Shown: positions 1-64,000 of the stretch, piece by piece
Numbering within the stretch: the first letter of the stretch is position 1
Layout of the letters: each line of letters starts with the position of its first letter
Source: Phyllobacterium zundukense
GTDB taxonomy: Bacteria; Pseudomonadota; Alphaproteobacteria; Rhizobiales; Rhizobiaceae
Direction: 5' to 3'
NCBI RefSeq assembly: GCF_025452195.1
Contig: NZ_CP104973.1
Location: 186,001 to 250,000 of the forward strand
DNA: 64,000 nt
The notes under the pieces: generated by a model
The model's input: the letters and a program-made list of their open reading frames with translations, nothing else
Databases searched by the model: none
What the model was told of the DNA's origin: nothing
Translations under genes and position numbers: made by a program

Positions 1-145
1 TGAGATACCAGTCGCCTGACCACCAATGATCTCCGCGCGTGCTACTGGTAGGCTGGCTGTCCGGATAATACTCATCAGCAAAAACTGCAGTTGATCCCGC
101 AAAAAACAGTGCGCTCGAGAGAGCGCCAATCAGGCGAATAGACAT
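1..145 (-). CDS. Secreted protein, N-terminal part only (possibly outer membrane beta-barrel)
   Basis: Reading leftwards from an ATG at 145 there is an open frame that runs off the window edge after 48 codons. The first 23 residues form a clear signal peptide: MSIRLIG, a hydrophobic stretch, then a likely cleavage after VFA before DEYYPD. A GGAG Shine-Dalgarno lies 8 bases upstream of the ATG. The mature start is polar and aromatic (DHWWSGDWYL), which resembles the first strand of small outer membrane beta-barrel proteins, but too little is present to name a family. The export signal is seen directly; the barrel idea is inference. Confidence 0.6.
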   Translation of the reverse strand, partial: MSIRLIGALSSALFFAGSTAVFADEYYPDSQPTSSTRGDHWWSGDWYL

Positions 146-248
146 GAAATCACTCCGGAACCCTGCCTGGGAGGTGGCAAGTTATCTGGCGAAACTACCG
201 AAAGATAGATAAAATTGGCTTTATTGTCTTGGTAAACAATTTACCAAT

Positions 249-1229
249 TCAATCGAAGTTGATCGTCTGGTCGAGCGCCGACAACGGCCCCACACCCTGC
301 AGCAAGGCCCGCGATTCCTCTTCATCACGCCTGATTTGCTGCATCATCGGTTCCAGGCCGTCGAATTTTTCCTCGCCACGCAGATAACCAAAGAATGATA
401 CAGCGCAGGTTTCACCATAGAGATCGCCGTTGAAATCGAAGACATAGCTTTCGAGCAGCGGTTCACCATCTGTGTCGACTGTCGGCCGCCGGCCGAAGCT
501 GGCAACTCCATCGTAGAGCGTACCGTCAGCCCTGCGGAAACGCACGGCGTAAATGCCATGTTTCAGATGTGTTTCCGGCGGCAAAACCATGTTGGCTGTC
601 GGAAATCCAATAGTGCGGCCTAGCTGTTTACCGCGAATGACCTCTGCCCGAATACGGTGGCGATAACCGAGTAGACCCGCTGCCTCCACCACCTCGCCTT
701 CGCCGAAAAGTTCGCGAATACGGCTCGATGAGATGGCGTGGCCGCCCTCATCGCGGAAGGCATCAACCAGAGTAACATGAAAGCCGCGCTTTTCGCCGGC
801 ATCCATCAGAAAGGCGGGGCCGCCCTGACGGTTCTTGCCGAAATGAAAATCAAAACCAGTAACGATGCGGCTCGCCGCCAGGCCGCCGACCAGTATCTGG
901 TCTACAAATACGTCTGCAGTCAGCTGCGAAAACTCGCGGGTGAAATGGCACTCGACCACTGCATCAAAGCCCAATGCTTCGAGAATGGAGGCTTTCTCGG
1001 CGGCCGGGGTCAAGCGGTCGACCGGCTGGTCCGGTACAAACACGCTGCGCGGATGCGGCTCGAAAGTCAGCACGAGGGAAGGCTTTCCCGCCGCCTGCGC
1101 TGCCTCGAGCGCGCGTTCCAGCACGGCCTGGTGACCGCGATGCACACCATCAAAATTGCCAATCGCGACAACGGCATCTTTGAGGTGCTCGGGCAAATGG
1201 TTCGGATCGCTCAGACGCAGGATCGACAT
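249..1229 (-). CDS. ribF: Bifunctional riboflavin kinase / FAD synthetase RibF
   Basis: RibF phosphorylates riboflavin to FMN and then adenylates FMN to FAD in the cytoplasm. The 326-residue length is normal. The N-terminal nucleotidyltransferase domain shows the GNFDGVHRGH motif near residue 25. The C-terminal riboflavin kinase domain (about residues 190-320) shows GRTIGFPTAN and the LRGEEKFDG end motif. A GAGG Shine-Dalgarno precedes the ATG at 1229. It lies 11 bases downstream of the HAD-family gene on the same strand, so the two are probably cotranscribed. Confidence 0.95.
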   Translation of the reverse strand: MSILRLSDPNHLPEHLKDAVVAIGNFDGVHRGHQAVLERALEAAQAAGKPSLVLTFEPHPRSVFVPDQPVDRLTPAAEKASILEALGFDAVVECHFTREFSQLTADVFVDQILVGGLAASRIVTGFDFHFGKNRQGGPAFLMDAGEKRGFHVTLVDAFRDEGGHAISSSRIRELFGEGEVVEAAGLLGYRHRIRAEVIRGKQLGRTIGFPTANMVLPPETHLKHGIYAVRFRRADGTLYDGVASFGRRPTVDTDGEPLLESYVFDFNGDLYGETCAVSFFGYLRGEEKFDGLEPMMQQIRRDEEESRALLQGVGPLSALDQTINFD

Positions 1230-1240
1230 GAACTTTAGCC

Positions 1241-2098
1241 TCAGGCCAACATAGTCATCGTGGCCACAGGAATGCTGCCGTGCTTCGCCAGAAATGCAAG
1301 CAGTTTCTCAAGGTCTTGAACGCCGCCCATGACGTAATCTCCAGCATGGATACCACCGGAAATATAGAGAGCATCGATCCCGAAAAGGTCGGCGCCCTTG
1401 ATGTCAGTCAGCATACCATCGCCGATAGCGAGGACGCGCGCGAGATCGACAGGCTCATCGCGCACCTCCATAGCAGCGGCAACAGCGGCCTCGTAAATTG
1501 GGCGATGCGGCTTGCCGGCAATCAATGTCCGGCCGCCAAGCTGGCTATAGTCACGGGCAAGCGCTCCCGCGCACCATATGAGTCGGTCGCCACGCTCGAC
1601 GACAATATCCGGGTTGGCGCAAATGAACGGCAGATCGCGCGAACGGAATCGAGTGAGCATTTCTGCATAATCTTCCGGCGTTTCCGTCTCATCGTCAAAG
1701 AATCCGGTGCACACGACGACGTCTGCTTCGCGTTCCTCGACAAGTTCGACGTCCAGCCCTTCATACAGTGTTTCATCGCGCTCAGGCCCAAGATGAAAGA
1801 CGTGGCGCGGCGCATTGCGGATCAATTCGCGCGTCACGTCCCCCGATGTGACAATGCGATCGTAGGAAGATTCGGCCACGCCAAGCGCGTGTATCTGCTG
1901 TGCGACGCTATCAAAACGGCGCGGTGCATTGGTTATAAGGACGACCGTCAGACCGGCTTTCCGCGCACGTGAAAGAGCTGCCGATGCGGAAGCAAAAGAA
2001 TCCACGCCATTGTGCAGAACGCCCCAGACATCGCACAGGAGGACATCGTAGCGATCCATCAATTCGTCGAGACGCTGCAAATGTATCATATCGGTCAT
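1241..2098 (-). CDS. TIGR01459-family HAD hydrolase (NagD-like phosphatase)
   Basis: This is a HAD-superfamily hydrolase of the NagD type with a C2 cap. The nucleophile motif LLCDVWGVLHNG is near residue 20 and the C-terminal acidic motif is GDGMLTDIKGA. The family is a conserved neighbour of ribF in Rhizobiales; its substrate is not established. The frame stays open to an ATG at 2131, but the ATG at 2098 has a much better Shine-Dalgarno (GGAAAGGA) and gives the usual family start MTDMIHLQRL, so 285 residues are preferred. It is first in a two-gene unit with ribF. Confidence 0.85.
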   Translation of the reverse strand: MTDMIHLQRLDELMDRYDVLLCDVWGVLHNGVDSFASASAALSRARKAGLTVVLITNAPRRFDSVAQQIHALGVAESSYDRIVTSGDVTRELIRNAPRHVFHLGPERDETLYEGLDVELVEEREADVVVCTGFFDDETETPEDYAEMLTRFRSRDLPFICANPDIVVERGDRLIWCAGALARDYSQLGGRTLIAGKPHRPIYEAAVAAAMEVRDEPVDLARVLAIGDGMLTDIKGADLFGIDALYISGGIHAGDYVMGGVQDLEKLLAFLAKHGSIPVATMTMLA

Positions 2099-2194
2099 GC
2101 CGATCCTTTCCGAGAACGCAAAGCCCGACATCGCTTACCCGATTGCATGAAATGTGTCACCCATGATCATCTGCGATTGTTTCGCGTCCAGATA

Positions 2195-2228
2195 TTGACA
2201 GCATACATATGAACAATTATTGATATGT
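2195..2228 (+). promoter_or_regulatory. Promoter with overlapping ArsR-type palindromic operator
   Basis: A consensus -35 (TTGACA, 2195-2200) is followed 17 bases later by a weak -10 region. Overlapping it, bases 2205-2228 form a 24-base near-palindrome whose arms begin ACATAT and end ATATGT; 10 of the 12 base pairs match. Size, AT-richness and position are those of SmtB/CzrA-type operators. The likely ligand is the ArsR-family protein encoded at 3245-3559, giving metal-relieved autoregulation of the efflux operon. The palindrome is seen directly; the regulator assignment is inference. Confidence 0.7.
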
Positions 2229-2249
2229 TTGTTATCACTAGGGCAAGCC

Positions 2250-3248
2250 ATGTCAAATTCCCACGAAGGCCACGACCACGCACCGAAGATCACGGTGGGT
2301 AATCAGCGCAAAGTGTTGATTGCGTTTTTCATTACATTTGCCTTCATGATCGTCGAAGTCATCGGCGGTTTGTTGTCCGGTTCGCTGGCGCTGATCGCCG
2401 ATGCTGGCCATATGGTGACCGATGCCGCGGCGCTGGCTCTGTCCTATGCGGCATTCCATTTCGGCAAACGGGCCGCAGATGAGCGGCGCACATTCGGTTA
2501 TTTGCGTTTTGAAGTCATTGCCGGGCTGATGAACGCCATCGCCCTCTTCGCTATCCTCATCTGGATTACCATCGAAGCAATTGATCGCTTCCGCAACCCC
2601 GGTGAAGTACTGGCAGGGCCGATGCTGATCGTCGCGACGATCGGGCTAGTCATCAATATAGCTGTATTCTGGATCCTTACGCGCGGCGACAGCGAACACG
2701 TCAATATCAAGGGTGCAATCCTGCATGTGCTAGGCGATCTGCTTGGTTCTGTCGGGACAATCATCGCCGCTATCGTCATCTATTATACGGACTGGACGCC
2801 GATAGACCCCATCCTCTCGGTCTTCGTCTGCCTGCTTATCCTGCGCAGTGCCTGGGCATTGCTGCGAAATTCAATGCATATTCTTCTTGAAGGTGCGCCG
2901 GCGAACGCCTCGCCGGAAGAAATCGAGCAGCATTTGAAGAAAACCATACCCGGTTGCGCCAATGTTCGGCACGTTCACGTTTGGATGATTACATCAGGAA
3001 AAGCGCTCGCAACACTGCATGTACTGCCGCAAGCGGATGCCAATCCTCGTTTGCTGGTAAAGCAGGTCGAAGCCGAGTTGAGAACGAAGTTCGGGATTGA
3101 ACATTCGACCATCGCCATCGACTGGCCGGATACCGCGCCGGAGGATTGCTGCCTTGGCATAGAGCCGGGCGGCGGTCACGAAGAACATGACCACGCAGAT
3201 CACAACCACGCGCCGCATAGTCATGGTCACGAGGATCATAAACATTGA
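2250..3248 (+). CDS. czcD: Cation diffusion facilitator, CzcD-like Zn/Co/Cd efflux protein
   Basis: This inner-membrane proton antiporter of the CDF family probably exports Zn(II) and related divalent metals. Six hydrophobic segments are visible. The HxxxD metal sites appear in TM2 (HMVTD) and TM5 (HVLGD). The N-terminus (HEGHDH) and a His-rich tail of about 20 residues are typical metal-binding ends. An upstream in-frame ATG at 2220 lies inside the operator palindrome, so the ATG at 2250, with AGGG 6 bases upstream, is preferred (332 residues). It overlaps the downstream arsR-family gene by 4 bases. Metal specificity is inferred from family and regulator. Confidence 0.9.
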   Translation: MSNSHEGHDHAPKITVGNQRKVLIAFFITFAFMIVEVIGGLLSGSLALIADAGHMVTDAAALALSYAAFHFGKRAADERRTFGYLRFEVIAGLMNAIALFAILIWITIEAIDRFRNPGEVLAGPMLIVATIGLVINIAVFWILTRGDSEHVNIKGAILHVLGDLLGSVGTIIAAIVIYYTDWTPIDPILSVFVCLLILRSAWALLRNSMHILLEGAPANASPEEIEQHLKKTIPGCANVRHVHVWMITSGKALATLHVLPQADANPRLLVKQVEAELRTKFGIEHSTIAIDWPDTAPEDCCLGIEPGGGHEEHDHADHNHAPHSHGHEDHKH

Positions 3249-3559
3249 ACAAGGTAGCAATTCCATCGCAGCTCGATACAACGGTCCTCGCAGAGACGTT
3301 TCGGCTGCTTGGCGATCCGACGCGGTTGCGCATCCTGTTCTTCTGCCTCGACGAGCCGAGATCAGTCGGTGATATAGCGACGAGCCTCGATCTGTCGCAA
3401 TCTCTGGTAAGTCATCATCTGCGGCTATTGCGCGGAGCACGGCTGGTACGTGGCAACCGGCAGGCCAAGCAGATCTTCTACAAGCTTGCCGACGAACATG
3501 TCAGCGACATGCTCGTCGACATGGCCCATCACGTTTGCGAGGAGCAGTTCGACGACTGA
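3245..3559 (+). CDS. ArsR/SmtB-family metal-responsive repressor
   Basis: This 104-residue winged-helix repressor starts with TTG inside the stop codon of the efflux gene (TTGA overlap), so translation is probably coupled. The DNA-recognition helix SQSLVSHHLRLL is typical. The C-terminal alpha-5 region shows D-x-H at residues 89-91 followed 10 residues later by H-x-x-E, the spacing of the SmtB/CzrA alpha-5 zinc site. The alpha-3 ELCVC motif of arsenic/cadmium sensors is absent. It is therefore predicted to sense Zn(II) and to act at the palindrome at 2205-2228. Confidence 0.9.
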   Translation: MNKVAIPSQLDTTVLAETFRLLGDPTRLRILFFCLDEPRSVGDIATSLDLSQSLVSHHLRLLRGARLVRGNRQAKQIFYKLADEHVSDMLVDMAHHVCEEQFDD

Positions 3560-3612
3560 CGCTGCTCTTCTAGCCGCTTCTACTACCCAATAGCCAGCGC
3601 AATTGACCTGAT

Positions 3613-4627
3613 TTAGAATCCGGACAGAACAATCTTGCCTTTGGCGCGGCCGCTTTCGATAAGCGCATGTGCTCTCTTCAGATTAGCGGCGTTGATCAGG
3701 CCGAAGTCATCGGCGAGAGTCGTCTTGATCGTCCCTTCGTCAACGAGTTCCGACACCTGGTTCAAAATTCGATGCTGAGCATCCATATCGGGTGTCTTGA
3801 ACAGCGCCCGTGTAAACATCAGCTCCCAATGCAGCGATATGCTCTTGCGCTTCAACAACATGACATCGAGTGTCTTCGGATCGTCGATCAGTGCGAACCG
3901 GCCCTGCGGCGCGATCAGCGTGGCGACTTCGGCAAGATGCGCATCGGAGTTGGTAGTTGAGAACACGAATCCCGGAGCGCCTATACCCAGCGCCTCAACC
4001 TGGGCCGCTATGGGTTTCGAGTGATCTATGACGTGATGAGCGCCGAGATCACGGGCCCAAGTCTGCGTTTCCGGACGCGACGCCGTGGCGATGACGGTGA
4101 GGTTGGTCAACTTTCGCGCGAGCTGAATAGCGATCGATCCAACTCCACCGGCGCCGCCGATGATAACGATGGCATTGGCCGCCCCGAGTACCGGTGTTTC
4201 GACATGGAGCCGATCAAACAACGCCTCCCACGCGGTGATCGATGTCAGCGGTAAGGCGGCCGCGGCGCTGAAGCTCAGCGATGATGGTTTTTTGCCGACG
4301 ATACGCTCATCGACGAGGTGAAATTCTGAGTTCGTGCCGGGACGATCGATCACTCCAGCGTAGAACACTTCATCACCCGGCTTGAAGAATTGTGCCTCGG
4401 GACCCACTGCGGCTACGACGCCTGACGCATCCCAGCCAAGTACCTGGGGCGTTCCCCCTTCCGGGTTGACCCTGACCCGGACCTTGGTATCGACGGGATT
4501 GACAGAGATCGCCCTCACCTCAACCAACAGGTCTGTGCCACTTGCTTCGGGCTTTGGCAGGTCGATATCGACCAATGAAGTTTCAGCGGTGATGGGTTGT
4601 GATTCTGAAATAGGCGACAGCGCGCAT
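3613..4627 (-). CDS. Zinc-binding alcohol dehydrogenase family / quinone oxidoreductase, with a 5' frameshift
   Basis: This belongs to the TIGR02817-like branch of MDR oxidoreductases, NAD(P)H-dependent and cytoplasmic. The Rossmann motif GGAGGVGSIAIQLA and the MDR start SVNPVDTKVR are present. The expected start is the ATG at 4627, with a GGAG Shine-Dalgarno and reading MRAVAYF, but that frame stops after 14 codons. Removing one base near 4606 restores ESQPITAETS and joins it in frame to the main ORF (total 1015 bases, one more than a multiple of three). Without it, only a TTG at 4575 lacking a Shine-Dalgarno is available. It is divergent from an HxlR regulator. Real lesion and sequencing error cannot be told apart here. 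Confidence 0.8.
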
Positions 4628-4681
4628 GATCGTTGCTCCTGAAAAAGTTGACCTGCTCGAGATGCGCCCTATGCTACATAA

Positions 4682-4706
4682 GTGCAAGAATGCACATATA
4701 ATGCAT
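4682..4706. promoter_or_regulatory. Candidate HxlR operator between divergent genes
   Basis: The 102-base gap between the oxidoreductase and the HxlR gene contains an inverted repeat GTGCA-AGAA-TGCAC (4682-4695), followed by ATGCAT at 4701-4706 in a TA-rich context. HxlR-family proteins commonly control the divergent oxidoreductase from such sites. Binding is inference. Confidence 0.4.
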
Positions 4707-4729
4707 ATAGTGTCAAAAAGGATACCGTT

Positions 4730-5089
4730 ATGCCCCGCGTGCGCCACAAGACGTTTGATTGCTCCGCCGGCTGTCCGGTCGAAGGTGTTCTCAACTTGAT
4801 CGATGGCAAGTGGAAAGGCGTGATCCTCTACCATCTCATGTCAGGTACGCTGCGGTTTAATGAGATCCGACGCAAGCTGATTAATGTCACGCAACGCATG
4901 CTGACAAACCAGCTGCGCGAATTGGAAGCCGATGGGCTGATCATACGCAAGGTCTACGCCGAGGTGCCGCCCAAGGTCGAGTATTCGCTTTCGGAGCGCG
5001 GCCGTAGCCTGGAGCCGGTTATCAACGCCCTGAAGGCATGGGGTGATGCAAATCTCGCTCTCGACAAGATCGACGTCGAAGCAGCCTGA
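4730..5089 (+). CDS. HxlR-family transcriptional regulator
   Basis: This 119-residue winged-helix regulator has the family hallmarks CPVEGVLNLIDGKWKGVIL near the N-terminus (redox-prone Cys, then Gly-Lys-Trp) and the wing region TQRMLTNQLRELE. The ATG at 4730 follows AGGA at good spacing; an upstream ATG at 4682 falls in the operator repeat. It is divergent from the oxidoreductase at 3613-4627, the usual regulator/target arrangement for electrophile or quinone stress. The effector is unknown. Confidence 0.85.
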   Translation: MPRVRHKTFDCSAGCPVEGVLNLIDGKWKGVILYHLMSGTLRFNEIRRKLINVTQRMLTNQLRELEADGLIIRKVYAEVPPKVEYSLSERGRSLEPVINALKAWGDANLALDKIDVEAA

Positions 5090-5207
5090 CGCGTCGTTTC
5101 ATCAAGTCATCACATTCATATGGGATTAATGGCTTGCTGCAGCACCTGCGAGCGCCTGCGACTGCCGAATTTGGTCTTACCGCAGAAAGATTCATCGCAG
5201 CTTTCCC

Positions 5208-5236
5208 TTGACTCTTCAGTGTCATCCCACTATCTC
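5208..5236 (+). promoter_or_regulatory. groESL promoter (-35 TTGACT, -10 TATCTC)
   Basis: TTGACT at 5208-5213 and TATCTC at 5231-5236 are separated by 17 bases. The context CTTGACT...CACTATCTCC also resembles the alphaproteobacterial RpoH (sigma-32) promoter, so both housekeeping and heat-shock polymerases could use it. Transcription would start just before the CIRCE element. Confidence 0.65.
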
Positions 5237-5245
5237 CGGCCGCAG

Positions 5246-5272
5246 TTAGCACTCACCTCTGTCGAGTGCTAA
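5246..5272 (+). promoter_or_regulatory. CIRCE element (HrcA operator)
   Basis: A perfect 9-base inverted repeat TTAGCACTC ... GAGTGCTAA with a 9-base spacer occupies 5246-5272, 61 bases before groES. This is the canonical CIRCE operator bound by HrcA, which represses groESL until heat shock titrates GroEL. Confidence 0.97.
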
Positions 5273-5333
5273 TAACGCGGATGGCGCAGCTGTTCGCGAC
5301 ATCGTTTTGACACCAACATCAAGGGTTCTAACC

Positions 5334-5630
5334 ATGGCCAAGACCAAGTTCCGCCCGCTTCACGACCGCGTCGTAGTACGCCGCGTTGAATCCGAAGCAA
5401 AGACTGCAGGCGGCATCATCATTCCGGATACTGCCAAGGAAAAGCCACAGGAAGGCGAAATCGTCTCCGTAGGCACTGGCGCTCGTGACGAAGCCGGCAA
5501 GCTCGTACCACTCGATGTCAAGGCAGGCGATCTTATCCTGTTCGGCAAGTGGTCCGGTACGGAAGTCAAGATCGGCGGCGAAGACCTGCTGATCATGAAG
5601 GAATCCGACATTCTCGGCATCCTCGGCTAA
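5334..5630 (+). CDS. groES: Co-chaperonin GroES (Cpn10)
   Basis: This 98-residue GroES forms the heptameric lid of the GroEL cage. The signature [12 protein letters not shown] is at the N-terminus, the mobile-loop region ETAGGI-like segment (KTAGGIIIP) is present, and the C-terminus ends DILGILG. The start at 5334 (MAKTKFRPL) matches the family; the frame is open a little further upstream without support. It is first in the CIRCE-controlled operon with groEL 57 bases downstream. Confidence 0.97.
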
Positions 5631-7334
<1,704 letters not shown>

Positions 7335-7361
7335 GAAGTCCTCATCCACGCAAATACGGAA

Positions 7362-7388
7362 AAGGCGGGTTTCGACCCGCCTTTTTTT
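7362..7388 (+). terminator. Rho-independent terminator of groESL
   Basis: A GC-rich stem AAGGCGGG...CCCGCCTT with a short loop is followed by a run of seven T, 28 bases after the groEL stop. Confidence 0.92.
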
Positions 7389-7434
7389 GTTATTTAGACC
7401 GCTGAAAGTCTTGCGACGGGCGTTGTATGATTCT

Positions 7435-7842
7435 TTATTCTGCCGCGTCAGCGAATCTTCGCTGTACCTGGGCGTCCCCGTGGGCTGCATCGAAACGGGC
7501 CCGGGCCTCGCTGACACGTTGCTCGTTCTTGATCGCCCAGTCTCCAAGCCCTCGCACGGGAACGAGCAGATCGCGACCCAAGTCAGTCAGCTCGTAATCC
7601 ACACGTGGGGGAATGGTTGGGTAGACCGTTCGTGTAACGAAACCGTCGCGCTCGAGGCTCCGTAGTGTGCTCGTCAGCATCTTTTGCGAGATACCGTTGA
7701 TCGCCCGCTTCAACTCGTTGAATCGCATTGAGCGATTGCCAAGATAACTGACAACCAGGACCGTCCATTTGTCGCCGACGCGCGCCAGAATGTGATGAAC
7801 CGCGCTGCAGGCAGAGGTAACTTCAAAGTGATCTGGTTTCAA
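7435..7842 (-). CDS. HxlR-family transcriptional regulator, TTG start
   Basis: This is a 135-residue winged-helix regulator with CSAVHHILARVGDKWTVLV near the N-terminus and the family wing region SQKMLTSTLRSLERDG. The frame is open much further upstream, but a perfect AAGGAGG Shine-Dalgarno at 7850-7856 lies 7 bases before a TTG at 7842, giving the usual start LKPDHFEVTSAC. It is divergent from the FMN reductase gene at 7934, which it probably controls. Confidence 0.85.
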   Translation of the reverse strand: MKPDHFEVTSACSAVHHILARVGDKWTVLVVSYLGNRSMRFNELKRAINGISQKMLTSTLRSLERDGFVTRTVYPTIPPRVDYELTDLGRDLLVPVRGLGDWAIKNEQRVSEARARFDAAHGDAQVQRRFADAAE

Positions 7843-7933
7843 AAAAGTGCCTCCTTGCGGTCGTTTCGAACAGTCACTTATATAGCGCGGGTCACAAATA
7901 GTTACCATCCCAAGACACAAAGGATTTCTCAAT

Positions 7934-8494
7934 ATGGCTAAAGCAAAAATCGGCATCATCATTGGCAGCACACGGATCGGCCGTTTCGCCGAATTTCCGG
8001 CCAAGTGGATCGCCGAGATAGCCGGAGAACGTGACGATATCGAAGTCGAAATCCTCGATTTGCTCGATTATCCTATGCATTTCTTCGGCGAAGAGCGCAC
8101 GTCGACCGCCCAAACCGAGACGGCAGAGCGCTGGAAAAAGAAACTGCGTGAGTTCGACGGTTTTGTTGTCACCGTTGCGGAATACAACCACGGCCCGACT
8201 GCAGTTCTGAAGAATGCTATCGATCTTGGTGAGTTCATTCACAAGCCGGTTGGATTTGTCGGCTATGGCGGCGTTGGCGGTGCCCGCGCAATCGAGCATC
8301 TTCGACTGGTTTTTGTGGAAATGAGTGCCGCATCAGTCAAGACCGGCATCCACATCTCCTTCCCCGAATATCTCACTGTGGTCAAAGGCGAGAAGAAGCT
8401 TGCCGACTATGAACATCTCAATGAAGCAGCCAACAACCAGCTCAACCAGCTTGTCCTGTGGGCAAACGCTCTAAAAACAGCCCGTGCTGCTTGA
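7934..8494 (+). CDS. NADPH-dependent FMN reductase family protein
   Basis: This 186-residue flavodoxin-like protein reduces FMN or quinones with NAD(P)H. The flavin phosphate-binding start GIIIGSTRIGRFAEF and the isoalloxazine-side motif EYNHGPTAVLKNAID are clear. It is divergent from an HxlR regulator with a 91-base shared promoter region, so induction by electrophiles or quinones is likely. The physiological substrate cannot be read from sequence. Confidence 0.88.
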   Translation: MAKAKIGIIIGSTRIGRFAEFPAKWIAEIAGERDDIEVEILDLLDYPMHFFGEERTSTAQTETAERWKKKLREFDGFVVTVAEYNHGPTAVLKNAIDLGEFIHKPVGFVGYGGVGGARAIEHLRLVFVEMSAASVKTGIHISFPEYLTVVKGEKKLADYEHLNEAANNQLNQLVLWANALKTARAA

Positions 8495-8502
8495 TAATTG
8501 AA

Positions 8503-8526
8503 GAGCGGCCGCGCAAGCGGCCGCTC
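8503..8526. terminator. Strong GC hairpin between convergent genes
   Basis: A perfect 10-bp stem GAGCGGCCGC / GCGGCCGCTC with a GCAA tetraloop sits between the FMN reductase stop and the convergent VOC gene stop, overlapping the latter by 2 bases. There is no T-run, so it may act as an mRNA end-stabiliser or a Rho-assisted terminator. Confidence 0.6.
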
Positions 8527-8881
8527 ACCTGTCAGACCAGACCGCCAATTCGTAACCCTCCGGATCGGTGAAATGAAAGCGGCGCCCACCGGGGAAATTG
8601 AAGATCGGTTTGACGATCTTGCCTCCCGCCTTTTCAACCCGCCTCAATGTATCCGCAAGATCGTCGGCGAAGAGGATCACCAGCGGACCGCTACCCTGTT
8701 TGACGTCGCCGGCGTTCGCAAATCCGCCTTTGAGATTACCATCGGAAAACTCGCAGTAATCGGCACCGTAGTCGGTGAACGTCCAGCCGAACGTATTGCC
8801 ATAGAAGCTGCGAGCCCGCGCAATATCCTTCACGTTGAATTCGATATAGTCGATACGCTGGTCCTTACCTGAACTGGCCAT
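8525..8881 (-). CDS. VOC-family (glyoxalase/bleomycin-resistance-like) protein
   Basis: This 118-residue protein has the paired beta-alpha-beta-beta-beta units of the vicinal oxygen chelate fold. Family landmarks are DYIEFNVKDIARARSFYG at the start and FTDPEGYELAVWSD at the end. Such proteins are metal-dependent lyases, dioxygenases or binding proteins; the substrate is unknown. It is 8 bases downstream of the SRPBCC gene on the same strand, suggesting a two-gene operon. Confidence 0.8.
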   Translation of the reverse strand: MASSGKDQRIDYIEFNVKDIARARSFYGNTFGWTFTDYGADYCEFSDGNLKGGFANAGDVKQGSGPLVILFADDLADTLRRVEKAGGKIVKPIFNFPGGRRFHFTDPEGYELAVWSDR

Positions 8882-8889
8882 TTTTCACC

Positions 8890-9303
8890 TCACTCTATAA
8901 GTTGTGCTTCGAGCACGTCCTTGAGTTTTTGCAGATCACGCATCACCCAGGCTGCGTCTGCAGTGAATTTTTCGTCGTCCATTCCCGGCAGCCGGAATAA
9001 AGTGAATGTTACTTCCGAATTGTCTCCATTGGCGACAACCCGCAATGGAATATAAACCTCCTCACCAGTTTCGGTGATGACCCAGTGATCGAGAACGCCG
9101 AGCTTGTTTGGCGGTGCAAAACGTAGCCTGAGCTTACCGGCAGGACTGTCCACCAGCCATTCGTCGCCCGACCTTTGCAAGGCAGACGTTAGTCCGGAGG
9201 CCCATTCTGGCAGGTTTTCCGGGATGCTTGCGTAGTCATAGACGTCGCGCCAAGATCGCTGAATGGAAATTTGAAGGGTTCGCGCTTCATGCGTCGCCAT
9301 GCC
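8890..9303 (-). CDS. SRPBCC-family (START/polyketide-cyclase-like) protein
   Basis: This 137-residue SRPBCC-fold protein has a hydrophobic ligand cavity of unknown ligand. The pattern ISIQRSWRDVYDYASIPEN near the start, with WASGL and a C-terminal long helix, matches the family. An upstream ATG at 9318 is in frame, but it precedes the GGGAGG Shine-Dalgarno that serves the ATG at 9303, which is preferred. It is upstream of the VOC gene in the same unit and divergent from fumC. Confidence 0.75.
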   Translation of the reverse strand, partial: GMATHEARTLQISIQRSWRDVYDYASIPENLPEWASGLTSALQRSGDEWLVDSPAGKLRLRFAPPNKLGVLDHWVITETGEEVYIPLRVVANGDNSEVTFTLFRLPGMDDEKFTADAAWVMRDLQKLKDVLEAQLIE

Positions 9304-9437
9304 CTGTCCTCCCTGCATGCTCTAATCGATTTTAACTTAGCATGGCATCGTTTTCCGGCCAACATTTGCCGCTCGAACCTTGCCTCCCGTCGAGCTTCGC
9401 AGTAGTGATCTGCCAACTCCCATCAGGAAAAGTGCAG

Positions 9438-10829
9438 ATGAGCTCTACGCGTACCGAAACAGATACTTTTGGCCCGATCGAAGTTGCCTCGGACAAATAT
9501 TGGGGCGCACAAACCGAACGTTCACTGCACAATTTCAAAATCGGCGGCGAAAGAATGCCGATCCCGCTTGTACGTGCTCTCGGTATAGCAAAGCGCGCCG
9601 CCGCCGAAACCAACATGGCACTTGGCAAGCTCGACGAAGTGATCGGCCGTGCCATCACCGTCGCTGCCGAAGAAGTCATCGAGGGCAAGCTGGACGACCA
9701 TTTCCCGCTCGTCGTCTGGCAGACGGGATCAGGTACGCAGTCAAACATGAATGCCAATGAGGTGATCTCCAATCGCGCTATCGAGATGCTGGGTGGAACA
9801 AAGGGCTCGAAAAAGCCGGTTCATCCCAATGATCACGTCAATATGAGCCAATCGTCGAACGATACATTTCCGACGGCAATTCACATTGCCACAGCAGTGG
9901 AAGCGACAGAGCGTCTCTTTCCAGCACTGAACCATTTGACGGAAGCGCTGGCCAAGAAAGAAGAGGCCTTTACAGACATAATCAAGATTGGTCGCACACA
10001 CACACAGGATGCAACGCCAGTCACGCTTGGCCAGGAATTCTCCGGCTACAGGGCTGCGCTGGAATTTGGGCGGAAGCGGATCGAACAAAGTCTCGCTGAT
10101 ATCTTCCTTTTGGCGCAGGGTGGTACGGCAGTCGGTACAGGCCTCAATGCGCCAATTGGCTTCGATACCGGATTTGCCGAGGCAGTGTCAGATATTACCG
10201 GCCTTCCCTTCAAGACGGCGCCAAACAAGTTCGAGGCACTGGCCAGTCACGGTGCACTCACAAACTTCCACGGCAGCCTCAATGCGCTTGCCACCGATCT
10301 GTTCAAGATTGCCAATGACATCCGCTTTCTCGGCTCTGGTCCTCGCTCCGGTCTCGGTGAGTTGAAACTGCCGGAAAACGAACCGGGCTCATCAATCATG
10401 CCTGGCAAGGTCAATCCGACCCAAGCCGAAGCACTGACCATGGTGGCCACACAGGTGTTCGGCAACAACGCTACTGTGACCGTCGCAGCCAGCCAGGGTC
10501 ATTTCGAACTCAATGTATTCAAGCCTGTGGTTGCACTGAACGTGCTTCAGTCGATCCGCATTCTCTCCGATGCGATGATCTCCTTTGCCGATAATTGCGT
10601 CGACGGTATTGAGGCGGATGAAGTCCGTATCAAGGACCTGCTTGAGCGTTCATTGATGCTTGTCACGGCCTTGGCCCCGGCTATCGGCTATGACAATGCA
10701 GCGAAGATCGCCAAGACCGCTCACAAGAACGGCACGACCTTGCGCGAGGAAGCTCTCGCCAGCGGTCACGTCTCGGCCGAAGACTATGATCGCCTCGTGC
10801 GCCCGGAACGAATGATCGCGCCGGAATAA
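9438..10829 (+). CDS. fumC: Class II fumarate hydratase FumC
   Basis: FumC is the oxygen-stable, iron-independent fumarase of the citric acid cycle, converting fumarate and malate as a homotetramer. The fumarase/aspartase signature [11 protein letters not shown] is present at about residue 318, as are [15 protein letters not shown] and [10 protein letters not shown]. The frame is open to 9342, but the ATG at 9438 gives the standard start [16 protein letters not shown] and 463 residues. Confidence 0.97.
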
Positions 10830-10936
10830 GGTTGGAAAACCAATCTACTGTGAACAATCTGTAGAGAAAATAATGGCTTTGTTTGACAATCGGATTTAGC
10901 TATTGGGGGGCAACGCCAAACCCGGAGAGATTTCTT

Positions 10937-11323
10937 ATGTCTAACAATGCCCTAGTTACACTGATCAGTCGTATTCTACTTTCGATTCTGTTCATTCCCG
11001 CCGGCTTCGGCAAGCTGACCGCTATTGCGGGCACTGCGGGATATTTCGCCGCCAAGGGCCTGCCGCTGCCCACAGTCACTGCCGTCATCGTCGGTCTGGT
11101 CGAGTTGTTGGGCGGACTTGCCGTACTCGTCGGCTTTCAGACACGCTATGCTGCAATCCTGCTTGGCCTTTTTACCATTGCCGCAGCATTTGTCGGGCAC
11201 CTCGTGCCCTGGGACCAAGCGAACCAGATCAACTTCTTCAAGAACCTTGCCATAGCCGGTGGCTTTTTCATTCTCGCCCAGTACGGTGCAGGCGCTCTTT
11301 CGGTAGACGCCAAACGCGGCTGA
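10937..11323 (+). CDS. DoxX-family membrane protein
   Basis: This 128-residue inner-membrane protein has four predicted helices and the DoxX landmarks RILLSILFIPAGFGKL at the start and GLVELLGGLAVLVG in the second helix. A GGAGAG Shine-Dalgarno precedes the ATG at 10937. DoxX proteins are linked to redox or thiosulfate/quinone metabolism in some species, but the role here is not known. A bidirectional terminator follows. Confidence 0.85.
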   Translation: MSNNALVTLISRILLSILFIPAGFGKLTAIAGTAGYFAAKGLPLPTVTAVIVGLVELLGGLAVLVGFQTRYAAILLGLFTIAAAFVGHLVPWDQANQINFFKNLAIAGGFFILAQYGAGALSVDAKRG

Positions 11324-11341
11324 CCGCATTTGACCGAATGT

Positions 11342-11369
11342 AAAAAGGCCGCTCCGTGCGGCCTTTTTC
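11342..11369. terminator. Bidirectional terminator between doxX-like gene and msrA
   Basis: AAAAAGGCCGC-tccgt-GCGGCCTTTTT is symmetric, with A-run and T-run flanks, and lies between two convergent genes. Confidence 0.9.
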
Positions 11370-11387
11370 TATAAGAGGAACAAGGGT

Positions 11388-12077
11388 TTAATTCGAAGCT
11401 TTCGCTTCGCTGACCAATACCGGCTTGTCCCGATAGTCCTGGGGGAATAACTTGCTCAGGTTTTCAATTTTTGGCAGATCGTAGTACGCGATATAGGGCT
11501 GTGTCGGATTGATCGTGGCGTAGTCCTGATGATAGGCCTCGGCTGGATAAAACTTTTCGAGCGACGAGACTTTGGTAACGATCGGATCGGAATAGACCTT
11601 CGCCTTATCAAGCTGGGCAATGTAAGCCTTGGCCACCTTTTCCTGATCGGCACTGGTTGTGAAAATCGCCGAGCGATACTGCGTCCCCGAATCCGGACCC
11701 TGACGATTGAGTTCCGTCGGATTGTGAACCACCGAGAAATAGACCTGCAGGATTTTGCCAAGGCTGACAGCCTTCGGGTTAAAAGTTACCTCGACGGATT
11801 CAGCATGCCCAGTGTCGCCGCCGCTGACAATCTCATAGCTCGCCGTTTCCTTCTTGCCACCGGAGTAGCCAGAGACGGCGCTGGTTACGCCCTTCATGTG
11901 CTGGTAAACGCCTTGGACGCCCCAGAAGCAGCCGCCGGCGAGGACGACTGTTTCAGAATTGGCCGAGGATTTCTGGTCAAGCGAAGGTGGTGGCACCATG
12001 GTGACCGTTTCGCTGGCAACGGCGTAGCCGGGAGACAACAAGATGGTTGCGGCAAGCAGTAGTTGACGAAGTTTCAT
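11388..12077 (-). CDS. msrA: Peptide-methionine (S)-S-oxide reductase MsrA, exported
   Basis: MsrA reduces the S-diastereomer of methionine sulfoxide in proteins. The catalytic motif GGCFWGVQGVYQ is present and the 229-residue length includes an N-terminal Sec-type signal (MKLRQLLLAATILL, cleavage near VAS). The chosen ATG at 12077 has an AAGGA Shine-Dalgarno; the open frame upstream is a shadow within msrB. The signal implies action in the periplasm. It is 17 bases downstream of msrB in the same direction, forming an envelope protein-repair operon. Confidence 0.93.
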   Translation of the reverse strand: MKLRQLLLAATILLSPGYAVASETVTMVPPPSLDQKSSANSETVVLAGGCFWGVQGVYQHMKGVTSAVSGYSGGKKETASYEIVSGGDTGHAESVEVTFNPKAVSLGKILQVYFSVVHNPTELNRQGPDSGTQYRSAIFTTSADQEKVAKAYIAQLDKAKVYSDPIVTKVSSLEKFYPAEAYHQDYATINPTQPYIAYYDLPKIENLSKLFPQDYRDKPVLVSEAKASN

Positions 12078-12094
12078 GGGAATGTCCTTTGAGC

Positions 12095-12589
12095 TCAGGC
12101 GGCTGCCGGTTTGAAGTTCAGGGCGACACCGTTCATGCAGTAGCGCAGACCGGTCGGTTTCGGACCGTCGTCGAAAACATGGCCAAGATGACCGCCGCAA
12201 CGGTGGCATTCGACCGCCGTTCGCGACATGCCGAATGAACTGTCCGTTTTTTCGATGACCGAGCCCTTGATGGGCAACCAGAAGCTTGGCCAACCGGTAC
12301 CACTTTCGAATTTCGTGTCTGAATCAAAGAGCGGCAGATCACAGCCAGCGCAGGTAAATGTGCCCTTGCGCTTTTCATGATTGAGCGGGCTCGTGAACGG
12401 TCTCTCAGTCCCCTCCTCGCGCAGCACGTAGTATTGCTCGGCGGTGAGCAGCTTCTTCCATTCCGCGCTCGTGTGCTCGACTTCGAACGTGCCCGCCGCG
12501 TGGGCTGTCGGTGTCGCGGAAAAACGCGCCGCCACGAACGCACCAAGCCCTGCTATAGCACCGCCAAAAAGCGTTCGACGTGTCATCAT
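12095..12589 (-). CDS. msrB: Peptide-methionine (R)-S-oxide reductase MsrB with twin-arginine signal
   Basis: MsrB repairs the R-diastereomer of methionine sulfoxide. Zinc-binding CAGC and CHRC pairs and the catalytic Cys in RYCMNGVALNF are all present. The N-terminus MTRRTLFGG followed by a hydrophobic stretch and AHA is a twin-arginine (Tat) signal, fitting a protein that folds around zinc before export. Two start codons are adjacent (12589, 12586). It is first in an operon with msrA. Confidence 0.93.
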   Translation of the reverse strand: MMTRRTLFGGAIAGLGAFVAARFSATPTAHAAGTFEVEHTSAEWKKLLTAEQYYVLREEGTERPFTSPLNHEKRKGTFTCAGCDLPLFDSDTKFESGTGWPSFWLPIKGSVIEKTDSSFGMSRTAVECHRCGGHLGHVFDDGPKPTGLRYCMNGVALNFKPAAA

Positions 12590-12703
12590 GGCTGAACTCC
12601 CTGTGCCAATGTACCGATAATAACCGGTTTCTGCAGGGAGATACGTAAGGACGGCCGGAAAGGTTACACAACCAGCCTGGAATCACGGAGAGTTGATGAA
12701 AAA

Positions 12704-13402
12704 TCAACCTTTGCTCAAAGCGGTCTTGATGCGCCGCGACAGTTTTTCGACTGCGCTAGCCTCGGCTGTACCACGTGACGAAACCAGACAGGCTTCCGAT
12801 TGGAGGATTGTTCCGTCGTCAAGAACCCTTAGATGATTGGCTTGCAGCGTCGAACCCGTCGAGGTGATGTCGACGATGATATCAGCCGAACCCGAAGCCG
12901 GGGCGCCCTCGGTGGCGCCAAGACTCTCGACGATGCGATAGACCTGAATGCCGTGCATTTGCGAAAAGAACTGCTGCGTGAGACGCCAATATTTGGTGGC
13001 GATGCGCAGACGCCGGCCATGGCGCTGGCGGAAATCGGCAGCGACGTCATCTAGATCGGCCATGCTGGATACGTCGTACCAGACCTCCGGTACCGCGACC
13101 ACCACGTCCGCTTGGCCGAAACCGAGTCGGGCCTCGATCTGAACACGCTCATCGGCCGATGACAAAGTCTCGCGGATCAGATCTTCCCCCGTGATGCCCA
13201 GATCAACACTGCCGTAGCCAAGCTCGCGTGCGATTTCCGAGGCAGAGAGAAACAGGATATCGATCTGGTTTTCGCCTTTGACCCGCGCCCGGTAGTTGCG
13301 TTGATCGTTGGGCAGGATCACGCTGAGACCGGCGCTTTCAAGCACACCAAGCGCCTGATCCTTGAGACGGCCTTTGGATGGAAGGGCCAAGGTAAGTGTC
13401 AT
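12704..13402 (-). CDS. hisG: ATP phosphoribosyltransferase, short form HisG(S)
   Basis: HisG catalyses the first step of histidine biosynthesis, joining PRPP and ATP. At 232 residues it is the short form, lacking the C-terminal regulatory domain and needing HisZ. The start [12 protein letters not shown] and the PRPP-binding region [14 protein letters not shown] are typical. It overlaps hisZ by 4 bases (ATGA), indicating translational coupling in a hisS-hisZ-hisG operon. Confidence 0.96.
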
Positions 13403-14529
13403 TTTGCCTCTCCCGCGATCTGTTCAAGCCTGTCGAGCCAGATCGAGAATCCGACGCCTGGAACGGAGCCAACGGCTCCGAGCATCGTCAGCAACCGGTC
13501 ATAACGGCCGCCGCCGACGATTGCGCCGAGGTCAATATTGTTCAGAGCGCGCGTTTCATAGACGAGACCGGTATAGTAATCGAGCGGGCGCCCGAAGGCG
13601 GCGTCATAGATAATCGTCTCATCTCCGATACCCGCTTCGACGACCGAGACCGCCCGCGCCTCGAATTGTTCCAGCGCAGGTCCAAGATCGAACTCGTTGG
13701 AGCGCGCGAATTTGAGCAATTCACCGGCGGCAGATCCCAGTGGCACACGGATCGCAAGAAAGCTCTCCAAAGCAGAGAAGGCCTTGGCGGGCAGCCGTAC
13801 CGAAGCAAGCGCTGCCTTTTCGATCAAGCGGCGCGCGATTTCGACAGGTGCGCGACCTGCGGCCGGCGAAATACCAGCAACCCGCATATCCTGTTCGAGC
13901 GCAATGGCCAGTCCGGCTTCATCGCCTTTTTCGACCAGTGCCGTGAGATGATCTGGTAGCGTATCGCTTTGCCGGTCCGACGAAAGGTCCTTGAGCAAAC
14001 CCTTCAATTGACCGGGATTGCCAAAGGCGCGCGCAAGCTTCTTTTGCCAGCCACGCGGCAGACCAAGTGCTGCCAGCACCGCCTCGAAAATAGCCTGGTC
14101 ACCGAGCAGGGTTTCGAGTTGCGCATCAGGCGCAACAAGGCGGATCGCGGCAATAGCATCGGCCAGCGAACGCGCATCGGCACGAGCGCGGTTGGCATCG
14201 CCAAGATCCTCGATGCCGGCCTGGAAAAACTCGTTACCCCCCTCACGGTGCTGGCGGAACACCTCGCCCAGATAGGCATAGCGTTTTGGCGTCGCGGCGT
14301 TGCGTTCGATATGATTGCGGCAAACGGGAATCGTAAATTCCGGGCGAAGGCACAGGCTCTCGCCGTTTTCGTTTTCGGTCAGAAAGATGCGGCGGCGCAG
14401 GTCTTCGCCCGCCATGTCAAGGAACTGATCGGCAGGCTGTATAACAGGAATATCAACGAGTTCCGCATCCCGGCTCGAAATCAACGCGGCGAGTTCACCG
14501 GAAAAAGCTGGGGCTCTGGAGGCGACCAT
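13399..14529 (-). CDS. hisZ: ATP phosphoribosyltransferase regulatory subunit HisZ
   Basis: HisZ is a catalytically inactive paralogue of the histidyl-tRNA synthetase core that forms the hetero-octamer with short HisG and confers feedback regulation. At 376 residues it keeps class II landmarks such as [15 protein letters not shown] and [13 protein letters not shown] but has no anticodon-binding domain. It lies 6 bases downstream of hisS and overlaps hisG. The pairing of a short HisG with HisZ makes the assignment secure. Confidence 0.93.
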
Positions 14530-14535
14530 CCGAAT

Positions 14536-16050
14536 TCAGACGGCCTTCGCCGCGTTGGCGCGATCTTCCGCCTGCGCTTCAAGAATTTTGCGCACCTCGG
14601 TGACCAGATCGCCTTCCTTGGCCGTGATCTGTGCCGGACGGCCTTCACGCCAGGTGACATTGTCCTCGATCTCCGCTGAAAGACGCGCGCCCTCGATCAG
14701 GTCCTTGATCTGCACTTCGCCGTTGTCACGCTCCTGCGATCCCTGAATGATCACGCAAGGTGCACCGCGGCGATCGGCATATTTCATCTGCGGCTTCATG
14801 CCGGACCCGCCGAGATACATTTCCGCCCGGATGCCGGCCTGGCGTAGGTCCGAAACCATTTTCTGGTAGCGGCCAAGACTAGCCGTATCCCTGTCCATGA
14901 CGAGCACCACGACCGGGCCGATATTGTCGGAGGTATCGAGCTTGCCAAGATTTCTTAAAGCAGTCATGAGGCGCGAAACGCCGATAGAGATGCCGGTTGC
15001 GGGGACTGGCTCGCTGCGGAAGCGTGACACTAGGCCATCATAACGGCCACCGCCGCCAACGGAGCCGAAAACGACCTTTTCGCCTTTTTCGTTGGTGACG
15101 TCGAAAAGCAATTCGGCTTCGAAGACGGGCCCGGTGTAATATTCCAGACCGCGCACGACGGAGGGATCAATCTTGACACGGCCTTCATAGCCCGCCGCCG
15201 AGCAAAGCGCCTCAATTGTTGTAAGTTCTACAACCCCCTCTACGCCCTTGTCATTGCCGCTGACGACACGTTCAAGGTTGGCAATCGTCTCGCCGCCAGT
15301 GGCGCCACCCGCGGATGTGAAATCGATCACCTTAGCGATAGCAGCCTCGTCTAGACCAGCGCCCTTGGTGTAGTCACCGCTCTCATCGAGACGGCCCTTG
15401 CCCAGCAATTCGCGTACGCCATCGGGACCGAATTTGTCCAGCTTGTCGATGGCGCGCAATACGACCAGGCGTTTGCCACCGTTCTCGTCGCCGTCCAGGC
15501 CGATCGCGTCGAGCACGCCGTCCAAAACTTTGCGGTTGTTGACCCGGATGACATAGTCACCGCGCTTGATGCCCAACGCTTCCATGACATCAGCCATCAT
15601 CATGCACATTTCCGCATCCGCCGAAACGGATGGTGCGCCGACCGTATCGGCATCGAACTGCATGAACTGGCGGAAGCGGCCAGGACCAGGCTTCTCGTTG
15701 CGAAACACCCAGCCCGCGCGGTAGCTGCGGTAGGGTTTGGGAATGCTCTCGAAATTCTCGGCAACGTAGCGAGCCAGCGGTGCGGTCAGGTCATAGCGTA
15801 GCGACAGCCACTGCTCATCATCGTCCTGGAAGGAAAACACACCTTCGTTGGGACGATCCTGATCCGGCAGGAACTTGCCCAGCGCGTCGGTGTATTCAAT
15901 GAGCGGTGTTTCGACTGGCTCGAAACCATAGAGTTCGTAGACCTTGCGAATTTCCGCCATCATCTTTTCGGCAGCGCGCAGATCCTCCGGCACACGATCC
16001 ACGAATCCTCGTGGCAGCCGTGCCTTAACTCTATCTGCTTTCGTTGCCAT
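14536..16050 (-). CDS. hisS: Histidyl-tRNA synthetase HisS
   Basis: This 504-residue class II synthetase charges tRNA-His. Motif 2 ([22 protein letters not shown] in part), the HisA-type motif [13 protein letters not shown] and motif 3 (GISIGVSRL) are visible, followed by a C-terminal anticodon-binding domain. GLEYYTGP instead of the common GLDYYNRT suggests the divergent alphaproteobacterial subtype. That fits the tRNA-His at 40507-40583, which lacks G-1 and carries A73. It heads the hisS-hisZ-hisG operon. Confidence 0.96.
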
Positions 16051-16148
16051 GATGAAAACCTTGAAATGTCTTGATTGCTGAAGCGGGTTTGCTCTAGCCG
16101 ATCAGTGCATCAAGGGCAAGGATTGATGAAGCCGCAGCGATTTGAGAA

Positions 16149-16805
16149 CTACGGAGTTAAAGCGGGCCGTTTGAAACCTTTACGCAGCTTTTCTATTTCC
16201 TGACGGCATCTGCAGCCCTCTATATGATCGTTGACGAGGCCCATGGCTTGCATATGCGCATACATCGTCGTCGGGCCGACGAAACTCCAGCCACGCTTCT
16301 TCAGATCCTTGGACAACCGGATCGAAGTCGGCGAGGTGGGGTTTGCAACAAGCGTCGGATAGTCGACCACCTTGGGGCGCTCATCTGCCGGAGGCTCGAA
16401 GGTCCAGAAATAGGCAGCAAGCGATCCCGTCTCTTTGACGAGTTCAATCGCGCGATTGGCATTGTTGATTGCAGAGTTGATCTTGCCGCGATGGCGGATA
16501 ATTCCTGCATTGGCGAGCAGCCGGTCGACATCCTTCTCACCATAGCGAGCGATACGGCGATAGTCGAAGCCGTCGAACGCCTCGCGAAAATTCTCGCGTT
16601 TGCGCAATATGGTCAGCCAGGAAAGGCCCGACTGGAAGCCTTCGAGGCATATTTTCTCGAACAGGCGCGTATCATCCGTAACCGGCCTGCCCCATTCGTG
16701 GTCGTGATAGTGAACATATTCAGGAAGAGTGCCCGGCCAGAAGCAACGGGTGACGCCGTCCTCGCCTGTCATCAGACCGGTCTTGACCGGGATATCATCT
16801 TGCAT
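16149..16805 (-). CDS. tag: DNA-3-methyladenine glycosylase I (Tag)
   Basis: Tag removes 3-methyladenine from alkylated DNA by base excision. The 218-residue protein has the start CFWPGTLPEYVHYHDHEWG, the core FQSGLSWLTILRKR and the zinc ligands in MYAHMQAMGLVNDH and EGCRCR near the C-terminus. It is monocistronic and divergent from the L,D-transpeptidase gene. Confidence 0.95.
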   Translation of the reverse strand: MQDDIPVKTGLMTGEDGVTRCFWPGTLPEYVHYHDHEWGRPVTDDTRLFEKICLEGFQSGLSWLTILRKRENFREAFDGFDYRRIARYGEKDVDRLLANAGIIRHRGKINSAINNANRAIELVKETGSLAAYFWTFEPPADERPKVVDYPTLVANPTSPTSIRLSKDLKKRGWSFVGPTTMYAHMQAMGLVNDHIEGCRCRQEIEKLRKGFKRPALTP

Positions 16806-16992
16806 AGTGCCTACCCTTCGAATGTTTCACTGGACGTTAACCAGTTCTGAAAACCAGCTGGTAACCACACCAAATAGTTTCGACAAAAAATCGCATTTTA
16901 TCGATCGCGATTCACTTTTTTCTACCCCGGCGCGGGCAAACTCAACCCGAAAGCTGACAAATCCTGTCAGCAGAGTTTTTGAGAACAATCAG

Positions 16993-17781
16993 ATGAGAAC
17001 TGCCCTACTGCTTTTGACATCCTGCCTCGTCGTGGCAAGTGTCCCCGGTGCGATAGCCAGCGAGCGTTACGCAACAAGGCCACCTGTGGTCATGAGCCCC
17101 GACCTCACCGCGCCCTGGGTCATGCAATTGCGTCAAAGGCCAGTCGGCTCGCCGGTCAATCCTCGCGGCTATGTGGTCTTCAGTGATCCACCGGTACGTG
17201 CAGTCAAGCAACGGGACCGCCGCGCGGTTCGCCGAGATGTCGACGCAAATCCGGCCGTTCGTGAAGTTTCGTTTCAACGCCCTGAACAGCCGGCTGCCGA
17301 CACCCAGCCAAAACGGCGGGGCATGGATCCGAAGTTCCTGCCGCAAACGGTTGCCTATGATGGGCCGGAAAAACCTGGCACCATCGTCATAGATACATCG
17401 CAACGGTTTCTGTATCTGGTCGAGGCCAGTGGAACCGCACAACGTTATGGCGTCGGCGTCGGCAAGGAAGGTTTTGGCTGGTCCGGGACCAACGCTATAA
17501 GCCGCAAGGCGGAATGGCCCGACTGGAATCCGCCTGCGCAGATGATCGAGCGCGAGCGACTGAAGGGGCGCATCATCCCGGCACACATGGAGGGCGGCGT
17601 TGCCAATCCGCTCGGCGCACGTGCGCTCTATCTCGGCTCCACGCTTTACCGCATTCACGGCACCAATGCGCCCTGGACAATTGGGCATTCCGTCTCAAGC
17701 GGTTGCATCCGCATGCGCAACGAAGACGTCACCGATCTCTATGAACGGGTGAATGTCGGTACCAAGGTCATTGTGAGATAG
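16993..17781 (+). CDS. L,D-transpeptidase (YkuD/ErfK family), periplasmic
   Basis: L,D-transpeptidases make 3-3 peptidoglycan cross-links or attach proteins to the wall. The ATG at 16993 gives a Sec signal peptide (MRTALLLLTSCLVVAS...IAS) and 262 residues. The YkuD domain fills the C-terminal half with the catalytic motif HGTNAPWTIGHSVSSGCIRM. The region GMDPKFLPQTVAYDG before the domain is shared with the second L,D-transpeptidase at 52487-53083, so the two are paralogues. A hairpin terminator follows. Confidence 0.92.
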   Translation: MRTALLLLTSCLVVASVPGAIASERYATRPPVVMSPDLTAPWVMQLRQRPVGSPVNPRGYVVFSDPPVRAVKQRDRRAVRRDVDANPAVREVSFQRPEQPAADTQPKRRGMDPKFLPQTVAYDGPEKPGTIVIDTSQRFLYLVEASGTAQRYGVGVGKEGFGWSGTNAISRKAEWPDWNPPAQMIERERLKGRIIPAHMEGGVANPLGARALYLGSTLYRIHGTNAPWTIGHSVSSGCIRMRNEDVTDLYERVNVGTKVIVR

Positions 17782-17821
17782 ACAGTTATGGGGGCCGGCA
17801 CCGGCGGCGGTGCCGGGAACT

Positions 17822-17850
17822 GGGCAGGGGTTCGCTTGAATCCCTGCCCT
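17822..17850 (+). terminator. Rho-independent terminator after the L,D-transpeptidase gene
   Basis: GGGCAGGG ... CCCTGCCC with a 12-base loop is followed by TCTTTATTT. A second GC hairpin (GGCACCG...CGGTGCC) lies just upstream. Confidence 0.75.
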
Positions 17851-17856
17851 CTTTAT

Positions 17857-19188
17857 TTATTCAGCTGCTTGCAGTGACGAGACTGGTGCTGGCACACCTT
17901 CAGGTCGGGGCCCGCCATAAGCCCAGTCTAGCAACTCAACAGTGTGGACGATAGGCAATTTCGAACCGCTGGCAATCTGGGTGATGCACCCGATATTTCC
18001 GGTTGCGATGAGGCTGGCGCCGGTCGCTTCAATGTTCTTCACCTTACGATCCCGCAATGTGCGAGCGATCTCCGGCTGCATGATGTTGTAGGTCCCGGCC
18101 GAACCGCAGCAAAGGTGCCCTTCGGCCGGATCCTTGACAATGAAGCCTGCTGTCTTCAGCAAGTCCTTGGGTTGGCGTGTGATCTTCTGCCCGTGCTGCA
18201 TCGAACAAGCGGAATGATAAGCCACGGTCAAGTCCGGAGATTGCTTCGGTGCAGGTAGGGACAGGGTCGCCAGATATTCGGTAATGTCCTTGGCCAAGGC
18301 GGAGACTCGGGCAGCCTTGTCCTTGTAGTCGGGATCGAGGCGCAGCATGTAGCCATAGTCCTTGATCGTCGTGCCGCAACCGGAGGCAGTAATCACGATG
18401 GCATCAAGGCCACCTGTATCAAGCTCGCGGATCCAGATATCAACATTGCGACGGGCATCCGCAAGTGCCTCTTCTTCGCGGCCCATGTGGTGCACGAGCG
18501 AGCCGCAGCACCCTTCACCTTTTGGCACCACGACTTCGATGCCAAGCCGGGTCAAAAGTCGGATTGTCGCCTCATTTATACCGGGTCTCAGCACCGGCTG
18601 GGCGCAACCAGTGAGTATAGCAACCCTGCCCTTTTTCGATGTCTCAGGTGTATGCGAACCCGGCTCGGCAAAGCGCGATTTCGCTGGGATAGATTTGGGC
18701 GCGAGTTCGAGCATCGCCGCCATTGGTTTCAACGCGGCGATCGATTTGAACAGCGGAGCAAGTGGACGGCCCAGCTTTGCTGCGGTGAGAGCAAGGCGAA
18801 AGCGTCCCGGATAAGGCAAGACAAACGCCAAGAGAGCACGCGTCAGCCTGTTCGTCATCGGGCGTTTATAGGTCTTCTCAATATGGGCGCGGGCGTTATC
18901 GACCAGATGCATGTAATTCACGCCGGAAGGACAGGTTGTCATGCAGGCAAGGCATGACAGGCAGCGATCGATATGCTTGACAACCTGCTCATCAGCCGCA
19001 CGGCCGTTTTCCAGCATGTCCTTGATCAAGTAGATGCGCCCGCGCGGACTGTCGAGTTCGTTCCCGAGGGTCACATAAGTCGGGCAAGTCGCGGTGCAGA
19101 AGCCACAATGCACACATTTGCGCAGGATCTTCTCGGATTCTTCAACGCCGGGATCCAGCAACTGCTCGGGAGTGAAATTTGTTTGCAC
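17857..19188 (-). CDS. glcF: Glycolate oxidase iron-sulfur subunit GlcF
   Basis: GlcF carries electrons from the GlcD/GlcE flavoproteins to the membrane quinone pool. Two 4Fe-4S clusters are bound by CVHCGFCTATCP and CLSCLACMTTCP, and two CCG domains follow (including EGCCGSLVHH and HLCCGSAGTYN). The open frame extends upstream, but a GTG at 19188 with GGGAG upstream, 2 bases after the glcE stop, gives the family start VQTNFTPEQL and 443 residues. It is last in glcDEF. Confidence 0.95.
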   Translation of the reverse strand: MQTNFTPEQLLDPGVEESEKILRKCVHCGFCTATCPTYVTLGNELDSPRGRIYLIKDMLENGRAADEQVVKHIDRCLSCLACMTTCPSGVNYMHLVDNARAHIEKTYKRPMTNRLTRALLAFVLPYPGRFRLALTAAKLGRPLAPLFKSIAALKPMAAMLELAPKSIPAKSRFAEPGSHTPETSKKGRVAILTGCAQPVLRPGINEATIRLLTRLGIEVVVPKGEGCCGSLVHHMGREEEALADARRNVDIWIRELDTGGLDAIVITASGCGTTIKDYGYMLRLDPDYKDKAARVSALAKDITEYLATLSLPAPKQSPDLTVAYHSACSMQHGQKITRQPKDLLKTAGFIVKDPAEGHLCCGSAGTYNIMQPEIARTLRDRKVKNIEATGASLIATGNIGCITQIASGSKLPIVHTVELLDWAYGGPRPEGVPAPVSSLQAAE

Positions 19189-19190
19189 GT

Positions 19191-20402
19191 TTATACTCCC
19201 GCGACCATGCGGCCAGGGTTTAGTATTCCGCTCGGGTCGAATTGCTGCTTGAGCCGCTTCGACAACGCTGCCAAGGGCGCAGGTTGCGGCTCGAACACCG
19301 GCAATGCCGCGCGCACGCTCGTCGATGCGCGAACGAGAGTTGCATGACCTCCGCCATATTTCCTGATGAGGGCACGTACAGCCTCCGCTTCCGGCTCGCC
19401 TTCCATGCGCAACCATACAAGCCCGCCCTGCCAATCATAGAAGGCATCGACGGCGGCGCCCATGCGCAAGGATGCGACGAGTTTGTAAGCCTCCATCGGC
19501 ACCATCGATACGCGCCATACGGGTTGCTCCGTGCCGTCCACAAAAGGGATGACGTCGCGGATCTCTTGCCAGAGCTTACGCGAAGTATCGCCTGAAAGGT
19601 CCACAATCGTACCAGCCGACGCCAACAGACCTTTGAGCATAGTCGCGCGATCGTTGACCGAGGGCGCAAAACCTTCAAGCCGCAGCAACGTCGATGCGCC
19701 ACCTTTGAGAACGCCGTCGATGACACGTCCGGATACATTGACCGGAAGATGGGCTGCGGAAGCCACCTCGCCGCTCGATCCCATGGCAATCGCCATGGCG
19801 CGCGCCGCTTCATCATCGGCAAGACCACGCACTATAAGTGTGGTTTCGGTTTCCGGGGCGGGCAGAACCTTGAAGGTTATTTCAGTGGCGATGCCGAGTG
19901 TACCCCACGAATTGGCCATGCCTTTCGATAAATCATAACCGGTCACGTTCTTGACAACCCGGCCGCCAGATTTGAACAGTTCGCCGCGCCCTGAAACGAC
20001 GCGGACCCCCAGAACATGATCGCGTGCCGAGCCCGATTTCAGACGGCGCGGCCCGCATAGGTTGGTGGCAAGCAGGCCTCCAAAGGTGCCCTGTCCCGCG
20101 GCTTGCCCAAGAAGCGGCCCATAGTCCATTGGTTCGAACTGAAACGCCTGGCCGTTCTCGGCAAGCAGCGTCTCGAGCTCGGCGACAGACGTGCCTGCTT
20201 TTGCGCTCAGCACAAGTTCGTCCGGGTCGTAGAGCGTCACCCCGGAGTATTCCGACATTGCGATGGTGTGCTCCGTCTGCAATGGACGGCCAAGATTACG
20301 CTTGGACCCATGACCGACAACTTCAACCGGCGCATTTTCGGAAAGCGCCCACTGGACAGCCTCGACAATTTCGTCCTCGGTTTTGGGAGTAAATGTGGTC
20401 AC
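19191..20402 (-). CDS. glcE: Glycolate oxidase FAD-binding subunit GlcE
   Basis: GlcE is the second flavoprotein subunit of glycolate dehydrogenase, which oxidises glycolate to glyoxylate. This 403-residue protein shows the PCMH-type FAD-binding segment (VEVVGHGSKRNLGRP, then GRGELFKSGGRVVKNVTGYDL). It abuts glcD without a gap and precedes glcF, so the three genes form an operon. Confidence 0.93.
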   Translation of the reverse strand: MTTFTPKTEDEIVEAVQWALSENAPVEVVGHGSKRNLGRPLQTEHTIAMSEYSGVTLYDPDELVLSAKAGTSVAELETLLAENGQAFQFEPMDYGPLLGQAAGQGTFGGLLATNLCGPRRLKSGSARDHVLGVRVVSGRGELFKSGGRVVKNVTGYDLSKGMANSWGTLGIATEITFKVLPAPETETTLIVRGLADDEAARAMAIAMGSSGEVASAAHLPVNVSGRVIDGVLKGGASTLLRLEGFAPSVNDRATMLKGLLASAGTIVDLSGDTSRKLWQEIRDVIPFVDGTEQPVWRVSMVPMEAYKLVASLRMGAAVDAFYDWQGGLVWLRMEGEPEAEAVRALIRKYGGGHATLVRASTSVRAALPVFEPQPAPLAALSKRLKQQFDPSGILNPGRMVAGV

Positions 20403-21899
20403 TCAGAATCTCGGAATTTCTGGGAATGGCACCTGTCCGCGATGCACATGCATGCGGCCAAGTTCGGCACAGCGATGCAATTGCGGAAATACTTTGCCGG
20501 GATTGAGGAGGTGCTTGTCATCAAAAGCGCATTTGACCCTGATCTGCTGGTTGAGATCGATTTCATTGAACATTTCCGGCATCAGTTCACGCTTTTCTAC
20601 ACCGACGCCATGCTCTCCCGTCAACACGCCGCCAACTTTGACACAGAGCCGTAGAATATCGGCGCCGAAATCCTCCGCCTTGTGTAGCTCCTCAGGAATA
20701 TTCGCATCGTAAAGAATGAGCGGATGCAGATTGCCGTCGCCAGCATGGAAGACGTTGGCAACGCGAAGGCCGTATTTTTCCGAAAGTTCGCGCATACCGG
20801 CCAACACTTTCGGCAGCTCCTTCCGCGGGATCGTGCCGTCCATACAGAGATAGTCCGGCGAGATGCGCCCAACCGCAGGGAAAGCCGCCTTGCGGCCCGC
20901 CCAGAAGGCCATGCGTTCCTCTTCGCTTTGTGAGATCACGCACGTTGAAGCACCGTTTTTGTAAGCAATGGCCTCTACCATGCTGATCAGGTGATCAACC
21001 TCTACCACCGGGCCATCGAGTTCGATAATCAGTAGCGCCTCCACATCAAGCGGATAACCGGCATGGACGAAGTCTTCGGCCGCGTGAATCGCCGGACGGT
21101 CCATCATTTCCATACCGCCCGGAATGATCCCACCAGCGATGATGTCAGCAACGCATTTGCCAGCTTGCTCACTTGTCGGGAAGCCTACCATCAACGCGCG
21201 CGCTGTCGCTGGCTTCTGCAATATACGCACGGTGACTTCAGTGACTACGCCAAGCAACCCCTCCGAGCCGGTCATTAGCCCGAGAAGATCATAACCCTCC
21301 GAATCGAGATGCTTGCCGCCAAGCCGGACCACTTCGCCGGTGATCAGCACCATTTCGAGGCCAAGGACGTTATTCGCGGTAAGCCCATATTTGAGGCAAT
21401 GCACGCCACCTGAGTTTTCGGCAACATTGCCGCCGATCGAGCAGGCAATTTGCGACGAAGGGTCTGGCGCGTAATAGAAGCCCTCGTGTTCGACCGCGTT
21501 GGTGATGCCGAGATTGGTTACACCCGGCTGCACGACGGCGACGCGATTGGGATAGTCGATTTCCAATATCTGATTGAAGCGCGACATGACCAGCAATACC
21601 GCGTCTTCGAGTGGCAGGGCGCCCCCAGACAGGGACGTTCCAGAGCCACGCGGCACGACCTTTACATTGTTCTCGTGGCAATATTTGAGGACGCGCGAAA
21701 CCTGCGCCACGGTTTGCGGCAGGACAACCACCAGCGGCAGTTGGCGATAGGCGGTCAGAGCATCCGACTCAAATACCCGCATTGCATTGGTGGCATCGAC
21801 GACACCCTCGCCCGGAACTATTGCTCGCAGCGCCGTCACGATGTCCGAACGGCGCGACATGGTTGAGTCGTCGGCTTTCGGCATCAGTAGTCCGGACAT
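20403..21899 (-). CDS. glcD: Glycolate oxidase subunit GlcD
   Basis: GlcD is the catalytic FAD-linked subunit of glycolate dehydrogenase. The 498-residue protein has the FAD motif PRGSGTSLSGGALP, the loop GGNVAENSGGVHCLKYG and the C-terminal HAGDGNLHPLI and GEHGVGVEKR motifs. The ATG at 21899 has AAGGGA upstream. It is first in glcDEF. The glyoxylate product links it functionally to the isocitrate lyase region at 57.5 kb. Confidence 0.95.
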   Translation of the reverse strand: MSGLLMPKADDSTMSRRSDIVTALRAIVPGEGVVDATNAMRVFESDALTAYRQLPLVVVLPQTVAQVSRVLKYCHENNVKVVPRGSGTSLSGGALPLEDAVLLVMSRFNQILEIDYPNRVAVVQPGVTNLGITNAVEHEGFYYAPDPSSQIACSIGGNVAENSGGVHCLKYGLTANNVLGLEMVLITGEVVRLGGKHLDSEGYDLLGLMTGSEGLLGVVTEVTVRILQKPATARALMVGFPTSEQAGKCVADIIAGGIIPGGMEMMDRPAIHAAEDFVHAGYPLDVEALLIIELDGPVVEVDHLISMVEAIAYKNGASTCVISQSEEERMAFWAGRKAAFPAVGRISPDYLCMDGTIPRKELPKVLAGMRELSEKYGLRVANVFHAGDGNLHPLILYDANIPEELHKAEDFGADILRLCVKVGGVLTGEHGVGVEKRELMPEMFNEIDLNQQIRVKCAFDDKHLLNPGKVFPQLHRCAELGRMHVHRGQVPFPEIPRF

Positions 21900-21997
21900 G
21901 AACTTTCCCTTGCTACAGCTATTCCAGCATCTCTCGCTATGACATTATCCGCCTGGACGAGATATCGCACAACTACGACGCGAAAGACAATTGCACA

Positions 21998-22732
21998 ATG
22001 AAAACAGTTGATTTCAAACACGCACGGGGACCCGATAGGCTACGTGTTTATGCTATCGGCGATGTGCATGGCCGACTCGATCTTCTGCAAGAAATGCATC
22101 GGCGCATTCAGGCGGAGAACGAGAAATCACCTCCTTTCGATTGGGTGATTGTTCATCTTGGCGACTACATCGATCGCGGTCCCGATTCAAAAGGTGTGCT
22201 TGATCTTTTGGTCAGCGCACAGAAGAAGACGCACCGAATGCTGGCCATCGCAGGAAATCACGATATCGGCTTTCTGGAGTTTCTGGCGACTGGCGCACCC
22301 AATGGAATGTTTGCACACAATGGCGGTCGTCAGACTGCGCTTTCCTATGGCGTTGCCATCGATTTCAACGATCTTGGATCTATAGCGGCCGGACGGAACG
22401 CGCTGCTAGATGCGGTTCCCCCGGGGCACATGGAATTTCTTCGCGGCCTGAAGCGCTCGATGATTTTTGGCGACTTTTTCTTTTGCCACGCCGGGATACG
22501 TCCGGGCGTCGATCTTGACCATCAAGATCCCGAAGATCTCGTCTGGATCAGGGAGCAATTCCTTGGGGAGCCACGACTCTATCCGAAAGTCATCATCCAT
22601 GGCCATACACCAGTTACAGACGTGGAAATCAGACCGAACCGCATCAACCTCGATACCGGAGCGGTGTTCAGCGGTCGTCTCAGCGCGATCGCAATCGACG
22701 CCGAGAACAAGTTTTTCCTTGAGGCGATGTGA
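21998..22732 (+). CDS. Calcineurin-like serine/threonine phosphoesterase
   Basis: This 244-residue metallophosphoesterase has the full PPP-type metal-site set: YAIGDVHGRLD, GDYIDRGPDS, AGNHD and HGHTPV. Such bacterial PrpA/ApaH-like enzymes dephosphorylate phosphoproteins or nucleotides; the target is not deducible. It is divergent from glcD, with a 98-base shared upstream region. Confidence 0.88.
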   Translation: MKTVDFKHARGPDRLRVYAIGDVHGRLDLLQEMHRRIQAENEKSPPFDWVIVHLGDYIDRGPDSKGVLDLLVSAQKKTHRMLAIAGNHDIGFLEFLATGAPNGMFAHNGGRQTALSYGVAIDFNDLGSIAAGRNALLDAVPPGHMEFLRGLKRSMIFGDFFFCHAGIRPGVDLDHQDPEDLVWIREQFLGEPRLYPKVIIHGHTPVTDVEIRPNRINLDTGAVFSGRLSAIAIDAENKFFLEAM

Positions 22733-22741
22733 AATCCGCTA

Positions 22742-22882
22742 TCAGCGGAAAGAGGTGCTCACGCCGTAGCCGTCGCTGGAAACCGTAGGGCTGCCGGCAT
22801 CTACCGAGAACAGACCTGCGCCCATGAACAGGATGGCTGAGAGCATCACGGCAGTTAAAAGTGCAGCACTCTTGGTGGTCAT
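22742..22882 (-). CDS. Small secreted or membrane protein, 46 residues
   Basis: An ORF of 46 codons starts at ATG 22882 and stops 9 bases past the convergent phosphatase stop. It reads MTTKSAALLTAVMLSAILFM, then a short Ala/Gly segment and a polar tail (SPTVSSDGYGVSTSFR). This is a positively charged start, one hydrophobic span and an exported or periplasmic tail. The upstream region is weakly Shine-Dalgarno-like (GGAAACG). Codon use resembles neighbouring genes. The function is unknown. Confidence 0.6.
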   Translation of the reverse strand: MTTKSAALLTAVMLSAILFMGAGLFSVDAGSPTVSSDGYGVSTSFR

Positions 22883-23060
22883 TTCGGGCGTTTCCATCGG
22901 TTTCTATCGGTCTGGCTTCATGCCAGTTAACCAGTGTGGCCAATAAAGGACGCAATTATTACCAACTAGTGAATTGGAGACACGCTTCACCTGAATCCCG
23001 ACATCCCATCGGATTCGGAATTAGGTTGTTGCCAAGTTGCAACGAAATCGCGATGTAGGC

Positions 23061-23759
23061 CTAAATCAGCGCCACCCAAGCGCGAGCGAGCGCCCGGCCG
23101 GCCGCATCTGCTGCAGCGCCGTCACGCTCGAGATAAGTGCCGTAGTTGGCGAGCCAATCGGGATTCAGATTTTTGATCTGGTCATGGAAAACATGTCTCC
23201 ACTCGTCAACGAGCTTGGTATCGGCCTCGAAATGAAACTGGATGCCATAGACGGCACGGCCGATACGAAATGCCTGGTTCCGGGTCATATGACTTGAAGC
23301 GAGGTGTACCGCACCTTCAGGAAGCGTAAAGGTGTCGCTGTGCCAATGAAAGATCGGAAACTTTTGCGGAACAGCAGAAAGAACCGGATCGGACTTCGCT
23401 TCAACAGTTCCGGTCACTTCGTGCCAACCGAATTCAGCCGGACGTCCCAGAAGGTTCTCTGCACCGTGGCCGCGCGCGACAAGCTGACTGCCCAGGCAAA
23501 TTCCAAGGACCGCCTTGTCGGCATCACCGAAACGTTTGGTGAGCCGTGCCAGTTCGGGAAGATAGGGGTGAGTGTCATCGGCAAGGGCATTCTGGTCGCC
23601 GCCAAGTATGACCAGCGCATCGTGATCGGAATCGTCGTTTGGCAGGATTTCATCAAGATAGGGCTGACGCAGATCAACTTCAACGCCTGCCTCCTCCAAT
23701 GCACGTCCAACCTGGCCGAGACCTGTATTCTGATAATTCTGAACGACGAGAACACGCAT
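23061..23759 (-). CDS. Class I glutamine amidotransferase
   Basis: This 232-residue GATase1 domain protein resembles the glutaminase half of GMP synthase. The nucleophile motif LGICLGSQLVARGHG and the catalytic His/Glu segment GIQFHFEADT are present. The start at 23759 (MRVLVVQNYQN) follows an AGGCAGG sequence; the longer open frame lacks support. Stand-alone proteins of this type often hydrolyse gamma-glutamyl compounds, but no substrate can be assigned. Confidence 0.85.
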   Translation of the reverse strand: MRVLVVQNYQNTGLGQVGRALEEAGVEVDLRQPYLDEILPNDDSDHDALVILGGDQNALADDTHPYLPELARLTKRFGDADKAVLGICLGSQLVARGHGAENLLGRPAEFGWHEVTGTVEAKSDPVLSAVPQKFPIFHWHSDTFTLPEGAVHLASSHMTRNQAFRIGRAVYGIQFHFEADTKLVDEWRHVFHDQIKNLNPDWLANYGTYLERDGAAADAAGRALARAWVALI

Positions 23760-23831
23760 GCAGCCTGCCTGATGATCGCAATAATAGGAGTTCTCGGATA
23801 GCATGCGCGTTAGAGAGTCGGAAGCTGTCAA

Positions 23832-24446
23832 ATGACCTTGCAGAACCGCGTCACACCTTTTGGCGATATTGTTGCTGCGCCATATCGTGGCGCGCTGATG
23901 GGAAATCGCGGGATCATCCACGACCCCGCCACGCGTACCTTGCTCAAGCGTCAATGGACGACGCGAGCCTGGATCATCTGCGTCTGCGAATTCAAAGGCG
24001 TGCGCCGCGAGGTGATGGCGCGCCGAAGCTGGACCGAGTTGTTCTTTTTTGACGAGGCGACAGCGCTCGCAGCGGGACACCGGCCATGCTTCTATTGCCA
24101 GCGGCAACGGGCGAAAGCCTTTCAGGCGGCGTGGGCTGACGGGTATAAAACATCAATCCAGCCTGCACCTGCTATGGACGCCGTCCTGCATAGTGAGCGG
24201 CTGGATGCAAAGGGTAGGAAACGGCGACATCCCATCGAAGGTCAAATACAGGATTTGCCGAATGGCACGATGATTGCCAGTGGTGAAGATGCCTATTTTG
24301 TAAAAGAAGGGGTGACATATCTTTGGTCTTGGCAGGGGTACGCACCATCCGATCCGCCCAGCCACGATGTTATGCTCCTCACCCCGCCTTCCACCGTCCT
24401 GGCATTGAGGGCGGGCTATGACCCGCTCGTTCGCATTAGGCCTTGA
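23832..24446 (+). CDS. Conserved hypothetical protein with a CxxC motif
   Basis: This 204-residue soluble protein starts at ATG 23832 behind GGAAG. No signal peptide or membrane segment is visible. The centre carries AGHRPCFYCQRQRAKAF, a single CxxC in a basic context, then a K/R-rich patch (AKGRKRRHP). Tryptophans are frequent in the N- and C-terminal parts. I do not recognise a named family. Its last 11 bases overlap the 3' end of the convergent DMT transporter gene. Confidence 0.7.
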   Translation: MTLQNRVTPFGDIVAAPYRGALMGNRGIIHDPATRTLLKRQWTTRAWIICVCEFKGVRREVMARRSWTELFFFDEATALAAGHRPCFYCQRQRAKAFQAAWADGYKTSIQPAPAMDAVLHSERLDAKGRKRRHPIEGQIQDLPNGTMIASGEDAYFVKEGVTYLWSWQGYAPSDPPSHDVMLLTPPSTVLALRAGYDPLVRIRP

Positions 24447-25335
24447 CACCCAGCGGAACTGATCTGCGGAATGTCCAGCCGAGGCTCGTGCCCGCGGCAG
24501 CAAGCAGAATGACAGCGGACCCGGCCAGCTGGCTCGGCTGCAAGGCGTGTCCGAACGCAATATAATCCACCAAGATCGCAGCAATTGGATAGATGAAGGA
24601 GAGCGAGCCCGTGATGTGCGTCGGCAGTTTCTGGATTGCGCTATAGAGCAGGATATACATCAGGCCGGTGTGGACTACACCTATCGTGATGAGACTGCTC
24701 CATTCGCCCGTGCTCTGCGGCAATTGAGCGAAACTAACGAATGGTGCAAGCATCAGGACGCCAACACAGACCTGAATGAGGGCGATGAGGTGTGATGGAA
24801 TGCCTTTCAGGCGTTTGGCCACTATGGCGGCGATCGCATAGAGAAAGGCTGCACCGAGCGACAGGGCAATGCCCATCATGTAGTCGGAGCCGTTATAGGC
24901 GCCTCTAGGTTTGGCCTGGACGATGAGCAGCATCCCCGCAAAGGCGAAACCCAGCCAGCAAAGCTTGGTAGCAGTGAGTTTTTCCTTGAAAATCAATGCG
25001 CCCAGACCAACCAGCATGAACGGTTGGACGTTATACACCGTGGTGGCGATGGCAATGGATGCGCGTGAGTAAGCGGCAAAAAGCAGAACCCAGTTCAACA
25101 CGATTGCTACTCCGCCAACAACGGCGAGCCCGAAGAGTTTCAGCGAAATGGCGTCACGTCGCAACAATCCGAGTGCCCCGCAGACAGCGAGCAACGTCAC
25201 AGCACCAATGGCGCAGCGCCAGAACACCACTGACAGGACCGGTTGACCTGAAATCAATACAAACCAGCCGATTGTCCCTGATATGAGCATGGCGGCAGTC
25301 ATTTCAGCACTGCCCCTCAACACATCTTTATCCAT
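24436..25335 (-). CDS. DMT-superfamily (EamA) transporter
   Basis: This roughly 299-residue inner-membrane protein has ten hydrophobic segments and two EamA repeats, typical of metabolite exporters. The open frame reaches 25407, but the ATG at 25335 (MDKDVLRGSAEMTAAM) has AAAGGTG upstream. It is divergent from an Lrp/AsnC regulator, a common arrangement for amino-acid exporters, so amino-acid export is a reasonable inference. Confidence 0.85.
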   Translation of the reverse strand: MDKDVLRGSAEMTAAMLISGTIGWFVLISGQPVLSVVFWRCAIGAVTLLAVCGALGLLRRDAISLKLFGLAVVGGVAIVLNWVLLFAAYSRASIAIATTVYNVQPFMLVGLGALIFKEKLTATKLCWLGFAFAGMLLIVQAKPRGAYNGSDYMMGIALSLGAAFLYAIAAIVAKRLKGIPSHLIALIQVCVGVLMLAPFVSFAQLPQSTGEWSSLITIGVVHTGLMYILLYSAIQKLPTHITGSLSFIYPIAAILVDYIAFGHALQPSQLAGSAVILLAAAGTSLGWTFRRSVPLGVKA

Positions 25336-25466
25336 GTCGAACACCTTTTGTTGATTTGCCGAGGGTATGCGCCAAGTGGCGAATTTGATATATGTCGCGA
25401 AAGGCAAAACTCGCGCTTTACCTTCTTATTTGAGGCGAAACAAACGAGTGGCCTTAGGAGGAAATT

Positions 25467-25904
25467 ATGCTTGATGATCTTGACCGAACTATCATCGAGA
25501 TTCTTGTTAATGATGCGCGTATATCGCTAAAGGAGCTTAGCAATCAGGTGGGCCTGTCTTCGCCGAGTGTTTCCGAGCGGTTACGACGTCTTGAAGAGAA
25601 AAAAGTGATCCGCGCCTTTACGATCGACATCGATCCCGTCGCTCTCGGCTACAGCCTCTCGGCCATTGTACGCGTCAGGCCATTGCCTGGCATGCTGCAC
25701 ATGGTCGAAAAGCTGATACAGGAAACGCCGGAAATAACTGAATGCGACAAGGTCACAGGTGACGATTGCTTCGTTGGTAAATTACAATTCCGGACGATGG
25801 AACAACTCGACACGATACTCGACCGTTTATCGGAAAGGGCAGAGACAAACACTTCTATTGTCAAGTCGTCCCCGGTCAAGCGCCGCCTGCCTCCGCTCAG
25901 CTAA
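25467..25904 (+). CDS. Lrp/AsnC-family transcriptional regulator
   Basis: This 145-residue regulator has an N-terminal HTH ([23 protein letters not shown]) and a C-terminal RAM ligand-binding domain. The start [13 protein letters not shown] is typical and AGGAGG precedes the ATG. It is divergent from the DMT transporter, which it probably controls in response to an amino acid. Confidence 0.9.
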
Positions 25905-25924
25905 ATCCAACCTTCGGTTATTCA

Positions 25925-26659
25925 ATGCGCGCAAATTACAAAATGCAGCGGCTCTACGTCACCGCAAATCTTGCTGCCGGGAAGCGCGCAGAGACAGGTC
26001 CGGAGGCCGTCAACTATCTGTCCAATGTATTGCGGATGAAGGACGGTGACGAAATCCTCGTCTTCAACGGGCGTGATGGCGAGTGGCGCGCGGCATTGCG
26101 ATTTGAAAGCAGGAAAAAGCTGTTCCTTGAGCCGCTGGAACAGACTCGCCAACAGCCCGCCGCGCCGGATCTTCTCTATTGCTTCGCACTGTTGAAACAG
26201 GGCCGGCTCGACTATCTGGTCCAGAAGGCGGTGGAGATGGGCGCAGGCGTTCTGCAGCCGGTGATTACCCAGCATACGCAAGTTTCCCGCATCGGGACCG
26301 AGCGAATCGAGGCCAACGCGATCGAAGCAGCGGAACAATGCGGCGTGCTGGCCATCCCGCAAACGCGTGAACCTGCAAAGCTTGAAAAGCTGCTTGAGGG
26401 CTGGGACACTCAGCGTCGTCTCATTTTCTGCGATGAGGGACATGACACACACAATCCCCTGCCTCTGCTGCAATCGCTCCCGCGCGGCCCGCTTGGTGTC
26501 CTCATCGGTCCGGAAGGAGGCTTTTCCGACCAGGAACGCGAAACCTTGCGAAAGCTGCCCTTTGTCACCGCTATTCCACTGGGTCCGCGCATCCTGCGGG
26601 CAGATACAGCTGCCGTTGTGGCCCTCGCCTTGATTCAGGCGACGATAGGCGATTGGTGA
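25925..26659 (+). CDS. rsmE: 16S rRNA (uracil(1498)-N(3))-methyltransferase RsmE
   Basis: This SPOUT-class methyltransferase modifies U1498 of 16S rRNA. The 244-residue protein has the N-terminal PUA-like segment [21 protein letters not shown] and the knotted SAM-binding loop [10 protein letters not shown] ... [12 protein letters not shown]. The start at 25925 is the first ATG; a second at 25946 is possible. gshA follows, an order seen in related genomes. Confidence 0.93.
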
Positions 26660-26763
26660 GTTACAAATACTCTTGATGAGACCATAAGCGAAATTTGCTT
26701 GCGCTCCTGCGCGAAAACGGTCAATCACGCGCGACAATCTCATCATCTCGGAAAGCACCATCC

Positions 26764-28137
26764 ATGGCGCGCGATACGACAGACGAAACACCGATCTCCG
26801 GCACTGAGGAACTGGCTACCTATCTTGCTCAGGGATCGAGACCGGAGTCCGACTGGCGCATCGGCACCGAGCATGAGAAGTTCCCATTTTACACGGAAGA
26901 CAACAGCCCGGTTCCCTATGAAGGCCCGCGCGGAATTCGTGCGATCCTGGAAGGCATGAAGTCCAAGCTTGGCTGGGAGCCGATCCTCGACGAAGGCAAT
27001 ATCATTGGCCTTGTCGAGCCTACTGGTCAGGGTGCAATCTCGCTGGAGCCGGGCGGACAATTCGAGCTTTCCGGTGCACCGCTTCTCACTATTCATCAGA
27101 CCTGCCGCGAATCCAACGCACATCTGGCACAGGTGCGCGAAATCGCCGAGCCACTTGGCATTCGCTTCCTTGGTCTTGGCGGCAGTCCCAAATGGACGCT
27201 TGCCGAAACGCCGCGCATGCCGAAATCGCGCTACAACATCATGTCCAACTATATGCCGAAAGTTGGCAAGGACGGCCTGAACATGATGTATCGCACCTGC
27301 ACGATCCAGGTGAATCTCGACTTCTCGTCCGAAACGGATATGCGCCGCAAGATGCAGGTTTCGGTCAAGTTGCAATCCATCGCGACGGCCCTGTTCGCCA
27401 TGTCGCCTTTCACCGAGGGCAGGCCGAATGGGCTTCTGTCTTGGCGCTCCAACATCTGGCGCGACACGGACAACAATCGCTCGGGCGTTCTGCCGTTCAT
27501 CTTCAATGAGAATTTCGGCTTTGCCGACTACGTCGAATGGGCACTCGACGTACCCATGTATTTCGTCATGCGTCACGGCCGCTATCATGATTGTACCCAC
27601 GTGACATTCCGTCAATTCATGAACGGCGCTCTGAAGGATTCCATCCCGGAAGGCACGCCGAACATGGGCGACTGGACAAATCATTTGTCGACCCTGTTTC
27701 CGGAAGTGCGACTGAAGCGCTTCCTCGAAATGCGTGGCGCCGATGGCGGACCTTGGCGGCGCATCTGCGCGCTCCCAGCCTTCTGGGTTGGGCTGCTCTA
27801 CGATGCCGAGGCGTTGGATGCAGCAGAGGCCATGACCTATGACTGGACCTACCCGGAAGTACAGGCGCTGCGCGACGAGGTTCCGGCGAAAGGCCTGCGC
27901 GCCATGGTGCGTAATCGGTCGGTGCACGAAATATCACGTGATGTGCTGGCGATTTCGCGTCTCGGCCTGAAGAACCGGGCAAAGCTCAACAGCGAAGGCT
28001 TTGACGAGACGCACTATCTCTCGTCGCTGGAGGAAGTTGTTGCGCGTGGAACAACATCGGCCGAGCAGATGCTGTCGCAGTATAATACTGCTTGGGGCAG
28101 TTCCGTTGAGCCGGCATTTCTGGAATACGCTTACTAG
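26764..28137 (+). CDS. gshA: Glutamate-cysteine ligase (GCS2, plant-type)
   Basis: GshA joins glutamate and cysteine in the first step of glutathione synthesis. The 457-residue protein is of the proteobacterial/plant GCS2 type. Landmarks are DWRIGTEHEKFPF at the start, the core GGQFELSGAPL and the TCTIQVNLDFSSE region. The ATG at 26764 (MARDTTDETP) is preferred over upstream starts. It is followed 18 bases later by an SDR gene and may be cotranscribed with it. Confidence 0.94.
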   Translation: MARDTTDETPISGTEELATYLAQGSRPESDWRIGTEHEKFPFYTEDNSPVPYEGPRGIRAILEGMKSKLGWEPILDEGNIIGLVEPTGQGAISLEPGGQFELSGAPLLTIHQTCRESNAHLAQVREIAEPLGIRFLGLGGSPKWTLAETPRMPKSRYNIMSNYMPKVGKDGLNMMYRTCTIQVNLDFSSETDMRRKMQVSVKLQSIATALFAMSPFTEGRPNGLLSWRSNIWRDTDNNRSGVLPFIFNENFGFADYVEWALDVPMYFVMRHGRYHDCTHVTFRQFMNGALKDSIPEGTPNMGDWTNHLSTLFPEVRLKRFLEMRGADGGPWRRICALPAFWVGLLYDAEALDAAEAMTYDWTYPEVQALRDEVPAKGLRAMVRNRSVHEISRDVLAISRLGLKNRAKLNSEGFDETHYLSSLEEVVARGTTSAEQMLSQYNTAWGSSVEPAFLEYAY

Positions 28138-28155
28138 TCAACTCGAGGATCGGCC

Positions 28156-28899
28156 ATGACCAAAACCATTCTGATTACCGGCGCCAGCCGCGGCATCGGC
28201 CGCTCAGCGGCAATTCTTGCAGGTCAGAGGGGTTGGTCGGTGGGCGTCAATTATGTGGGCAATAAAGCCGCTGCCGACGAAGTGGTTGAGGCCATCATTG
28301 CAGCGGGCGGCAAGGCAAAAGCCATTCAAGGCGATGTCGCCGTCGAATCCGATGTTATTTCCATGTTCGAACAGGTGGCCGAACTCGGCACTCTTGACGG
28401 TGTCGTGGTGAATGCGGGCATTGTTGCTCCTGGCTCGCGACTGATGGATATGGACATCGAGCGTATGCGCCGCATCTTCGACGTGAACGTGCTTGGCGCC
28501 TATGTCTGCGCACGCGAGGGCGTGCGCCGCCTCGCCCGTTCACGGGGTGGCAATGGCGGTTCGATCGTTCTCTTGTCCTCTGCGGCCGCTCGGCTCGGCG
28601 GACCAGGCGAATATGTCGATTATGCGGGATCGAAAGGTGCCATGGATACGCTGACTATCGGCCTGTCCAAGGAGGTCGGAGCGGAAGGTATCCGCGTCAA
28701 CGCTATCCGGCCGGGACTGATCGAGACCGATATTCATGCCAGCGGCGGCCAACCGGACCGGGCGCAGCGTCTTGGGGCTACCGCTCCACTCGGTCGTGCT
28801 GGTACTGCCGATGAAGTCGGCCAATCCATTGTGTGGCTCTTGAGTGACGAGTCATCCTATGTAACCGGGGCCATCCTTGACGTAACTGGCGGACGTTGA
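28156..28899 (+). CDS. SDR-family NAD(P)-dependent oxidoreductase
   Basis: This 247-residue classical short-chain dehydrogenase has the cofactor motif TGASRGIG, the structural NAG motif (VVNAGIV), the catalytic Ser in VLLSSAAAR and the YxxxK pair in YAGSK. A GAGGATC Shine-Dalgarno precedes the ATG. The substrate cannot be assigned; its position right after gshA is the only context clue. Confidence 0.88.
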   Translation: MTKTILITGASRGIGRSAAILAGQRGWSVGVNYVGNKAAADEVVEAIIAAGGKAKAIQGDVAVESDVISMFEQVAELGTLDGVVVNAGIVAPGSRLMDMDIERMRRIFDVNVLGAYVCAREGVRRLARSRGGNGGSIVLLSSAAARLGGPGEYVDYAGSKGAMDTLTIGLSKEVGAEGIRVNAIRPGLIETDIHASGGQPDRAQRLGATAPLGRAGTADEVGQSIVWLLSDESSYVTGAILDVTGGR

Positions 28900-28980
28900 G
28901 ACAAGCATTACAATTGTGACTCCCGTCGGCCGCCATATGTGTTATGCGGGAGCCATATCATTCGTGCGGATTTCTGAACC

Positions 28981-29922
28981 ATGCCGAAATACAAAGCGCT
29001 GTCCGAAGCCTACATTCCAGAATTGCCGAACTACTACAAAGGCAAGGTTAGGGAGAATTACGACCTTGCGGATGGCAGGCGCATCATCATCGCCACGGAC
29101 CGCATCAGCGCGTTCGACCGCATTCTTGCGTCCATACCACTGAAGGGTCAGGTGCTGACGCAAACGGCGCGCTTCCAGTTTGAACAGACGCAGGATATTT
29201 GCCCCAATCACGTCATCGAATATCCAGATCCAAATGTTCTGGTTTGCCGCAAGCTGACCATCCTGCCGGTTGAAATCGTCGTGCGCGGTTACCTTGCCGG
29301 AACAACCGGAACGTCGATACTGACGCTCTATAAGGCAGGTAAGCGTGAAATGTACGGCTTCACCCTGCCCGATGGGATGCAGGACAATGAAAAGCTACCA
29401 GCGCCGATCATCACGCCGACCTCAAAGGCCTTCGATGGCGGCCACGACGAACCCCTGATTGCTGAGGAAATCCTGAAACAACGGCTTCTCACCAAAGAGC
29501 AGTGGGAAACGATTACTGGCTACGCGCTGAAGCTTTTCGCGCGGGGTCAGGAGATCGCCGCAAGCCGCGGTTTGATCCTTGCTGACACGAAATATGAATT
29601 CGGCACCGACGATGAAGGTAACATAGTGCTGGCCGATGAAATCCATACACCGGATTCCAGCCGCTATTGGTTTGCCGACAGCTATGCACCCGGCAAGCGG
29701 CCGGTCAGTTTCGACAAGGATTTCGTGCGTAACTGGGTCGTGGAACGATGCGATCCCTACAAGGACGATATCCCGGAGATACCGGAAGACGTGATCGACG
29801 CGACGACGCAGGTTTATATTCAGGCCTATGAAAAGATCACTGAACGGAAATTTGAGGCCGGTGATCCAGCAGTTGATCCGCTGCAGCGTATTCGCAACAA
29901 TCTGGCGAAATATTTCCAGTAG
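28981..29922 (+). CDS. purC: Phosphoribosylaminoimidazole-succinocarboxamide synthase
   Basis: PurC (SAICAR synthase) adds aspartate to CAIR in purine biosynthesis. The 313-residue length is the longer type related to yeast Ade1, not the roughly 250-residue type usual in bacterial purCSQL clusters. Motifs [28 protein letters not shown] and [14 protein letters not shown] are present. The gene stands alone here. Related genomes often hold a second purC elsewhere, so this may be a paralogue. Confidence 0.93.
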
Positions 29923-29997
29923 TAGAAAAGCATTGAAGTCCAGACTACTACGGCGCTAATCTCCCTTCGCGCATCAGCCCGGAGGAGGATCGGCGCC

Positions 29998-31149
29998 ATG
30001 AATCTCGTAGACATGTTTTTGAAGGCACAGGGCGGACAAGCAGTCGATGCCCTTTCAAACCAGTTCAATCTCTCCCAGCAGCAAACCGTTGCCGCCCTTG
30101 AGGCATTGATGCCCGCATTTTCCCAGGGTTTGCAGAGAAATGCCGCCGATCCAATGGGCTTTGGCGGCTTCGTTCAAACGCTCTCATCGGGTCGGCAGGT
30201 CAATTATTTTGACAATCCCCAAGCAGCTTTTGACCCCATGGGCGTTGCCAACGGCAAGAATGTTCTAGATCAACTCTTCGGGTCGAAAGACCTGTCGCGA
30301 GCCGTTGCCGATCATGCTTCGGCAGTCTCCGGAGTTGGGGCGGATACACTAAAACAGATGCTGCCGGTGGTCGCCTCCATGATGATGGGTGGTCTGTACA
30401 AGAAATCGACCGGCCAATTTGCTGCGGCCGGACTTGGCGGTGGCAATGTTATCGGCGACCTCATCGAGCAGATGATGCGCCAGAGCGGCGGTCAACCGTC
30501 CGCGCCCCAGCAAAGTGCACCTGGCGCAGGCGGCAACCCATGGGGACAGATATTGGAAAGCATGCTCGGTGGAGGTGCATCAGGGCAGCCACAGCCGCAA
30601 GGCCAGGGCAATCCGATGGGAAACAATCCGCTTGGCAAAATATTCGAAGAGATGATGAAAGGTGCTGGTGGTGCGGCGCAGCAAGCTCCGGCGCCCCGTG
30701 GCAGAGCTCCCCAAGACGCAACGCCTCAGCAGGATACGGCGCAGGGACAAAACCCGTTCGGAGATAACCCGCTGGGGAAAATATTCGAGGAAATGATGAA
30801 GGGCGCTGGTCGGCCCGCAGCACAGCAGACACCAACGCCGCGTGGCATGCCTCAGGATAATGCACCTCAAGAGACAGCGCAGGGGCAAAATCCGTTTGGC
30901 GACAACCCCCTGGGCCAGATTTTCGGAGAAATATTCGGTGGTGGTGGGCAGCAGCGTCCAGCACCGCAATCGCCCGAACCACAGCCGCAAGCCCAGCAAA
31001 GAACGGCGCCTTCCGCCCCTTCGGACAATCCTCTGAAGGACATACTCGGCCAGATGTTCGATACGGGTAAGCAGACGAACGATCAGTATCAGAAAGGTCT
31101 GGAATCCATCTTCGACCAGTATAAGCGCGGTATGGATCGATACCGCTGA
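29998..31149 (+). CDS. DUF937 protein with NPLGKIFEEMM repeats
   Basis: This 383-residue protein has an N-terminal DUF937 domain (about residues 1-160; QFNLSQQQTVAALEALMPAF, MLPVVASMMMGGLYKK). From about residue 180 there is a low-complexity Gln/Pro/Gly region with five spaced copies of a short amphipathic unit: NPWGQILESML, NPLGKIFEEMM (twice), NPLGQIFGEIF and NPLKDILGQMF. No signal peptide is seen. DUF937 function is unknown. The repeats look like short linear binding or assembly motifs on a flexible tail; this is inference. Confidence 0.8.
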   Translation: MNLVDMFLKAQGGQAVDALSNQFNLSQQQTVAALEALMPAFSQGLQRNAADPMGFGGFVQTLSSGRQVNYFDNPQAAFDPMGVANGKNVLDQLFGSKDLSRAVADHASAVSGVGADTLKQMLPVVASMMMGGLYKKSTGQFAAAGLGGGNVIGDLIEQMMRQSGGQPSAPQQSAPGAGGNPWGQILESMLGGGASGQPQPQGQGNPMGNNPLGKIFEEMMKGAGGAAQQAPAPRGRAPQDATPQQDTAQGQNPFGDNPLGKIFEEMMKGAGRPAAQQTPTPRGMPQDNAPQETAQGQNPFGDNPLGQIFGEIFGGGGQQRPAPQSPEPQPQAQQRTAPSAPSDNPLKDILGQMFDTGKQTNDQYQKGLESIFDQYKRGMDRYR

Positions 31150-31161
31150 AGAGCAGGCAAG

Positions 31162-31201
31162 AAAAAAGCCCGGCCACTTGCATGAGCAGTGTGGGCCGGG
31201 C
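31162..31201 (-). terminator. Terminator of the DUF1127 gene
   Basis: On the minus strand GCCCGGCC ... GGCCGGGC is followed by TTTTTT, about 70 bases downstream of the DUF1127 stop. It may also stop readthrough from the DUF937 gene. Confidence 0.8.
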
Positions 31202-31273
31202 AGGAGGCAGGCGGGACGCCGGGAGGGGATTCCGGCGCGAATGGGCGCCTGCTAAACAGTCAAATCGTCAGCC

Positions 31274-31561
31274 TCAGATGATCGAGCGGGCGGCGCGAAC
31301 ACGCGACCGCACATCGGCCAATGCGCCCAGTCTTTCGCTCGGATCATCGAGAAGCGAGGTGCCAATCGCAGAATGAAGATCGGCACGGGTGACGCCGATA
31401 TCATGCAGCATTTCGTCATTCCACTCGCCGAGGCTCATGATCGTTTTGCGATTACGACGTGCGACGATTACTTGCCTGACAAAGTTGGCAGCCTGCGACG
31501 CAAAGGTTGCGATCGTGCGGGTGAAACCGTTTACTTCAGTCATTCTCGTTGTCGTCGTCAT
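31274..31561 (-). CDS. DUF1127 domain-containing small protein
   Basis: This 95-residue protein carries a C-terminal DUF1127 domain (about residues 45-80; LGEWNDEMLHDIGVTRADL). DUF1127 proteins are small Arg-rich RNA-linked proteins; in related alphaproteobacteria they affect sRNA turnover, phosphate and carbon metabolism. The ATG at 31561 has an AAGGAG Shine-Dalgarno at good spacing. It is divergent from a LysR gene, and its own terminator is at 31162-31201. Confidence 0.85.
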   Translation of the reverse strand: MTTTTRMTEVNGFTRTIATFASQAANFVRQVIVARRNRKTIMSLGEWNDEMLHDIGVTRADLHSAIGTSLLDDPSERLGALADVRSRVRAARSII

Positions 31562-31775
31562 CGCCGTTACTCCTTTTGAAGGGCGATCAAGAAAGTTAAA
31601 CCGCGCGAAAACCATTTTCCGCGCACCACGCCGCGTTATCCCTCGAACCACTCGTAGGACACCGACGCTTCCTGAACATTTGCAGAATGATGCATAATAA
31701 TTGATTATTCAAACGAATGTTTTTAATGTAAACCTTCAATAATAATGATGGATCAGCCATTCCGGGAACATTGCC

Positions 31776-32732
31776 ATGAACGCACCACTTGATCTCGACC
31801 AGTTGCAGACATTCACGGCTATCGCCGACCTGGGCAGTTTTACAAGAGCTGCCGACAAGGTGAACAAGACACAATCCGCCGTGTCCATGCAGATGCGCCG
31901 GCTGGAGGAGCGCGTTTCAAAATCGCTTTTCGAGCGCGATGGCCGCACCAATCGACTGACGGAAGATGGCGAACGCCTGCTGGCCTATGCACGGCGGATG
32001 CTGCAGCTTAACAATGAAACCATTGCAGCTTTTGATGATACGCAGCTGCAGGGACACATTCGCATCGGCACTCCAGACGATTATGCCGACAGGTTTCTGC
32101 CGGAAATCATGGCTCGATTTTCCCGTTCCAATCCCCGCGTCGAGCTATCAGTCGTCTGCGAGCCCACCGTCAACCTCGACGAGATGATCCGCAAGGGTCA
32201 ACTCGATATTGCGCTCGTAACGCAGTGCGACGAGCAGCGGCGCTCAGAAGTTGTGCGTAGCGAACAGCTGCTTTGGGTTACCTCAGCCCACCATAATGTG
32301 CATGAAGAACAAGTACTTCCGCTGGCAGTCGGTCGCCCGACCTGTATCTGGCGCGCTGCCGCGGTGGATGTTCTGGACAGCATGCACCATGACTACCGCA
32401 TTCTCTTTACAAGCTGGTCGGCTACCGTCCTGGCGGCGGCCGTGCTGGCGGGCCTTGCTGTCTCGATCCTGCCCGAGTGCGCCTTGCGTCCGGGAATGCG
32501 CGTTCTGACGGAGGCCGACGGTTTTGGCCGCTTGCCGGAATTCGGCATCGGCATCATGCGCGGCCACACCAAGCCCTCCGCGATTGTCGATGCGCTGGCA
32601 CAGCACATTGTCGAAAGTCTCGACAATCTGTCGATGCCCTCTCCCGTCAGCGTGAGCCAAGCTTCGGCGCCGATCATGGCCAATCAGCGTCTCCGGCAAG
32701 TCCGTGCAGCGGAGCTCGTCCCTGGCTGGTGA
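31776..32732 (+). CDS. LysR-family transcriptional regulator
   Basis: This 318-residue LTTR has an N-terminal winged HTH (FTRAADKVNKTQSAVSMQMRRLEE) and a C-terminal periplasmic-binding-like effector domain. No adjacent divergent enzyme gene suggests its target; the nearest divergent gene encodes the DUF1127 protein 214 bases away. Its stop codon is directly followed by the stop of the convergent DUF2585 gene. Confidence 0.9.
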   Translation: MNAPLDLDQLQTFTAIADLGSFTRAADKVNKTQSAVSMQMRRLEERVSKSLFERDGRTNRLTEDGERLLAYARRMLQLNNETIAAFDDTQLQGHIRIGTPDDYADRFLPEIMARFSRSNPRVELSVVCEPTVNLDEMIRKGQLDIALVTQCDEQRRSEVVRSEQLLWVTSAHHNVHEEQVLPLAVGRPTCIWRAAAVDVLDSMHHDYRILFTSWSATVLAAAVLAGLAVSILPECALRPGMRVLTEADGFGRLPEFGIGIMRGHTKPSAIVDALAQHIVESLDNLSMPSPVSVSQASAPIMANQRLRQVRAAELVPGW

Positions 32733-33323
32733 TCACATTCCCCCTTGCCATGCCTTCACTGCGTCCAGGGGATAGAGCAACATGACGATGTTCAGGGTTA
32801 GGTTGTCGCGTATGACCCAGCCAGCCAGCAGCTCGAAGAAGATCGCCAGCATGATCGTCAGCCAGAGAGGAGCTCTGGCTGCGAAGAAGAAGCCTAGTAC
32901 CATGAACAATATGTCGCTGACGGAATTCAGGACACTGTCGCCGACATAGCCCAGCGCGATCGTGGCTTCGCGGTAGCGATTGATGACCATGTCGGTGTTT
33001 TCAAAAATCTCCCAGGCCGCCTCGACCACGATAGCCATCAGCAGGCGCTGGCCGAGGGGCAATTTACGGGCGACAATCCAGAAAATAGCATAGAACAGGA
33101 AGCCATGGATAATGTGCGAGAGCGTGTACCAATCGGCGATATGCTGTGAATTATCTGGTGAATTCGTCTCGCCAACCCACAACTTTATTGTGCCGCAAGT
33201 ACATATCGGGTTGCGGCCCATCCACAGCAGGATCGCTGCAGCGGCAGCAATCATGAGCGCCCCTATCGGAAGATAATGACGTAATTTCCAACCCTTGGAA
33301 GTAGCGCCAATATCTGCTGGCAT
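32733..33323 (-). CDS. DUF2585 / UPF0314 membrane protein
   Basis: This 196-residue inner-membrane protein has about five hydrophobic segments. Family landmarks are MGRNPICTCGTIKLWVGE, DWYTLSHIIHGFLFY and EAAWEIFENTD. The ATG at 33323 has AAGGGGAA upstream; the longer open frame is a shadow of xseA. The conserved His and Glu residues in membrane segments are notable, but the family's function is unknown. Confidence 0.85.
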   Translation of the reverse strand: MPADIGATSKGWKLRHYLPIGALMIAAAAAILLWMGRNPICTCGTIKLWVGETNSPDNSQHIADWYTLSHIIHGFLFYAIFWIVARKLPLGQRLLMAIVVEAAWEIFENTDMVINRYREATIALGYVGDSVLNSVSDILFMVLGFFFAARAPLWLTIMLAIFFELLAGWVIRDNLTLNIVMLLYPLDAVKAWQGGM

Positions 33324-33437
33324 GTGGATTCCCCTTTTTCCAACTCTTGCGGATAGGCGAAATTCCTGAGGCTTGCAATGGTGCAATCGAGGATTGCCGA
33401 GACTTGACCCTGACGGCAGGGGGACTAGGAATAGCGC

Positions 33438-35021
33438 ATGAGCGAAAAGCCCGAATCTGCATCGAATGTTGCCGAATATACTGTCTCTGAAATCTCCGGC
33501 GCGTTGAAGCGCACGGTCGAGGACACTTTCGGGCACGTAAGGGTTCGCGGCGAGATTTCGGGCTATCGCGGCCCGCATTCGTCTGGCCATGCCTACTTCT
33601 CGCTGAAAGACGACAAGGCACGTATAGAGGCGGTCATCTGGCGGAGCGCCATGAGCCGGCTGCGTTTCCAGCCCGAAGAGGGCATGGAGGTCATCGCTAC
33701 GGGCAAATTGACGACTTATCCGGGCTCGTCCAAATACCAGATCGTCATCGAGCAGATGGAACCTGCCGGCGCCGGCGCGCTGATGGCACTGTTGGAGGAA
33801 CGCAAGCGCAAGCTTGGTGCGGAGGGACTTTTCGATCCCGCAGCAAAGCGACGACTGCCCTTCATGCCGCGCATTATCGGCGTTGTCACATCGCCGACCG
33901 GCGCTGTAATCCGCGACATCATCCACCGCATCACCGACCGTTTCCCGCTGCATGTTCTGGTCTGGCCGGTACGGGTGCAGGGCGAGACTTCTGGCGCTGA
34001 AGTCGCCAATGCGATCAATGGTTTCAATGGGTTAGAGCGAGGCGGCGTTCTTCCTCGTCCCGATGTCCTGATCGTAGCACGTGGCGGTGGCAGCCTTGAA
34101 GACCTTTGGGGATTCAACGATGAAGCCGTCGTGCGCGCCGTCGCCGCATCGCAAATTCCCATCATTTCTGCCGTCGGTCACGAGACCGACTGGACGCTGA
34201 TCGACCTTGCCGCGGACGTTCGCGCACCGACGCCAACTGGTGCTGCGGAGATGGCTGTGCCGGTCAAGGCAGACCTTAAGGCACAGGTCGCGATGCTTGG
34301 CGCCCGGCTCGCTTCCGGCATGTCGCGCTATCTCGACCGCCGTCGTCAGGCGCAGCGGGCGCTTGCCCGTGCCCTGCCCTCGGCGGACCAGTTGCTTGCA
34401 CTTCCACGCCGGCATTTCGATGAAACCGCAGGCCGTTTGGGCCGTGCCTTACAGGCGAATACGCAGAAGAAACGCGGCGAGTTCGACGGCTGCGCCAGGC
34501 AATTAGCGCCGCGGCTCCTTGAACAGAAAATTCGCGAAAAGCGGATTGAAATCAAGCGTTTGGACAGTCAGCTGCCGCGTTGTCTTGCAGCTTTTCTGCA
34601 CCAGCGGCGCGCGGTTTTTGACCGGCAAGCCGCACGGCTTTCGATTGAACCTGCCGCACGGTTGGCACAAAGAGACCGCCAGGATCTGCAACAGCTGGAC
34701 CGGCGTCAGATCCAGGCCGTCAATCTGCTGATCGACGGCGCCAAACGGCGCAGCGGCGAACTCGAGCGCCTGCTGAAAACCCTGTCATATCAAGGGGTTC
34801 TGGAACGTGGCTTCGCGGTTGTCCTTGACCAATCAGGCACGCCCATCAAGCGAGCGGGGGCTATTGCAAGCGGCGATGACCTTACCCTCAAGTTCCAGGA
34901 CGGTGACGTACAAGCTGTCGCGAAAGATGGTGAAGAACGTCGATCGCAGCCGAAAACAGAGCGTCCCGCTCCTGCCAAAAAGCCCCCTACTCCGGCTGGT
35001 TCACAGGGCTCGCTCTTTTAG
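33438..35021 (+). CDS. xseA: Exodeoxyribonuclease VII large subunit XseA
   Basis: XseA is the catalytic subunit of ExoVII, which degrades single-stranded DNA from both ends. The 527-residue protein has an N-terminal OB fold (residues about 10-110, with [20 protein letters not shown]), the catalytic region [15 protein letters not shown] and [20 protein letters not shown], then a long Arg/Gln-rich coiled coil. The small subunit xseB is not in this window. Confidence 0.95.
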
Positions 35022-35181
35022 TACTTCGCGTCGCCACAACCATTTTTCTCGCCAGAGTTGAAAATTTCGTTCCGGATTCGATGATTCATGCGTCAGGAAT
35101 CGGGTCTTCTTATGTGAGAATTGAATATTCTTGCAGAGAAACTGTCCCGGTATTGCGATCCGCCATTCAAAATCAGGTTTT

Positions 35182-36279
35182 CTATTCGCGCATCCACGCA
35201 GGACTGTTCAATTCAATCAAGGATTGCGACCAATCCTCGATGAAACGTTGGCGTTGTGCCCTGTCCTGCACCGCGAGCAGAGCCGGGCCGATGCGGATCG
35301 GCTGGGCAACGCCGGACTCTTTCAAATTTTGCGGACCATCGACGCCGGGGGGCAGTTCACCACTTTCCGTGAAATAGAACGCATTGGTTCGCGCCACCGA
35401 TTGGCCACGCTCTGACAGGAGATAATCAAGGAACCGTGCGCCGAGATCTGCTCGCTGTGCACCTTTCGGGATAAGCGCACCACGGCTCAAGACGAGCGTA
35501 TAATCGCGCGGCACCACCACGCCCAATTCCGGGTGACGCTGGGCGGCGTCGTAGGCATAGGAACCGAGCAGATTGTAACCGATGTAGAGATTGCCCTTGG
35601 CGACCTCTTCCAGGATTTCGCCGGTGCAGCAACGGGCCACAGCGGACGCACGCGCCATGCTTTCCAGCAGGCGGCCGAAGACGGTCGTCGTTTGCCGCGC
35701 ATCATTGAAGGCGAGAAGATAACCGATCCCGGACAGGCGAATATCATAGGTGCCGACACGGCCGCGATAATAGTCGAGCCGCTCCCGTAAAAGGTCGGCG
35801 AGTTCGACATGGGTACGTGGAACTTCGGCCGGTGGCACCTTGCTCCTGTTATAGACGAAAACCGCCGGCTCATAGGTAAAACCGAAGACCTCGTCACGCC
35901 AATTGGCCCACTCTGCGACGCGAAGGGTTTCGGGCGACGTATGCGCCGCGGCGCAGCCGTCATTGGCGAGCTTGAGCAATTGGTCGACCGATGACGACAA
36001 GAGCAGATCGCCGAGCGGTTCCTGCTTGCGGCAGGCCTCGCTGGCCAAGGCATTCAGCTCGTTGGTCAGATATTCGTTGTAGTCAACCGACACATCCGGC
36101 GACGATTTCTGAAAATCCTCGATCAGCGGTTTTATCGCGACCAGGTCTGTCGTCGAGTAGATCGTCAGCGTGCCTGCGCCCGGCTGGACCGCTGGAAACA
36201 GCGTTTTGTTGTTCTCAGCAGCCAACGCTTGTGCGGCGGTGAAACCAGCCACCAAGAGCGCGAAACTCACCCGGATCAT
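35182..36279 (-). CDS. Periplasmic solute-binding protein (iron/PgtC-like), coupled to a two-component system
   Basis: This 365-residue protein has a Sec signal (MIRVSFALLVAGFTAAQALA) and an SBP_bac fold resembling Fe(III)-type binding proteins (LTIYSTTDLVAIKPLIEDF). It overlaps the histidine kinase gene by 4 bases, and no permease or ATPase follows. This resembles sensory triads such as PgtABC and other periplasmic-partner kinases, so it may present a ligand to the kinase and not feed a transporter. The ligand is unknown. Confidence 0.82.
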   Translation of the reverse strand: MIRVSFALLVAGFTAAQALAAENNKTLFPAVQPGAGTLTIYSTTDLVAIKPLIEDFQKSSPDVSVDYNEYLTNELNALASEACRKQEPLGDLLLSSSVDQLLKLANDGCAAAHTSPETLRVAEWANWRDEVFGFTYEPAVFVYNRSKVPPAEVPRTHVELADLLRERLDYYRGRVGTYDIRLSGIGYLLAFNDARQTTTVFGRLLESMARASAVARCCTGEILEEVAKGNLYIGYNLLGSYAYDAAQRHPELGVVVPRDYTLVLSRGALIPKGAQRADLGARFLDYLLSERGQSVARTNAFYFTESGELPPGVDGPQNLKESGVAQPIRIGPALLAVQDRAQRQRFIEDWSQSLIELNSPAWMRE

Positions 36280-37676
36280 TTCGCCTCTCCCTTGAACAGC
36301 GGCACGGTCAGAACCACGGTAAAGCCTTTTTCATCGCGGGCGCGGAAGCTCAAGGTGCCACCATGGGCATTTGCCACTTCCTGGGCAATGGCGAAGCCAA
36401 GACCTGAGCTGCCTTCATGCGATTTCGACGTGGCAAAGCGCTGCGTCGCCTTCTCCCAGCTTTCCGGCGGGATGCCGGGACCATCATCCTCAACCTCGAC
36501 AAAGGCTTGCGTGTCGCTGGCGCGTACCCGCACCTCCAGCCGCTGATCAGTGCCGTGCCGCAAAGCGTTGTCGATGACGTTGACAATAGCTTCGCGCAGG
36601 CTGACTGCGTCGCCGAGCACGAAGGGCCGGTCATCCGGCGCTTCGAAAGAAATGACGATATCGGGATCGACCGTGACCGGAACGGCGACCCGATAGGCGC
36701 GCCTTGCCACATCGACAAGACTGATCGGCTCCAGCTGAACAGAATCGGCGCGATGAATCACCATCGCGTGGCTGAGCAACTGGTTGGTCAGCCGCGAGAG
36801 TTCGCTTGTCCTTTCCTTGACCCGATTGAAATGCTGGCGGCCCGCCTTGTCGAGTTTGCCGGCCCCCAGAAGATCGATCTGCGCCGTCAGCGCAGTCAGC
36901 GGCGTGCGTATCTGATGTGCGGCATCGGCAATAAAACGCTGCAACAGATCGACGCGTTCATTGAGCCTTCCCATGAAATGGTTGATCGAACCGACAAAGG
37001 GATCAAGCTCACGCGGCACGTCGACTGTAACCGGCGTCAGATCATGCGGATCGCGGCCACGAACCTCCGTCCCCAACCGTTCCACCGGCTGCAGCGCATA
37101 GCGGATCGCCAGCATGGCACCAGCGAAAGCCAACAGACTCATAATGAAGACGAGGATCGTCGCGCGCAATGTAAGCTCGCGGGTCAACGCCAATCGCGCC
37201 TCATTCGTCTGGGCTACGATGACATAGGCACGACCAGAGACTGCAGGATCGGCAAGGACCCGCGTCGCATGGGCGATGCGCACAGGCTCACCCTTGTATA
37301 CGCCCTCTTCCACGCTCAGGGGATCTTGCGCGCGCTCCAGTGGTGTCGGTGTTTTGAGATCGTCATACCCGGTCAGGGTCTGGCCATGCGTATCGATGAC
37401 GCGGTAGAAAATCCGGTCGCGATCAGCCAGGCCGAGCAGCTCGAACGCAGAGGTCGGCAGACGAGCGGTCAGTACACCATCCTCGACCGAAAGACTTTCC
37501 GCCATCTGGAACGCCGCGCCAACGAGCAGGCGATCATAGGCCTTGTTCGCCGCAGTCTCGGCATAGTACCAGGCGGCAGTAACGAGTAACGCAGCGCCAA
37601 TGAAAAGGACAAACGAAATGCGCCGGGCGAGACGCCCGAACAGAGACGCGCCGTGCTGCAGGGCTTCAGGGCGCAT
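36276..37676 (-). CDS. Sensor histidine kinase (TctE-like)
   Basis: This 466-residue membrane kinase has TM1 near residues 20-38, a periplasmic sensor domain to about residue 170, TM2, a HAMP segment, HisKA with DAAHQIRTPLTALTAQ (phospho-accepting His) and HATPase motifs VIDNALRHG, VEDDGPGIP and GSSGLGFAIA. It lies between the response regulator (11-base overlap) and the solute-binding protein (4-base overlap), forming one translational unit. Confidence 0.92.
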   Translation of the reverse strand: MRPEALQHGASLFGRLARRISFVLFIGAALLVTAAWYYAETAANKAYDRLLVGAAFQMAESLSVEDGVLTARLPTSAFELLGLADRDRIFYRVIDTHGQTLTGYDDLKTPTPLERAQDPLSVEEGVYKGEPVRIAHATRVLADPAVSGRAYVIVAQTNEARLALTRELTLRATILVFIMSLLAFAGAMLAIRYALQPVERLGTEVRGRDPHDLTPVTVDVPRELDPFVGSINHFMGRLNERVDLLQRFIADAAHQIRTPLTALTAQIDLLGAGKLDKAGRQHFNRVKERTSELSRLTNQLLSHAMVIHRADSVQLEPISLVDVARRAYRVAVPVTVDPDIVISFEAPDDRPFVLGDAVSLREAIVNVIDNALRHGTDQRLEVRVRASDTQAFVEVEDDGPGIPPESWEKATQRFATSKSHEGSSGLGFAIAQEVANAHGGTLSFRARDEKGFTVVLTVPLFKGEAK

Positions 37677-38343
37677 CGCCAGCTACCAGCTGATAACCGA
37701 GCCCCCGTACGGTGACGATATGCGCTTTCGCACCCTCCAGTTTCTTGCGCAAACGGCCTATATAAAGTTCGATCGCATTGGCATTCGCTGCTTCATCGAA
37801 ACCGAAGATCTGATCGAGCAATTCGTCTTTGCTGAAGACGCGACCCGGCCGGGCCACGAGAACTTCGAGCAGGGTCAGCTCACGCCGCTTCAACTGTACT
37901 TCGCGCTTGCCGACGTGAACGGATCGCGTTCCGCGATCGACGGCAATATCACCGCATTTGATCAGGTTGGTCGCCTCGCCGCCCGTGTGGCGGCGCATCA
38001 GGACGCGTGCCCGCGCCTCCAATTCGCGGAAGTCAAACGGCTTTACCAGATAGTCGTCCGCCCCAAGATCAAGCGCTCCAACCCGGTCGTCGATTTCAGA
38101 CCGGGCGGTCAGGACAAGGACGGGAACCGCATTGCCGGATTTGCGGATGCGTTTGAGGATTTCAAAGCCATCCATGCCCGGCAACATGACATCGAGAATG
38201 ATCAGCGCATATTCGGTGAAATCGATGATATCGGCTGCATCCCGCCCATTGGTTTCCCAGTCGACGGCATGCCCTGTCGCCTCGAAACGCCTGGCGATTG
38301 CCTCCCCCACATCATGCGTGTCTTCTACGAGCAATATGCGCAT
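37666..38343 (-). CDS. OmpR/TctD-family response regulator
   Basis: This 225-residue regulator has an N-terminal receiver (phospho-acceptor Asp in LIILDVMLPGMDGFE) and a C-terminal winged HTH (RRELTLLEVLVARPGRVFSKDELL). It is first in the three-gene unit with the histidine kinase and solute-binding protein. Targets are unknown; TctD relatives control carboxylate uptake. Confidence 0.92.
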   Translation of the reverse strand: MRILLVEDTHDVGEAIARRFEATGHAVDWETNGRDAADIIDFTEYALIILDVMLPGMDGFEILKRIRKSGNAVPVLVLTARSEIDDRVGALDLGADDYLVKPFDFRELEARARVLMRRHTGGEATNLIKCGDIAVDRGTRSVHVGKREVQLKRRELTLLEVLVARPGRVFSKDELLDQIFGFDEAANANAIELYIGRLRKKLEGAKAHIVTVRGLGYQLVAGDAP

Positions 38344-38410
38344 GGCGTTTCATTCGCATGAAACATCAAGGGCCGCAAACAGTAAAAAATCGGCACAGTG
38401 TGAGCCGTTC

Positions 38411-38773
38411 ATACAACTGCGCAACCGCCTAACAGCGAAACGTTTCAACCGGGCGTTCGTGGCGCCGTTGCCTCAACCAAGCGATGAAGTGAGAGCATTT
38501 CAGTTTGGAGGCAGAAGCAGTCGCACCGAGCCAGCCGGTGCGTCGAAGGCGATTGGCCACTTCGACCGCGGCAACGGCCTTGCTTCCAACTTGGAGGTAA
38601 AGCGATGTGGTGCAAACCATATAGCGTTACCCTCGTCATAAAAAGAACCCGGACAGGCTGGTCAATGTCTTTCCGGGTTCACTTTATGAAATGAGGAATG
38701 GGGGCGGACGTAAGTCTGTCCCCGCTCCAAGCTCCAACATAACAGTTCCGCGGATTTTTCCAAGTTTCAAATG
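38411..38773 (+). repeat. Structured microprotein element, copy 1 (tandem with copy 2)
   Basis: Bases about 38411-38773 recur almost unchanged 397 bases downstream (copy 2) and, more diverged, on the opposite strand at 46675-46980 (copy 3). Ordered parts: leader hairpin GCACCG...CGGTGC (38523-38541), GGAGGT Shine-Dalgarno, 29-codon ORF (38605-38694) with an internal hairpin AACCCGGA...TCCGGGTT (38646-38679), then a 10-bp hairpin with a GTAA loop (38700-38723), and a TCCGCGGA dyad followed by TTTTT (38747-38759). The intergenic region 38344-39306 holds nothing else. Confidence 0.8.
38605..38694 (+). CDS. Conserved 29-residue basic microprotein, copy 1
   Basis: ATG at 38605 follows GGAGGT by 6 bases; TGA ends at 38694. 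Residues 5-13 read PYSVTLVIK and 14-19 RTRTGW, then a segment containing SFRVHF. It is strongly basic and alternates polar and hydrophobic residues on either side of the RTRTGW turn, as in a beta-hairpin. Copies 2 and 3 keep exactly 29 residues. Between copies 1 and 3 many changes are synonymous (GTT/GTA, CTC/CTT, ACA/ACG) or conservative (Y/F, V/I, R/K). The family is not recognised. Confidence 0.55.
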   Translation: MWCKPYSVTLVIKRTRTGWSMSFRVHFMK

Positions 38774-38807
38774 CCCTGTGTTTCTGGCTCTTTCGCTGAA
38801 CGCTGAA

Positions 38808-39173
38808 GGACAACCGTGCAACCGATTGTTTGCAAAGCGTTTCAACTTGGCGTTCGTTGCCTTGGCTCGTGAAGCAAGCGATGAACTGAGAGCATTCAGT
38901 TTGGAGGCAGAAGCAGTCTGCACCGAGCCAGCCGGTGCATCGAAGGCGATTGGCCACTTCGACCGCGGCAACGGCCTTGCTTCCAACTTGGAGGTAAAGC
39001 GATGTGGTGCAAACCATATAGCGTTACCCTCGTCATAAAAAGAACCCGGACAGGCTGGCAAGTCTCGTTCCGGGTTCATTTTATGAAATGAGGAATGGGG
39101 GCGGACGAAAGTCTGTCCCCGCTCCAAGCTCCAACATAACAGTTCCGCGGATTTTTCCAAGTTTCAAATACGC
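38808..39173 (+). repeat. Structured microprotein element, copy 2
   Basis: This tandem copy of 38411-38773 is offset by 397 bases. The leader hairpin is at 38920-38938, the ORF at 39002-39091, the in-ORF hairpin at 39043-39076 and the post-ORF hairpin at 39097-39120, whose loop is GAAA in place of GTAA. The leader upstream of the leader hairpin and the second half of the ORF differ most between the copies, while the hairpin stems are kept. Confidence 0.8.
39002..39091 (+). CDS. Conserved 29-residue basic microprotein, copy 2
   Basis: Same length and start as copy 1, with the same GGAGGT Shine-Dalgarno 6 bases before the ATG. It differs from copy 1 only at residues 20-21 (WQVSF instead of WSMSF). 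The reading frame is preserved through the altered stretch, where copies 1 and 2 differ at several adjacent bases without an indel, which supports coding. Confidence 0.55.
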   Translation: MWCKPYSVTLVIKRTRTGWQVSFRVHFMK

Positions 39174-39378
39174 TAAACAGGGGTGGACGGCGCGCAACAG
39201 AAGATTATCCTGCGGCCAACTTTGTTTGAGGCTGGTGGGACATTGGGGCGATGATAGTTAGTGATGCTTTTCCAGATGGCTTCCACAATGGCGAAAAGCT
39301 CCGCTCATGTATGCCGCTTCGACAACGTCCTCTCAAATATTATACGCAGTGGCTCTCCCGACTCTCCAACGGTTCCCG

Positions 39379-40476
39379 ATGATCGTTCCGAAGTGGATGA
39401 GCCGATACTTGCGTGGAGGACTGAGCAGCCGCAGCATGGGGTTGCAATGGGCGATTCTGCTCGGATTGTCGGTCCTGTTCTTCCTGCTTCTGCATGCGAC
39501 GCATCTGCCGGCGGCACTTCTGCTTGGGCCGATGGCTGCAGCCATTGCCGTTGCGGCAGGGGGCGGTTCGATCCGCCTGCCGATGCGTCCCTTCATTCTC
39601 GCTCAAGGCGTGATCGGCTGCCTGATCGCGCTCAGTATTCGGCCCGCAGCGCTTGCCGAGATGCTGCACGACTGGCCCCTCTTTCTGGTGGTGATCGGCT
39701 CCGTTCTTCTGGCAAGCAACGCGCTCGGCTGGTTGCTGACACGCTGGCAGGTCCTGCCCGGTACGACCGCCATCTGGGGCTCATCTCCCGGTGCAGCTTC
39801 GGCGATGACGCTGATGGCCGAGGCCTTTGGTGCGGACATCCGCCTGGTGGCATTCATGCAATATCTACGCGTGGTCTTTGTGGCTATCGTCGCCTCGGCC
39901 GTATCCAGCATATGGGTCACAGGACCAGTGGCTCCGGTGCCAGAAATCGTCTGGTTCCCGGCCATTCCCTGGCTTGGTCTTGCACAAACCTTGATACTCA
40001 TAGGGCTTGGAAGTTCGCTCGCCGTGCGACTGCGCATCCCCGCCGGGCCGCTTCTGGTACCGCTTGTCGTGGGTGTGGTCCTGCAGAACACAGGTATGAT
40101 GGAGATCGTCTTGCCGCCCTGGCTACTTGCCGCGAGCTATGCGCTCGTCGGCTGGAATATTGGCTCGCGCTTCACACGACCCATCCTTGTTCATGCGGCG
40201 CGTGCCCTGCCCCGCGTCGTCGCCTCTATCGTGACCTTGATTGCTATCTGCGGAGGAATTGCCGCCATGCTCGTATGGGTGGCGGACGTCGACCCGCTGA
40301 CGGCTTATCTGGCGACCAGTCCCGGCGGCGCCGATTCCGTTGCGATCATTGCGGCGTCCAGCGATGTCGACGTGGCCTTCGTCATGGCAATGCAAACATC
40401 GCGGTTCATCATCGTGCTTTTGACGGGCCCTGCGATTGCCCGTTTCATCGCAAAGCGAACAGGCCATGGAAGCTAG
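39379..40476 (+). CDS. AbrB-family (TIGR03082) membrane transporter
   Basis: This protein of about 365 residues has around ten transmembrane helices in two related halves (HLPAALLLGPMAAAIAVAAGG and the similar IPAGPLLVPLVVGVVLQ). It matches the AbrB duplication family, annotated as putative ammonia monooxygenase or regulator but more likely a transporter. ATGs at 39307, 39379 and 39397 are all possible and none has a strong Shine-Dalgarno; 39379 is a compromise. Confidence 0.8.
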   Translation: MIVPKWMSRYLRGGLSSRSMGLQWAILLGLSVLFFLLLHATHLPAALLLGPMAAAIAVAAGGGSIRLPMRPFILAQGVIGCLIALSIRPAALAEMLHDWPLFLVVIGSVLLASNALGWLLTRWQVLPGTTAIWGSSPGAASAMTLMAEAFGADIRLVAFMQYLRVVFVAIVASAVSSIWVTGPVAPVPEIVWFPAIPWLGLAQTLILIGLGSSLAVRLRIPAGPLLVPLVVGVVLQNTGMMEIVLPPWLLAASYALVGWNIGSRFTRPILVHAARALPRVVASIVTLIAICGGIAAMLVWVADVDPLTAYLATSPGGADSVAIIAASSDVDVAFVMAMQTSRFIIVLLTGPAIARFIAKRTGHGS

Positions 40477-40506
40477 AGCAAATTGGACGGGATGATTATT
40501 GAAAAA

Positions 40507-40583
40507 TGGTACGGACGGGTGGGCTCGAACCACCGACCTCAGGAGCCACAATCCTGCGCTCTAACCAACTGAGCTACGACCGC
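40507..40583 (-). tRNA. tRNA-His (anticodon GTG)
   Basis: The minus strand folds as a tRNA of 77 bases with an encoded CCA. The anticodon loop TTGTGGC gives GTG (His), the D-arm GCTCAGTTGGTTAGAGC and the T-loop TTCGAGC are standard. The base before position 1 is T and the discriminator is A, so the usual G-1:C73 identity pair is missing. The first pair is G1-U72, with an apparent U-U mismatch within the acceptor stem. This is the pattern known for an alphaproteobacterial subset with divergent HisRS. Confidence 0.92.
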
Positions 40584-40676
40584 ATACCGTCATATTTTTG
40601 ACAGGCGTCACATACGAAGGATTGACGCTTTTTGCAAGTGTTCGATGCAACAAAGACAGCCAGAAACTAAAAAAAG

Positions 40677-40706
40677 AAAAAGGCCGGGGGAGGATCCGGC
40701 CTTTTT
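40677..40706. terminator. Bidirectional terminator near the phasin gene
   Basis: AAAAAGGCCGG ... CCGGCCTTTTT with an 8-base loop lies about 100 bases downstream of the phasin stop (minus strand). The rest of 40584-40806 shows no gene. Confidence 0.85.
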
Positions 40707-40806
40707 CCATCAACGCAAGACCAGGCGGGAGGAGCCATGAAGTCTTGCTTCCCCTACGGCCGGGAGGAGGAGTGCCGTCGGGGTATTTCTTCCGTCAAGT
40801 TGCTGA

Positions 40807-41262
40807 TTAAGCGACCTTGACGTCCTTGATTGCCTTCTCGACAGCCGACTTGACCGGTGCGGAGATTTCTTCAACGGCCTTCGAAGCAACAGCCTGGAGT
40901 TCCTTGGCCTGACCGGAGATGGCTTCAGCCTGCTTGCGAACGAATGCGCTCTGCAGTTCGATCACTTCGCCAAAGGACTTCACGCCGATCAGCGCTTCGA
41001 TGTGAGCGAAGCCGGCTTCGGTGTTGGCACGGAATGCAGCCAATGCCTTGAGCGAAAGAGCGGCGCCATTCGACTGAGCAGTTTCAAAAGTGGTTTCAAG
41101 CGTCTTCTGGGCAGCTTCGGCCTGATCCTTGATCTTGGCATAAGCTTCCTTGGACTGAGCAACGCCCTTTTCGGTGAATTCGCGAACCTGGTCGGTTACA
41201 GCGGTTGCATCGAAGGTAGGGATCGAGAACGCATCGGCAGTCTGTTTGGTGGTCTTGCTCAT
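40807..41262 (-). CDS. Phasin family protein
   Basis: This 151-residue, Ala/Glu/Lys-rich helical protein is of the Phasin_2 type. Phasins coat polyhydroxyalkanoate granules; some bind other surfaces. The core TEKGVAQSKEAYAKIKDQAE and AFRANTEAGFAHIEALIGVK match the family. A strong Shine-Dalgarno (GGAAGGAA) precedes the ATG. A TGC-AGT-GCA palindrome lies 98 bases upstream of the start, a candidate PhaR site. PHA synthase genes are not in this window. Confidence 0.88.
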   Translation of the reverse strand: MSKTTKQTADAFSIPTFDATAVTDQVREFTEKGVAQSKEAYAKIKDQAEAAQKTLETTFETAQSNGAALSLKALAAFRANTEAGFAHIEALIGVKSFGEVIELQSAFVRKQAEAISGQAKELQAVASKAVEEISAPVKSAVEKAIKDVKVA

Positions 41263-41359
41263 AACAGGTTCCTTCCTTGGTGCAGATGGTCGTTCGCCTC
41301 TGCAGCTGATTTGATAACTTCTATATAATCCAAAATATGGTGCGTTGCAACATTTATTT

Positions 41360-41368
41360 TGCAGTGCA
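41360..41368. promoter_or_regulatory. Candidate PhaR-type site (TGC-N3-GCA)
   Basis: Bases 41360-41368 read TGCAGTGCA, matching the TGC-N3-GCA pattern described for PhaR repressors of phasin genes, with a second dyad GTTGCAAC at 41344-41351. The remaining 41263-41563 holds the two divergent promoters for the phasin and pdhS and no visible gene. Binding is inference. Confidence 0.35.
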
Positions 41369-41563
41369 CAATCGTGTACCTGTTTCTAAATCGAAATTAT
41401 TATGTGGACGGTTGTATTGCTGCGATGGAAGTTAACTAAACCAAGAGAAAGACATGTAAGATAGAGGGCTGCGAGTGGACGAGTGACGGCTGGATCATTA
41501 TTAACAAAGTCTTAAGAACATCGCGAGGATGCGACTGTTCGATCGGAGCATGCTGGTCAACAT

Positions 41564-44500
41564 ATGGCGTCTGGAACTTATCCATTCATCGACATCGCCG
41601 TTCGCGACGAGATCCGCGAGCACTTTGCCAATGGCGATGCGCTCGTCGTGATATCGCAGGATCTGCAGAACGTTATCTGGGCAAATGGCCAGGGTGCGTC
41701 GATGCTTGGCTATGCGTCGATCGACGAGATACTCGGTGGCGGAGCAGTGCTCGGCATACAGGCACGGCGGCAGCTCATGGCGCTGGATGGCTTCCCGGCC
41801 ATCGGTCATGGACGCACGGTTTCGTTGCGCGTTGCCTTCGGGCTTTCCAGCCGCATCCTGACATTCCAGGCGAGCGATCTGACACTGCCGCGCGGCGAAC
41901 AGGCCATTCTTCTCTCCATGGCCAATGCTGATCGGGCAAGCTCAGGGAAGCAGGTCGCCGCATTGGCAATCAAGGGCTTTGGCGACCGGACAACGCATGC
42001 GGCGATGATCGACGCCAATGGCGGCGTGATCGCCGCATCGCAGCAGTTTGCCAGGCTCGAATTCAACGACAAGATCCTCGGCGATCTCGTACGCGAGGTG
42101 CGGCTCGAGCGCGACCGCCTGGTAAAGCGCCCGGTACAGACGGCGAAGGGCGCCATACCCGCCGGCATTGCGAGACTGACGGACAGCCCCGCAATGCATT
42201 TGTTGTTCGCGATCGAGCCGGAGATTGTAAACAGGCAGGCAAGCGAGCTTGACGACCCGCAGCACGAACTTGCCGTTGTGCCCGACGCGCCCATTGCCGA
42301 TGCGCAGGTTGTGGATCAGACAGCGGCAGAGCCCCAGACTTCTCTTGCGCTTGAGCCATCATTCAAGGACTCGAAGACACCTTCGGGCGTATTCCAATAC
42401 GTACCGTCCGAGACGCCGGTGCGCTTTGTCTGGAAGGTCGATGCACAGGCGAATTTCAGCGAGATATCACCGGAGTTCTCCACCGCTGTCGGACCGCAAT
42501 CGGCATCGATCATCGGCAGACCTTTCCGGCACGTGGCGGCGAGCCATGGGTTCGACGACAATGAGGAAATCGCCGCGCTTCTCGAGCGCCGCGATACTTG
42601 GTCGGGACGGACGGTGCTATGGCCTATCGAAGGCACCGACCTGCGCGTGCCGATCGAGCTTGCTGCGCTGCCGATCTATTCGCGTGACCGGGTGTTCCTG
42701 GGTTTCAGGGGATTTGGCGTGGCCCGCATGGGTGATGTCACAGCCGATCCGAAAGGCGCCGGCAAGATATTGAACGACGTACGGACAGAGATGCAGAGTG
42801 CTGCCGTAGACGTTTTCAACGGGGAAAAACCCGCGCTGGAAATCACGCCGGAGACAACAGACAATATCATTCCGCTCAAGACGCAACGGCTCTCACGCGA
42901 CGACGGACGGCTCAACGATGCCGAACGCAATGCTTTTCGCGAAATTGCCGAAAGGCTGCGCCGTGAAGTGCTGGGTGATGGCCCGAAGAGCAGTAGCGAT
43001 GCAGAGCCCCTACCTGCTGCACCTCCGGCTTCAACGATGAAGCCCAAGGTTCCGGATGCGGAAGTGGTCGGTCCGGGCTATGCCGTTGCGGAAAGCGATA
43101 ACAAGGACGAACTCGCCCGGCCCGAGGATTTTGCTGTCGACATTCGTGAACAGGCACGGCAGGGCGTCGATACGTCCATTCTTGCCGCCCTGCCCTTACC
43201 GGTGCTGATCCACCGTCACGGCCAGATACTATATGCAAATCCCGCGCTGCTGGAGAAGATATTGTATGCGTCTGCCGAAGCGATCAACGATGCGGGCGGC
43301 TTGAGCATCCTCTTCGCCGATGAAGCTGGCGATAGCGGCGATGACGACGAAGCCGGCATGAACCTGCGGCGCAGCGATGGTTCGGTGATGCGGGTGCAGG
43401 CGCATCTGCAGGCGGTCCGCTGGGACGAAGCAACCGAGAATGGCGAGCGCGCGCTGCTGCTTGCATTGTCGCCGCAAACCCCGGCTGCCGATCATTTCGA
43501 GGTGAGCGAACGACAACTCCTGCAGACGCGCATCGATGAGCTCAACGCTATTCTCGATACGGCGACGGACGGCGTGATCCTGCTCGATTCCGCCGGTTCA
43601 ATTCGCTCCGTCAACCATTCCGCCGCTGCGCTCTTTGGCTACGAGCCGGAGGAGTTGACCGGTAAAGCCTTCTCCATGCTCTTCGCCATCGAAAGCCAGC
43701 GCGCGGCGATGGATTATCTGAACAGTCTTTCAGAAAATGGCGTCGCCAGTCTGCTCAATGACGGGCGCGAGGTGATCGGCCGTGAAGCGCAAGGCCGCTT
43801 CATCCCCCTGTTCATGACCATCGGTAAACTGGACGCCTCCAAGGGATACTGTGTTGTCCTGCGCGACATCACCCACTGGAAGCGCGCCGAAGAAGAGCTC
43901 ACCAGCGCCCGCCGTGAGGCTGAGCGCACGTCGGCCCAGAAGAGCGAATTTCTGGCGCGCATCAGCCATGAAATCCGCACACCGCTCAATGCCATCATCG
44001 GCTTCTCCGAATTGATGGCGGACGAGAAGTTCGGCCCTATCGGCAGCGAACGCTACCGCGACTATCTGAACGATATCAGTCGCTCCGGCAATCATGTCCT
44101 GTCGCTGGTCAACGACCTTCTCGATATCTCGAAGATCGAAGCCGGCGCCGTCGAGATGGATTTCGAGGCGGTTTCGCTCAACGAAGCGCTGACGGAAGCC
44201 GTTGCGATCATGCAGCCACAGGCGAACCGCGAGCGTGTCATCATCCGCTCCAGCCTGACATCACGGCTGCCCGACATTGTCGCAGACCATCGTTCGATCA
44301 CCCAGATCGCGTTGAACCTCTTGTCAAATGCGATCCGATTTACGGGGCCGGGTGGACAGGTTATCGTTTCCACGAGCTATGAGGCGAGCGGCGATGTGCT
44401 TTTGCGCGTGCGGGACACCGGCATCGGCATGACACGGCAGGAGGTCGAGCAGGCGCTGCGGCCCTACAAGCAGATCACGACGCCCAAGCATTCCCGCAGC

Positions 44501-44638
44501 GATGGTACCGGCCTTGGCTTGCCGTTGACCAAGGCAATGGCTGAAGCAAACCGCGCCAATTTCACGATCGACTCCAATCCGGGTCGCGGGACAATGGTCG
44601 AGATAACATTTCCTTCGACGCGCGTGCTCGCTGAGTAG
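41564..44638 (+). CDS. pdhS: PAS-domain cytoplasmic histidine kinase PdhS
   Basis: This 1024-residue soluble kinase resembles Brucella PdhS, a PleC/DivJ homologue that acts on DivK and thereby CtrA in the cell cycle. No membrane segment is seen. An N-terminal sensory region (residues 1-500) is followed by a PAS domain (about 655-780), HisKA with LARISHEIRTPLNAIIGFSEL (phospho-accepting His near 804) and HATPase boxes LLSNAIRFTG, RDTGIGM and GTGLGLPL. The frame begins at ATG 41564. It is monocistronic and divergent from the phasin. Size and motifs support pdhS; synteny with Brucella is inferred. Confidence 0.8.
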   Translation: MASGTYPFIDIAVRDEIREHFANGDALVVISQDLQNVIWANGQGASMLGYASIDEILGGGAVLGIQARRQLMALDGFPAIGHGRTVSLRVAFGLSSRILTFQASDLTLPRGEQAILLSMANADRASSGKQVAALAIKGFGDRTTHAAMIDANGGVIAASQQFARLEFNDKILGDLVREVRLERDRLVKRPVQTAKGAIPAGIARLTDSPAMHLLFAIEPEIVNRQASELDDPQHELAVVPDAPIADAQVVDQTAAEPQTSLALEPSFKDSKTPSGVFQYVPSETPVRFVWKVDAQANFSEISPEFSTAVGPQSASIIGRPFRHVAASHGFDDNEEIAALLERRDTWSGRTVLWPIEGTDLRVPIELAALPIYSRDRVFLGFRGFGVARMGDVTADPKGAGKILNDVRTEMQSAAVDVFNGEKPALEITPETTDNIIPLKTQRLSRDDGRLNDAERNAFREIAERLRREVLGDGPKSSSDAEPLPAAPPASTMKPKVPDAEVVGPGYAVAESDNKDELARPEDFAVDIREQARQGVDTSILAALPLPVLIHRHGQILYANPALLEKILYASAEAINDAGGLSILFADEAGDSGDDDEAGMNLRRSDGSVMRVQAHLQAVRWDEATENGERALLLALSPQTPAADHFEVSERQLLQTRIDELNAILDTATDGVILLDSAGSIRSVNHSAAALFGYEPEELTGKAFSMLFAIESQRAAMDYLNSLSENGVASLLNDGREVIGREAQGRFIPLFMTIGKLDASKGYCVVLRDITHWKRAEEELTSARREAERTSAQKSEFLARISHEIRTPLNAIIGFSELMADEKFGPIGSERYRDYLNDISRSGNHVLSLVNDLLDISKIEAGAVEMDFEAVSLNEALTEAVAIMQPQANRERVIIRSSLTSRLPDIVADHRSITQIALNLLSNAIRFTGPGGQVIVSTSYEASGDVLLRVRDTGIGMTRQEVEQALRPYKQITTPKHSRSDGTGLGLPLTKAMAEANRANFTIDSNPGRGTMVEITFPSTRVLAE

Positions 44639-44773
44639 ACATCCACCGATCTAACAAATTGACCGCAAACGAGCTATACCGGCTTGAATTGCCCCGCATG
44701 ATCGCTAAACCGTGGAAGGCAATGCAAAAATCCTTACAGCAGGCAGCTGGAAGGATTGAAATCGGAAACGCTC

Positions 44774-46654
44774 ATGTCCTGGTACAGGCCAAGGAACCTT
44801 CTCGCAACGATCTTGATGTTGGCTCTCGTCGCCGTGGGAGTTCTGGCGGCCCTGCCCTACCTCGTCAGTACGGATCTGATTCGGGCGAGGCTTATCCAGG
44901 AAATCAGCAACTGGACCGGCTATAGCGTCGAGTCCCGTCAGACGCCACAGATATCCTTCTTTCCCGTTTTCACCGCTTCGCTAGGCGATATCACCATTCG
45001 CAACCCGTGGCAGAGTGAAGGGGCACCCTTCATGCAAGCTGAGAGGATAGAAGTCGACCTGTCGCTTCTTTCCGCGCTACTGGGCAATATCGAATTTACT
45101 GAAACCAAAATCGTGCGGCCAAGATTTGTCATCGACGAACCGATCAAAAGCCTTTCCGAGATCGGCGAGGCCCTTGCCAAGAGTGATGGCCGGATCGGCG
45201 ATGTCGTCCGGGAAGCGCGCGCTGCTGTTGAAGCCAATCCCGCCAAACCGGATATGAGCACCGTATCGTCGCAGCCGTTCGGGCGTGTGCGGCTGGAAGA
45301 CGCGACGGTCACCTTCAAGCGGCCAATCAACGGCGCCGAAGAACAGATATCGAGCATCAGCGGCGTTTTTGACTGGCCGCAGACCTCGGGCGTTGCGAGT
45401 TTCCAGGGCAAAGCCATCTGGCACGGCGAAGAAACGGAAATCGACAGTTCGGCCACGCGGGCGTTGTTGCTTCTGGCTGGCGGCACCAGCCCTCTGCAGG
45501 TCAATCTCAGCTCGACACCCTTGACGCTGTCATTCAACGGTTCGGCCAATGTCTCCAAGGATCAGTTCTTCGAAGGAACGCTGTCGCTAACCTCGCCATC
45601 CCTGAGACGCACGCTCGAATGGTCGAGAATGGCGACTATTCCGGGCGCGCCGATCGGCAGCTTCGCAATAGATGCATCCGTCTCCGGTTCCGCTACGCGC
45701 ATGAAACTGGACGGATTGACGGCAACGCTGAACGACAATCCCGCGAAGGGTATCATCGAAGTCGTGCTTAATCAGGGAACACCCAGCATCACCGGCACGC
45801 TTGCCTTCGAAGCGCTCGACATTCATTCGGTGTTTTCAGGTTTCATGCCCTTGCCGGATGGTTCCGCGGATTCCGACACGGTTATCGACAGTGGTTTTCT
45901 GAAGCAGCTCAATCTTGACCTGCGCGTATCCACACAAAAAGCAACGATCGGGACGATCGATCTCTCGAAGGTCGCCGCGACGGCACAAATCCGCAATGGT
46001 CGCGCCATGTTCGACATCGGCGAGGCCTCGGCGTTCGATGGTTCGGTTGCTGCAAGTTTCCAGCTTGCCGATGAGGGGGATGGCGCAACGACCGGCGAAT
46101 TGCGCCTCAACGGCACAGATGTGAACAGTGCTTCGATCGCCTCCTTGCTTGGATTTGGCGATCGCTTCCAACTTGGCAAGGGAACGATGTCCCTTGTCTT
46201 GAAGGGTCCGATATCGCGTTGGTCAACAGCACTCGGCAATGCCAAGGGAACGCTGTCCATGCGCTTCGGCAGTGGGCAGATCCGTAGCCTGGACTTCAAC
46301 GGCCTCCTGAGCAAGGCCAAGACGGACCGCTTCTTCAGCCTCAACGAGAAGACAGATGCCTGGCTGGCCTTCGACAAGTTCGAGGCCAAGGCGAATATCA
46401 TGGATGGAGTGGCGGCTCTGGAGACGGCGCAAATCCAGACCAAGTCGGGCACTCTGAATTTTGCCGGTATCGTGACGCTGATCGGTAAAAGTCTGGCGCT
46501 CACAGGTGACTTCGCGGCCCGCGTTCCCGCTCCGGCACCGGCAGCAGGCGCTGCGCCGGACGTACCCAAGCCGGAGCCGACGGTCAATCACACGCGCTTT
46601 TTCATAGGCGGTTCCTGGGACAATCCGTTTATCTCACCAATCATTTCCCAGTAG
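44774..46654 (+). CDS. AsmA-family outer-membrane biogenesis protein
   Basis: This 626-residue protein has an N-terminal membrane anchor (LLATILMLALVAVGVLAALPYL) and a long periplasmic AsmA-like region. Landmarks are SNWTGYSVESRQTPQISFFP near the start and the C-terminal AsmA core LGFGDRFQLGKGTMSLVLKG and NAKGTLSMRFGSGQIR. AsmA-like proteins are thought to move phospholipids between membranes. The ATG at 44774 is preferred over a TTG at 44756. An Ala/Pro-rich linker precedes the end. Confidence 0.85.
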   Translation: MSWYRPRNLLATILMLALVAVGVLAALPYLVSTDLIRARLIQEISNWTGYSVESRQTPQISFFPVFTASLGDITIRNPWQSEGAPFMQAERIEVDLSLLSALLGNIEFTETKIVRPRFVIDEPIKSLSEIGEALAKSDGRIGDVVREARAAVEANPAKPDMSTVSSQPFGRVRLEDATVTFKRPINGAEEQISSISGVFDWPQTSGVASFQGKAIWHGEETEIDSSATRALLLLAGGTSPLQVNLSSTPLTLSFNGSANVSKDQFFEGTLSLTSPSLRRTLEWSRMATIPGAPIGSFAIDASVSGSATRMKLDGLTATLNDNPAKGIIEVVLNQGTPSITGTLAFEALDIHSVFSGFMPLPDGSADSDTVIDSGFLKQLNLDLRVSTQKATIGTIDLSKVAATAQIRNGRAMFDIGEASAFDGSVAASFQLADEGDGATTGELRLNGTDVNSASIASLLGFGDRFQLGKGTMSLVLKGPISRWSTALGNAKGTLSMRFGSGQIRSLDFNGLLSKAKTDRFFSLNEKTDAWLAFDKFEAKANIMDGVAALETAQIQTKSGTLNFAGIVTLIGKSLALTGDFAARVPAPAPAAGAAPDVPKPEPTVNHTRFFIGGSWDNPFISPIISQ

Positions 46655-46674
46655 ACGAAAGTCGTCAGGGGGCC

Positions 46675-46980
46675 GCTCTTGGAAACTCGCGAGAAGATGT
46701 TATAGTCTTGGGGCAGAGGATGAGCTTTCGCCCACCCTCCGTTCCTTATCTAAAGACGTGAACCCGGACGGTCACTGACCAGGTCGTCCGGGTTTTCTTT
46801 AAGATAAGGGTTACGCTAAACGGCATGTACCGCATAGTTTCACCTCCAAGTTTGAGGCAAGGCTCTTGCCGCAGTCGGGGGAGCCTATCTTCCCCGATAC
46901 ACCGCTGGCCCGGTGTTGCTGCTTCGCCATCAAACCGTTTGCGCGTTAACGCCATTTCTCATCTATTGCTTGGTTTGATG
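46675..46980 (-). repeat. Structured microprotein element, copy 3 (diverged)
   Basis: On the minus strand this repeats the order of copies 1-2: leader hairpin ACACCG...CGGTGT (46899-46916), GGAGGT, ORF (46746-46835), in-ORF hairpin AACCCGGACG...CGTCCGGGTT (46761-46794) and a 10-bp post-ORF hairpin with a GAAA loop (46716-46739). Compared with copy 1, the last stem changes G-C to A-T, C-G to T-A and A-T to G-C at three paired positions, so the pairing is kept by compensatory change. It lies downstream of potI on the same strand; 46655-47046 holds no other gene. Confidence 0.75.
46746..46835 (-). CDS. Conserved 29-residue basic microprotein, copy 3
   Basis: ATG at 46835 follows GGAGGTG by 6 bases; the stop ends at 46746. 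It has the same 29 residues in length as copies 1 and 2. Shared positions are P5, S7-V-T-L10, K13, T15-R-T17, W19 and R24-V-H26; differences are mostly conservative (Y to F, V to I, R to K, F to V). The upstream frame is open but without support. The function is unknown. Confidence 0.55.
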   Translation of the reverse strand: MRYMPFSVTLILKKTRTTWSVTVRVHVFR

Positions 46981-47046
46981 TGGGCAACAACGAACGCAGA
47001 GTTGCATTCGAGGCGCTATCTCAGGCTCGGAAGTTGTCCAGGGTTG

Positions 47047-47865
47047 TCAGTTCCGTGCAGCGGCCTGTTCGTCGCGTGCCTTCTGGACCTCACGGCGCTT
47101 GTTGGCGATCGATGCAATGATCACTCCGACTGCGACGATGGCAATCAGGATGGTACAGGCGGCGTTGATTTCCGGTGTCACGCCAAGCCGGACCTGTGAG
47201 TAGATACGCATCGGGAGGGTCGTCGCACCTGGCCCCGAGGTGAAGCTGGAAATGACCAGATCGTCCAGCGAAAGGGTGAAGGCAAGCATCCAACCAGAGA
47301 CCACCGCCGGCAGGATCACCGGCAGCGTTACCTTGAAGAACGTCGTTACCGGGGTTGCGCCCAGATCCATCGCCGCTTCTTCCAGCGAGCGGTCAAATGT
47401 CACCAATCGCGACTGCACGACCACGGCGACAAAGCACATGGAGAAGGTGATATGTGCGAGGGTCATGGTCCACAGGCCGCGGTCGAAGCCGATGGCAACG
47501 AACAGCAGCAACATCGACAGGCCCGTAATGACTTCCGGCATGACCAGCGGTGCGTAGATCATTGCCGAGAATAACAAGCGCCCGCGAAAGCGCGTATAGC
47601 GGGTCATGGCCAAGGCACCGAGTGTTCCGAGAATTGTGGCGACAGTCGCCGACACGAGACCGACGCGGATGGTTACCCAAGCCGCATCGATAAAGCTCTG
47701 GTTGTGGAAGAGAGAGACGTACCATTTTGTCGAAAACCCCGCCCACACGGTGACGAGCCGGGATTCGTTGAACGAAAAGACGACCAGAAGGACGATCGGC
47801 AGATAAAGGAAGGCGAAACCGAAAACCAGGGAGGCAATGTTGAAGCGGGACCAGGTGGTGTTCAT
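47047..47865 (-). CDS. potI: Polyamine ABC transporter permease PotI-like
   Basis: This 272-residue inner-membrane permease (six predicted helices) has the binding-protein-dependent transport loop EEAAMDLGATPVTTFFKVTLP. The ATG at 47865 lies one base past the potH stop; the longer open frame is a shadow. With PotH it forms the membrane channel. It is last in potFGHI, whose order matches the E. coli putrescine system, so putrescine is the likely substrate. Confidence 0.9.
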   Translation of the reverse strand: MNTTWSRFNIASLVFGFAFLYLPIVLLVVFSFNESRLVTVWAGFSTKWYVSLFHNQSFIDAAWVTIRVGLVSATVATILGTLGALAMTRYTRFRGRLLFSAMIYAPLVMPEVITGLSMLLLFVAIGFDRGLWTMTLAHITFSMCFVAVVVQSRLVTFDRSLEEAAMDLGATPVTTFFKVTLPVILPAVVSGWMLAFTLSLDDLVISSFTSGPGATTLPMRIYSQVRLGVTPEINAACTILIAIVAVGVIIASIANKRREVQKARDEQAAARN

Positions 47866-47866
47866 C

Positions 47867-48778
47867 TTATTTCTCGCTTTCCTGCGCCCGCGCTTCCGCA
47901 CGCTGGAACAGAACGATCGGCACGACCAGCAACAGCAGAAGGATAACAGCGACGGCGGAGGAAACCGGCCAATCGCGGTTGGAGAAGAACTCGTTCCACA
48001 GCGTCTTGCCAATCATCAGGGTCTGCGATCCGCCGAGGAGATCAGGAATGACGAATTCACCGACCGCAGGAATGAAAACCAGGAAACACCCGGCTATGAC
48101 GCCCGGCATCGACAGGCGAAAGGTGATTTTCCAGAAGGCGAGTATGGGTGGACAGCCAAGATCCTCGGCTGCTTCGACCAGCGAGTAGTCCATCTTTTCC
48201 AGCGCCGAATAAATCGGCAGAACCAGAAATGGCAGATAGGAATAGACGATGCCTATAAAGACCGCCGTATTGGTATTGAGAATATTGAGCGGCGTGTCGA
48301 TCACATGCGCCCACATCAGGAACTGGTTGAGCAGACCTTCAGGCTTTAAGATGCCTATCCATGCATAGACGCGGATCAGGAAGCTGGTCCAGAACGGCAG
48401 GATTACCAGCATCAACAGCGTCGGCCGTATCGTCGCGGGCGCGCGCGCCATGCCGTATGCAATGGGATAGCCGATGATAAGCGTCAGAACGGTCGAAACC
48501 GCGGCGATGAGCAAACTGGAAAGATAGGCTTTGTAATAAAGCGGATCCTCCACGAGCCAAATATAATTGTCCCACGAGAGCTGGGCGAAGCTCTCCCTGA
48601 GCCCTTGCCAACCCGCCGAGAGATTGAACGCAGGCGTATAGGGCGGAATTGCCATGGCGACTTCAGACAGGGAAATCTTGAATACGATGACGAAGGGAAT
48701 GAGAAAGAAGATCAGCAGCCACAGATAAGGAACGGCTATGACGAGCCGGCCTACAACGGACGATATCAATTTCTGCAT
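47867..48778 (-). CDS. potH: Polyamine ABC transporter permease PotH-like
   Basis: This 303-residue permease has the EAA loop VEAAEDLGCPPILAFWKITF and six membrane helices. The ATG at 48778 has AGGGGG 7 bases upstream; a GTG at 48793 would overlap potG. It partners PotI. Confidence 0.9.
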   Translation of the reverse strand: MQKLISSVVGRLVIAVPYLWLLIFFLIPFVIVFKISLSEVAMAIPPYTPAFNLSAGWQGLRESFAQLSWDNYIWLVEDPLYYKAYLSSLLIAAVSTVLTLIIGYPIAYGMARAPATIRPTLLMLVILPFWTSFLIRVYAWIGILKPEGLLNQFLMWAHVIDTPLNILNTNTAVFIGIVYSYLPFLVLPIYSALEKMDYSLVEAAEDLGCPPILAFWKITFRLSMPGVIAGCFLVFIPAVGEFVIPDLLGGSQTLMIGKTLWNEFFSNRDWPVSSAVAVILLLLLVVPIVLFQRAEARAQESEK

Positions 48779-48789
48779 GACCAGCCCCC

Positions 48790-49938
48790 TCACGCGGTCA
48801 ACACGATACCGGCGTCGGTATCGAAGTTGACCCAGACCGTATCGTCATAACCGAGCGGGTCCTCGACCGTGCGCACCGCGTTGAGGCTCGCAGCCTTGAT
48901 GATCCGGCCGCTTTCAAGCTTCACATGGAAGACTGTCATGTCACCGAAGTAGGCGATGTCATAAAGCTCCCCATGCGCAGAGTTGATGGACGGATCGGCG
49001 GGCTGCTTGCGGCTGACCCGGATTTTCTCCGGCCTTATGGCAAAGCCGACCGGCTGGCCGACAGCGCAGCTTCTCGAGGCGGCATCGGTGCGGATCGTCA
49101 GGTTTTCAGGAGCAACGGCGATATCGATCTTGCCATTGGCGACTGCGGCGGCGGTGCCTTCGAACATGTTCACATTGCCGATGAAATCGGCGACGAACTT
49201 CGAGTTCGGGGCTTCATAGACTTCCGCCGGCGTTGCCACCTGCATGACTTTGCCCTTGTCCATGACAGCGATACGATCGGCCATGGTCATTGCCTCTTCC
49301 TGATCGTGGGTGACCACCACGAATGTCAGGCCGAGCTTCATCTGCAGGTCCATGAGTTCAAACTGGGTTTCCTCGCGCAGTTTCTTGTCGAGCGCACCGA
49401 GCGGCTCGTCGAGCAGCAAGACCTTCGGACGCTTTGCAACGCAACGCGCAAGCGCCACGCGCTGGCGCTGACCGCCGGAGAGCTGGTGCGGCTTGCGCTT
49501 GGCGAACTGCTCGAGCTTCACAAGCTTGAGCATTTCGGCGACACGCGCCTCGATATCGCCCTTGGCCATGCCCTCCTGCTTCAGGCCAAAAGCGATATTG
49601 CCTTCGACCGTCATGTGCGGAAACAGGGCATAGGACTGGAACATCATGTTGACCGGGCGCTTGTAGGGCGGAATGCCGCGCATGTCCTGACCGTCGATGA
49701 GAATGCGGCCGGCGGTCGGTTCCTCGAAGCCGGCAAGCATGCGCAGAAGAGTCGACTTGCCGCAGCCCGAAGCACCCAGCAGCGCAAAGAACTCGCGGTT
49801 GTAGATATTCAGAGACAAATCATTGACGGCCGCGAAATCACCGAATTTCTTGGTGACATTTTCGATCGCGATAAAGGGTTTCGCCTGCGGGTCATTCCAA
49901 GGTGCGAATGTGCGGCGAAAGCTTCCCAATGATTTCAT
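48790..49938 (-). CDS. potG: Polyamine ABC transporter ATP-binding protein PotG-like
   Basis: This 382-residue ABC ATPase drives polyamine import. Walker A is GASGCGKST (about residue 55), the signature is LSGGQRQRVALAR, Walker B is LLLDEPLGALD and the switch His is in VVTHDQEEAM. A C-terminal TOBE domain follows (IRPEKIRVS). It lies between potF, with a strong hairpin in the 70-base gap, and potH. Confidence 0.93.
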   Translation of the reverse strand: MKSLGSFRRTFAPWNDPQAKPFIAIENVTKKFGDFAAVNDLSLNIYNREFFALLGASGCGKSTLLRMLAGFEEPTAGRILIDGQDMRGIPPYKRPVNMMFQSYALFPHMTVEGNIAFGLKQEGMAKGDIEARVAEMLKLVKLEQFAKRKPHQLSGGQRQRVALARCVAKRPKVLLLDEPLGALDKKLREETQFELMDLQMKLGLTFVVVTHDQEEAMTMADRIAVMDKGKVMQVATPAEVYEAPNSKFVADFIGNVNMFEGTAAAVANGKIDIAVAPENLTIRTDAASRSCAVGQPVGFAIRPEKIRVSRKQPADPSINSAHGELYDIAYFGDMTVFHVKLESGRIIKAASLNAVRTVEDPLGYDDTVWVNFDTDAGIVLTA

Positions 49939-49970
49939 GATTTGCCCCGGACTTTTCTGTTCTTGATTTC

Positions 49971-50003
49971 AAAAGACCCCGGCATTGGCTGCCGGGGTCT
50001 TTT
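49971..50003 (-). terminator. Intercistronic hairpin between potF and potG
   Basis: AAAAGACCCCGGC ... GCCGGGGTCTTTT forms a perfect 13-bp stem with a 7-base loop and T-run, immediately after potF. It is terminator-like inside the operon, so it probably lowers potGHI expression relative to potF or stabilises the potF message. Confidence 0.8.
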
Positions 50004-50008
50004 GTGGA

Positions 50009-51100
50009 TTATTGGCCTGTGACAACTTTCGTCCACAAGCGCGTCACCACGCGTTGGGTTTTGGTGTCATAGGGCGTCACCGTGAAGAGCTTTGCCAGCA
50101 CCTCCGGTGTTGGATAGACAGCGGGGTTTTCAAGAACCGACTTGTCAATCATGGCCTGGGAGGCCTTGTTGCCGTTGGCATAGGACACGAAATCCGTTGC
50201 TTTGGCGGCAACTTCCGGCTTCAGCATGTAGTTGATGAATTCATGGGCTTCCGCGACGTGCGGCGCATCGGCCGGAATCGCCATGACGTCGAACCACATC
50301 TGTGCACCTTGTGCTGGGATCGCGTAATCGAGATTTACCCCGGCCTTCGCCTCTTCGGCACGGCTTTTGGCTTGAAGGATATCACCGGAATAGCCCAGAG
50401 CCAGACAGATATCGCCATTGGCCAATGCATTGATGTATTCGGACGAATGGAACTTGCGCACGTAAGGGCGTATCGATTCGAGTAGCGCCCCGGCCTTGGC
50501 GAGTTCATCGGGATCCTTGCTGTCGGGATTGAGCCCGAGATAGGCGAGCGCGGATGGCATGACGTCTGACGCGGAATCGAGGATATGGATGCCGCAATCC
50601 TTGAACTTTGCCGCCAGTTCCGGCTTGAACAGCACATCCCAGGTCGGCTTCTCATCCGAGCCGGTTATTTCCTTCATCTTGTCGACATTATAACCGAGGC
50701 CAGTTGTTCCCCACATGTAGTCGACGGAATACTCATTGCCCGGATCGTACGTCGCGATTCGCTGGTTGATCACGTCCCATGTGTTGGAAAGGTTCGGAAG
50801 CTTGGATTTGTCCAGCTTCTGGAACACGCCCGCTGCAATCTGGCGCTGCAGGAAGGAGGCGGTCGGCACAACGACATCATAACCGGTGCCGCCGGCGAGA
50901 AGCTTGGTTTCAAGAATTTCGTTGGAGTCAAAGGTATCGTAGACGACCTTGATACCCGTTTCCTTGGTGAATTCTTCAAGGATCGTCGGATCGATGTAGT
51001 CAGACCAATTATAGATATTGACGACGCGGTCCTGCGCGAAGGCCGAGCTTGTAAGGCCGAGTGCGAGCGTTGCCGTCAACAGAGCAGTTTTGATACCCAT
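50009..51100 (-). CDS. potF: Polyamine ABC transporter substrate-binding protein PotF-like
   Basis: This 363-residue periplasmic protein has a Sec signal (MGIKTALLTATLALGLTSSAFA). The mature start VNIYNWSDYIDPTILEEF is the PotD/PotF signature, and DYMWGTTGLGYN contributes to the ligand site. PotF-type proteins prefer putrescine; PuuA/PuuB at 61.6-64 kb provide the matching degradation route. It is first in potFGHI. Confidence 0.93.
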   Translation of the reverse strand: MGIKTALLTATLALGLTSSAFAQDRVVNIYNWSDYIDPTILEEFTKETGIKVVYDTFDSNEILETKLLAGGTGYDVVVPTASFLQRQIAAGVFQKLDKSKLPNLSNTWDVINQRIATYDPGNEYSVDYMWGTTGLGYNVDKMKEITGSDEKPTWDVLFKPELAAKFKDCGIHILDSASDVMPSALAYLGLNPDSKDPDELAKAGALLESIRPYVRKFHSSEYINALANGDICLALGYSGDILQAKSRAEEAKAGVNLDYAIPAQGAQMWFDVMAIPADAPHVAEAHEFINYMLKPEVAAKATDFVSYANGNKASQAMIDKSVLENPAVYPTPEVLAKLFTVTPYDTKTQRVVTRLWTKVVTGQ

Positions 51101-51213
51101 TTATTTCTCCAATGATGCTGGCACTAATCCTTTGAATTGTGCCGGGGTTCCCGTGATTGGCCTCCACCTTTTTAGATTGCGAAGGGTTCGTCAACTGGCT
51201 TCAGGCAACACTT

Positions 51214-51249
51214 TCATTGAAAATTGCGCAAGTGCGAAATTTTCAATGA
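51214..51249. promoter_or_regulatory. Perfect 12-bp inverted repeat upstream of potF
   Basis: TCATTGAAAATT (51214-51225) and AATTTTCAATGA (51238-51249) are exact inverted copies around a 12-base loop, 114 bases upstream of potF and about 31 bases beyond the DMT transporter stop. It could be a regulator site for the pot operon or a terminator of the DMT gene; a T-run is lacking. Confidence 0.5.
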
Positions 51250-51280
51250 TGCAGCGCAGTCGTTACGCGGAAAATTGCGA

Positions 51281-52219
51281 CTATCGGGCGATTGCCGCCA
51301 CGCGCTTTTGGCGCCGATATTCCCAGCCGAGATGCATGAGCAGTGCGGCGAGAATGATGGCGCCGCCGATGATCGTGCGCTGAGCCGGGACCTCGTTGTG
51401 CAGGAGCCAGACCCAGACCGGGCCGAGCACGGGTTCGAGCGTGCTGATCAGCGCGGCCAGCGCCGAGGGAATGAGCCGCGCGCCGCTGACGAAGAATGCG
51501 AGGCCAAGGCCGAGATTGACCGCACCAAGTGCAAAGAGCAGCACGAAATCGCGCGCGCTGGTGCTGAACTCGCTGGCCATCGTCGAGGCCACGCAGCCGG
51601 CAATGACCATGCCGAGGAAAACCGCCGGCGTCATGCGCAGATGCGCCTTGCGGCGGGTGATGACGGTGGCGATGGCGAACGAGATGGCGATCAACAGCGC
51701 CAGCATGTCGCCGATGGGGGAAACCTCCCCGTCGAGCGAATCCGAGACCATGATGGCAACGCCGGCGATAACCACGGCAATGGCGATCCATGTGGCGGTA
51801 CTGATGCGCTCGCGGAACAATATCCACGAGATCAAAGCTGCAAACAGCGGCACGCCCGCCTGCAGCAGGAGCACATTGGCGACCGTCGTATAGGACAGCG
51901 CGATGATGAAGCAGGATGAGGCGATGGCGAAGCAAATGGCGACGCCGAGGCCCGCCAGCCCCATATGCTGAAACAGCCGCCATGTGCCGCGCGGCCCGTC
52001 GCGCACCAGCATGAAGCACAGGAGAAACAACGCGGCGAAAACCGAGCGCCAGAAGACGATCGTCCAGTTGTTATTGGCTTCAACGAAGCGCGTGAGCGCG
52101 CCGCCGGTGCTCCATGCGATCGCGGCGCCCGCCACCAGCAGACAGCCGATCGCGGCCTCCGAAGAGGTCTTGGCAGGATCAGGCCCGGCGACGGGCGGCA
52201 GGGGCACGGCGATACTCAT
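51281..52219 (-). CDS. DMT-superfamily (EamA) transporter
   Basis: This 312-residue inner-membrane protein has ten predicted helices and two EamA repeats (start IAWSTGGALTRFVEA; second half VSGARLIPSALAALISTLEP). Metabolite export is likely but the substrate is unknown. GC content and codon bias are higher than in the adjacent pot genes. It reads in the same direction as pot, but the inverted repeat at 51214-51249 probably separates them. Confidence 0.85.
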   Translation of the reverse strand: MSIAVPLPPVAGPDPAKTSSEAAIGCLLVAGAAIAWSTGGALTRFVEANNNWTIVFWRSVFAALFLLCFMLVRDGPRGTWRLFQHMGLAGLGVAICFAIASSCFIIALSYTTVANVLLLQAGVPLFAALISWILFRERISTATWIAIAVVIAGVAIMVSDSLDGEVSPIGDMLALLIAISFAIATVITRRKAHLRMTPAVFLGMVIAGCVASTMASEFSTSARDFVLLFALGAVNLGLGLAFFVSGARLIPSALAALISTLEPVLGPVWVWLLHNEVPAQRTIIGGAIILAALLMHLGWEYRRQKRVAAIAR

Positions 52220-52486
52220 GCACGCGACAATGCCAAGCTTGTGGCAAAGGTTGAGTCTGGAAAGCGACTGTTGATTGTCGGTTTAACGGCACCGGCGCCG
52301 GTGTTCAGTACGATAGGTCGATCTTGGCCTCTACTATCGGCTTTGGCTTCAGCTTTTTCACGCCTGAGGTGCGGGATACCCCAGCTAGTTGTTCATAGTC
52401 GATCGCCGCGATGCGTGAGACTTGGCCAGCCACTCCCGCGATGTTAGGGTGGCCGCGAATGTGTCGACTGGTTGGGGCAGGTACAA

Positions 52487-53083
52487 ATGACAATTGAAAA
52501 AATCACGCGCCGCGGGCTGATGCTGGGCGGATTGGCACTCATGACCTCCGGGTGCGGTTCCGGAGTGCGCGACGCGTTTTCGCCAATCTCATCAGCTTTT
52601 GCCGTGCCACGCGGCATGGATCCCCGTTTGAGGCGGCAGGAAGTCGCGTATCAAGGGAGCGAGGCGCCCGGGACGCTCGTCGTCAACACCTATGAACGTT
52701 TCCTCTATGCGGTCCAGGGGGACGGATCGGCCACGCGCTATGGTATCGCCGTCGGGGAAGAGGGACTGACGCTCAAAGGCAGAGCGACGATCGAGCGTAA
52801 AGAGCAATGGCCATCCTGGACGCCCACTGCAAGCATGATCAGGCGCAAGCCGCATTTGGCGCAATATGCCGGCGGAGTCCCAGGCGGGCCAAATAATCCG
52901 CTCGGTGCACGGGCGCTTTATCTCTACCGCGGCGGACGTGACACCTATTTTCGTCTGCACGGTACAAATGAACCCTGGTTGATAGGACAAGCTGTGTCGA
53001 ACGGGTGCATTCGCCTGACGAATGAGGACATCCTTTATCTCTATGACAACACGCCTCTGGGAACGCCGGTATTGATCGTCTAA
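52487..53083 (+). CDS. L,D-transpeptidase with Tat/lipoprotein-like signal
   Basis: This 198-residue YkuD-domain protein starts MTIEKITRRGLMLGGLALMTSGCG: a twin-arginine motif followed by a hydrophobic core and Cys, consistent with a Tat-exported protein or lipoprotein. The catalytic motif HGTNEPWLIGQAVSNGCIRL is intact. GMDPRLRRQEVAYQG mirrors the paralogue at 16993-17781. The ATG at 52487 has GGGGCAGG upstream. It probably cross-links peptidoglycan. Confidence 0.88.
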   Translation: MTIEKITRRGLMLGGLALMTSGCGSGVRDAFSPISSAFAVPRGMDPRLRRQEVAYQGSEAPGTLVVNTYERFLYAVQGDGSATRYGIAVGEEGLTLKGRATIERKEQWPSWTPTASMIRRKPHLAQYAGGVPGGPNNPLGARALYLYRGGRDTYFRLHGTNEPWLIGQAVSNGCIRLTNEDILYLYDNTPLGTPVLIV

Positions 53084-53267
53084 GAGCTGTCTTCAAACTC
53101 TCCTGCGACGGTCACCGCGATTTTCTGCGCCTCCGGTGCTCAGGTATTCGATGCACGCTGCGTCCGTCGCAAAGGCGGCCTCGAAAACCACGCCATATGT
53201 TTCGCGGCAAGGCTTTCAGGCTCCAAATATCCCGGCCGGATCGTCCTGTTGCAAACTGGACACACTC

Positions 53268-53365
53268 GTTGTGCGTTTACCTTACCAAGTGCGTTTACCT
53301 TACCAAGCTCTAGTCATCACTACTATTTGTGCTACTCTACCATTGGTAGTACTCTACCGTCGGTA
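53268..53365 (+). promoter_or_regulatory. Repeat-rich regulatory region before a small lipoprotein gene
   Basis: GTGCGTTTACCTTACCAA occurs twice in tandem, followed by two dyads TACC-ATT-GGTA (53338-53348) and TACC-GTC-GGTA (53355-53365), centres 17 bases apart. Paired TACC-N3-GGTA dyads just before a gene resemble tandem repressor sites. The rest of 53084-53396 has a degenerate interspersed repeat and no gene. Confidence 0.45.
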
Positions 53366-53396
53366 ACCTACTCGCCTTTGAGGGAAAGGAAATCTG

Positions 53397-53528
53397 ATGA
53401 GCAGGATTTTATTCGCTGTAGTTTGCACTATAACCGTTGCCAGCCTAAGCGCTTGTGGGTCGATGGGTAAGGGGAAAGCTCCGCCGCCAGTCGCTGAGGA
53501 GCCCGCAGCAGCACCAGTTTATAAATAA
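53397..53528 (+). CDS. Small lipoprotein, 43 residues
   Basis: ATG at 53397 follows AAGGA by 7 bases. The protein has a basic start (MSRILF), a hydrophobic core and the lipobox LSAC with Cys at residue 20. The mature part of 24 residues is Pro/Ala-rich and ends APVYK. This is a signal-peptidase II substrate, so a membrane-anchored peptide of unknown role. It lies downstream of the TACC/GGTA operator-like region. A GGAAGGGTC/GACCCTTCC hairpin follows at 53548-53569. Confidence 0.75.
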   Translation: MSRILFAVVCTITVASLSACGSMGKGKAPPPVAEEPAAAPVYK

Positions 53529-53547
53529 GAAGTTTCGTCAAAAAAAT

Positions 53548-53569
53548 GGAAGGGTCGCCCGACCCTTCC
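53548..53569. terminator. Hairpin after the small lipoprotein gene
   Basis: A perfect 9-bp stem GGAAGGGTC / GACCCTTCC with a GCCC loop lies 20 bases after the stop. The A-run lies on its 5' side, so the T-run belongs to the minus strand; on the plus strand it is only a hairpin. Confidence 0.5.
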
Positions 53570-53694
53570 AGCATCATGTGATCTCGCAAAAAAAGCCGGC
53601 TTCACAAGCGGCTGTGCGGCCCCCGATGATTTATGACGGGTTTGGCCGGGCTTGAGGATTGCGTTTTGACGAATTCTGGTATGGGATGACGCTC

Positions 53695-54324
53695 ATGAGT
53701 GTTCGTCTTTTGTCTGTGATCATGCTTGGGCTCGCAGTGGCGGGATGTCAAACGAGCAATGAGAGCAAGTCGGGTTCCGTGTCCGGTACCAGTGACAGCA
53801 CTGCGGCCGTTCAGGTGACTTCGGCGACAACAAAACAACCCGCGCAAAAAAACGGGCGCTACTATATCGAGTTTCGCTCGCGCTACGCCCTTACCTACGG
53901 CCATACCTATGTGATGTTCGGGCGTCTGGACAAGGCGGGCAATATAGTTGATCGCGAAGTTGCCGGTCTCCACCCGGCTACGAACAGCGTGGTTCCATAT
54001 ATTCTTGGCCACTACATACCCGTTCCAGCCGAGACCGGTGAGAGCGACGGTGATACGGACGATAAGTACAGGTCGGCAACCTGGCGCGTCACCTTGAACG
54101 AAGCCGAGTACAACAAGGTCGTCGCCTACATACGCAAACTGCAAGCCAGATCGCGCTTCTGGCAGGCAACGACGTTCAACTGCAATGCCTTCGTCGGCGA
54201 GATCGCGCGGTCCATGGGATACAAAGCACCCGGCCACTTGCTGCGTCCGCAACAATACATCGTCAAGCTTCGAGAGATGAACGGCGGGCCAAATGCGGTC
54301 GGTTATACCGGCCCTCCCGGCTAG
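53695..54324 (+). CDS. Lipoprotein with PPPDE-like NCNxF motif
   Basis: This protein of about 209 residues starts MSVRLLSVIMLGLAVAGC, a lipoprotein signal with Cys at 18 and a Ser/Thr-rich linker after it. The folded part begins near NGRYYIEFRS. It has a His in LTYGHTYVMFG and, about 100 residues later, FNCNAFVGEIARSMG. The His-before-Cys order and N-C-N-x-F resemble the permuted papain fold of PPPDE/DeSI deubiquitinase-like and LRAT proteins. Starts at 53659 and 53686 are alternatives. The function is unknown; the fold is a proposal. Confidence 0.75.
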   Translation: MSVRLLSVIMLGLAVAGCQTSNESKSGSVSGTSDSTAAVQVTSATTKQPAQKNGRYYIEFRSRYALTYGHTYVMFGRLDKAGNIVDREVAGLHPATNSVVPYILGHYIPVPAETGESDGDTDDKYRSATWRVTLNEAEYNKVVAYIRKLQARSRFWQATTFNCNAFVGEIARSMGYKAPGHLLRPQQYIVKLREMNGGPNAVGYTGPPG

Positions 54325-54517
54325 GAATTCGCGCTCTGACGGCCTGCAGATGGCGTCTTTCTGTGCTCCGTTGCTCACGTACCCTAAAGTACGCTGCACT
54401 CGCCGCGAGGGCGGCCCCGGAAACCGGCGTTTTCGCCTCGTCATGATCGCGAATCTCGCAGACCTAGTCTAGGTGGAGAAGGCCATAGCAAGTTCGCCAC
54501 ATCTCGATTGCAAGTCG

Positions 54518-55433
54518 TTATCTATTGCCGAATGTCGCGATGCGGAGGCGCGGGAGCGCCATCAATAAACTTACGCCTCGCATAATCATGAACATATGAA
54601 GAGCGATCCAAAGGCCATAATTATCAAACAACCACCCCAGCACAAATAGCGCTACGACGTAGACCGCAAATGATAATATCATCATATTTCTAAGCATTGA
54701 AGACCACGTTGCCCCCAGATAGATCCCGTCCATCACCACTGCGGCCCACGCAACGCCAACGACTCCTTGAGAGATATAGCCCCCACCATACCGATAAGCA
54801 GATGTTAAGAATATTAATCAGCACTTGGAGCCCCAACGCGTGCCGCGCTTTGGCTTTCCCAAGTAGAACACCCAGGATCACATAATTCATCAATGAAAAC
54901 GGGGCCGCTATCAGCCGAATTCCGATATAGGAGGTCATTGCCGAGCCAACTGCATCGGATGCTCCGATAAAACCCGTCCCCGTCAAGCATATGAGCGGCG
55001 CACCAATGATCAGCACAATGCCGCACAAGATTCGCAGGATGGAAGCGCGCCAGAATATCTTCTGTTCTTCGGCAATATCGTCTGCGCCATACGCCTGGGC
55101 GACAAGTCCAGTTGTTCCAGCGCGCAAAAAATTGAAACTCGTAAACACCAGGTCAAATATCACGGCACCAGCAGCCAAGCCCGCCAACAACGCAACATCG
55201 TTGAGTTGTCCAACGACTGCTGTGTCCACGAGTCCCAAGAGCGGAGTGGTCAAATAGGCTAACGTCATTGGCGCCGCGAGAGCCAACACGATGCGGTTCG
55301 TGACTTCGAACGCGCCACCCTGGGCTTGGTCATCACCGTCGCAGCGACCATGGCCGGATGATCCATCCTTGGAATTAAACATGTCCCACCAACTCGCGAT
55401 CATCCACGGTACGAGTTCGGGGAATGCGGCCAT
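54518..55433 (-). pseudogene. MATE-family (DinF-like) transporter, decayed
   Basis: Two open segments on this strand belong to one MATE gene. The upstream part holds the N-terminal helices (LAYLTTPLLGLVDTAVVGQL to LINILNICLSVWWG). A frame change near 54750 then leads through YISQGVVGVAWAAVV straight into the C-terminal DGIYLGATWSSMLRNMM. The total is about 270 codons against the usual 440 or so, so the middle helices are deleted. The N-terminus also seems out of frame with a plausible ATG at 55333. The gene is broken, with an AT-rich, gene-poor flank. Confidence 0.75.
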
Positions 55434-55639
55434 TGTCGACGAGTTGAAGTAGCTCGTGTTTTGACAACCAAACCGGGCCGCTTCTTATTCCGGCCTGTCT
55501 CGAAGTTGTTAATGACCCGCTCGATCCATTCGGAGGAAATAAAGTGATTCTCGTTTTTGTGCAGGCCAATCCAGTCATCTCCGCCTACAAGTTTACCTGC
55601 ATCGTATGACATGGAAACAGTAACCCTTTCAGGGTCCAA
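55400..55639 (-). CDS. Hypothetical protein, uncertain
   Basis: This frame of 79 codons overlaps the start of the decayed MATE ORF and lies in AT-rich sequence. Residues ENHFISSEWIERVINN look protein-like, but no family is recognised and no good Shine-Dalgarno is present. It could be a gene remnant left by the event that damaged the MATE gene. Confidence 0.25.
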   Translation of the reverse strand: MDPERVTVSMSYDAGKLVGGDDWIGLHKNENHFISSEWIERVINNFETGRNKKRPGLVVKTRATSTRRQWPHSPNSYRG

Positions 55640-55847
55640 ACAAAATATATGAATAATTGACTTGCACAGGCGACGAACTATTAAATTGATTTCTGCATGA
55701 TCTATATCGAAGCCAATAACATTTGGCTATATTTTCATTATTCATATGCGTATACGAAAGCTACAATATTGTTAATATTGCAGTCAATATCTTTATTTAA
55801 CAATTATACTTTTAACTCTGCATTGCATTGAGTTGCAGTTATTTGTA
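55640..55847. other. AT-rich gap without a visible gene
   Basis: This stretch is clearly richer in A and T than its neighbours. It carries no ORF of note, and no promoter or repeat beyond simple AT-rich dyads is convincing. It borders the decayed MATE gene and the 3' end of the ScfR-type regulator. Confidence 0.6.
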
Positions 55848-57290
55848 CTACTGAAAATCGAACGCGCTGAGCCCCGTCACCATCTCGTCCAGTCCCACCG
55901 GCCGTGTCACGGGTGGTTCGGCCCGGGAGAGGCAGGCGGCGCGTTCGCACAGGCGGCAGGCCGGGCCGACAGGCGTGGAGCCGACGAATTTGCCGAGCGG
56001 AGGGGCGCTGATACTCATGTTACCGAACGCGCTGCCATAAACCGTCTTGTCAGCATGTTCGATATCGCAGCCGAGAAGGATGGCCGTGCGGCGCGGGCGT
56101 TCGTTGAAGGCGCCCTGCGGCCCTTCCAATGTGCGGGCAATGGTCATGAACTCGGCGCCATCCGGCATCTCCACCGCCTCGACGAGGATCTGGCCGGGCT
56201 GAGCGAACGCGGCATAGACAGGCAGCTTCGGGCACTCGCCGCCGAAACGGGACTGCGGAAACCCTTGCGCCCCTGCCCGGCGGAAACGATTGCCGGCGTG
56301 ATCGACTTCCAGCATGAAGAACGGAATGTCGGACTTGCCGTCAAGCGTTGTCAGGCGGTTGGCGGCCTGTTCAAAGGAGACGTGGAAGCGTGAACGAAGG
56401 ACGTCAACATCATAGCGAGCACGAACAGCCGCGCTCTGGAAAGCCTGATGAGGCATCATGAGTGCATGCGCCGCGTAGCGCCCGAACTCGAAACGGGCGA
56501 TTCGCCGCGCCTCGTCCGAGGAGAGTTTCAAATCCTGTATTTCGGCTGCGATGACCACCTGCATGCGCATGAGCGCCGCCTCCATCGCCACTTCACGCAA
56601 CTGGTCGAAGGGCGACAGCCGCTCGGAGATGAACAGCCGCTGCGAATGCCGATCATAACGCCGGCGCCAATTCGGCATGGTCGCCACGGGAAGCACACGC
56701 ACGGAGATGCCATGTTCACTCTTTAACCAGGCCTTCAGGGCGCCAAGCAAATCATCGCCGGGTTTGAGCAGGCCGGTAAAGCTGTCGACCTCCCCCTCAA
56801 TGCGGGGAAAATGATTGGCGCGGCGCTCCAGCGCCTCGCGGACCTCGTTCAGCGGCATGCGTGTGGCGACAAGGGATGGGGCGCGACCGTCCTTCGCCAG
56901 AAGTTGTGACAGATCAGAAAGGCGCTCGAGCGATTCCCGGTACGCGCGATAAAGCTTGATGACGCCGGTGGCGGCATTGGGCGCAGCATCGCTGATTTCG
57001 ATGAGCTCCTGGTCGCCCGGCAACTCGCCATTGAGCAGCGGGTCGGAAAACACTTCCTTGAGCACGGCCATGGAGGAGCCAGTCTCCATTTGCAGTGTGT
57101 CGAGCTCGATCTTGTAGGTTGAAGAGAGTTTGAGCAGGAGCTGGACCGTGAGCGGCCGCTGGTTGCGCTCGATGAGATTGAGATAGGACGGCGAAATACC
57201 CAGCGCCTCGGCCATCGAGGTTTGTGTGAGACCACGCTCGTTGCGAATGCGCCTGATGCGCGGACCGGCGAATATCTTGCCCTCAGCCAT
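55848..57290 (-). CDS. ScfR/RamB-type regulator (XRE HTH + DUF955 + DUF2083)
   Basis: This 480-residue regulator has an N-terminal XRE HTH (MAEALGISPSYLNLIERNQR), a central IrrE/DUF955 domain and a C-terminal Cys-rich segment with CRLCERAAC. Such short-chain-fatty-acyl regulators (RamB, PrpR, MccR) control acetate and glyoxylate-shunt genes. It is divergent from aceA, its most likely target. Four TTTACA/TTTACAAA half-sites lie in the shared region. Confidence 0.9.
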   Translation of the reverse strand: MAEGKIFAGPRIRRIRNERGLTQTSMAEALGISPSYLNLIERNQRPLTVQLLLKLSSTYKIELDTLQMETGSSMAVLKEVFSDPLLNGELPGDQELIEISDAAPNAATGVIKLYRAYRESLERLSDLSQLLAKDGRAPSLVATRMPLNEVREALERRANHFPRIEGEVDSFTGLLKPGDDLLGALKAWLKSEHGISVRVLPVATMPNWRRRYDRHSQRLFISERLSPFDQLREVAMEAALMRMQVVIAAEIQDLKLSSDEARRIARFEFGRYAAHALMMPHQAFQSAAVRARYDVDVLRSRFHVSFEQAANRLTTLDGKSDIPFFMLEVDHAGNRFRRAGAQGFPQSRFGGECPKLPVYAAFAQPGQILVEAVEMPDGAEFMTIARTLEGPQGAFNERPRRTAILLGCDIEHADKTVYGSAFGNMSISAPPLGKFVGSTPVGPACRLCERAACLSRAEPPVTRPVGLDEMVTGLSAFDFQ

Positions 57291-57342
57291 GGAGCCTCAC
57301 TGTTGCGTGCATCGCCGCTGTGCGTGGTTCATTATGACAAGA

Positions 57343-57395
57343 TTTACACATCTCGCTTCCATGCCAGGATATTACAAAATTTACAAATTTACAAA
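57343..57395. promoter_or_regulatory. TTTACAAA direct repeats between scfR-like gene and aceA
   Basis: TTTACACA (57343-57350), TTACAAA (57372-57378), TTTACAAA (57380-57387) and TTTACAAA (57388-57395) occur in a 53-base span, with TGTAAAT in the opposite orientation near 57475. Clustered 8-base direct repeats fit cooperative binding by the divergently encoded regulator. Binding is inference. Confidence 0.45.
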
Positions 57396-57559
57396 CCAGT
57401 ATTGTCAAACACACAACAGGATAACTCGATAAAACCGCCAAAACATGCGATATTTCTGGCTTATCTCGCCCTGCAATGTAAATCTAGTCATATCAACGCA
57501 GTCGTCAAACTCCCTATCAGACAGGCTGCGGCGGGATACAACTCTTTGTGGAGACAATA

Positions 57560-58849
<1,290 letters not shown>

Positions 58850-58877
58850 AACAACAAAAACGCCAAGGAGAAAAATC

Positions 58878-59111
58878 ATGGCACCGCAGACACGCGTCAA
58901 GGAACGGGCCGAGGAGCAATCATCGGCCATGAATACAGACCAGCAGGCTGTCATTCGCATGGTCGCCAATGACTTGCATCGCCTCAACCAATCCGTCATG
59001 AAGGCGGTTGACGCCGGTGTGTCCGTGGAACTGGTTCGCTCCGCCCGTCACCATGGCGGCGACGGTAACTGGGGCGATCTTCTGATCCCGGTTGTTCTTA
59101 CAAGGCAGTAG
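58878..59111 (+). CDS. Small conserved hypothetical protein downstream of aceA
   Basis: This 77-residue soluble protein follows aceA by 28 bases and has an AAGGAG Shine-Dalgarno. The N-terminal half is helical and charged (KERAEEQSSAMNTDQQ); the C-terminal half has SARHHGGDGNWGDLLIPVVL. No domain is recognised. Its position suggests cotranscription with aceA and a role in the same conditions. Confidence 0.7.
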   Translation: MAPQTRVKERAEEQSSAMNTDQQAVIRMVANDLHRLNQSVMKAVDAGVSVELVRSARHHGGDGNWGDLLIPVVLTRQ

Positions 59112-59200
59112 CTCTTCGCGGTCTTTCAGGGCCCGGTCTGGAGCCAGAATGACGCGCATAACCGCTCGCAAGCAATTGCAGGCGGTTTTCGCTCGCACAC

Positions 59201-59354
59201 TAGAGCAAACTTTGTCTATTCAGAGCCAGTTCTGGGCCAAATCCTTCGGGCTTCGGCTTCGTCCGATGGACAGGCATCGGCCTCGCCAAACCCCTCGACC
59301 TTGTCCACGAATTCTCTCCGGCAGAACGACTCTGAATAAACAAAACTTGCTCTA
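59201..59354. repeat. 154-bp inverted-repeat intergenic element
   Basis: The segment starts TAGAGCAAACTTTGT...TTCAGAG and ends CTCTGAATAAACAAAACTTGCTCTA, so its ends are imperfect inverted copies of about 25 bases. The centre is GC-rich. Size, termini and placement between genes fit the non-coding mosaic repeats known from Rhizobiales genomes (RIME-like). The region 59112-59467 holds nothing else apart from a weak hairpin near 59160-59190. Confidence 0.65.
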
Positions 59355-59467
59355 GCCAAGAGAAAAGTGCGTGGTCCGATTTGCCGTCGAACCACGCACC
59401 GATGACTGGAGCTGTCTGACCCCACAGCGAACGAAGGAAATTCGCATCAAACCATCCAATCACCTGC

Positions 59468-59713
59468 TCAGTTCAAGAAGAGGCGCCTTATATTCATGGT
59501 CGACGCGGGCGTTCGATCCATATGCTGGTCGGCCGCATAGGCAAGGGCAAGGCCGACAATGGCTCGCGTAATCTCATTCGACGACCAACCTGCTTCTCCT
59601 GCCTCACTCGCAAGAAAATCGACGGCACGCCGGAACTCTGGCTCCAAAGCCAGCTGACAATCGTAGCTCCGGCTTGGATATTCAGTCGGACGCATCGGTT
59701 TATGAATACGCAT
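59468..59713 (-). CDS. Conserved hypothetical protein, 81 residues
   Basis: An AAGGAGG Shine-Dalgarno lies 5 bases before the ATG at 59713. The protein is soluble and mainly helical, with the central segment EFRRAVDFLASEAGEAGWSS followed by EITRAIVGLALAYAADQ. No domain is recognised. It stands alone between the inverted-repeat element and an AT-rich region. Confidence 0.6.
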   Translation of the reverse strand: MRIHKPMRPTEYPSRSYDCQLALEPEFRRAVDFLASEAGEAGWSSNEITRAIVGLALAYAADQHMDRTPASTMNIRRLFLN

Positions 59714-59761
59714 GCTCCCCTCCTTATGCCATGCATGAGCTCCCGGGAAATGCGACGGATA

Positions 59762-59977
59762 TCAAACTGTCTGGTAGCATCTCAGAAACTTCAAATGCAT
59801 GCGCTCACGCCTTTTTGCTTTACGCAGAGCATGTTTTCCGACAAGTGTCTTGCTGGTCAGCGCAGAAACCAAAAACTTCGGATCATGCTCCTCAACATTC
59901 GACCCCCATTGCCCGACATACCGCTTTTGGCAAAGAGGCAGAATGTTATCGCCTGAAAAATAATAGACGTCATTCAT
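59762..59977 (-). CDS. Hypothetical protein, uncertain
   Basis: A 71-residue frame starts at ATG 59977, preceded by GGGGAAG. The start MNDVYYFSGDNILPL is acidic and the C-terminus is strongly basic (ALRKAKRRERMHLKF). No family is recognised. Composition is compatible with a real small gene, but this is the only support. Confidence 0.3.
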   Translation of the reverse strand: MNDVYYFSGDNILPLCQKRYVGQWGSNVEEHDPKFLVSALTSKTLVGKHALRKAKRRERMHLKFLRCYQTV

Positions 59978-60570
59978 CCTAGTCTTCCCCTCGGAAAATC
60001 TAAGCAAACGTATCAATACAGTAATTATTTCGAATTAGTAAAAGTATATATAGAAAATTTTGTCTGTCAATTGAACAAACTTTTTTGACAAATAACCTTG
60101 CCAAAAGAATACGTCAAAATTGATGAAACATTGTGCGCGTCAATTTAGATTGGAGCATTTACCCGAGACATACATTACTTGCGATAACCGTTCGGGTTCG
60201 AAGTTTCGTATTTCTGCTGCAGGTTTTTTCCAGTCTCGGGTGCTCCGATGGCACGCGGGCGTATGAACCTGAGCCGCGGCATCTTTTCAGTTTTCGTTTC
60301 GGAGAATACGCGCGATAACTTCCCCTTCTTCGCCACAAGAATTGATCTGAAGTATCGACTGGAACATTCTAATGTAGAGCAATCTCTTTTATATTTTACA
60401 ATATGTGTCATAATAGGGTGCAGAGAAAATATAACCGATTATTCGGTCAAATAATGACAGACAATTCTACAATTGTCCATTGGCGGACAATGCATTGTGT
60501 CATTTTTTTATTTCGATATTTATAGCATTTCATCACGCAGGATTCTCTGTTCCCGCGAGAAGGGACGAGG
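59978..60570. other. AT-rich gap without a convincing gene
   Basis: About 590 bases that are much richer in A and T than the window average. Short open frames exist on both strands, but none has a good start or protein-like composition. The segment probably contains the promoter of the Crp/Fnr gene at 60571. Confidence 0.6.
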
Positions 60571-61290
60571 ATGTCAGCTTCACAATTTGCGTTTGAGAAC
60601 AAGCTTCTCAGGCATATGCGTGCGAACGATTTTGAGTTGCTGGCACCGCATCTCGACGCACAGAAGTTGCCGCTGAGGCACGTGATCGAGAAATCGCAAA
60701 CGCCCGTCACGGACGTGTACTTCCTTGAAACAGGCCTTGCCTCGATCGTCTCAAAAATGCCCAGTGGCCGCGACGTCGAAGTAGGAGTGTCCGGCAATGA
60801 GGGGATGACGGGTTCCTCAGTCGTTCTTGGCGGGATGCAATCGCCGCATGACAGCTACATGCAAGTAGCCGGCCTCGGTTACAGTATCGCTACTGTGGAT
60901 CTTCAACGCGCTATGGAAACAAGCACCACGCTGCGCAGCTACCTGCTCCTCTATGTCCAGACCTTGGTCATCCAGACGGCCTCGACCGCATTGGCGAATA
61001 GCCAGGCGGACGTCTCATCCAGAATGGCTCGTTGGCTCCTGATGGTGCATGACCGCACGCATGGTCCAGATATTGTGCTGACGCACGAATTCCTGTCGGT
61101 CATGCTTGGAGTGCGGCGGCCATGGGTGACGGAAGTCTTGCATATACTGGAAGACAAACGGTTGATCCGGGCAAAGCGAGGACAGATAACCATCGTCGAT
61201 CGTACCGGGCTCATGGCCGAGGCCAACGGTTTCTACGGGGTAGCCGAGCAAGAGTATAAACGGCTGCTCGGGATAAACCTCGCCCGATAA
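60571..61290 (+). CDS. Crp/Fnr-family transcriptional regulator
   Basis: This 239-residue regulator has an N-terminal cyclic-nucleotide-binding-like beta-roll (residues about 30-120) and a C-terminal winged HTH (HEFLSVMLGVRRPWVTEVLHILE). The N-terminal Cys cluster of FNR is absent, and the cAMP phosphate-binding Arg-Ser pair is not evident. An AAGGGACGAGG sequence precedes the ATG. It has no operon partner. The ligand is unknown. Confidence 0.88.
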   Translation: MSASQFAFENKLLRHMRANDFELLAPHLDAQKLPLRHVIEKSQTPVTDVYFLETGLASIVSKMPSGRDVEVGVSGNEGMTGSSVVLGGMQSPHDSYMQVAGLGYSIATVDLQRAMETSTTLRSYLLLYVQTLVIQTASTALANSQADVSSRMARWLLMVHDRTHGPDIVLTHEFLSVMLGVRRPWVTEVLHILEDKRLIRAKRGQITIVDRTGLMAEANGFYGVAEQEYKRLLGINLAR

Positions 61291-61392
61291 TTCCCTAGAA
61301 ACGAGTGGAGTGACAATTTTCTCGTCCCCGCCTCCCATATTGCAAACGCTGGAGGATTTCCGCTTTTCGTTCGAACGACGAAATGCTGTTTT

Positions 61393-61567
61393 ACGCAATT
61401 CCGGACGGAAAACCGCTTCACACTTTTCCTGGAGTTGCTTTAAGTTTGTTTTTACGCAGTTCCGGACGGAAAACCGCTTCACACTTTTCCTGGAATTGCT
61501 TTAAGTTTGTTTTTACGCAATTCCGGACGGAAAACCGCTTCACACTTTTCCTGGAATTGCTTTATCA
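61393..61567. repeat. Tandem 61-bp repeat, three copies
   Basis: Units begin at 61393, 61454 and 61515, each containing ACGCAATTCCGGACGG and GCTTCACACTTTTCC; the copies are almost identical with a strict 61-base period. The unit is a variant of an abundant Rhizobiales intergenic repeat. The array sits between the Crp/Fnr gene and puuA, 30 bases before the puuA start. Confidence 0.9.
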
Positions 61568-61597
61568 TCTTGTCACCGCAACTCATTCTGGTGATTG

Positions 61598-63031
61598 ATG
61601 CCTTCCGAAACTCCCGAGAAAAAACCCGCACGGACGACAACGCGGCGGCGTACACCCGCTTATGTCAAAGCTACGCGCGGCGTGAAGAACTGGCGCGAAG
61701 CTTCCGAGTGGCTGGCCTGGCGGGATATCGAGGACATCGAATGCATTACCCCGGATCAGGCCGGTGTGGCGCGCGGCAAAATGATGCCGTCGAAGAAATT
61801 CACATCCAATACCTCCCTGGCGCTCCCTTCCGCCGTATTCATGGCGACGATCTCGGGTTCCTATCCGGAAGACGGCCATGGCTTCTCCTATCCTGAGGAT
61901 GACGGCGATCTGAAACTGATGCCGGATCTTTCCACGCTCTCGGAAGTACCATGGGAGGCCGACCCTACAGCACAGGTCATCTGTGATCTCGTCAACAAGG
62001 ACGGACAAGCGGTAGAATTTACCCCTCGCAACGTATTGAAGCGTGTCATGGCCGCTTATGCCAGGAAGGGCCTGAAGGCGGTCGTCGCGCCGGAGATCGA
62101 ATTCTATCTCGTCAAGAAGAACCCCGATCCGGATTATCCCCTGACCCCGCCTGTCGGACGCTCTGGCCGGGCGATCGGCGGCGGACAAGGTTATTCAATC
62201 GCCGGCGTCAACGAGTTCGATGAACTCATCGACGATATCTATCATTTTTCCGAGAGTCAGGGCCTTGAGATCGACACGCTGATCCATGAGGAAGGCGCGG
62301 CGCAGCTCGAAATCAATTTGCGGCACGGCGATCCGATCGAGCTTGCCGATCAGGTGTTCCTGTTCAAGCGCACGATCAGGGAAGCCGCACTGAAGCACGA
62401 CATGTATGCGACATTCATGGCGAAGCCTATACAGGGCCAGCCGGGTTCCGCGATGCATATCCATCAATCGATCATCGACAAGAAGACGGGCCGAAACGTG
62501 TTCTCCAACCCGGATGGAACGGAAAGCCCGGCGTTCCGGCATTTTATAGGCGGCATGCAGAAACATGTCCCGGCCTCGCTGGTGATGTTTGCGCCCTATG
62601 TGAATTCGTACCGGCGGCTGACACCGGCGGCCTCTGCGCCCGTCAATGTCAAATGGGGCTATGACAACCGCACAACGGCCTTTCGTGTACCGCGCTCGGA
62701 CCCTGCGGCACGGCGTGTCGAAAACCGAATCCCCTCCTCCGACGCGAACCCGTATCTGGCATTGGCGGCATCGCTGGCCTGCGGTCTGATCGGCATGAAC
62801 AACAAGATCGAACCCGACGAGCCTGCCTCGACGACGGTCAACGACAATCTGATTGAATTGCCGCGCGGGTTGATCGAGGCGACGATCCTGTTCGAGCAGG
62901 ACAGGGAACTGGTGGCCATGCTCGGTGAATCCTTCGCAATCACCTACGCCGCAATCAAGCGCGCCGAGTTCGAGACCTTCATGGAGGTCATCAGCCCGTG
63001 GGAGCGCGAGTTTTTGCTGCTGAATGTTTGA
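61598..63031 (+). CDS. puuA: Glutamine synthetase family, gamma-glutamylputrescine synthetase PuuA
   Basis: PuuA attaches glutamate to putrescine as the first step of the Puu degradation pathway. The 477-residue protein has the GS fold. Motifs are CITPDQAGVARGKMMPSKKF, the catalytic-domain start PEIEFYLV and the ATP-site run MHIHQSI. Short spacing to the FAD oxidoreductase at 63297 (puuB) supports the function over glutamine synthesis. An in-frame TTG at 61595 precedes the ATG. Confidence 0.87.
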   Translation: MPSETPEKKPARTTTRRRTPAYVKATRGVKNWREASEWLAWRDIEDIECITPDQAGVARGKMMPSKKFTSNTSLALPSAVFMATISGSYPEDGHGFSYPEDDGDLKLMPDLSTLSEVPWEADPTAQVICDLVNKDGQAVEFTPRNVLKRVMAAYARKGLKAVVAPEIEFYLVKKNPDPDYPLTPPVGRSGRAIGGGQGYSIAGVNEFDELIDDIYHFSESQGLEIDTLIHEEGAAQLEINLRHGDPIELADQVFLFKRTIREAALKHDMYATFMAKPIQGQPGSAMHIHQSIIDKKTGRNVFSNPDGTESPAFRHFIGGMQKHVPASLVMFAPYVNSYRRLTPAASAPVNVKWGYDNRTTAFRVPRSDPAARRVENRIPSSDANPYLALAASLACGLIGMNNKIEPDEPASTTVNDNLIELPRGLIEATILFEQDRELVAMLGESFAITYAAIKRAEFETFMEVISPWEREFLLLNV

Positions 63032-63058
63032 TGTTGTCCCTCCTCCGCTATTTTCTTT

Positions 63059-63271
63059 CTGCGCAACTGCTGTGCGTGGTTCGACAAGCTCACCATGAGG
63101 GAGGTGGGTTGATTGCAAGCAGTCAAGTTCTGCATGGTTGGTGGTTGCAAGCAGTCAAGTTCTGCAAGGTTGTTGATTGCAAGCAGTCAAGTTCTGCAAG
63201 GTTGGTGATTGCTTGCAGTCCACAACCTGCCTCATGGTGAGCTTGTCGAACCACGCACAGCAGTTGCGCAG
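63059..63271. repeat. 42-bp perfect inverted repeat flanking 32-bp tandem repeats
   Basis: Bases 63059-63100 and 63230-63271 are exact inverted copies (42 bases each; arm begins CTGCGCAACTGCTGTGCG and contains GTGGTTCGACAAGCTCACC). Between them a 32-base unit containing TTGCAAGCAGTCAAGTTC repeats at 63113, 63145 and 63177. The arm resembles a common interspersed sequence of Rhizobiales. It lies in the puuA-puuB gap. Confidence 0.92.
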
Positions 63272-63296
63272 CAGATAAACGTAGAAGTTTGCAAAT

Positions 63297-64000
63297 ATGC
63301 CCTACCAATCACCCATTTCCCCCGGCGTTTCCTGGTACGAGTCAGCCATCACCGACCGAACCGAATATCCGGCGCTGGATGGATCGCGCAACGCCGATGT
63401 CGTCATCGTCGGCGGCGGCTTTACCGGCCTCTCCGCTGCCGTGCATCTGGCATCGGCGGGCGTCGACGTGGTGTTGCTCGAAGCCTGGCGCTTCGGCGAC
63501 GGCGCATCGGGGCGCAATGGCGGCCAGCTCGGCACCGGCCAGCGCGCCTGGGCGGAAGAACTCGAAGCGCAGTATGGTTTCACCCGCGCCAAGGCGCTCT
63601 TCGATCTTGCCGAGGAAGCGAAAAGCCATCTGCTGCAATTTGCCGAGACCCACAAGATCGACATCGAATATGTGCCGGGACAAATGTCCGTCGTGCATAA
63701 GAAACGCTACCTGAAGGACTATCGGGCGCACGCGGAACTGATGGCGACACGCTTCGGCTATCCGCATATTCATTATATGGACGCCGCGGAAACCGCGGAG
63801 CGCCTTGGTTCGACGCGCTATCTCGGCGGAACATACGACAAGGGCACCGGCCATATCCAGCCGATGAAGCTGGTGGTTGGCACGGCAAAGGCCGCGGCGC
63901 AGGCCGGCGCGCATCTCTACGAGAACAGCAAGGTCACCAGCATCAAATCCGAAAACGGCCGCGTGACCGTCACGACTCCCTTCGGCAACGTGACCGCGGC
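63297..64000 (+). CDS. puuB: FAD-dependent oxidoreductase, gamma-glutamylputrescine oxidase PuuB (partial)
   Basis: The ATG at 63297 opens a frame that runs off the window end after 234 codons. The start MPYQSPISPGVSWYESAI and the FAD motif VVIVGGGFTGLSAAVHL identify the DAO family; SGRNGGQLGTGQRAW is typical of PuuB. PuuB oxidises gamma-glutamylputrescine to the aldehyde with release of hydrogen peroxide. The 266-base gap from puuA is filled by the inverted-repeat element. Confidence 0.85.
   Translation, partial: MPYQSPISPGVSWYESAITDRTEYPALDGSRNADVVIVGGGFTGLSAAVHLASAGVDVVLLEAWRFGDGASGRNGGQLGTGQRAWAEELEAQYGFTRAKALFDLAEEAKSHLLQFAETHKIDIEYVPGQMSVVHKKRYLKDYRAHAELMATRFGYPHIHYMDAAETAERLGSTRYLGGTYDKGTGHIQPMKLVVGTAKAAAQAGAHLYENSKVTSIKSENGRVTVTTPFGNVTA

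Follow-up and report, generated by a model that had tools for sequence, protein, structure and literature searches.

Two tandem copies of one element lie in the window, which is the whole stretch of 64,000 nt from the Phyllobacterium zundukense genome that was analysed here, and a third copy is found on the minus strand of the same window (Table 1). Self-comparison places the tandem copies at an offset of 397, just as the earlier note had it, and resolves them into a block of 255 nt that is 96% identical (38523-38777 and 38920-39174) and, further upstream, a block of 87 nt at 74% (38413-38499 and 38810-38896). The leader hairpin, the GGAGGT ribosome site, the 29-residue open reading frame (ORF) and the hairpin inside it, all of which had been described before, are present in both copies, and so is the GNRA-type loop after the stop, which reads GUAA in copy 1 and GAAA in copy 2.

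Two parts of that first account need adjustment. It held that the copies have diverged outside the conserved parts; within the 255-nt block, however, the pair differs at only ~4% of positions, so that conservation is argued here from distant copies, which do show it. As for the structure, the leader hairpin is real, but it was the only leader helix seen, and an antisense transcription unit was missed.

The window copies are not alone. BLAST gives 11 matches to the element in this genome (6.41 Mb), while a covariance model built from 11 of its copies (model R1) gives 13 matches at E <= 7e-30, all on a single 3.87-Mb contig, and 4 further weak echoes on the opposite strand (E 0.14-0.44). The tandem pair belongs to a cassette that is widespread, and unannotated, among rhizobia and their relatives.

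Table 1. Position, strand and basis of the cassette features in the window
Feature	Position	Strand	Basis or detail
Copy 1, upstream motif CAAC..GCGTTCGTKG	38446..38462	+	alignment of 26 genus leaders
Copy 1, closing helix P1, 5' strand	38505..38513	+	leader folds, mapping
Copy 1, leader hairpin H1	38523..38541	+	covariation
Copy 1, leader hairpin H2	38543..38565	+	covariation
Copy 1, kissing loops (H2 loop with H3 loop)	38555-38558 with 38576-38579	+	covariation
Copy 1, leader hairpin H3	38570..38584	+	covariation
Copy 1, P1 3' strand, alternatively pairing with the Shine-Dalgarno (anti-SD)	38581..38589	+	mapping, predicted fold
Copy 1, Shine-Dalgarno GGAGGT	38593..38598	+	sequence
Copy 1, ORF MWCKPYSVTLVIKRTRTGWSMSFRVHFMK	38605..38694	+	translation, frame conservation, codon statistics
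Copy 1, hairpin inside the ORF	38636..38689	.	stem pairing, predicted fold
Copy 1, the ORF hairpin on the minus strand, then T-rich tract TTCTTTTT		-	reads as intrinsic terminator
Copy 1, post-stop hairpin (on the minus strand, 5' hairpin of the predicted antisense RNA)	38700..38723	.	
Copy 1, predicted antisense RNA, ends approximate	38637..38732	-	
Copy 1, antisense promoter	38736..38764	-	-35 CTTGGA 38764-38759, -10 TTATGT/TATGTT 38742-38736
Copy 2, upstream motif	38843..38859	+	sequence, leader alignment
Copy 2, leader junction P1/H1/H2/H3 (H1 38920-38938)	38901..38986	+	leader model
Copy 2, Shine-Dalgarno	38990..38995	+	sequence
Copy 2, ORF MWCKPYSVTLVIKRTRTGWQVSFRVHFMK	39002..39091	+	translation, frame conservation, codon statistics
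Copy 2, ORF hairpin / antisense terminator	39033..39086	.	self-comparison, predicted fold
Copy 2, post-stop hairpin with GAAA loop	39097..39120	.	sequence
Copy 2, predicted antisense RNA, ends approximate	39034..39129	-	
Copy 2, antisense promoter	39133..39161	-	
Copy 3, leader and core	46678..46949	-	covariance and leader models
Copy 3, ORF MRYMPFSVTLILKKTRTTWSVTVRVHVFR	46746..46835	-	

The leader and the reading frame

The leader is a four-helix junction in which P1 closes the structure, H1, H2 and H3 follow, and the Shine-Dalgarno sequence comes next. This arrangement was drawn from 143 leaders (alignment A8), with 12 of 154 candidates dropped beforehand, ten because their 5' end was misplaced or long and two (L074 and L156) by choice. 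Covariation was tested with one misaligned leader removed, against a null in which the substitutions were replayed on the tree (25 null alignments, about 190,000 scores). Nine column pairs (E 5e-9 to 0.03) exceed the largest null score; they fall in H1, H2 and H3 and in the kissing contact between the H2 and H3 loops, and one, 77-86, competes with that contact. The pairs of P1 are individually weaker under the tree null, the best having an E of about 0.10 and the next 0.23, with 0.49 for the extension pair 23-91.

All nine pairs fit one or the other of two folds. In fold A, which has H3 and the kissing loops, 91.9% of the cells are paired and 22 of 26 pairs show double changes, with a covariation score of 0.459 against 0.228 for shuffled alignments. 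In fold B, with an extended P1 and an alternative H3, the corresponding values are 88.8%, 23 of 24, and 0.487 against 0.230. Both folds beat shuffles and slides, with scores that are inflated by related rows and by the reading of the structure from the same alignment. Columns 68/77/86 and 23/83/91 of A8 covary as triplets, which can be understood as base triples or as two exclusive folds. The Shine-Dalgarno is an alternative partner for the 3' strand of P1, and the fold predicted for copy 1 has it masked; across the 143 leaders, the energy of this anti-SD pairing falls below that of shuffles of the strand in 107 cases (mean -3.9 vs -2.8 kcal/mol).

This leader is the best conserved part of the cassette. 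The leader model and R1 match the same 13 places in the genome, so in this genome the leader is dedicated to the ORF, and a riboswitch for neighbouring genes was rejected as a candidate on the same count. At the 45 loci fetched by the leader model the ORF is present in 39, and the six that lack it include frameshifted, read-through and decayed copies. Upstream of the junction stands the motif CAAC..GCGTTCGTKG, conserved in the genus, a conservation that was not seen in the 30 other leaders aligned alongside; it is possibly an operator or part of the sense promoter. When a sigma-70 promoter was sought on the sense strand, 9 of 143 leaders reached 9 of the 12 consensus letters (shuffles, 2.3%), with none among the 36 of the genus.

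Does the frame encode a protein? The answer was sought in 131 distinct copies found by model, with no exact pattern required; they come from 100 sources, and nine fetched loci (L336-L344), 24 of 127 rows that were cut or echoes, and identical copies were left out. An ORF of 24-36 codons that starts beside the Shine-Dalgarno is found in 123 of them, and in 106 of these it encodes 28-30 residues. The signature R..W occurs in 119 of the 123, at least two of the remaining four having a different frame. As a control, a run of 27 open codons is found in 6 and 27 of the 123 for the two shifted sense frames, and in 44, 29 and 1 for those on the antisense strand. The exact pattern used elsewhere in this work fixes most letters of codons 15-25, and therefore codon statistics were taken from the model-found set: outside the hairpin codons dN/dS is 0.36, compared with 0.86 +/- 0.22 for a column-shuffled null in which none of 60 shuffles is as low. 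Judged by its codons, the ORF is a real gene under selection.

Thus, covariation and frame conservation, whose joint absence the earlier note had named as grounds for rejecting its proposal, are both present, and those grounds fall away. Its central claim, that a structured RNA has been duplicated, also codes for a conserved peptide and belongs to no recognised family, is borne out by the present data, in which no matching family was found.

With regard to the peptide, 75 of 76 non-redundant sequences keep P5 and 69 keep L10; R16..W19 was a condition for inclusion in this table, so the conservation of these two residues is uninformative there. Positions 6, 8, 10, 12 and 21, 23, 25, 27 are hydrophobic, with polar residues in between, and the 212 distinct peptides have a mean net charge of +5, alternating hydropathy and a GRAVY of 0.19. 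AlphaFold2, given 49 homologues, places two strands at 5-14 and 19-28 (mean pLDDT 82, pTM 0.33), and the peptide is accordingly predicted to be a cationic amphipathic beta-hairpin. Comparison of the 30-residue model with PDB folds returned no match at E <= 0.001, a result that is uninformative at this size.

The opposite strand

At its end the conserved block carries TTTCCAAG or TTTCAAG, letters that spell CTTG(G)AAA on the opposite strand. There they stand mostly 16-17 nt before TATAT, a combination that reads as an alphaproteobacterial promoter of the sigma-70 type. The antisense strand has at least 9 of the 12 consensus letters in 93 of the 131 copies; the sense strand reaches this in 6 of 131, and shuffles in 4.3%. 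In 104 of 131 copies the antisense -10 sits at one fixed place, give or take a base. Since R1 itself contains the promoter columns, the test was repeated on loci selected by their leader: among 45 fetched loci picked by the leader model alone, the antisense promoter is present in 31, the sense strand gives 2, and the shuffles 4.2%.

The other end of this unit lies within the codons. Among the 87 of 131 copies that have the standard stem letters, a U tract (at least 5 U in the 8 nt after the stem) is found on the antisense side in 58 and on the sense side in 11. The stem survives double changes, pair 48-69 being GC in 74 copies, CG in 17 and broken in none of 91, and in another family it is swapped for the unrelated GCGGACC/GGTCCGC, with the hairpin, the W and the VRI.F end all retained. 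Two K/R codons before the stem supply the U tract; consequently, protein and terminator share letters. By these features the ORF hairpin reads as the intrinsic terminator of a predicted opposite-strand transcript whose promoter and terminator are both conserved. That transcript would open with the hairpin after the stop, and with such an antisense unit this hairpin and the one in the ORF would each gain a function.

Copies with an intact ORF and copies with a broken one were also compared: the antisense promoter scores above 7 in 216 of 242 of the former and in 21 of 27 of the latter, a difference that is not significant (p 0.11). The score is weak in 26 of the 242 intact ORFs.

Genomes, plasmids and gene-transfer-agent clusters

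R1 finds 2-13 copies of the cassette in each of the 20 Phyllobacterium genomes searched, and its occurrence is patchy further out. The model also matches in 1 of 3 genomes from the family's other genera and in 1 of 16 from other families, and a larger sample of the family has the cassette in 41 of 199 genomes and 27 of 109 genera. Wide model searches returned 2 of 41 genomes in the order (this one and G032), 1 of 289 in the class and 1 of 150 in the phylum, this genome in both cases. Absence in these wide searches is weak evidence, since their strict filters lose weak matches; the class search regains 9 of the 13 copies of this very genome.

An exact pattern scan gave at least 117 genome stretches, plus 33 in viral contigs, and the matches listed include Rhizobium, Aureimonas, Microvirga, Mesorhizobium, Methylobacterium, Roseibium, Maricaulis and Alkalicaulis. 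R1 matches at all 150 of the listed loci, and, with 8 opposite-strand echo matches dropped, in 20 of the 150 there is a neighbour on the same strand within 700 nt (start-to-start 275-620, up to four copies). Plasmids are another home: matches at E <= 0.01 occur in 31 records (14 from Sinorhizobium), and none of the 31 has an annotated feature under the match, in a gene table that is incomplete by its own statement.

A further setting is the cluster of the gene-transfer agent (GTA). One or both of the GTA genes g14 and g15 stand beside the cassette at 26 of the 33 loci from the viral collection (IMG/VR; L174-L206) and at 9 of the 117 genome loci listed (L066, L068, L074, L090, L100, L110, L141, L146 and L166). 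In Rhizobium-type genomes the cassette sits repeatedly in the gap between g14 and g15, on the opposite strand and in up to four tandem copies. At two Phyllobacterium-type loci (L206, 6119-6690, and L087, 1387-1558) it sits between a terminase and a portal gene, again on the opposite strand. This terminase and portal are homologous to those of the GTA loci L178, L184 and L200 (56-64%), by which the terminase/portal gap is a second gap of the same kind of GTA cluster; for the same reason, a reading of L206 as a prophage was dropped. The Pfam domains at the GTA loci are NLPC_P60, GTA_TIM, Rcc01698_C, Terminase_6 and Phage_portal. At the tested loci of the present genome (about 3 kb each), none of the four GTA genes (g14, g15, terminase, portal) was found.

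A phage origin was also considered and rejected, because the only phage record, MW462191.1 (L234, "Bacteriophage sp."), has bacterial housekeeping genes around its copies. They include genes for ETF-ubiquinone oxidoreductase and AMP nucleosidase, and the record looks like a bacterial contig.

One chromosomal site, between a response-regulator gene and an AbrB-like gene, can be compared across relatives, with G003 and G011 left out. Two copies are found there in this genome and in G008, G018 and G010, one in G002 and G001, and none in G006, where about 220 nt of other DNA replaces the cassette (L241, about 1137-1361 of the oriented strand). The tandem pair of this genome forms one group and the first copies of G008, G018 and G010 form another, a pattern suggestive of gene conversion or re-duplication. 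Had the element been rightly called mobile? Its multicopy and patchy occurrence, and the counts of two, one and none at this syntenic site, agree with the term, but no transposition signature was found, and the self-comparison lists no inverted repeats framing the element.

Other RNAs occur near some copies. In the window, a tRNA (40510-40583, minus strand) and a match to the ar14 sRNA (RF02344; 40672-40788, minus strand, just above the Rfam threshold) lie beside the AbrB-like gene, and the same pair is present in the relative at L241. One genomic copy has a cobalamin riboswitch immediately downstream (L009, 1809-2022).

A possible toxin-antitoxin-like cassette and its known counterparts

What could such a cassette do? 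The answer we favour, with moderate confidence, is a type I toxin-antitoxin-like module, made of a translation-locked peptide mRNA and an antisense RNA. It draws on the small ORF, the antisense gene that ends within it, the predicted masking of the Shine-Dalgarno, the alternative folds, the tandem and multicopy arrangement and the patchy spread. Type I toxins are short ORFs (under about 60 residues) with their own Shine-Dalgarno and coding selection, and all of this is found here; an overlapping antisense gene with a promoter and terminator of its own, as in type I systems, is found too, as far as the nucleotides tell.

Each copy would be a self-contained cassette of about 320 bp. The sense mRNA would begin with the junction leader and its kissing loops, with GGAGG directly after it and then the peptide ORF of 28-30 codons. 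The last leader strand would have two alternative partners, the 5' strand of the junction, a pairing that leaves the ribosome site free, and the Shine-Dalgarno, a pairing that masks it, so that translation would be set by a fold switch. From the sigma-70-type promoter, about 42-70 nt past the stop, an antisense RNA of roughly 95 nt would be produced, with a 5' hairpin and a terminator hairpin. Ending inside the ORF, it would be able to base-pair with the 3' UTR and the later part of the ORF, and it would block or destroy the peptide mRNA. We infer that both RNAs are made and that the antisense RNA represses; the peptide, if over-made, would be harmful, probably at the membrane, and the module would be kept by addiction or act as a conditional brake. 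The antisense RNA probably keeps the peptide off, as in toxin-antitoxin pairs.

Several observations speak against this reading. The peptide is a predicted beta-hairpin and not the hydrophobic single-span helix that is usual, although not universal, in type I toxins. The sense promoter is not recognisable, and there is no significant link between ORF intactness and the antisense promoter, which is weak in some intact copies, where a strict need for an antitoxin predicts otherwise. As for the fold switch, the anti-SD pairing does better than shuffles in only 107 of 143 leaders, and P1, the helix that would free the Shine-Dalgarno, is without a strongly covarying pair under the tree null. Lastly, the leader is conserved more strongly than a plain mask of the ribosome site requires.

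A different proposal is that the peptide is no toxin: the leader would sense a ligand, an ion, the ribosome or an RNA-binding protein and gate the output of a small regulatory beta-hairpin peptide, the antisense RNA only setting its level. The primacy of the leader in conservation would suit such a regulatory switch, as would a short and basic peptide, and the exclusive folds both covary (83-91 at E 0.004 vs 23-91 at E 0.49; 77-86 at E 2e-4 vs 68-86 at E 0.03) and both score well as structures. Yet the leader heads no other gene in this genome, 13 of 13 being with the cassette, and a copy number from 0 to 13 among related genomes is odd for a sensor; we regard this proposal as doubtful, if one to be reckoned with. 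Could the antisense transcript be the real actor, a multicopy trans-acting sRNA for which the ORF is a decoy or sponge? The antisense promoter does outlive the ORF, 21 of 27 broken-ORF copies still scoring above 7, but a decoy has no use for a leader and a Shine-Dalgarno, nor would one expect a dN/dS of 0.36 outside the stem and a nearly fixed length of 28-30 codons, which makes this explanation unlikely.

Conservation of the frame, selection at the codon level and the conserved promoter and terminator count against a selfish intergenic repeat (REP, RIME-like or MITE-like) with an incidental frame. Dispersed copies, tandem arrays and the varying copy number at the syntenic site are what such a repeat would give, and still, with no framing inverted repeats listed in the self-comparison, we consider it very improbable. 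More improbable yet is a leader peptide or attenuator for a downstream gene: a short ORF with hairpins, lying between genes, has the look of one, but the orientation is free of the neighbours and, in GTA clusters, opposite to the genes on both sides.

A broader view goes beyond the toxin-antitoxin-like module, and we offer it tentatively. The cassette might be a gene-control cassette of a new class, in which a kissing-loop RNA switch serves one beta-hairpin peptide and an antisense RNA is terminated within the codons of that peptide, carried singly or in tandem on alphaproteobacterial chromosomes, on plasmids and in GTA clusters; its placement in the latter, opposite to the genes and in two gaps (terminase/portal and g14/g15), may guard or time the cluster.

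Whichever reading holds, multicopy, presumably RNA-guarded peptide genes have gone largely unannotated in a well-studied bacterial order, only one copy among those examined having its ORF in a public record, as a hypothetical protein (QRI43784.1). A toxic peptide would make this an alphaproteobacterial family of type I toxins that has a beta-hairpin fold; with a harmless one, a riboswitch-sized leader would be serving a single micropeptide. In either case the two exclusive folds of the leader and the antisense terminator embedded in the ORF are open to direct test, and the position inside GTA clusters ties the cassette to gene-transfer agents.

How does the cassette compare with what is known? 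None of 49 peptides has a match below E 0.01 in Pfam, NCBIfam, PHROGs or PADLOC; the best (E 0.015) is to a PHROG without function, and each hit is seen in at most 2 of the 49. The peptide profile found nothing among PDB sequences up to E 1. YrzI (TIGR02413, PF09501) is also a family of small ORFs, matched by one member at E 0.021 and by one at 0.13; a match in 1 of 49 is at chance level and is no evidence of kinship. In Rfam, searched with the whole window and 6 loci, nothing falls on the element. This includes ar14 (RF02344) which, like other alphaproteobacterial sRNAs, comes from the same bacteria but has no match on the element. Ref1C, an Enterococcus sRNA, was considered for the antisense strand of one of 8 loci (L198, 4627-4758, minus strand; E 5.6e-5 when this stretch was searched alone) and set aside as a likeness of two hairpins, at 42.1 bits against a threshold of 90. 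BASRCI27 (RF02600), a Brucella sRNA family, scores above threshold in L293 (41-219; 71.4 bits) and was rejected as well, because the match covers the 5' neighbour and has ~20 nt in common with the leader. It lies directly upstream of the leader, just touching it, and its first hairpin resembles a rhizobial palindromic repeat.

Among the type I systems, the Ldr/Fst and Ibs/Sib families have ORFs of about 20-35 residues, antisense RNAs and tandem copies, like the cassette. Its peptides differ from theirs in sequence and predicted fold, with no Pfam or NCBIfam match below E 0.02. BsrG/SR4 and TxpA/RatA are, again like the cassette, pairs in which the two RNAs overlap at the 3' part of the toxin mRNA, but these systems are from Bacillus and their peptides are hydrophobic.

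In the literature covered, of which most subscription papers and all supplements lie outside, no paper is recognisable as describing the cassette (PMC10117765, PMC3927594, PMC3738593 and PMC12390103, each in the part available). A system described there does resemble it. In AapA/IsoA of Helicobacter pylori, according to PMC6733600, an upstream anti-SD masks the Shine-Dalgarno in metastable hairpins. The tiny ORF, the overlapping antisense RNA and the alternative folds are shared with the cassette, for which masking of the Shine-Dalgarno from upstream is predicted as well. The cassette departs from AapA/IsoA in having a predicted beta-hairpin and not a transmembrane helix as its peptide, a conserved junction with kissing loops as its leader, and an antisense terminator placed inside the ORF.
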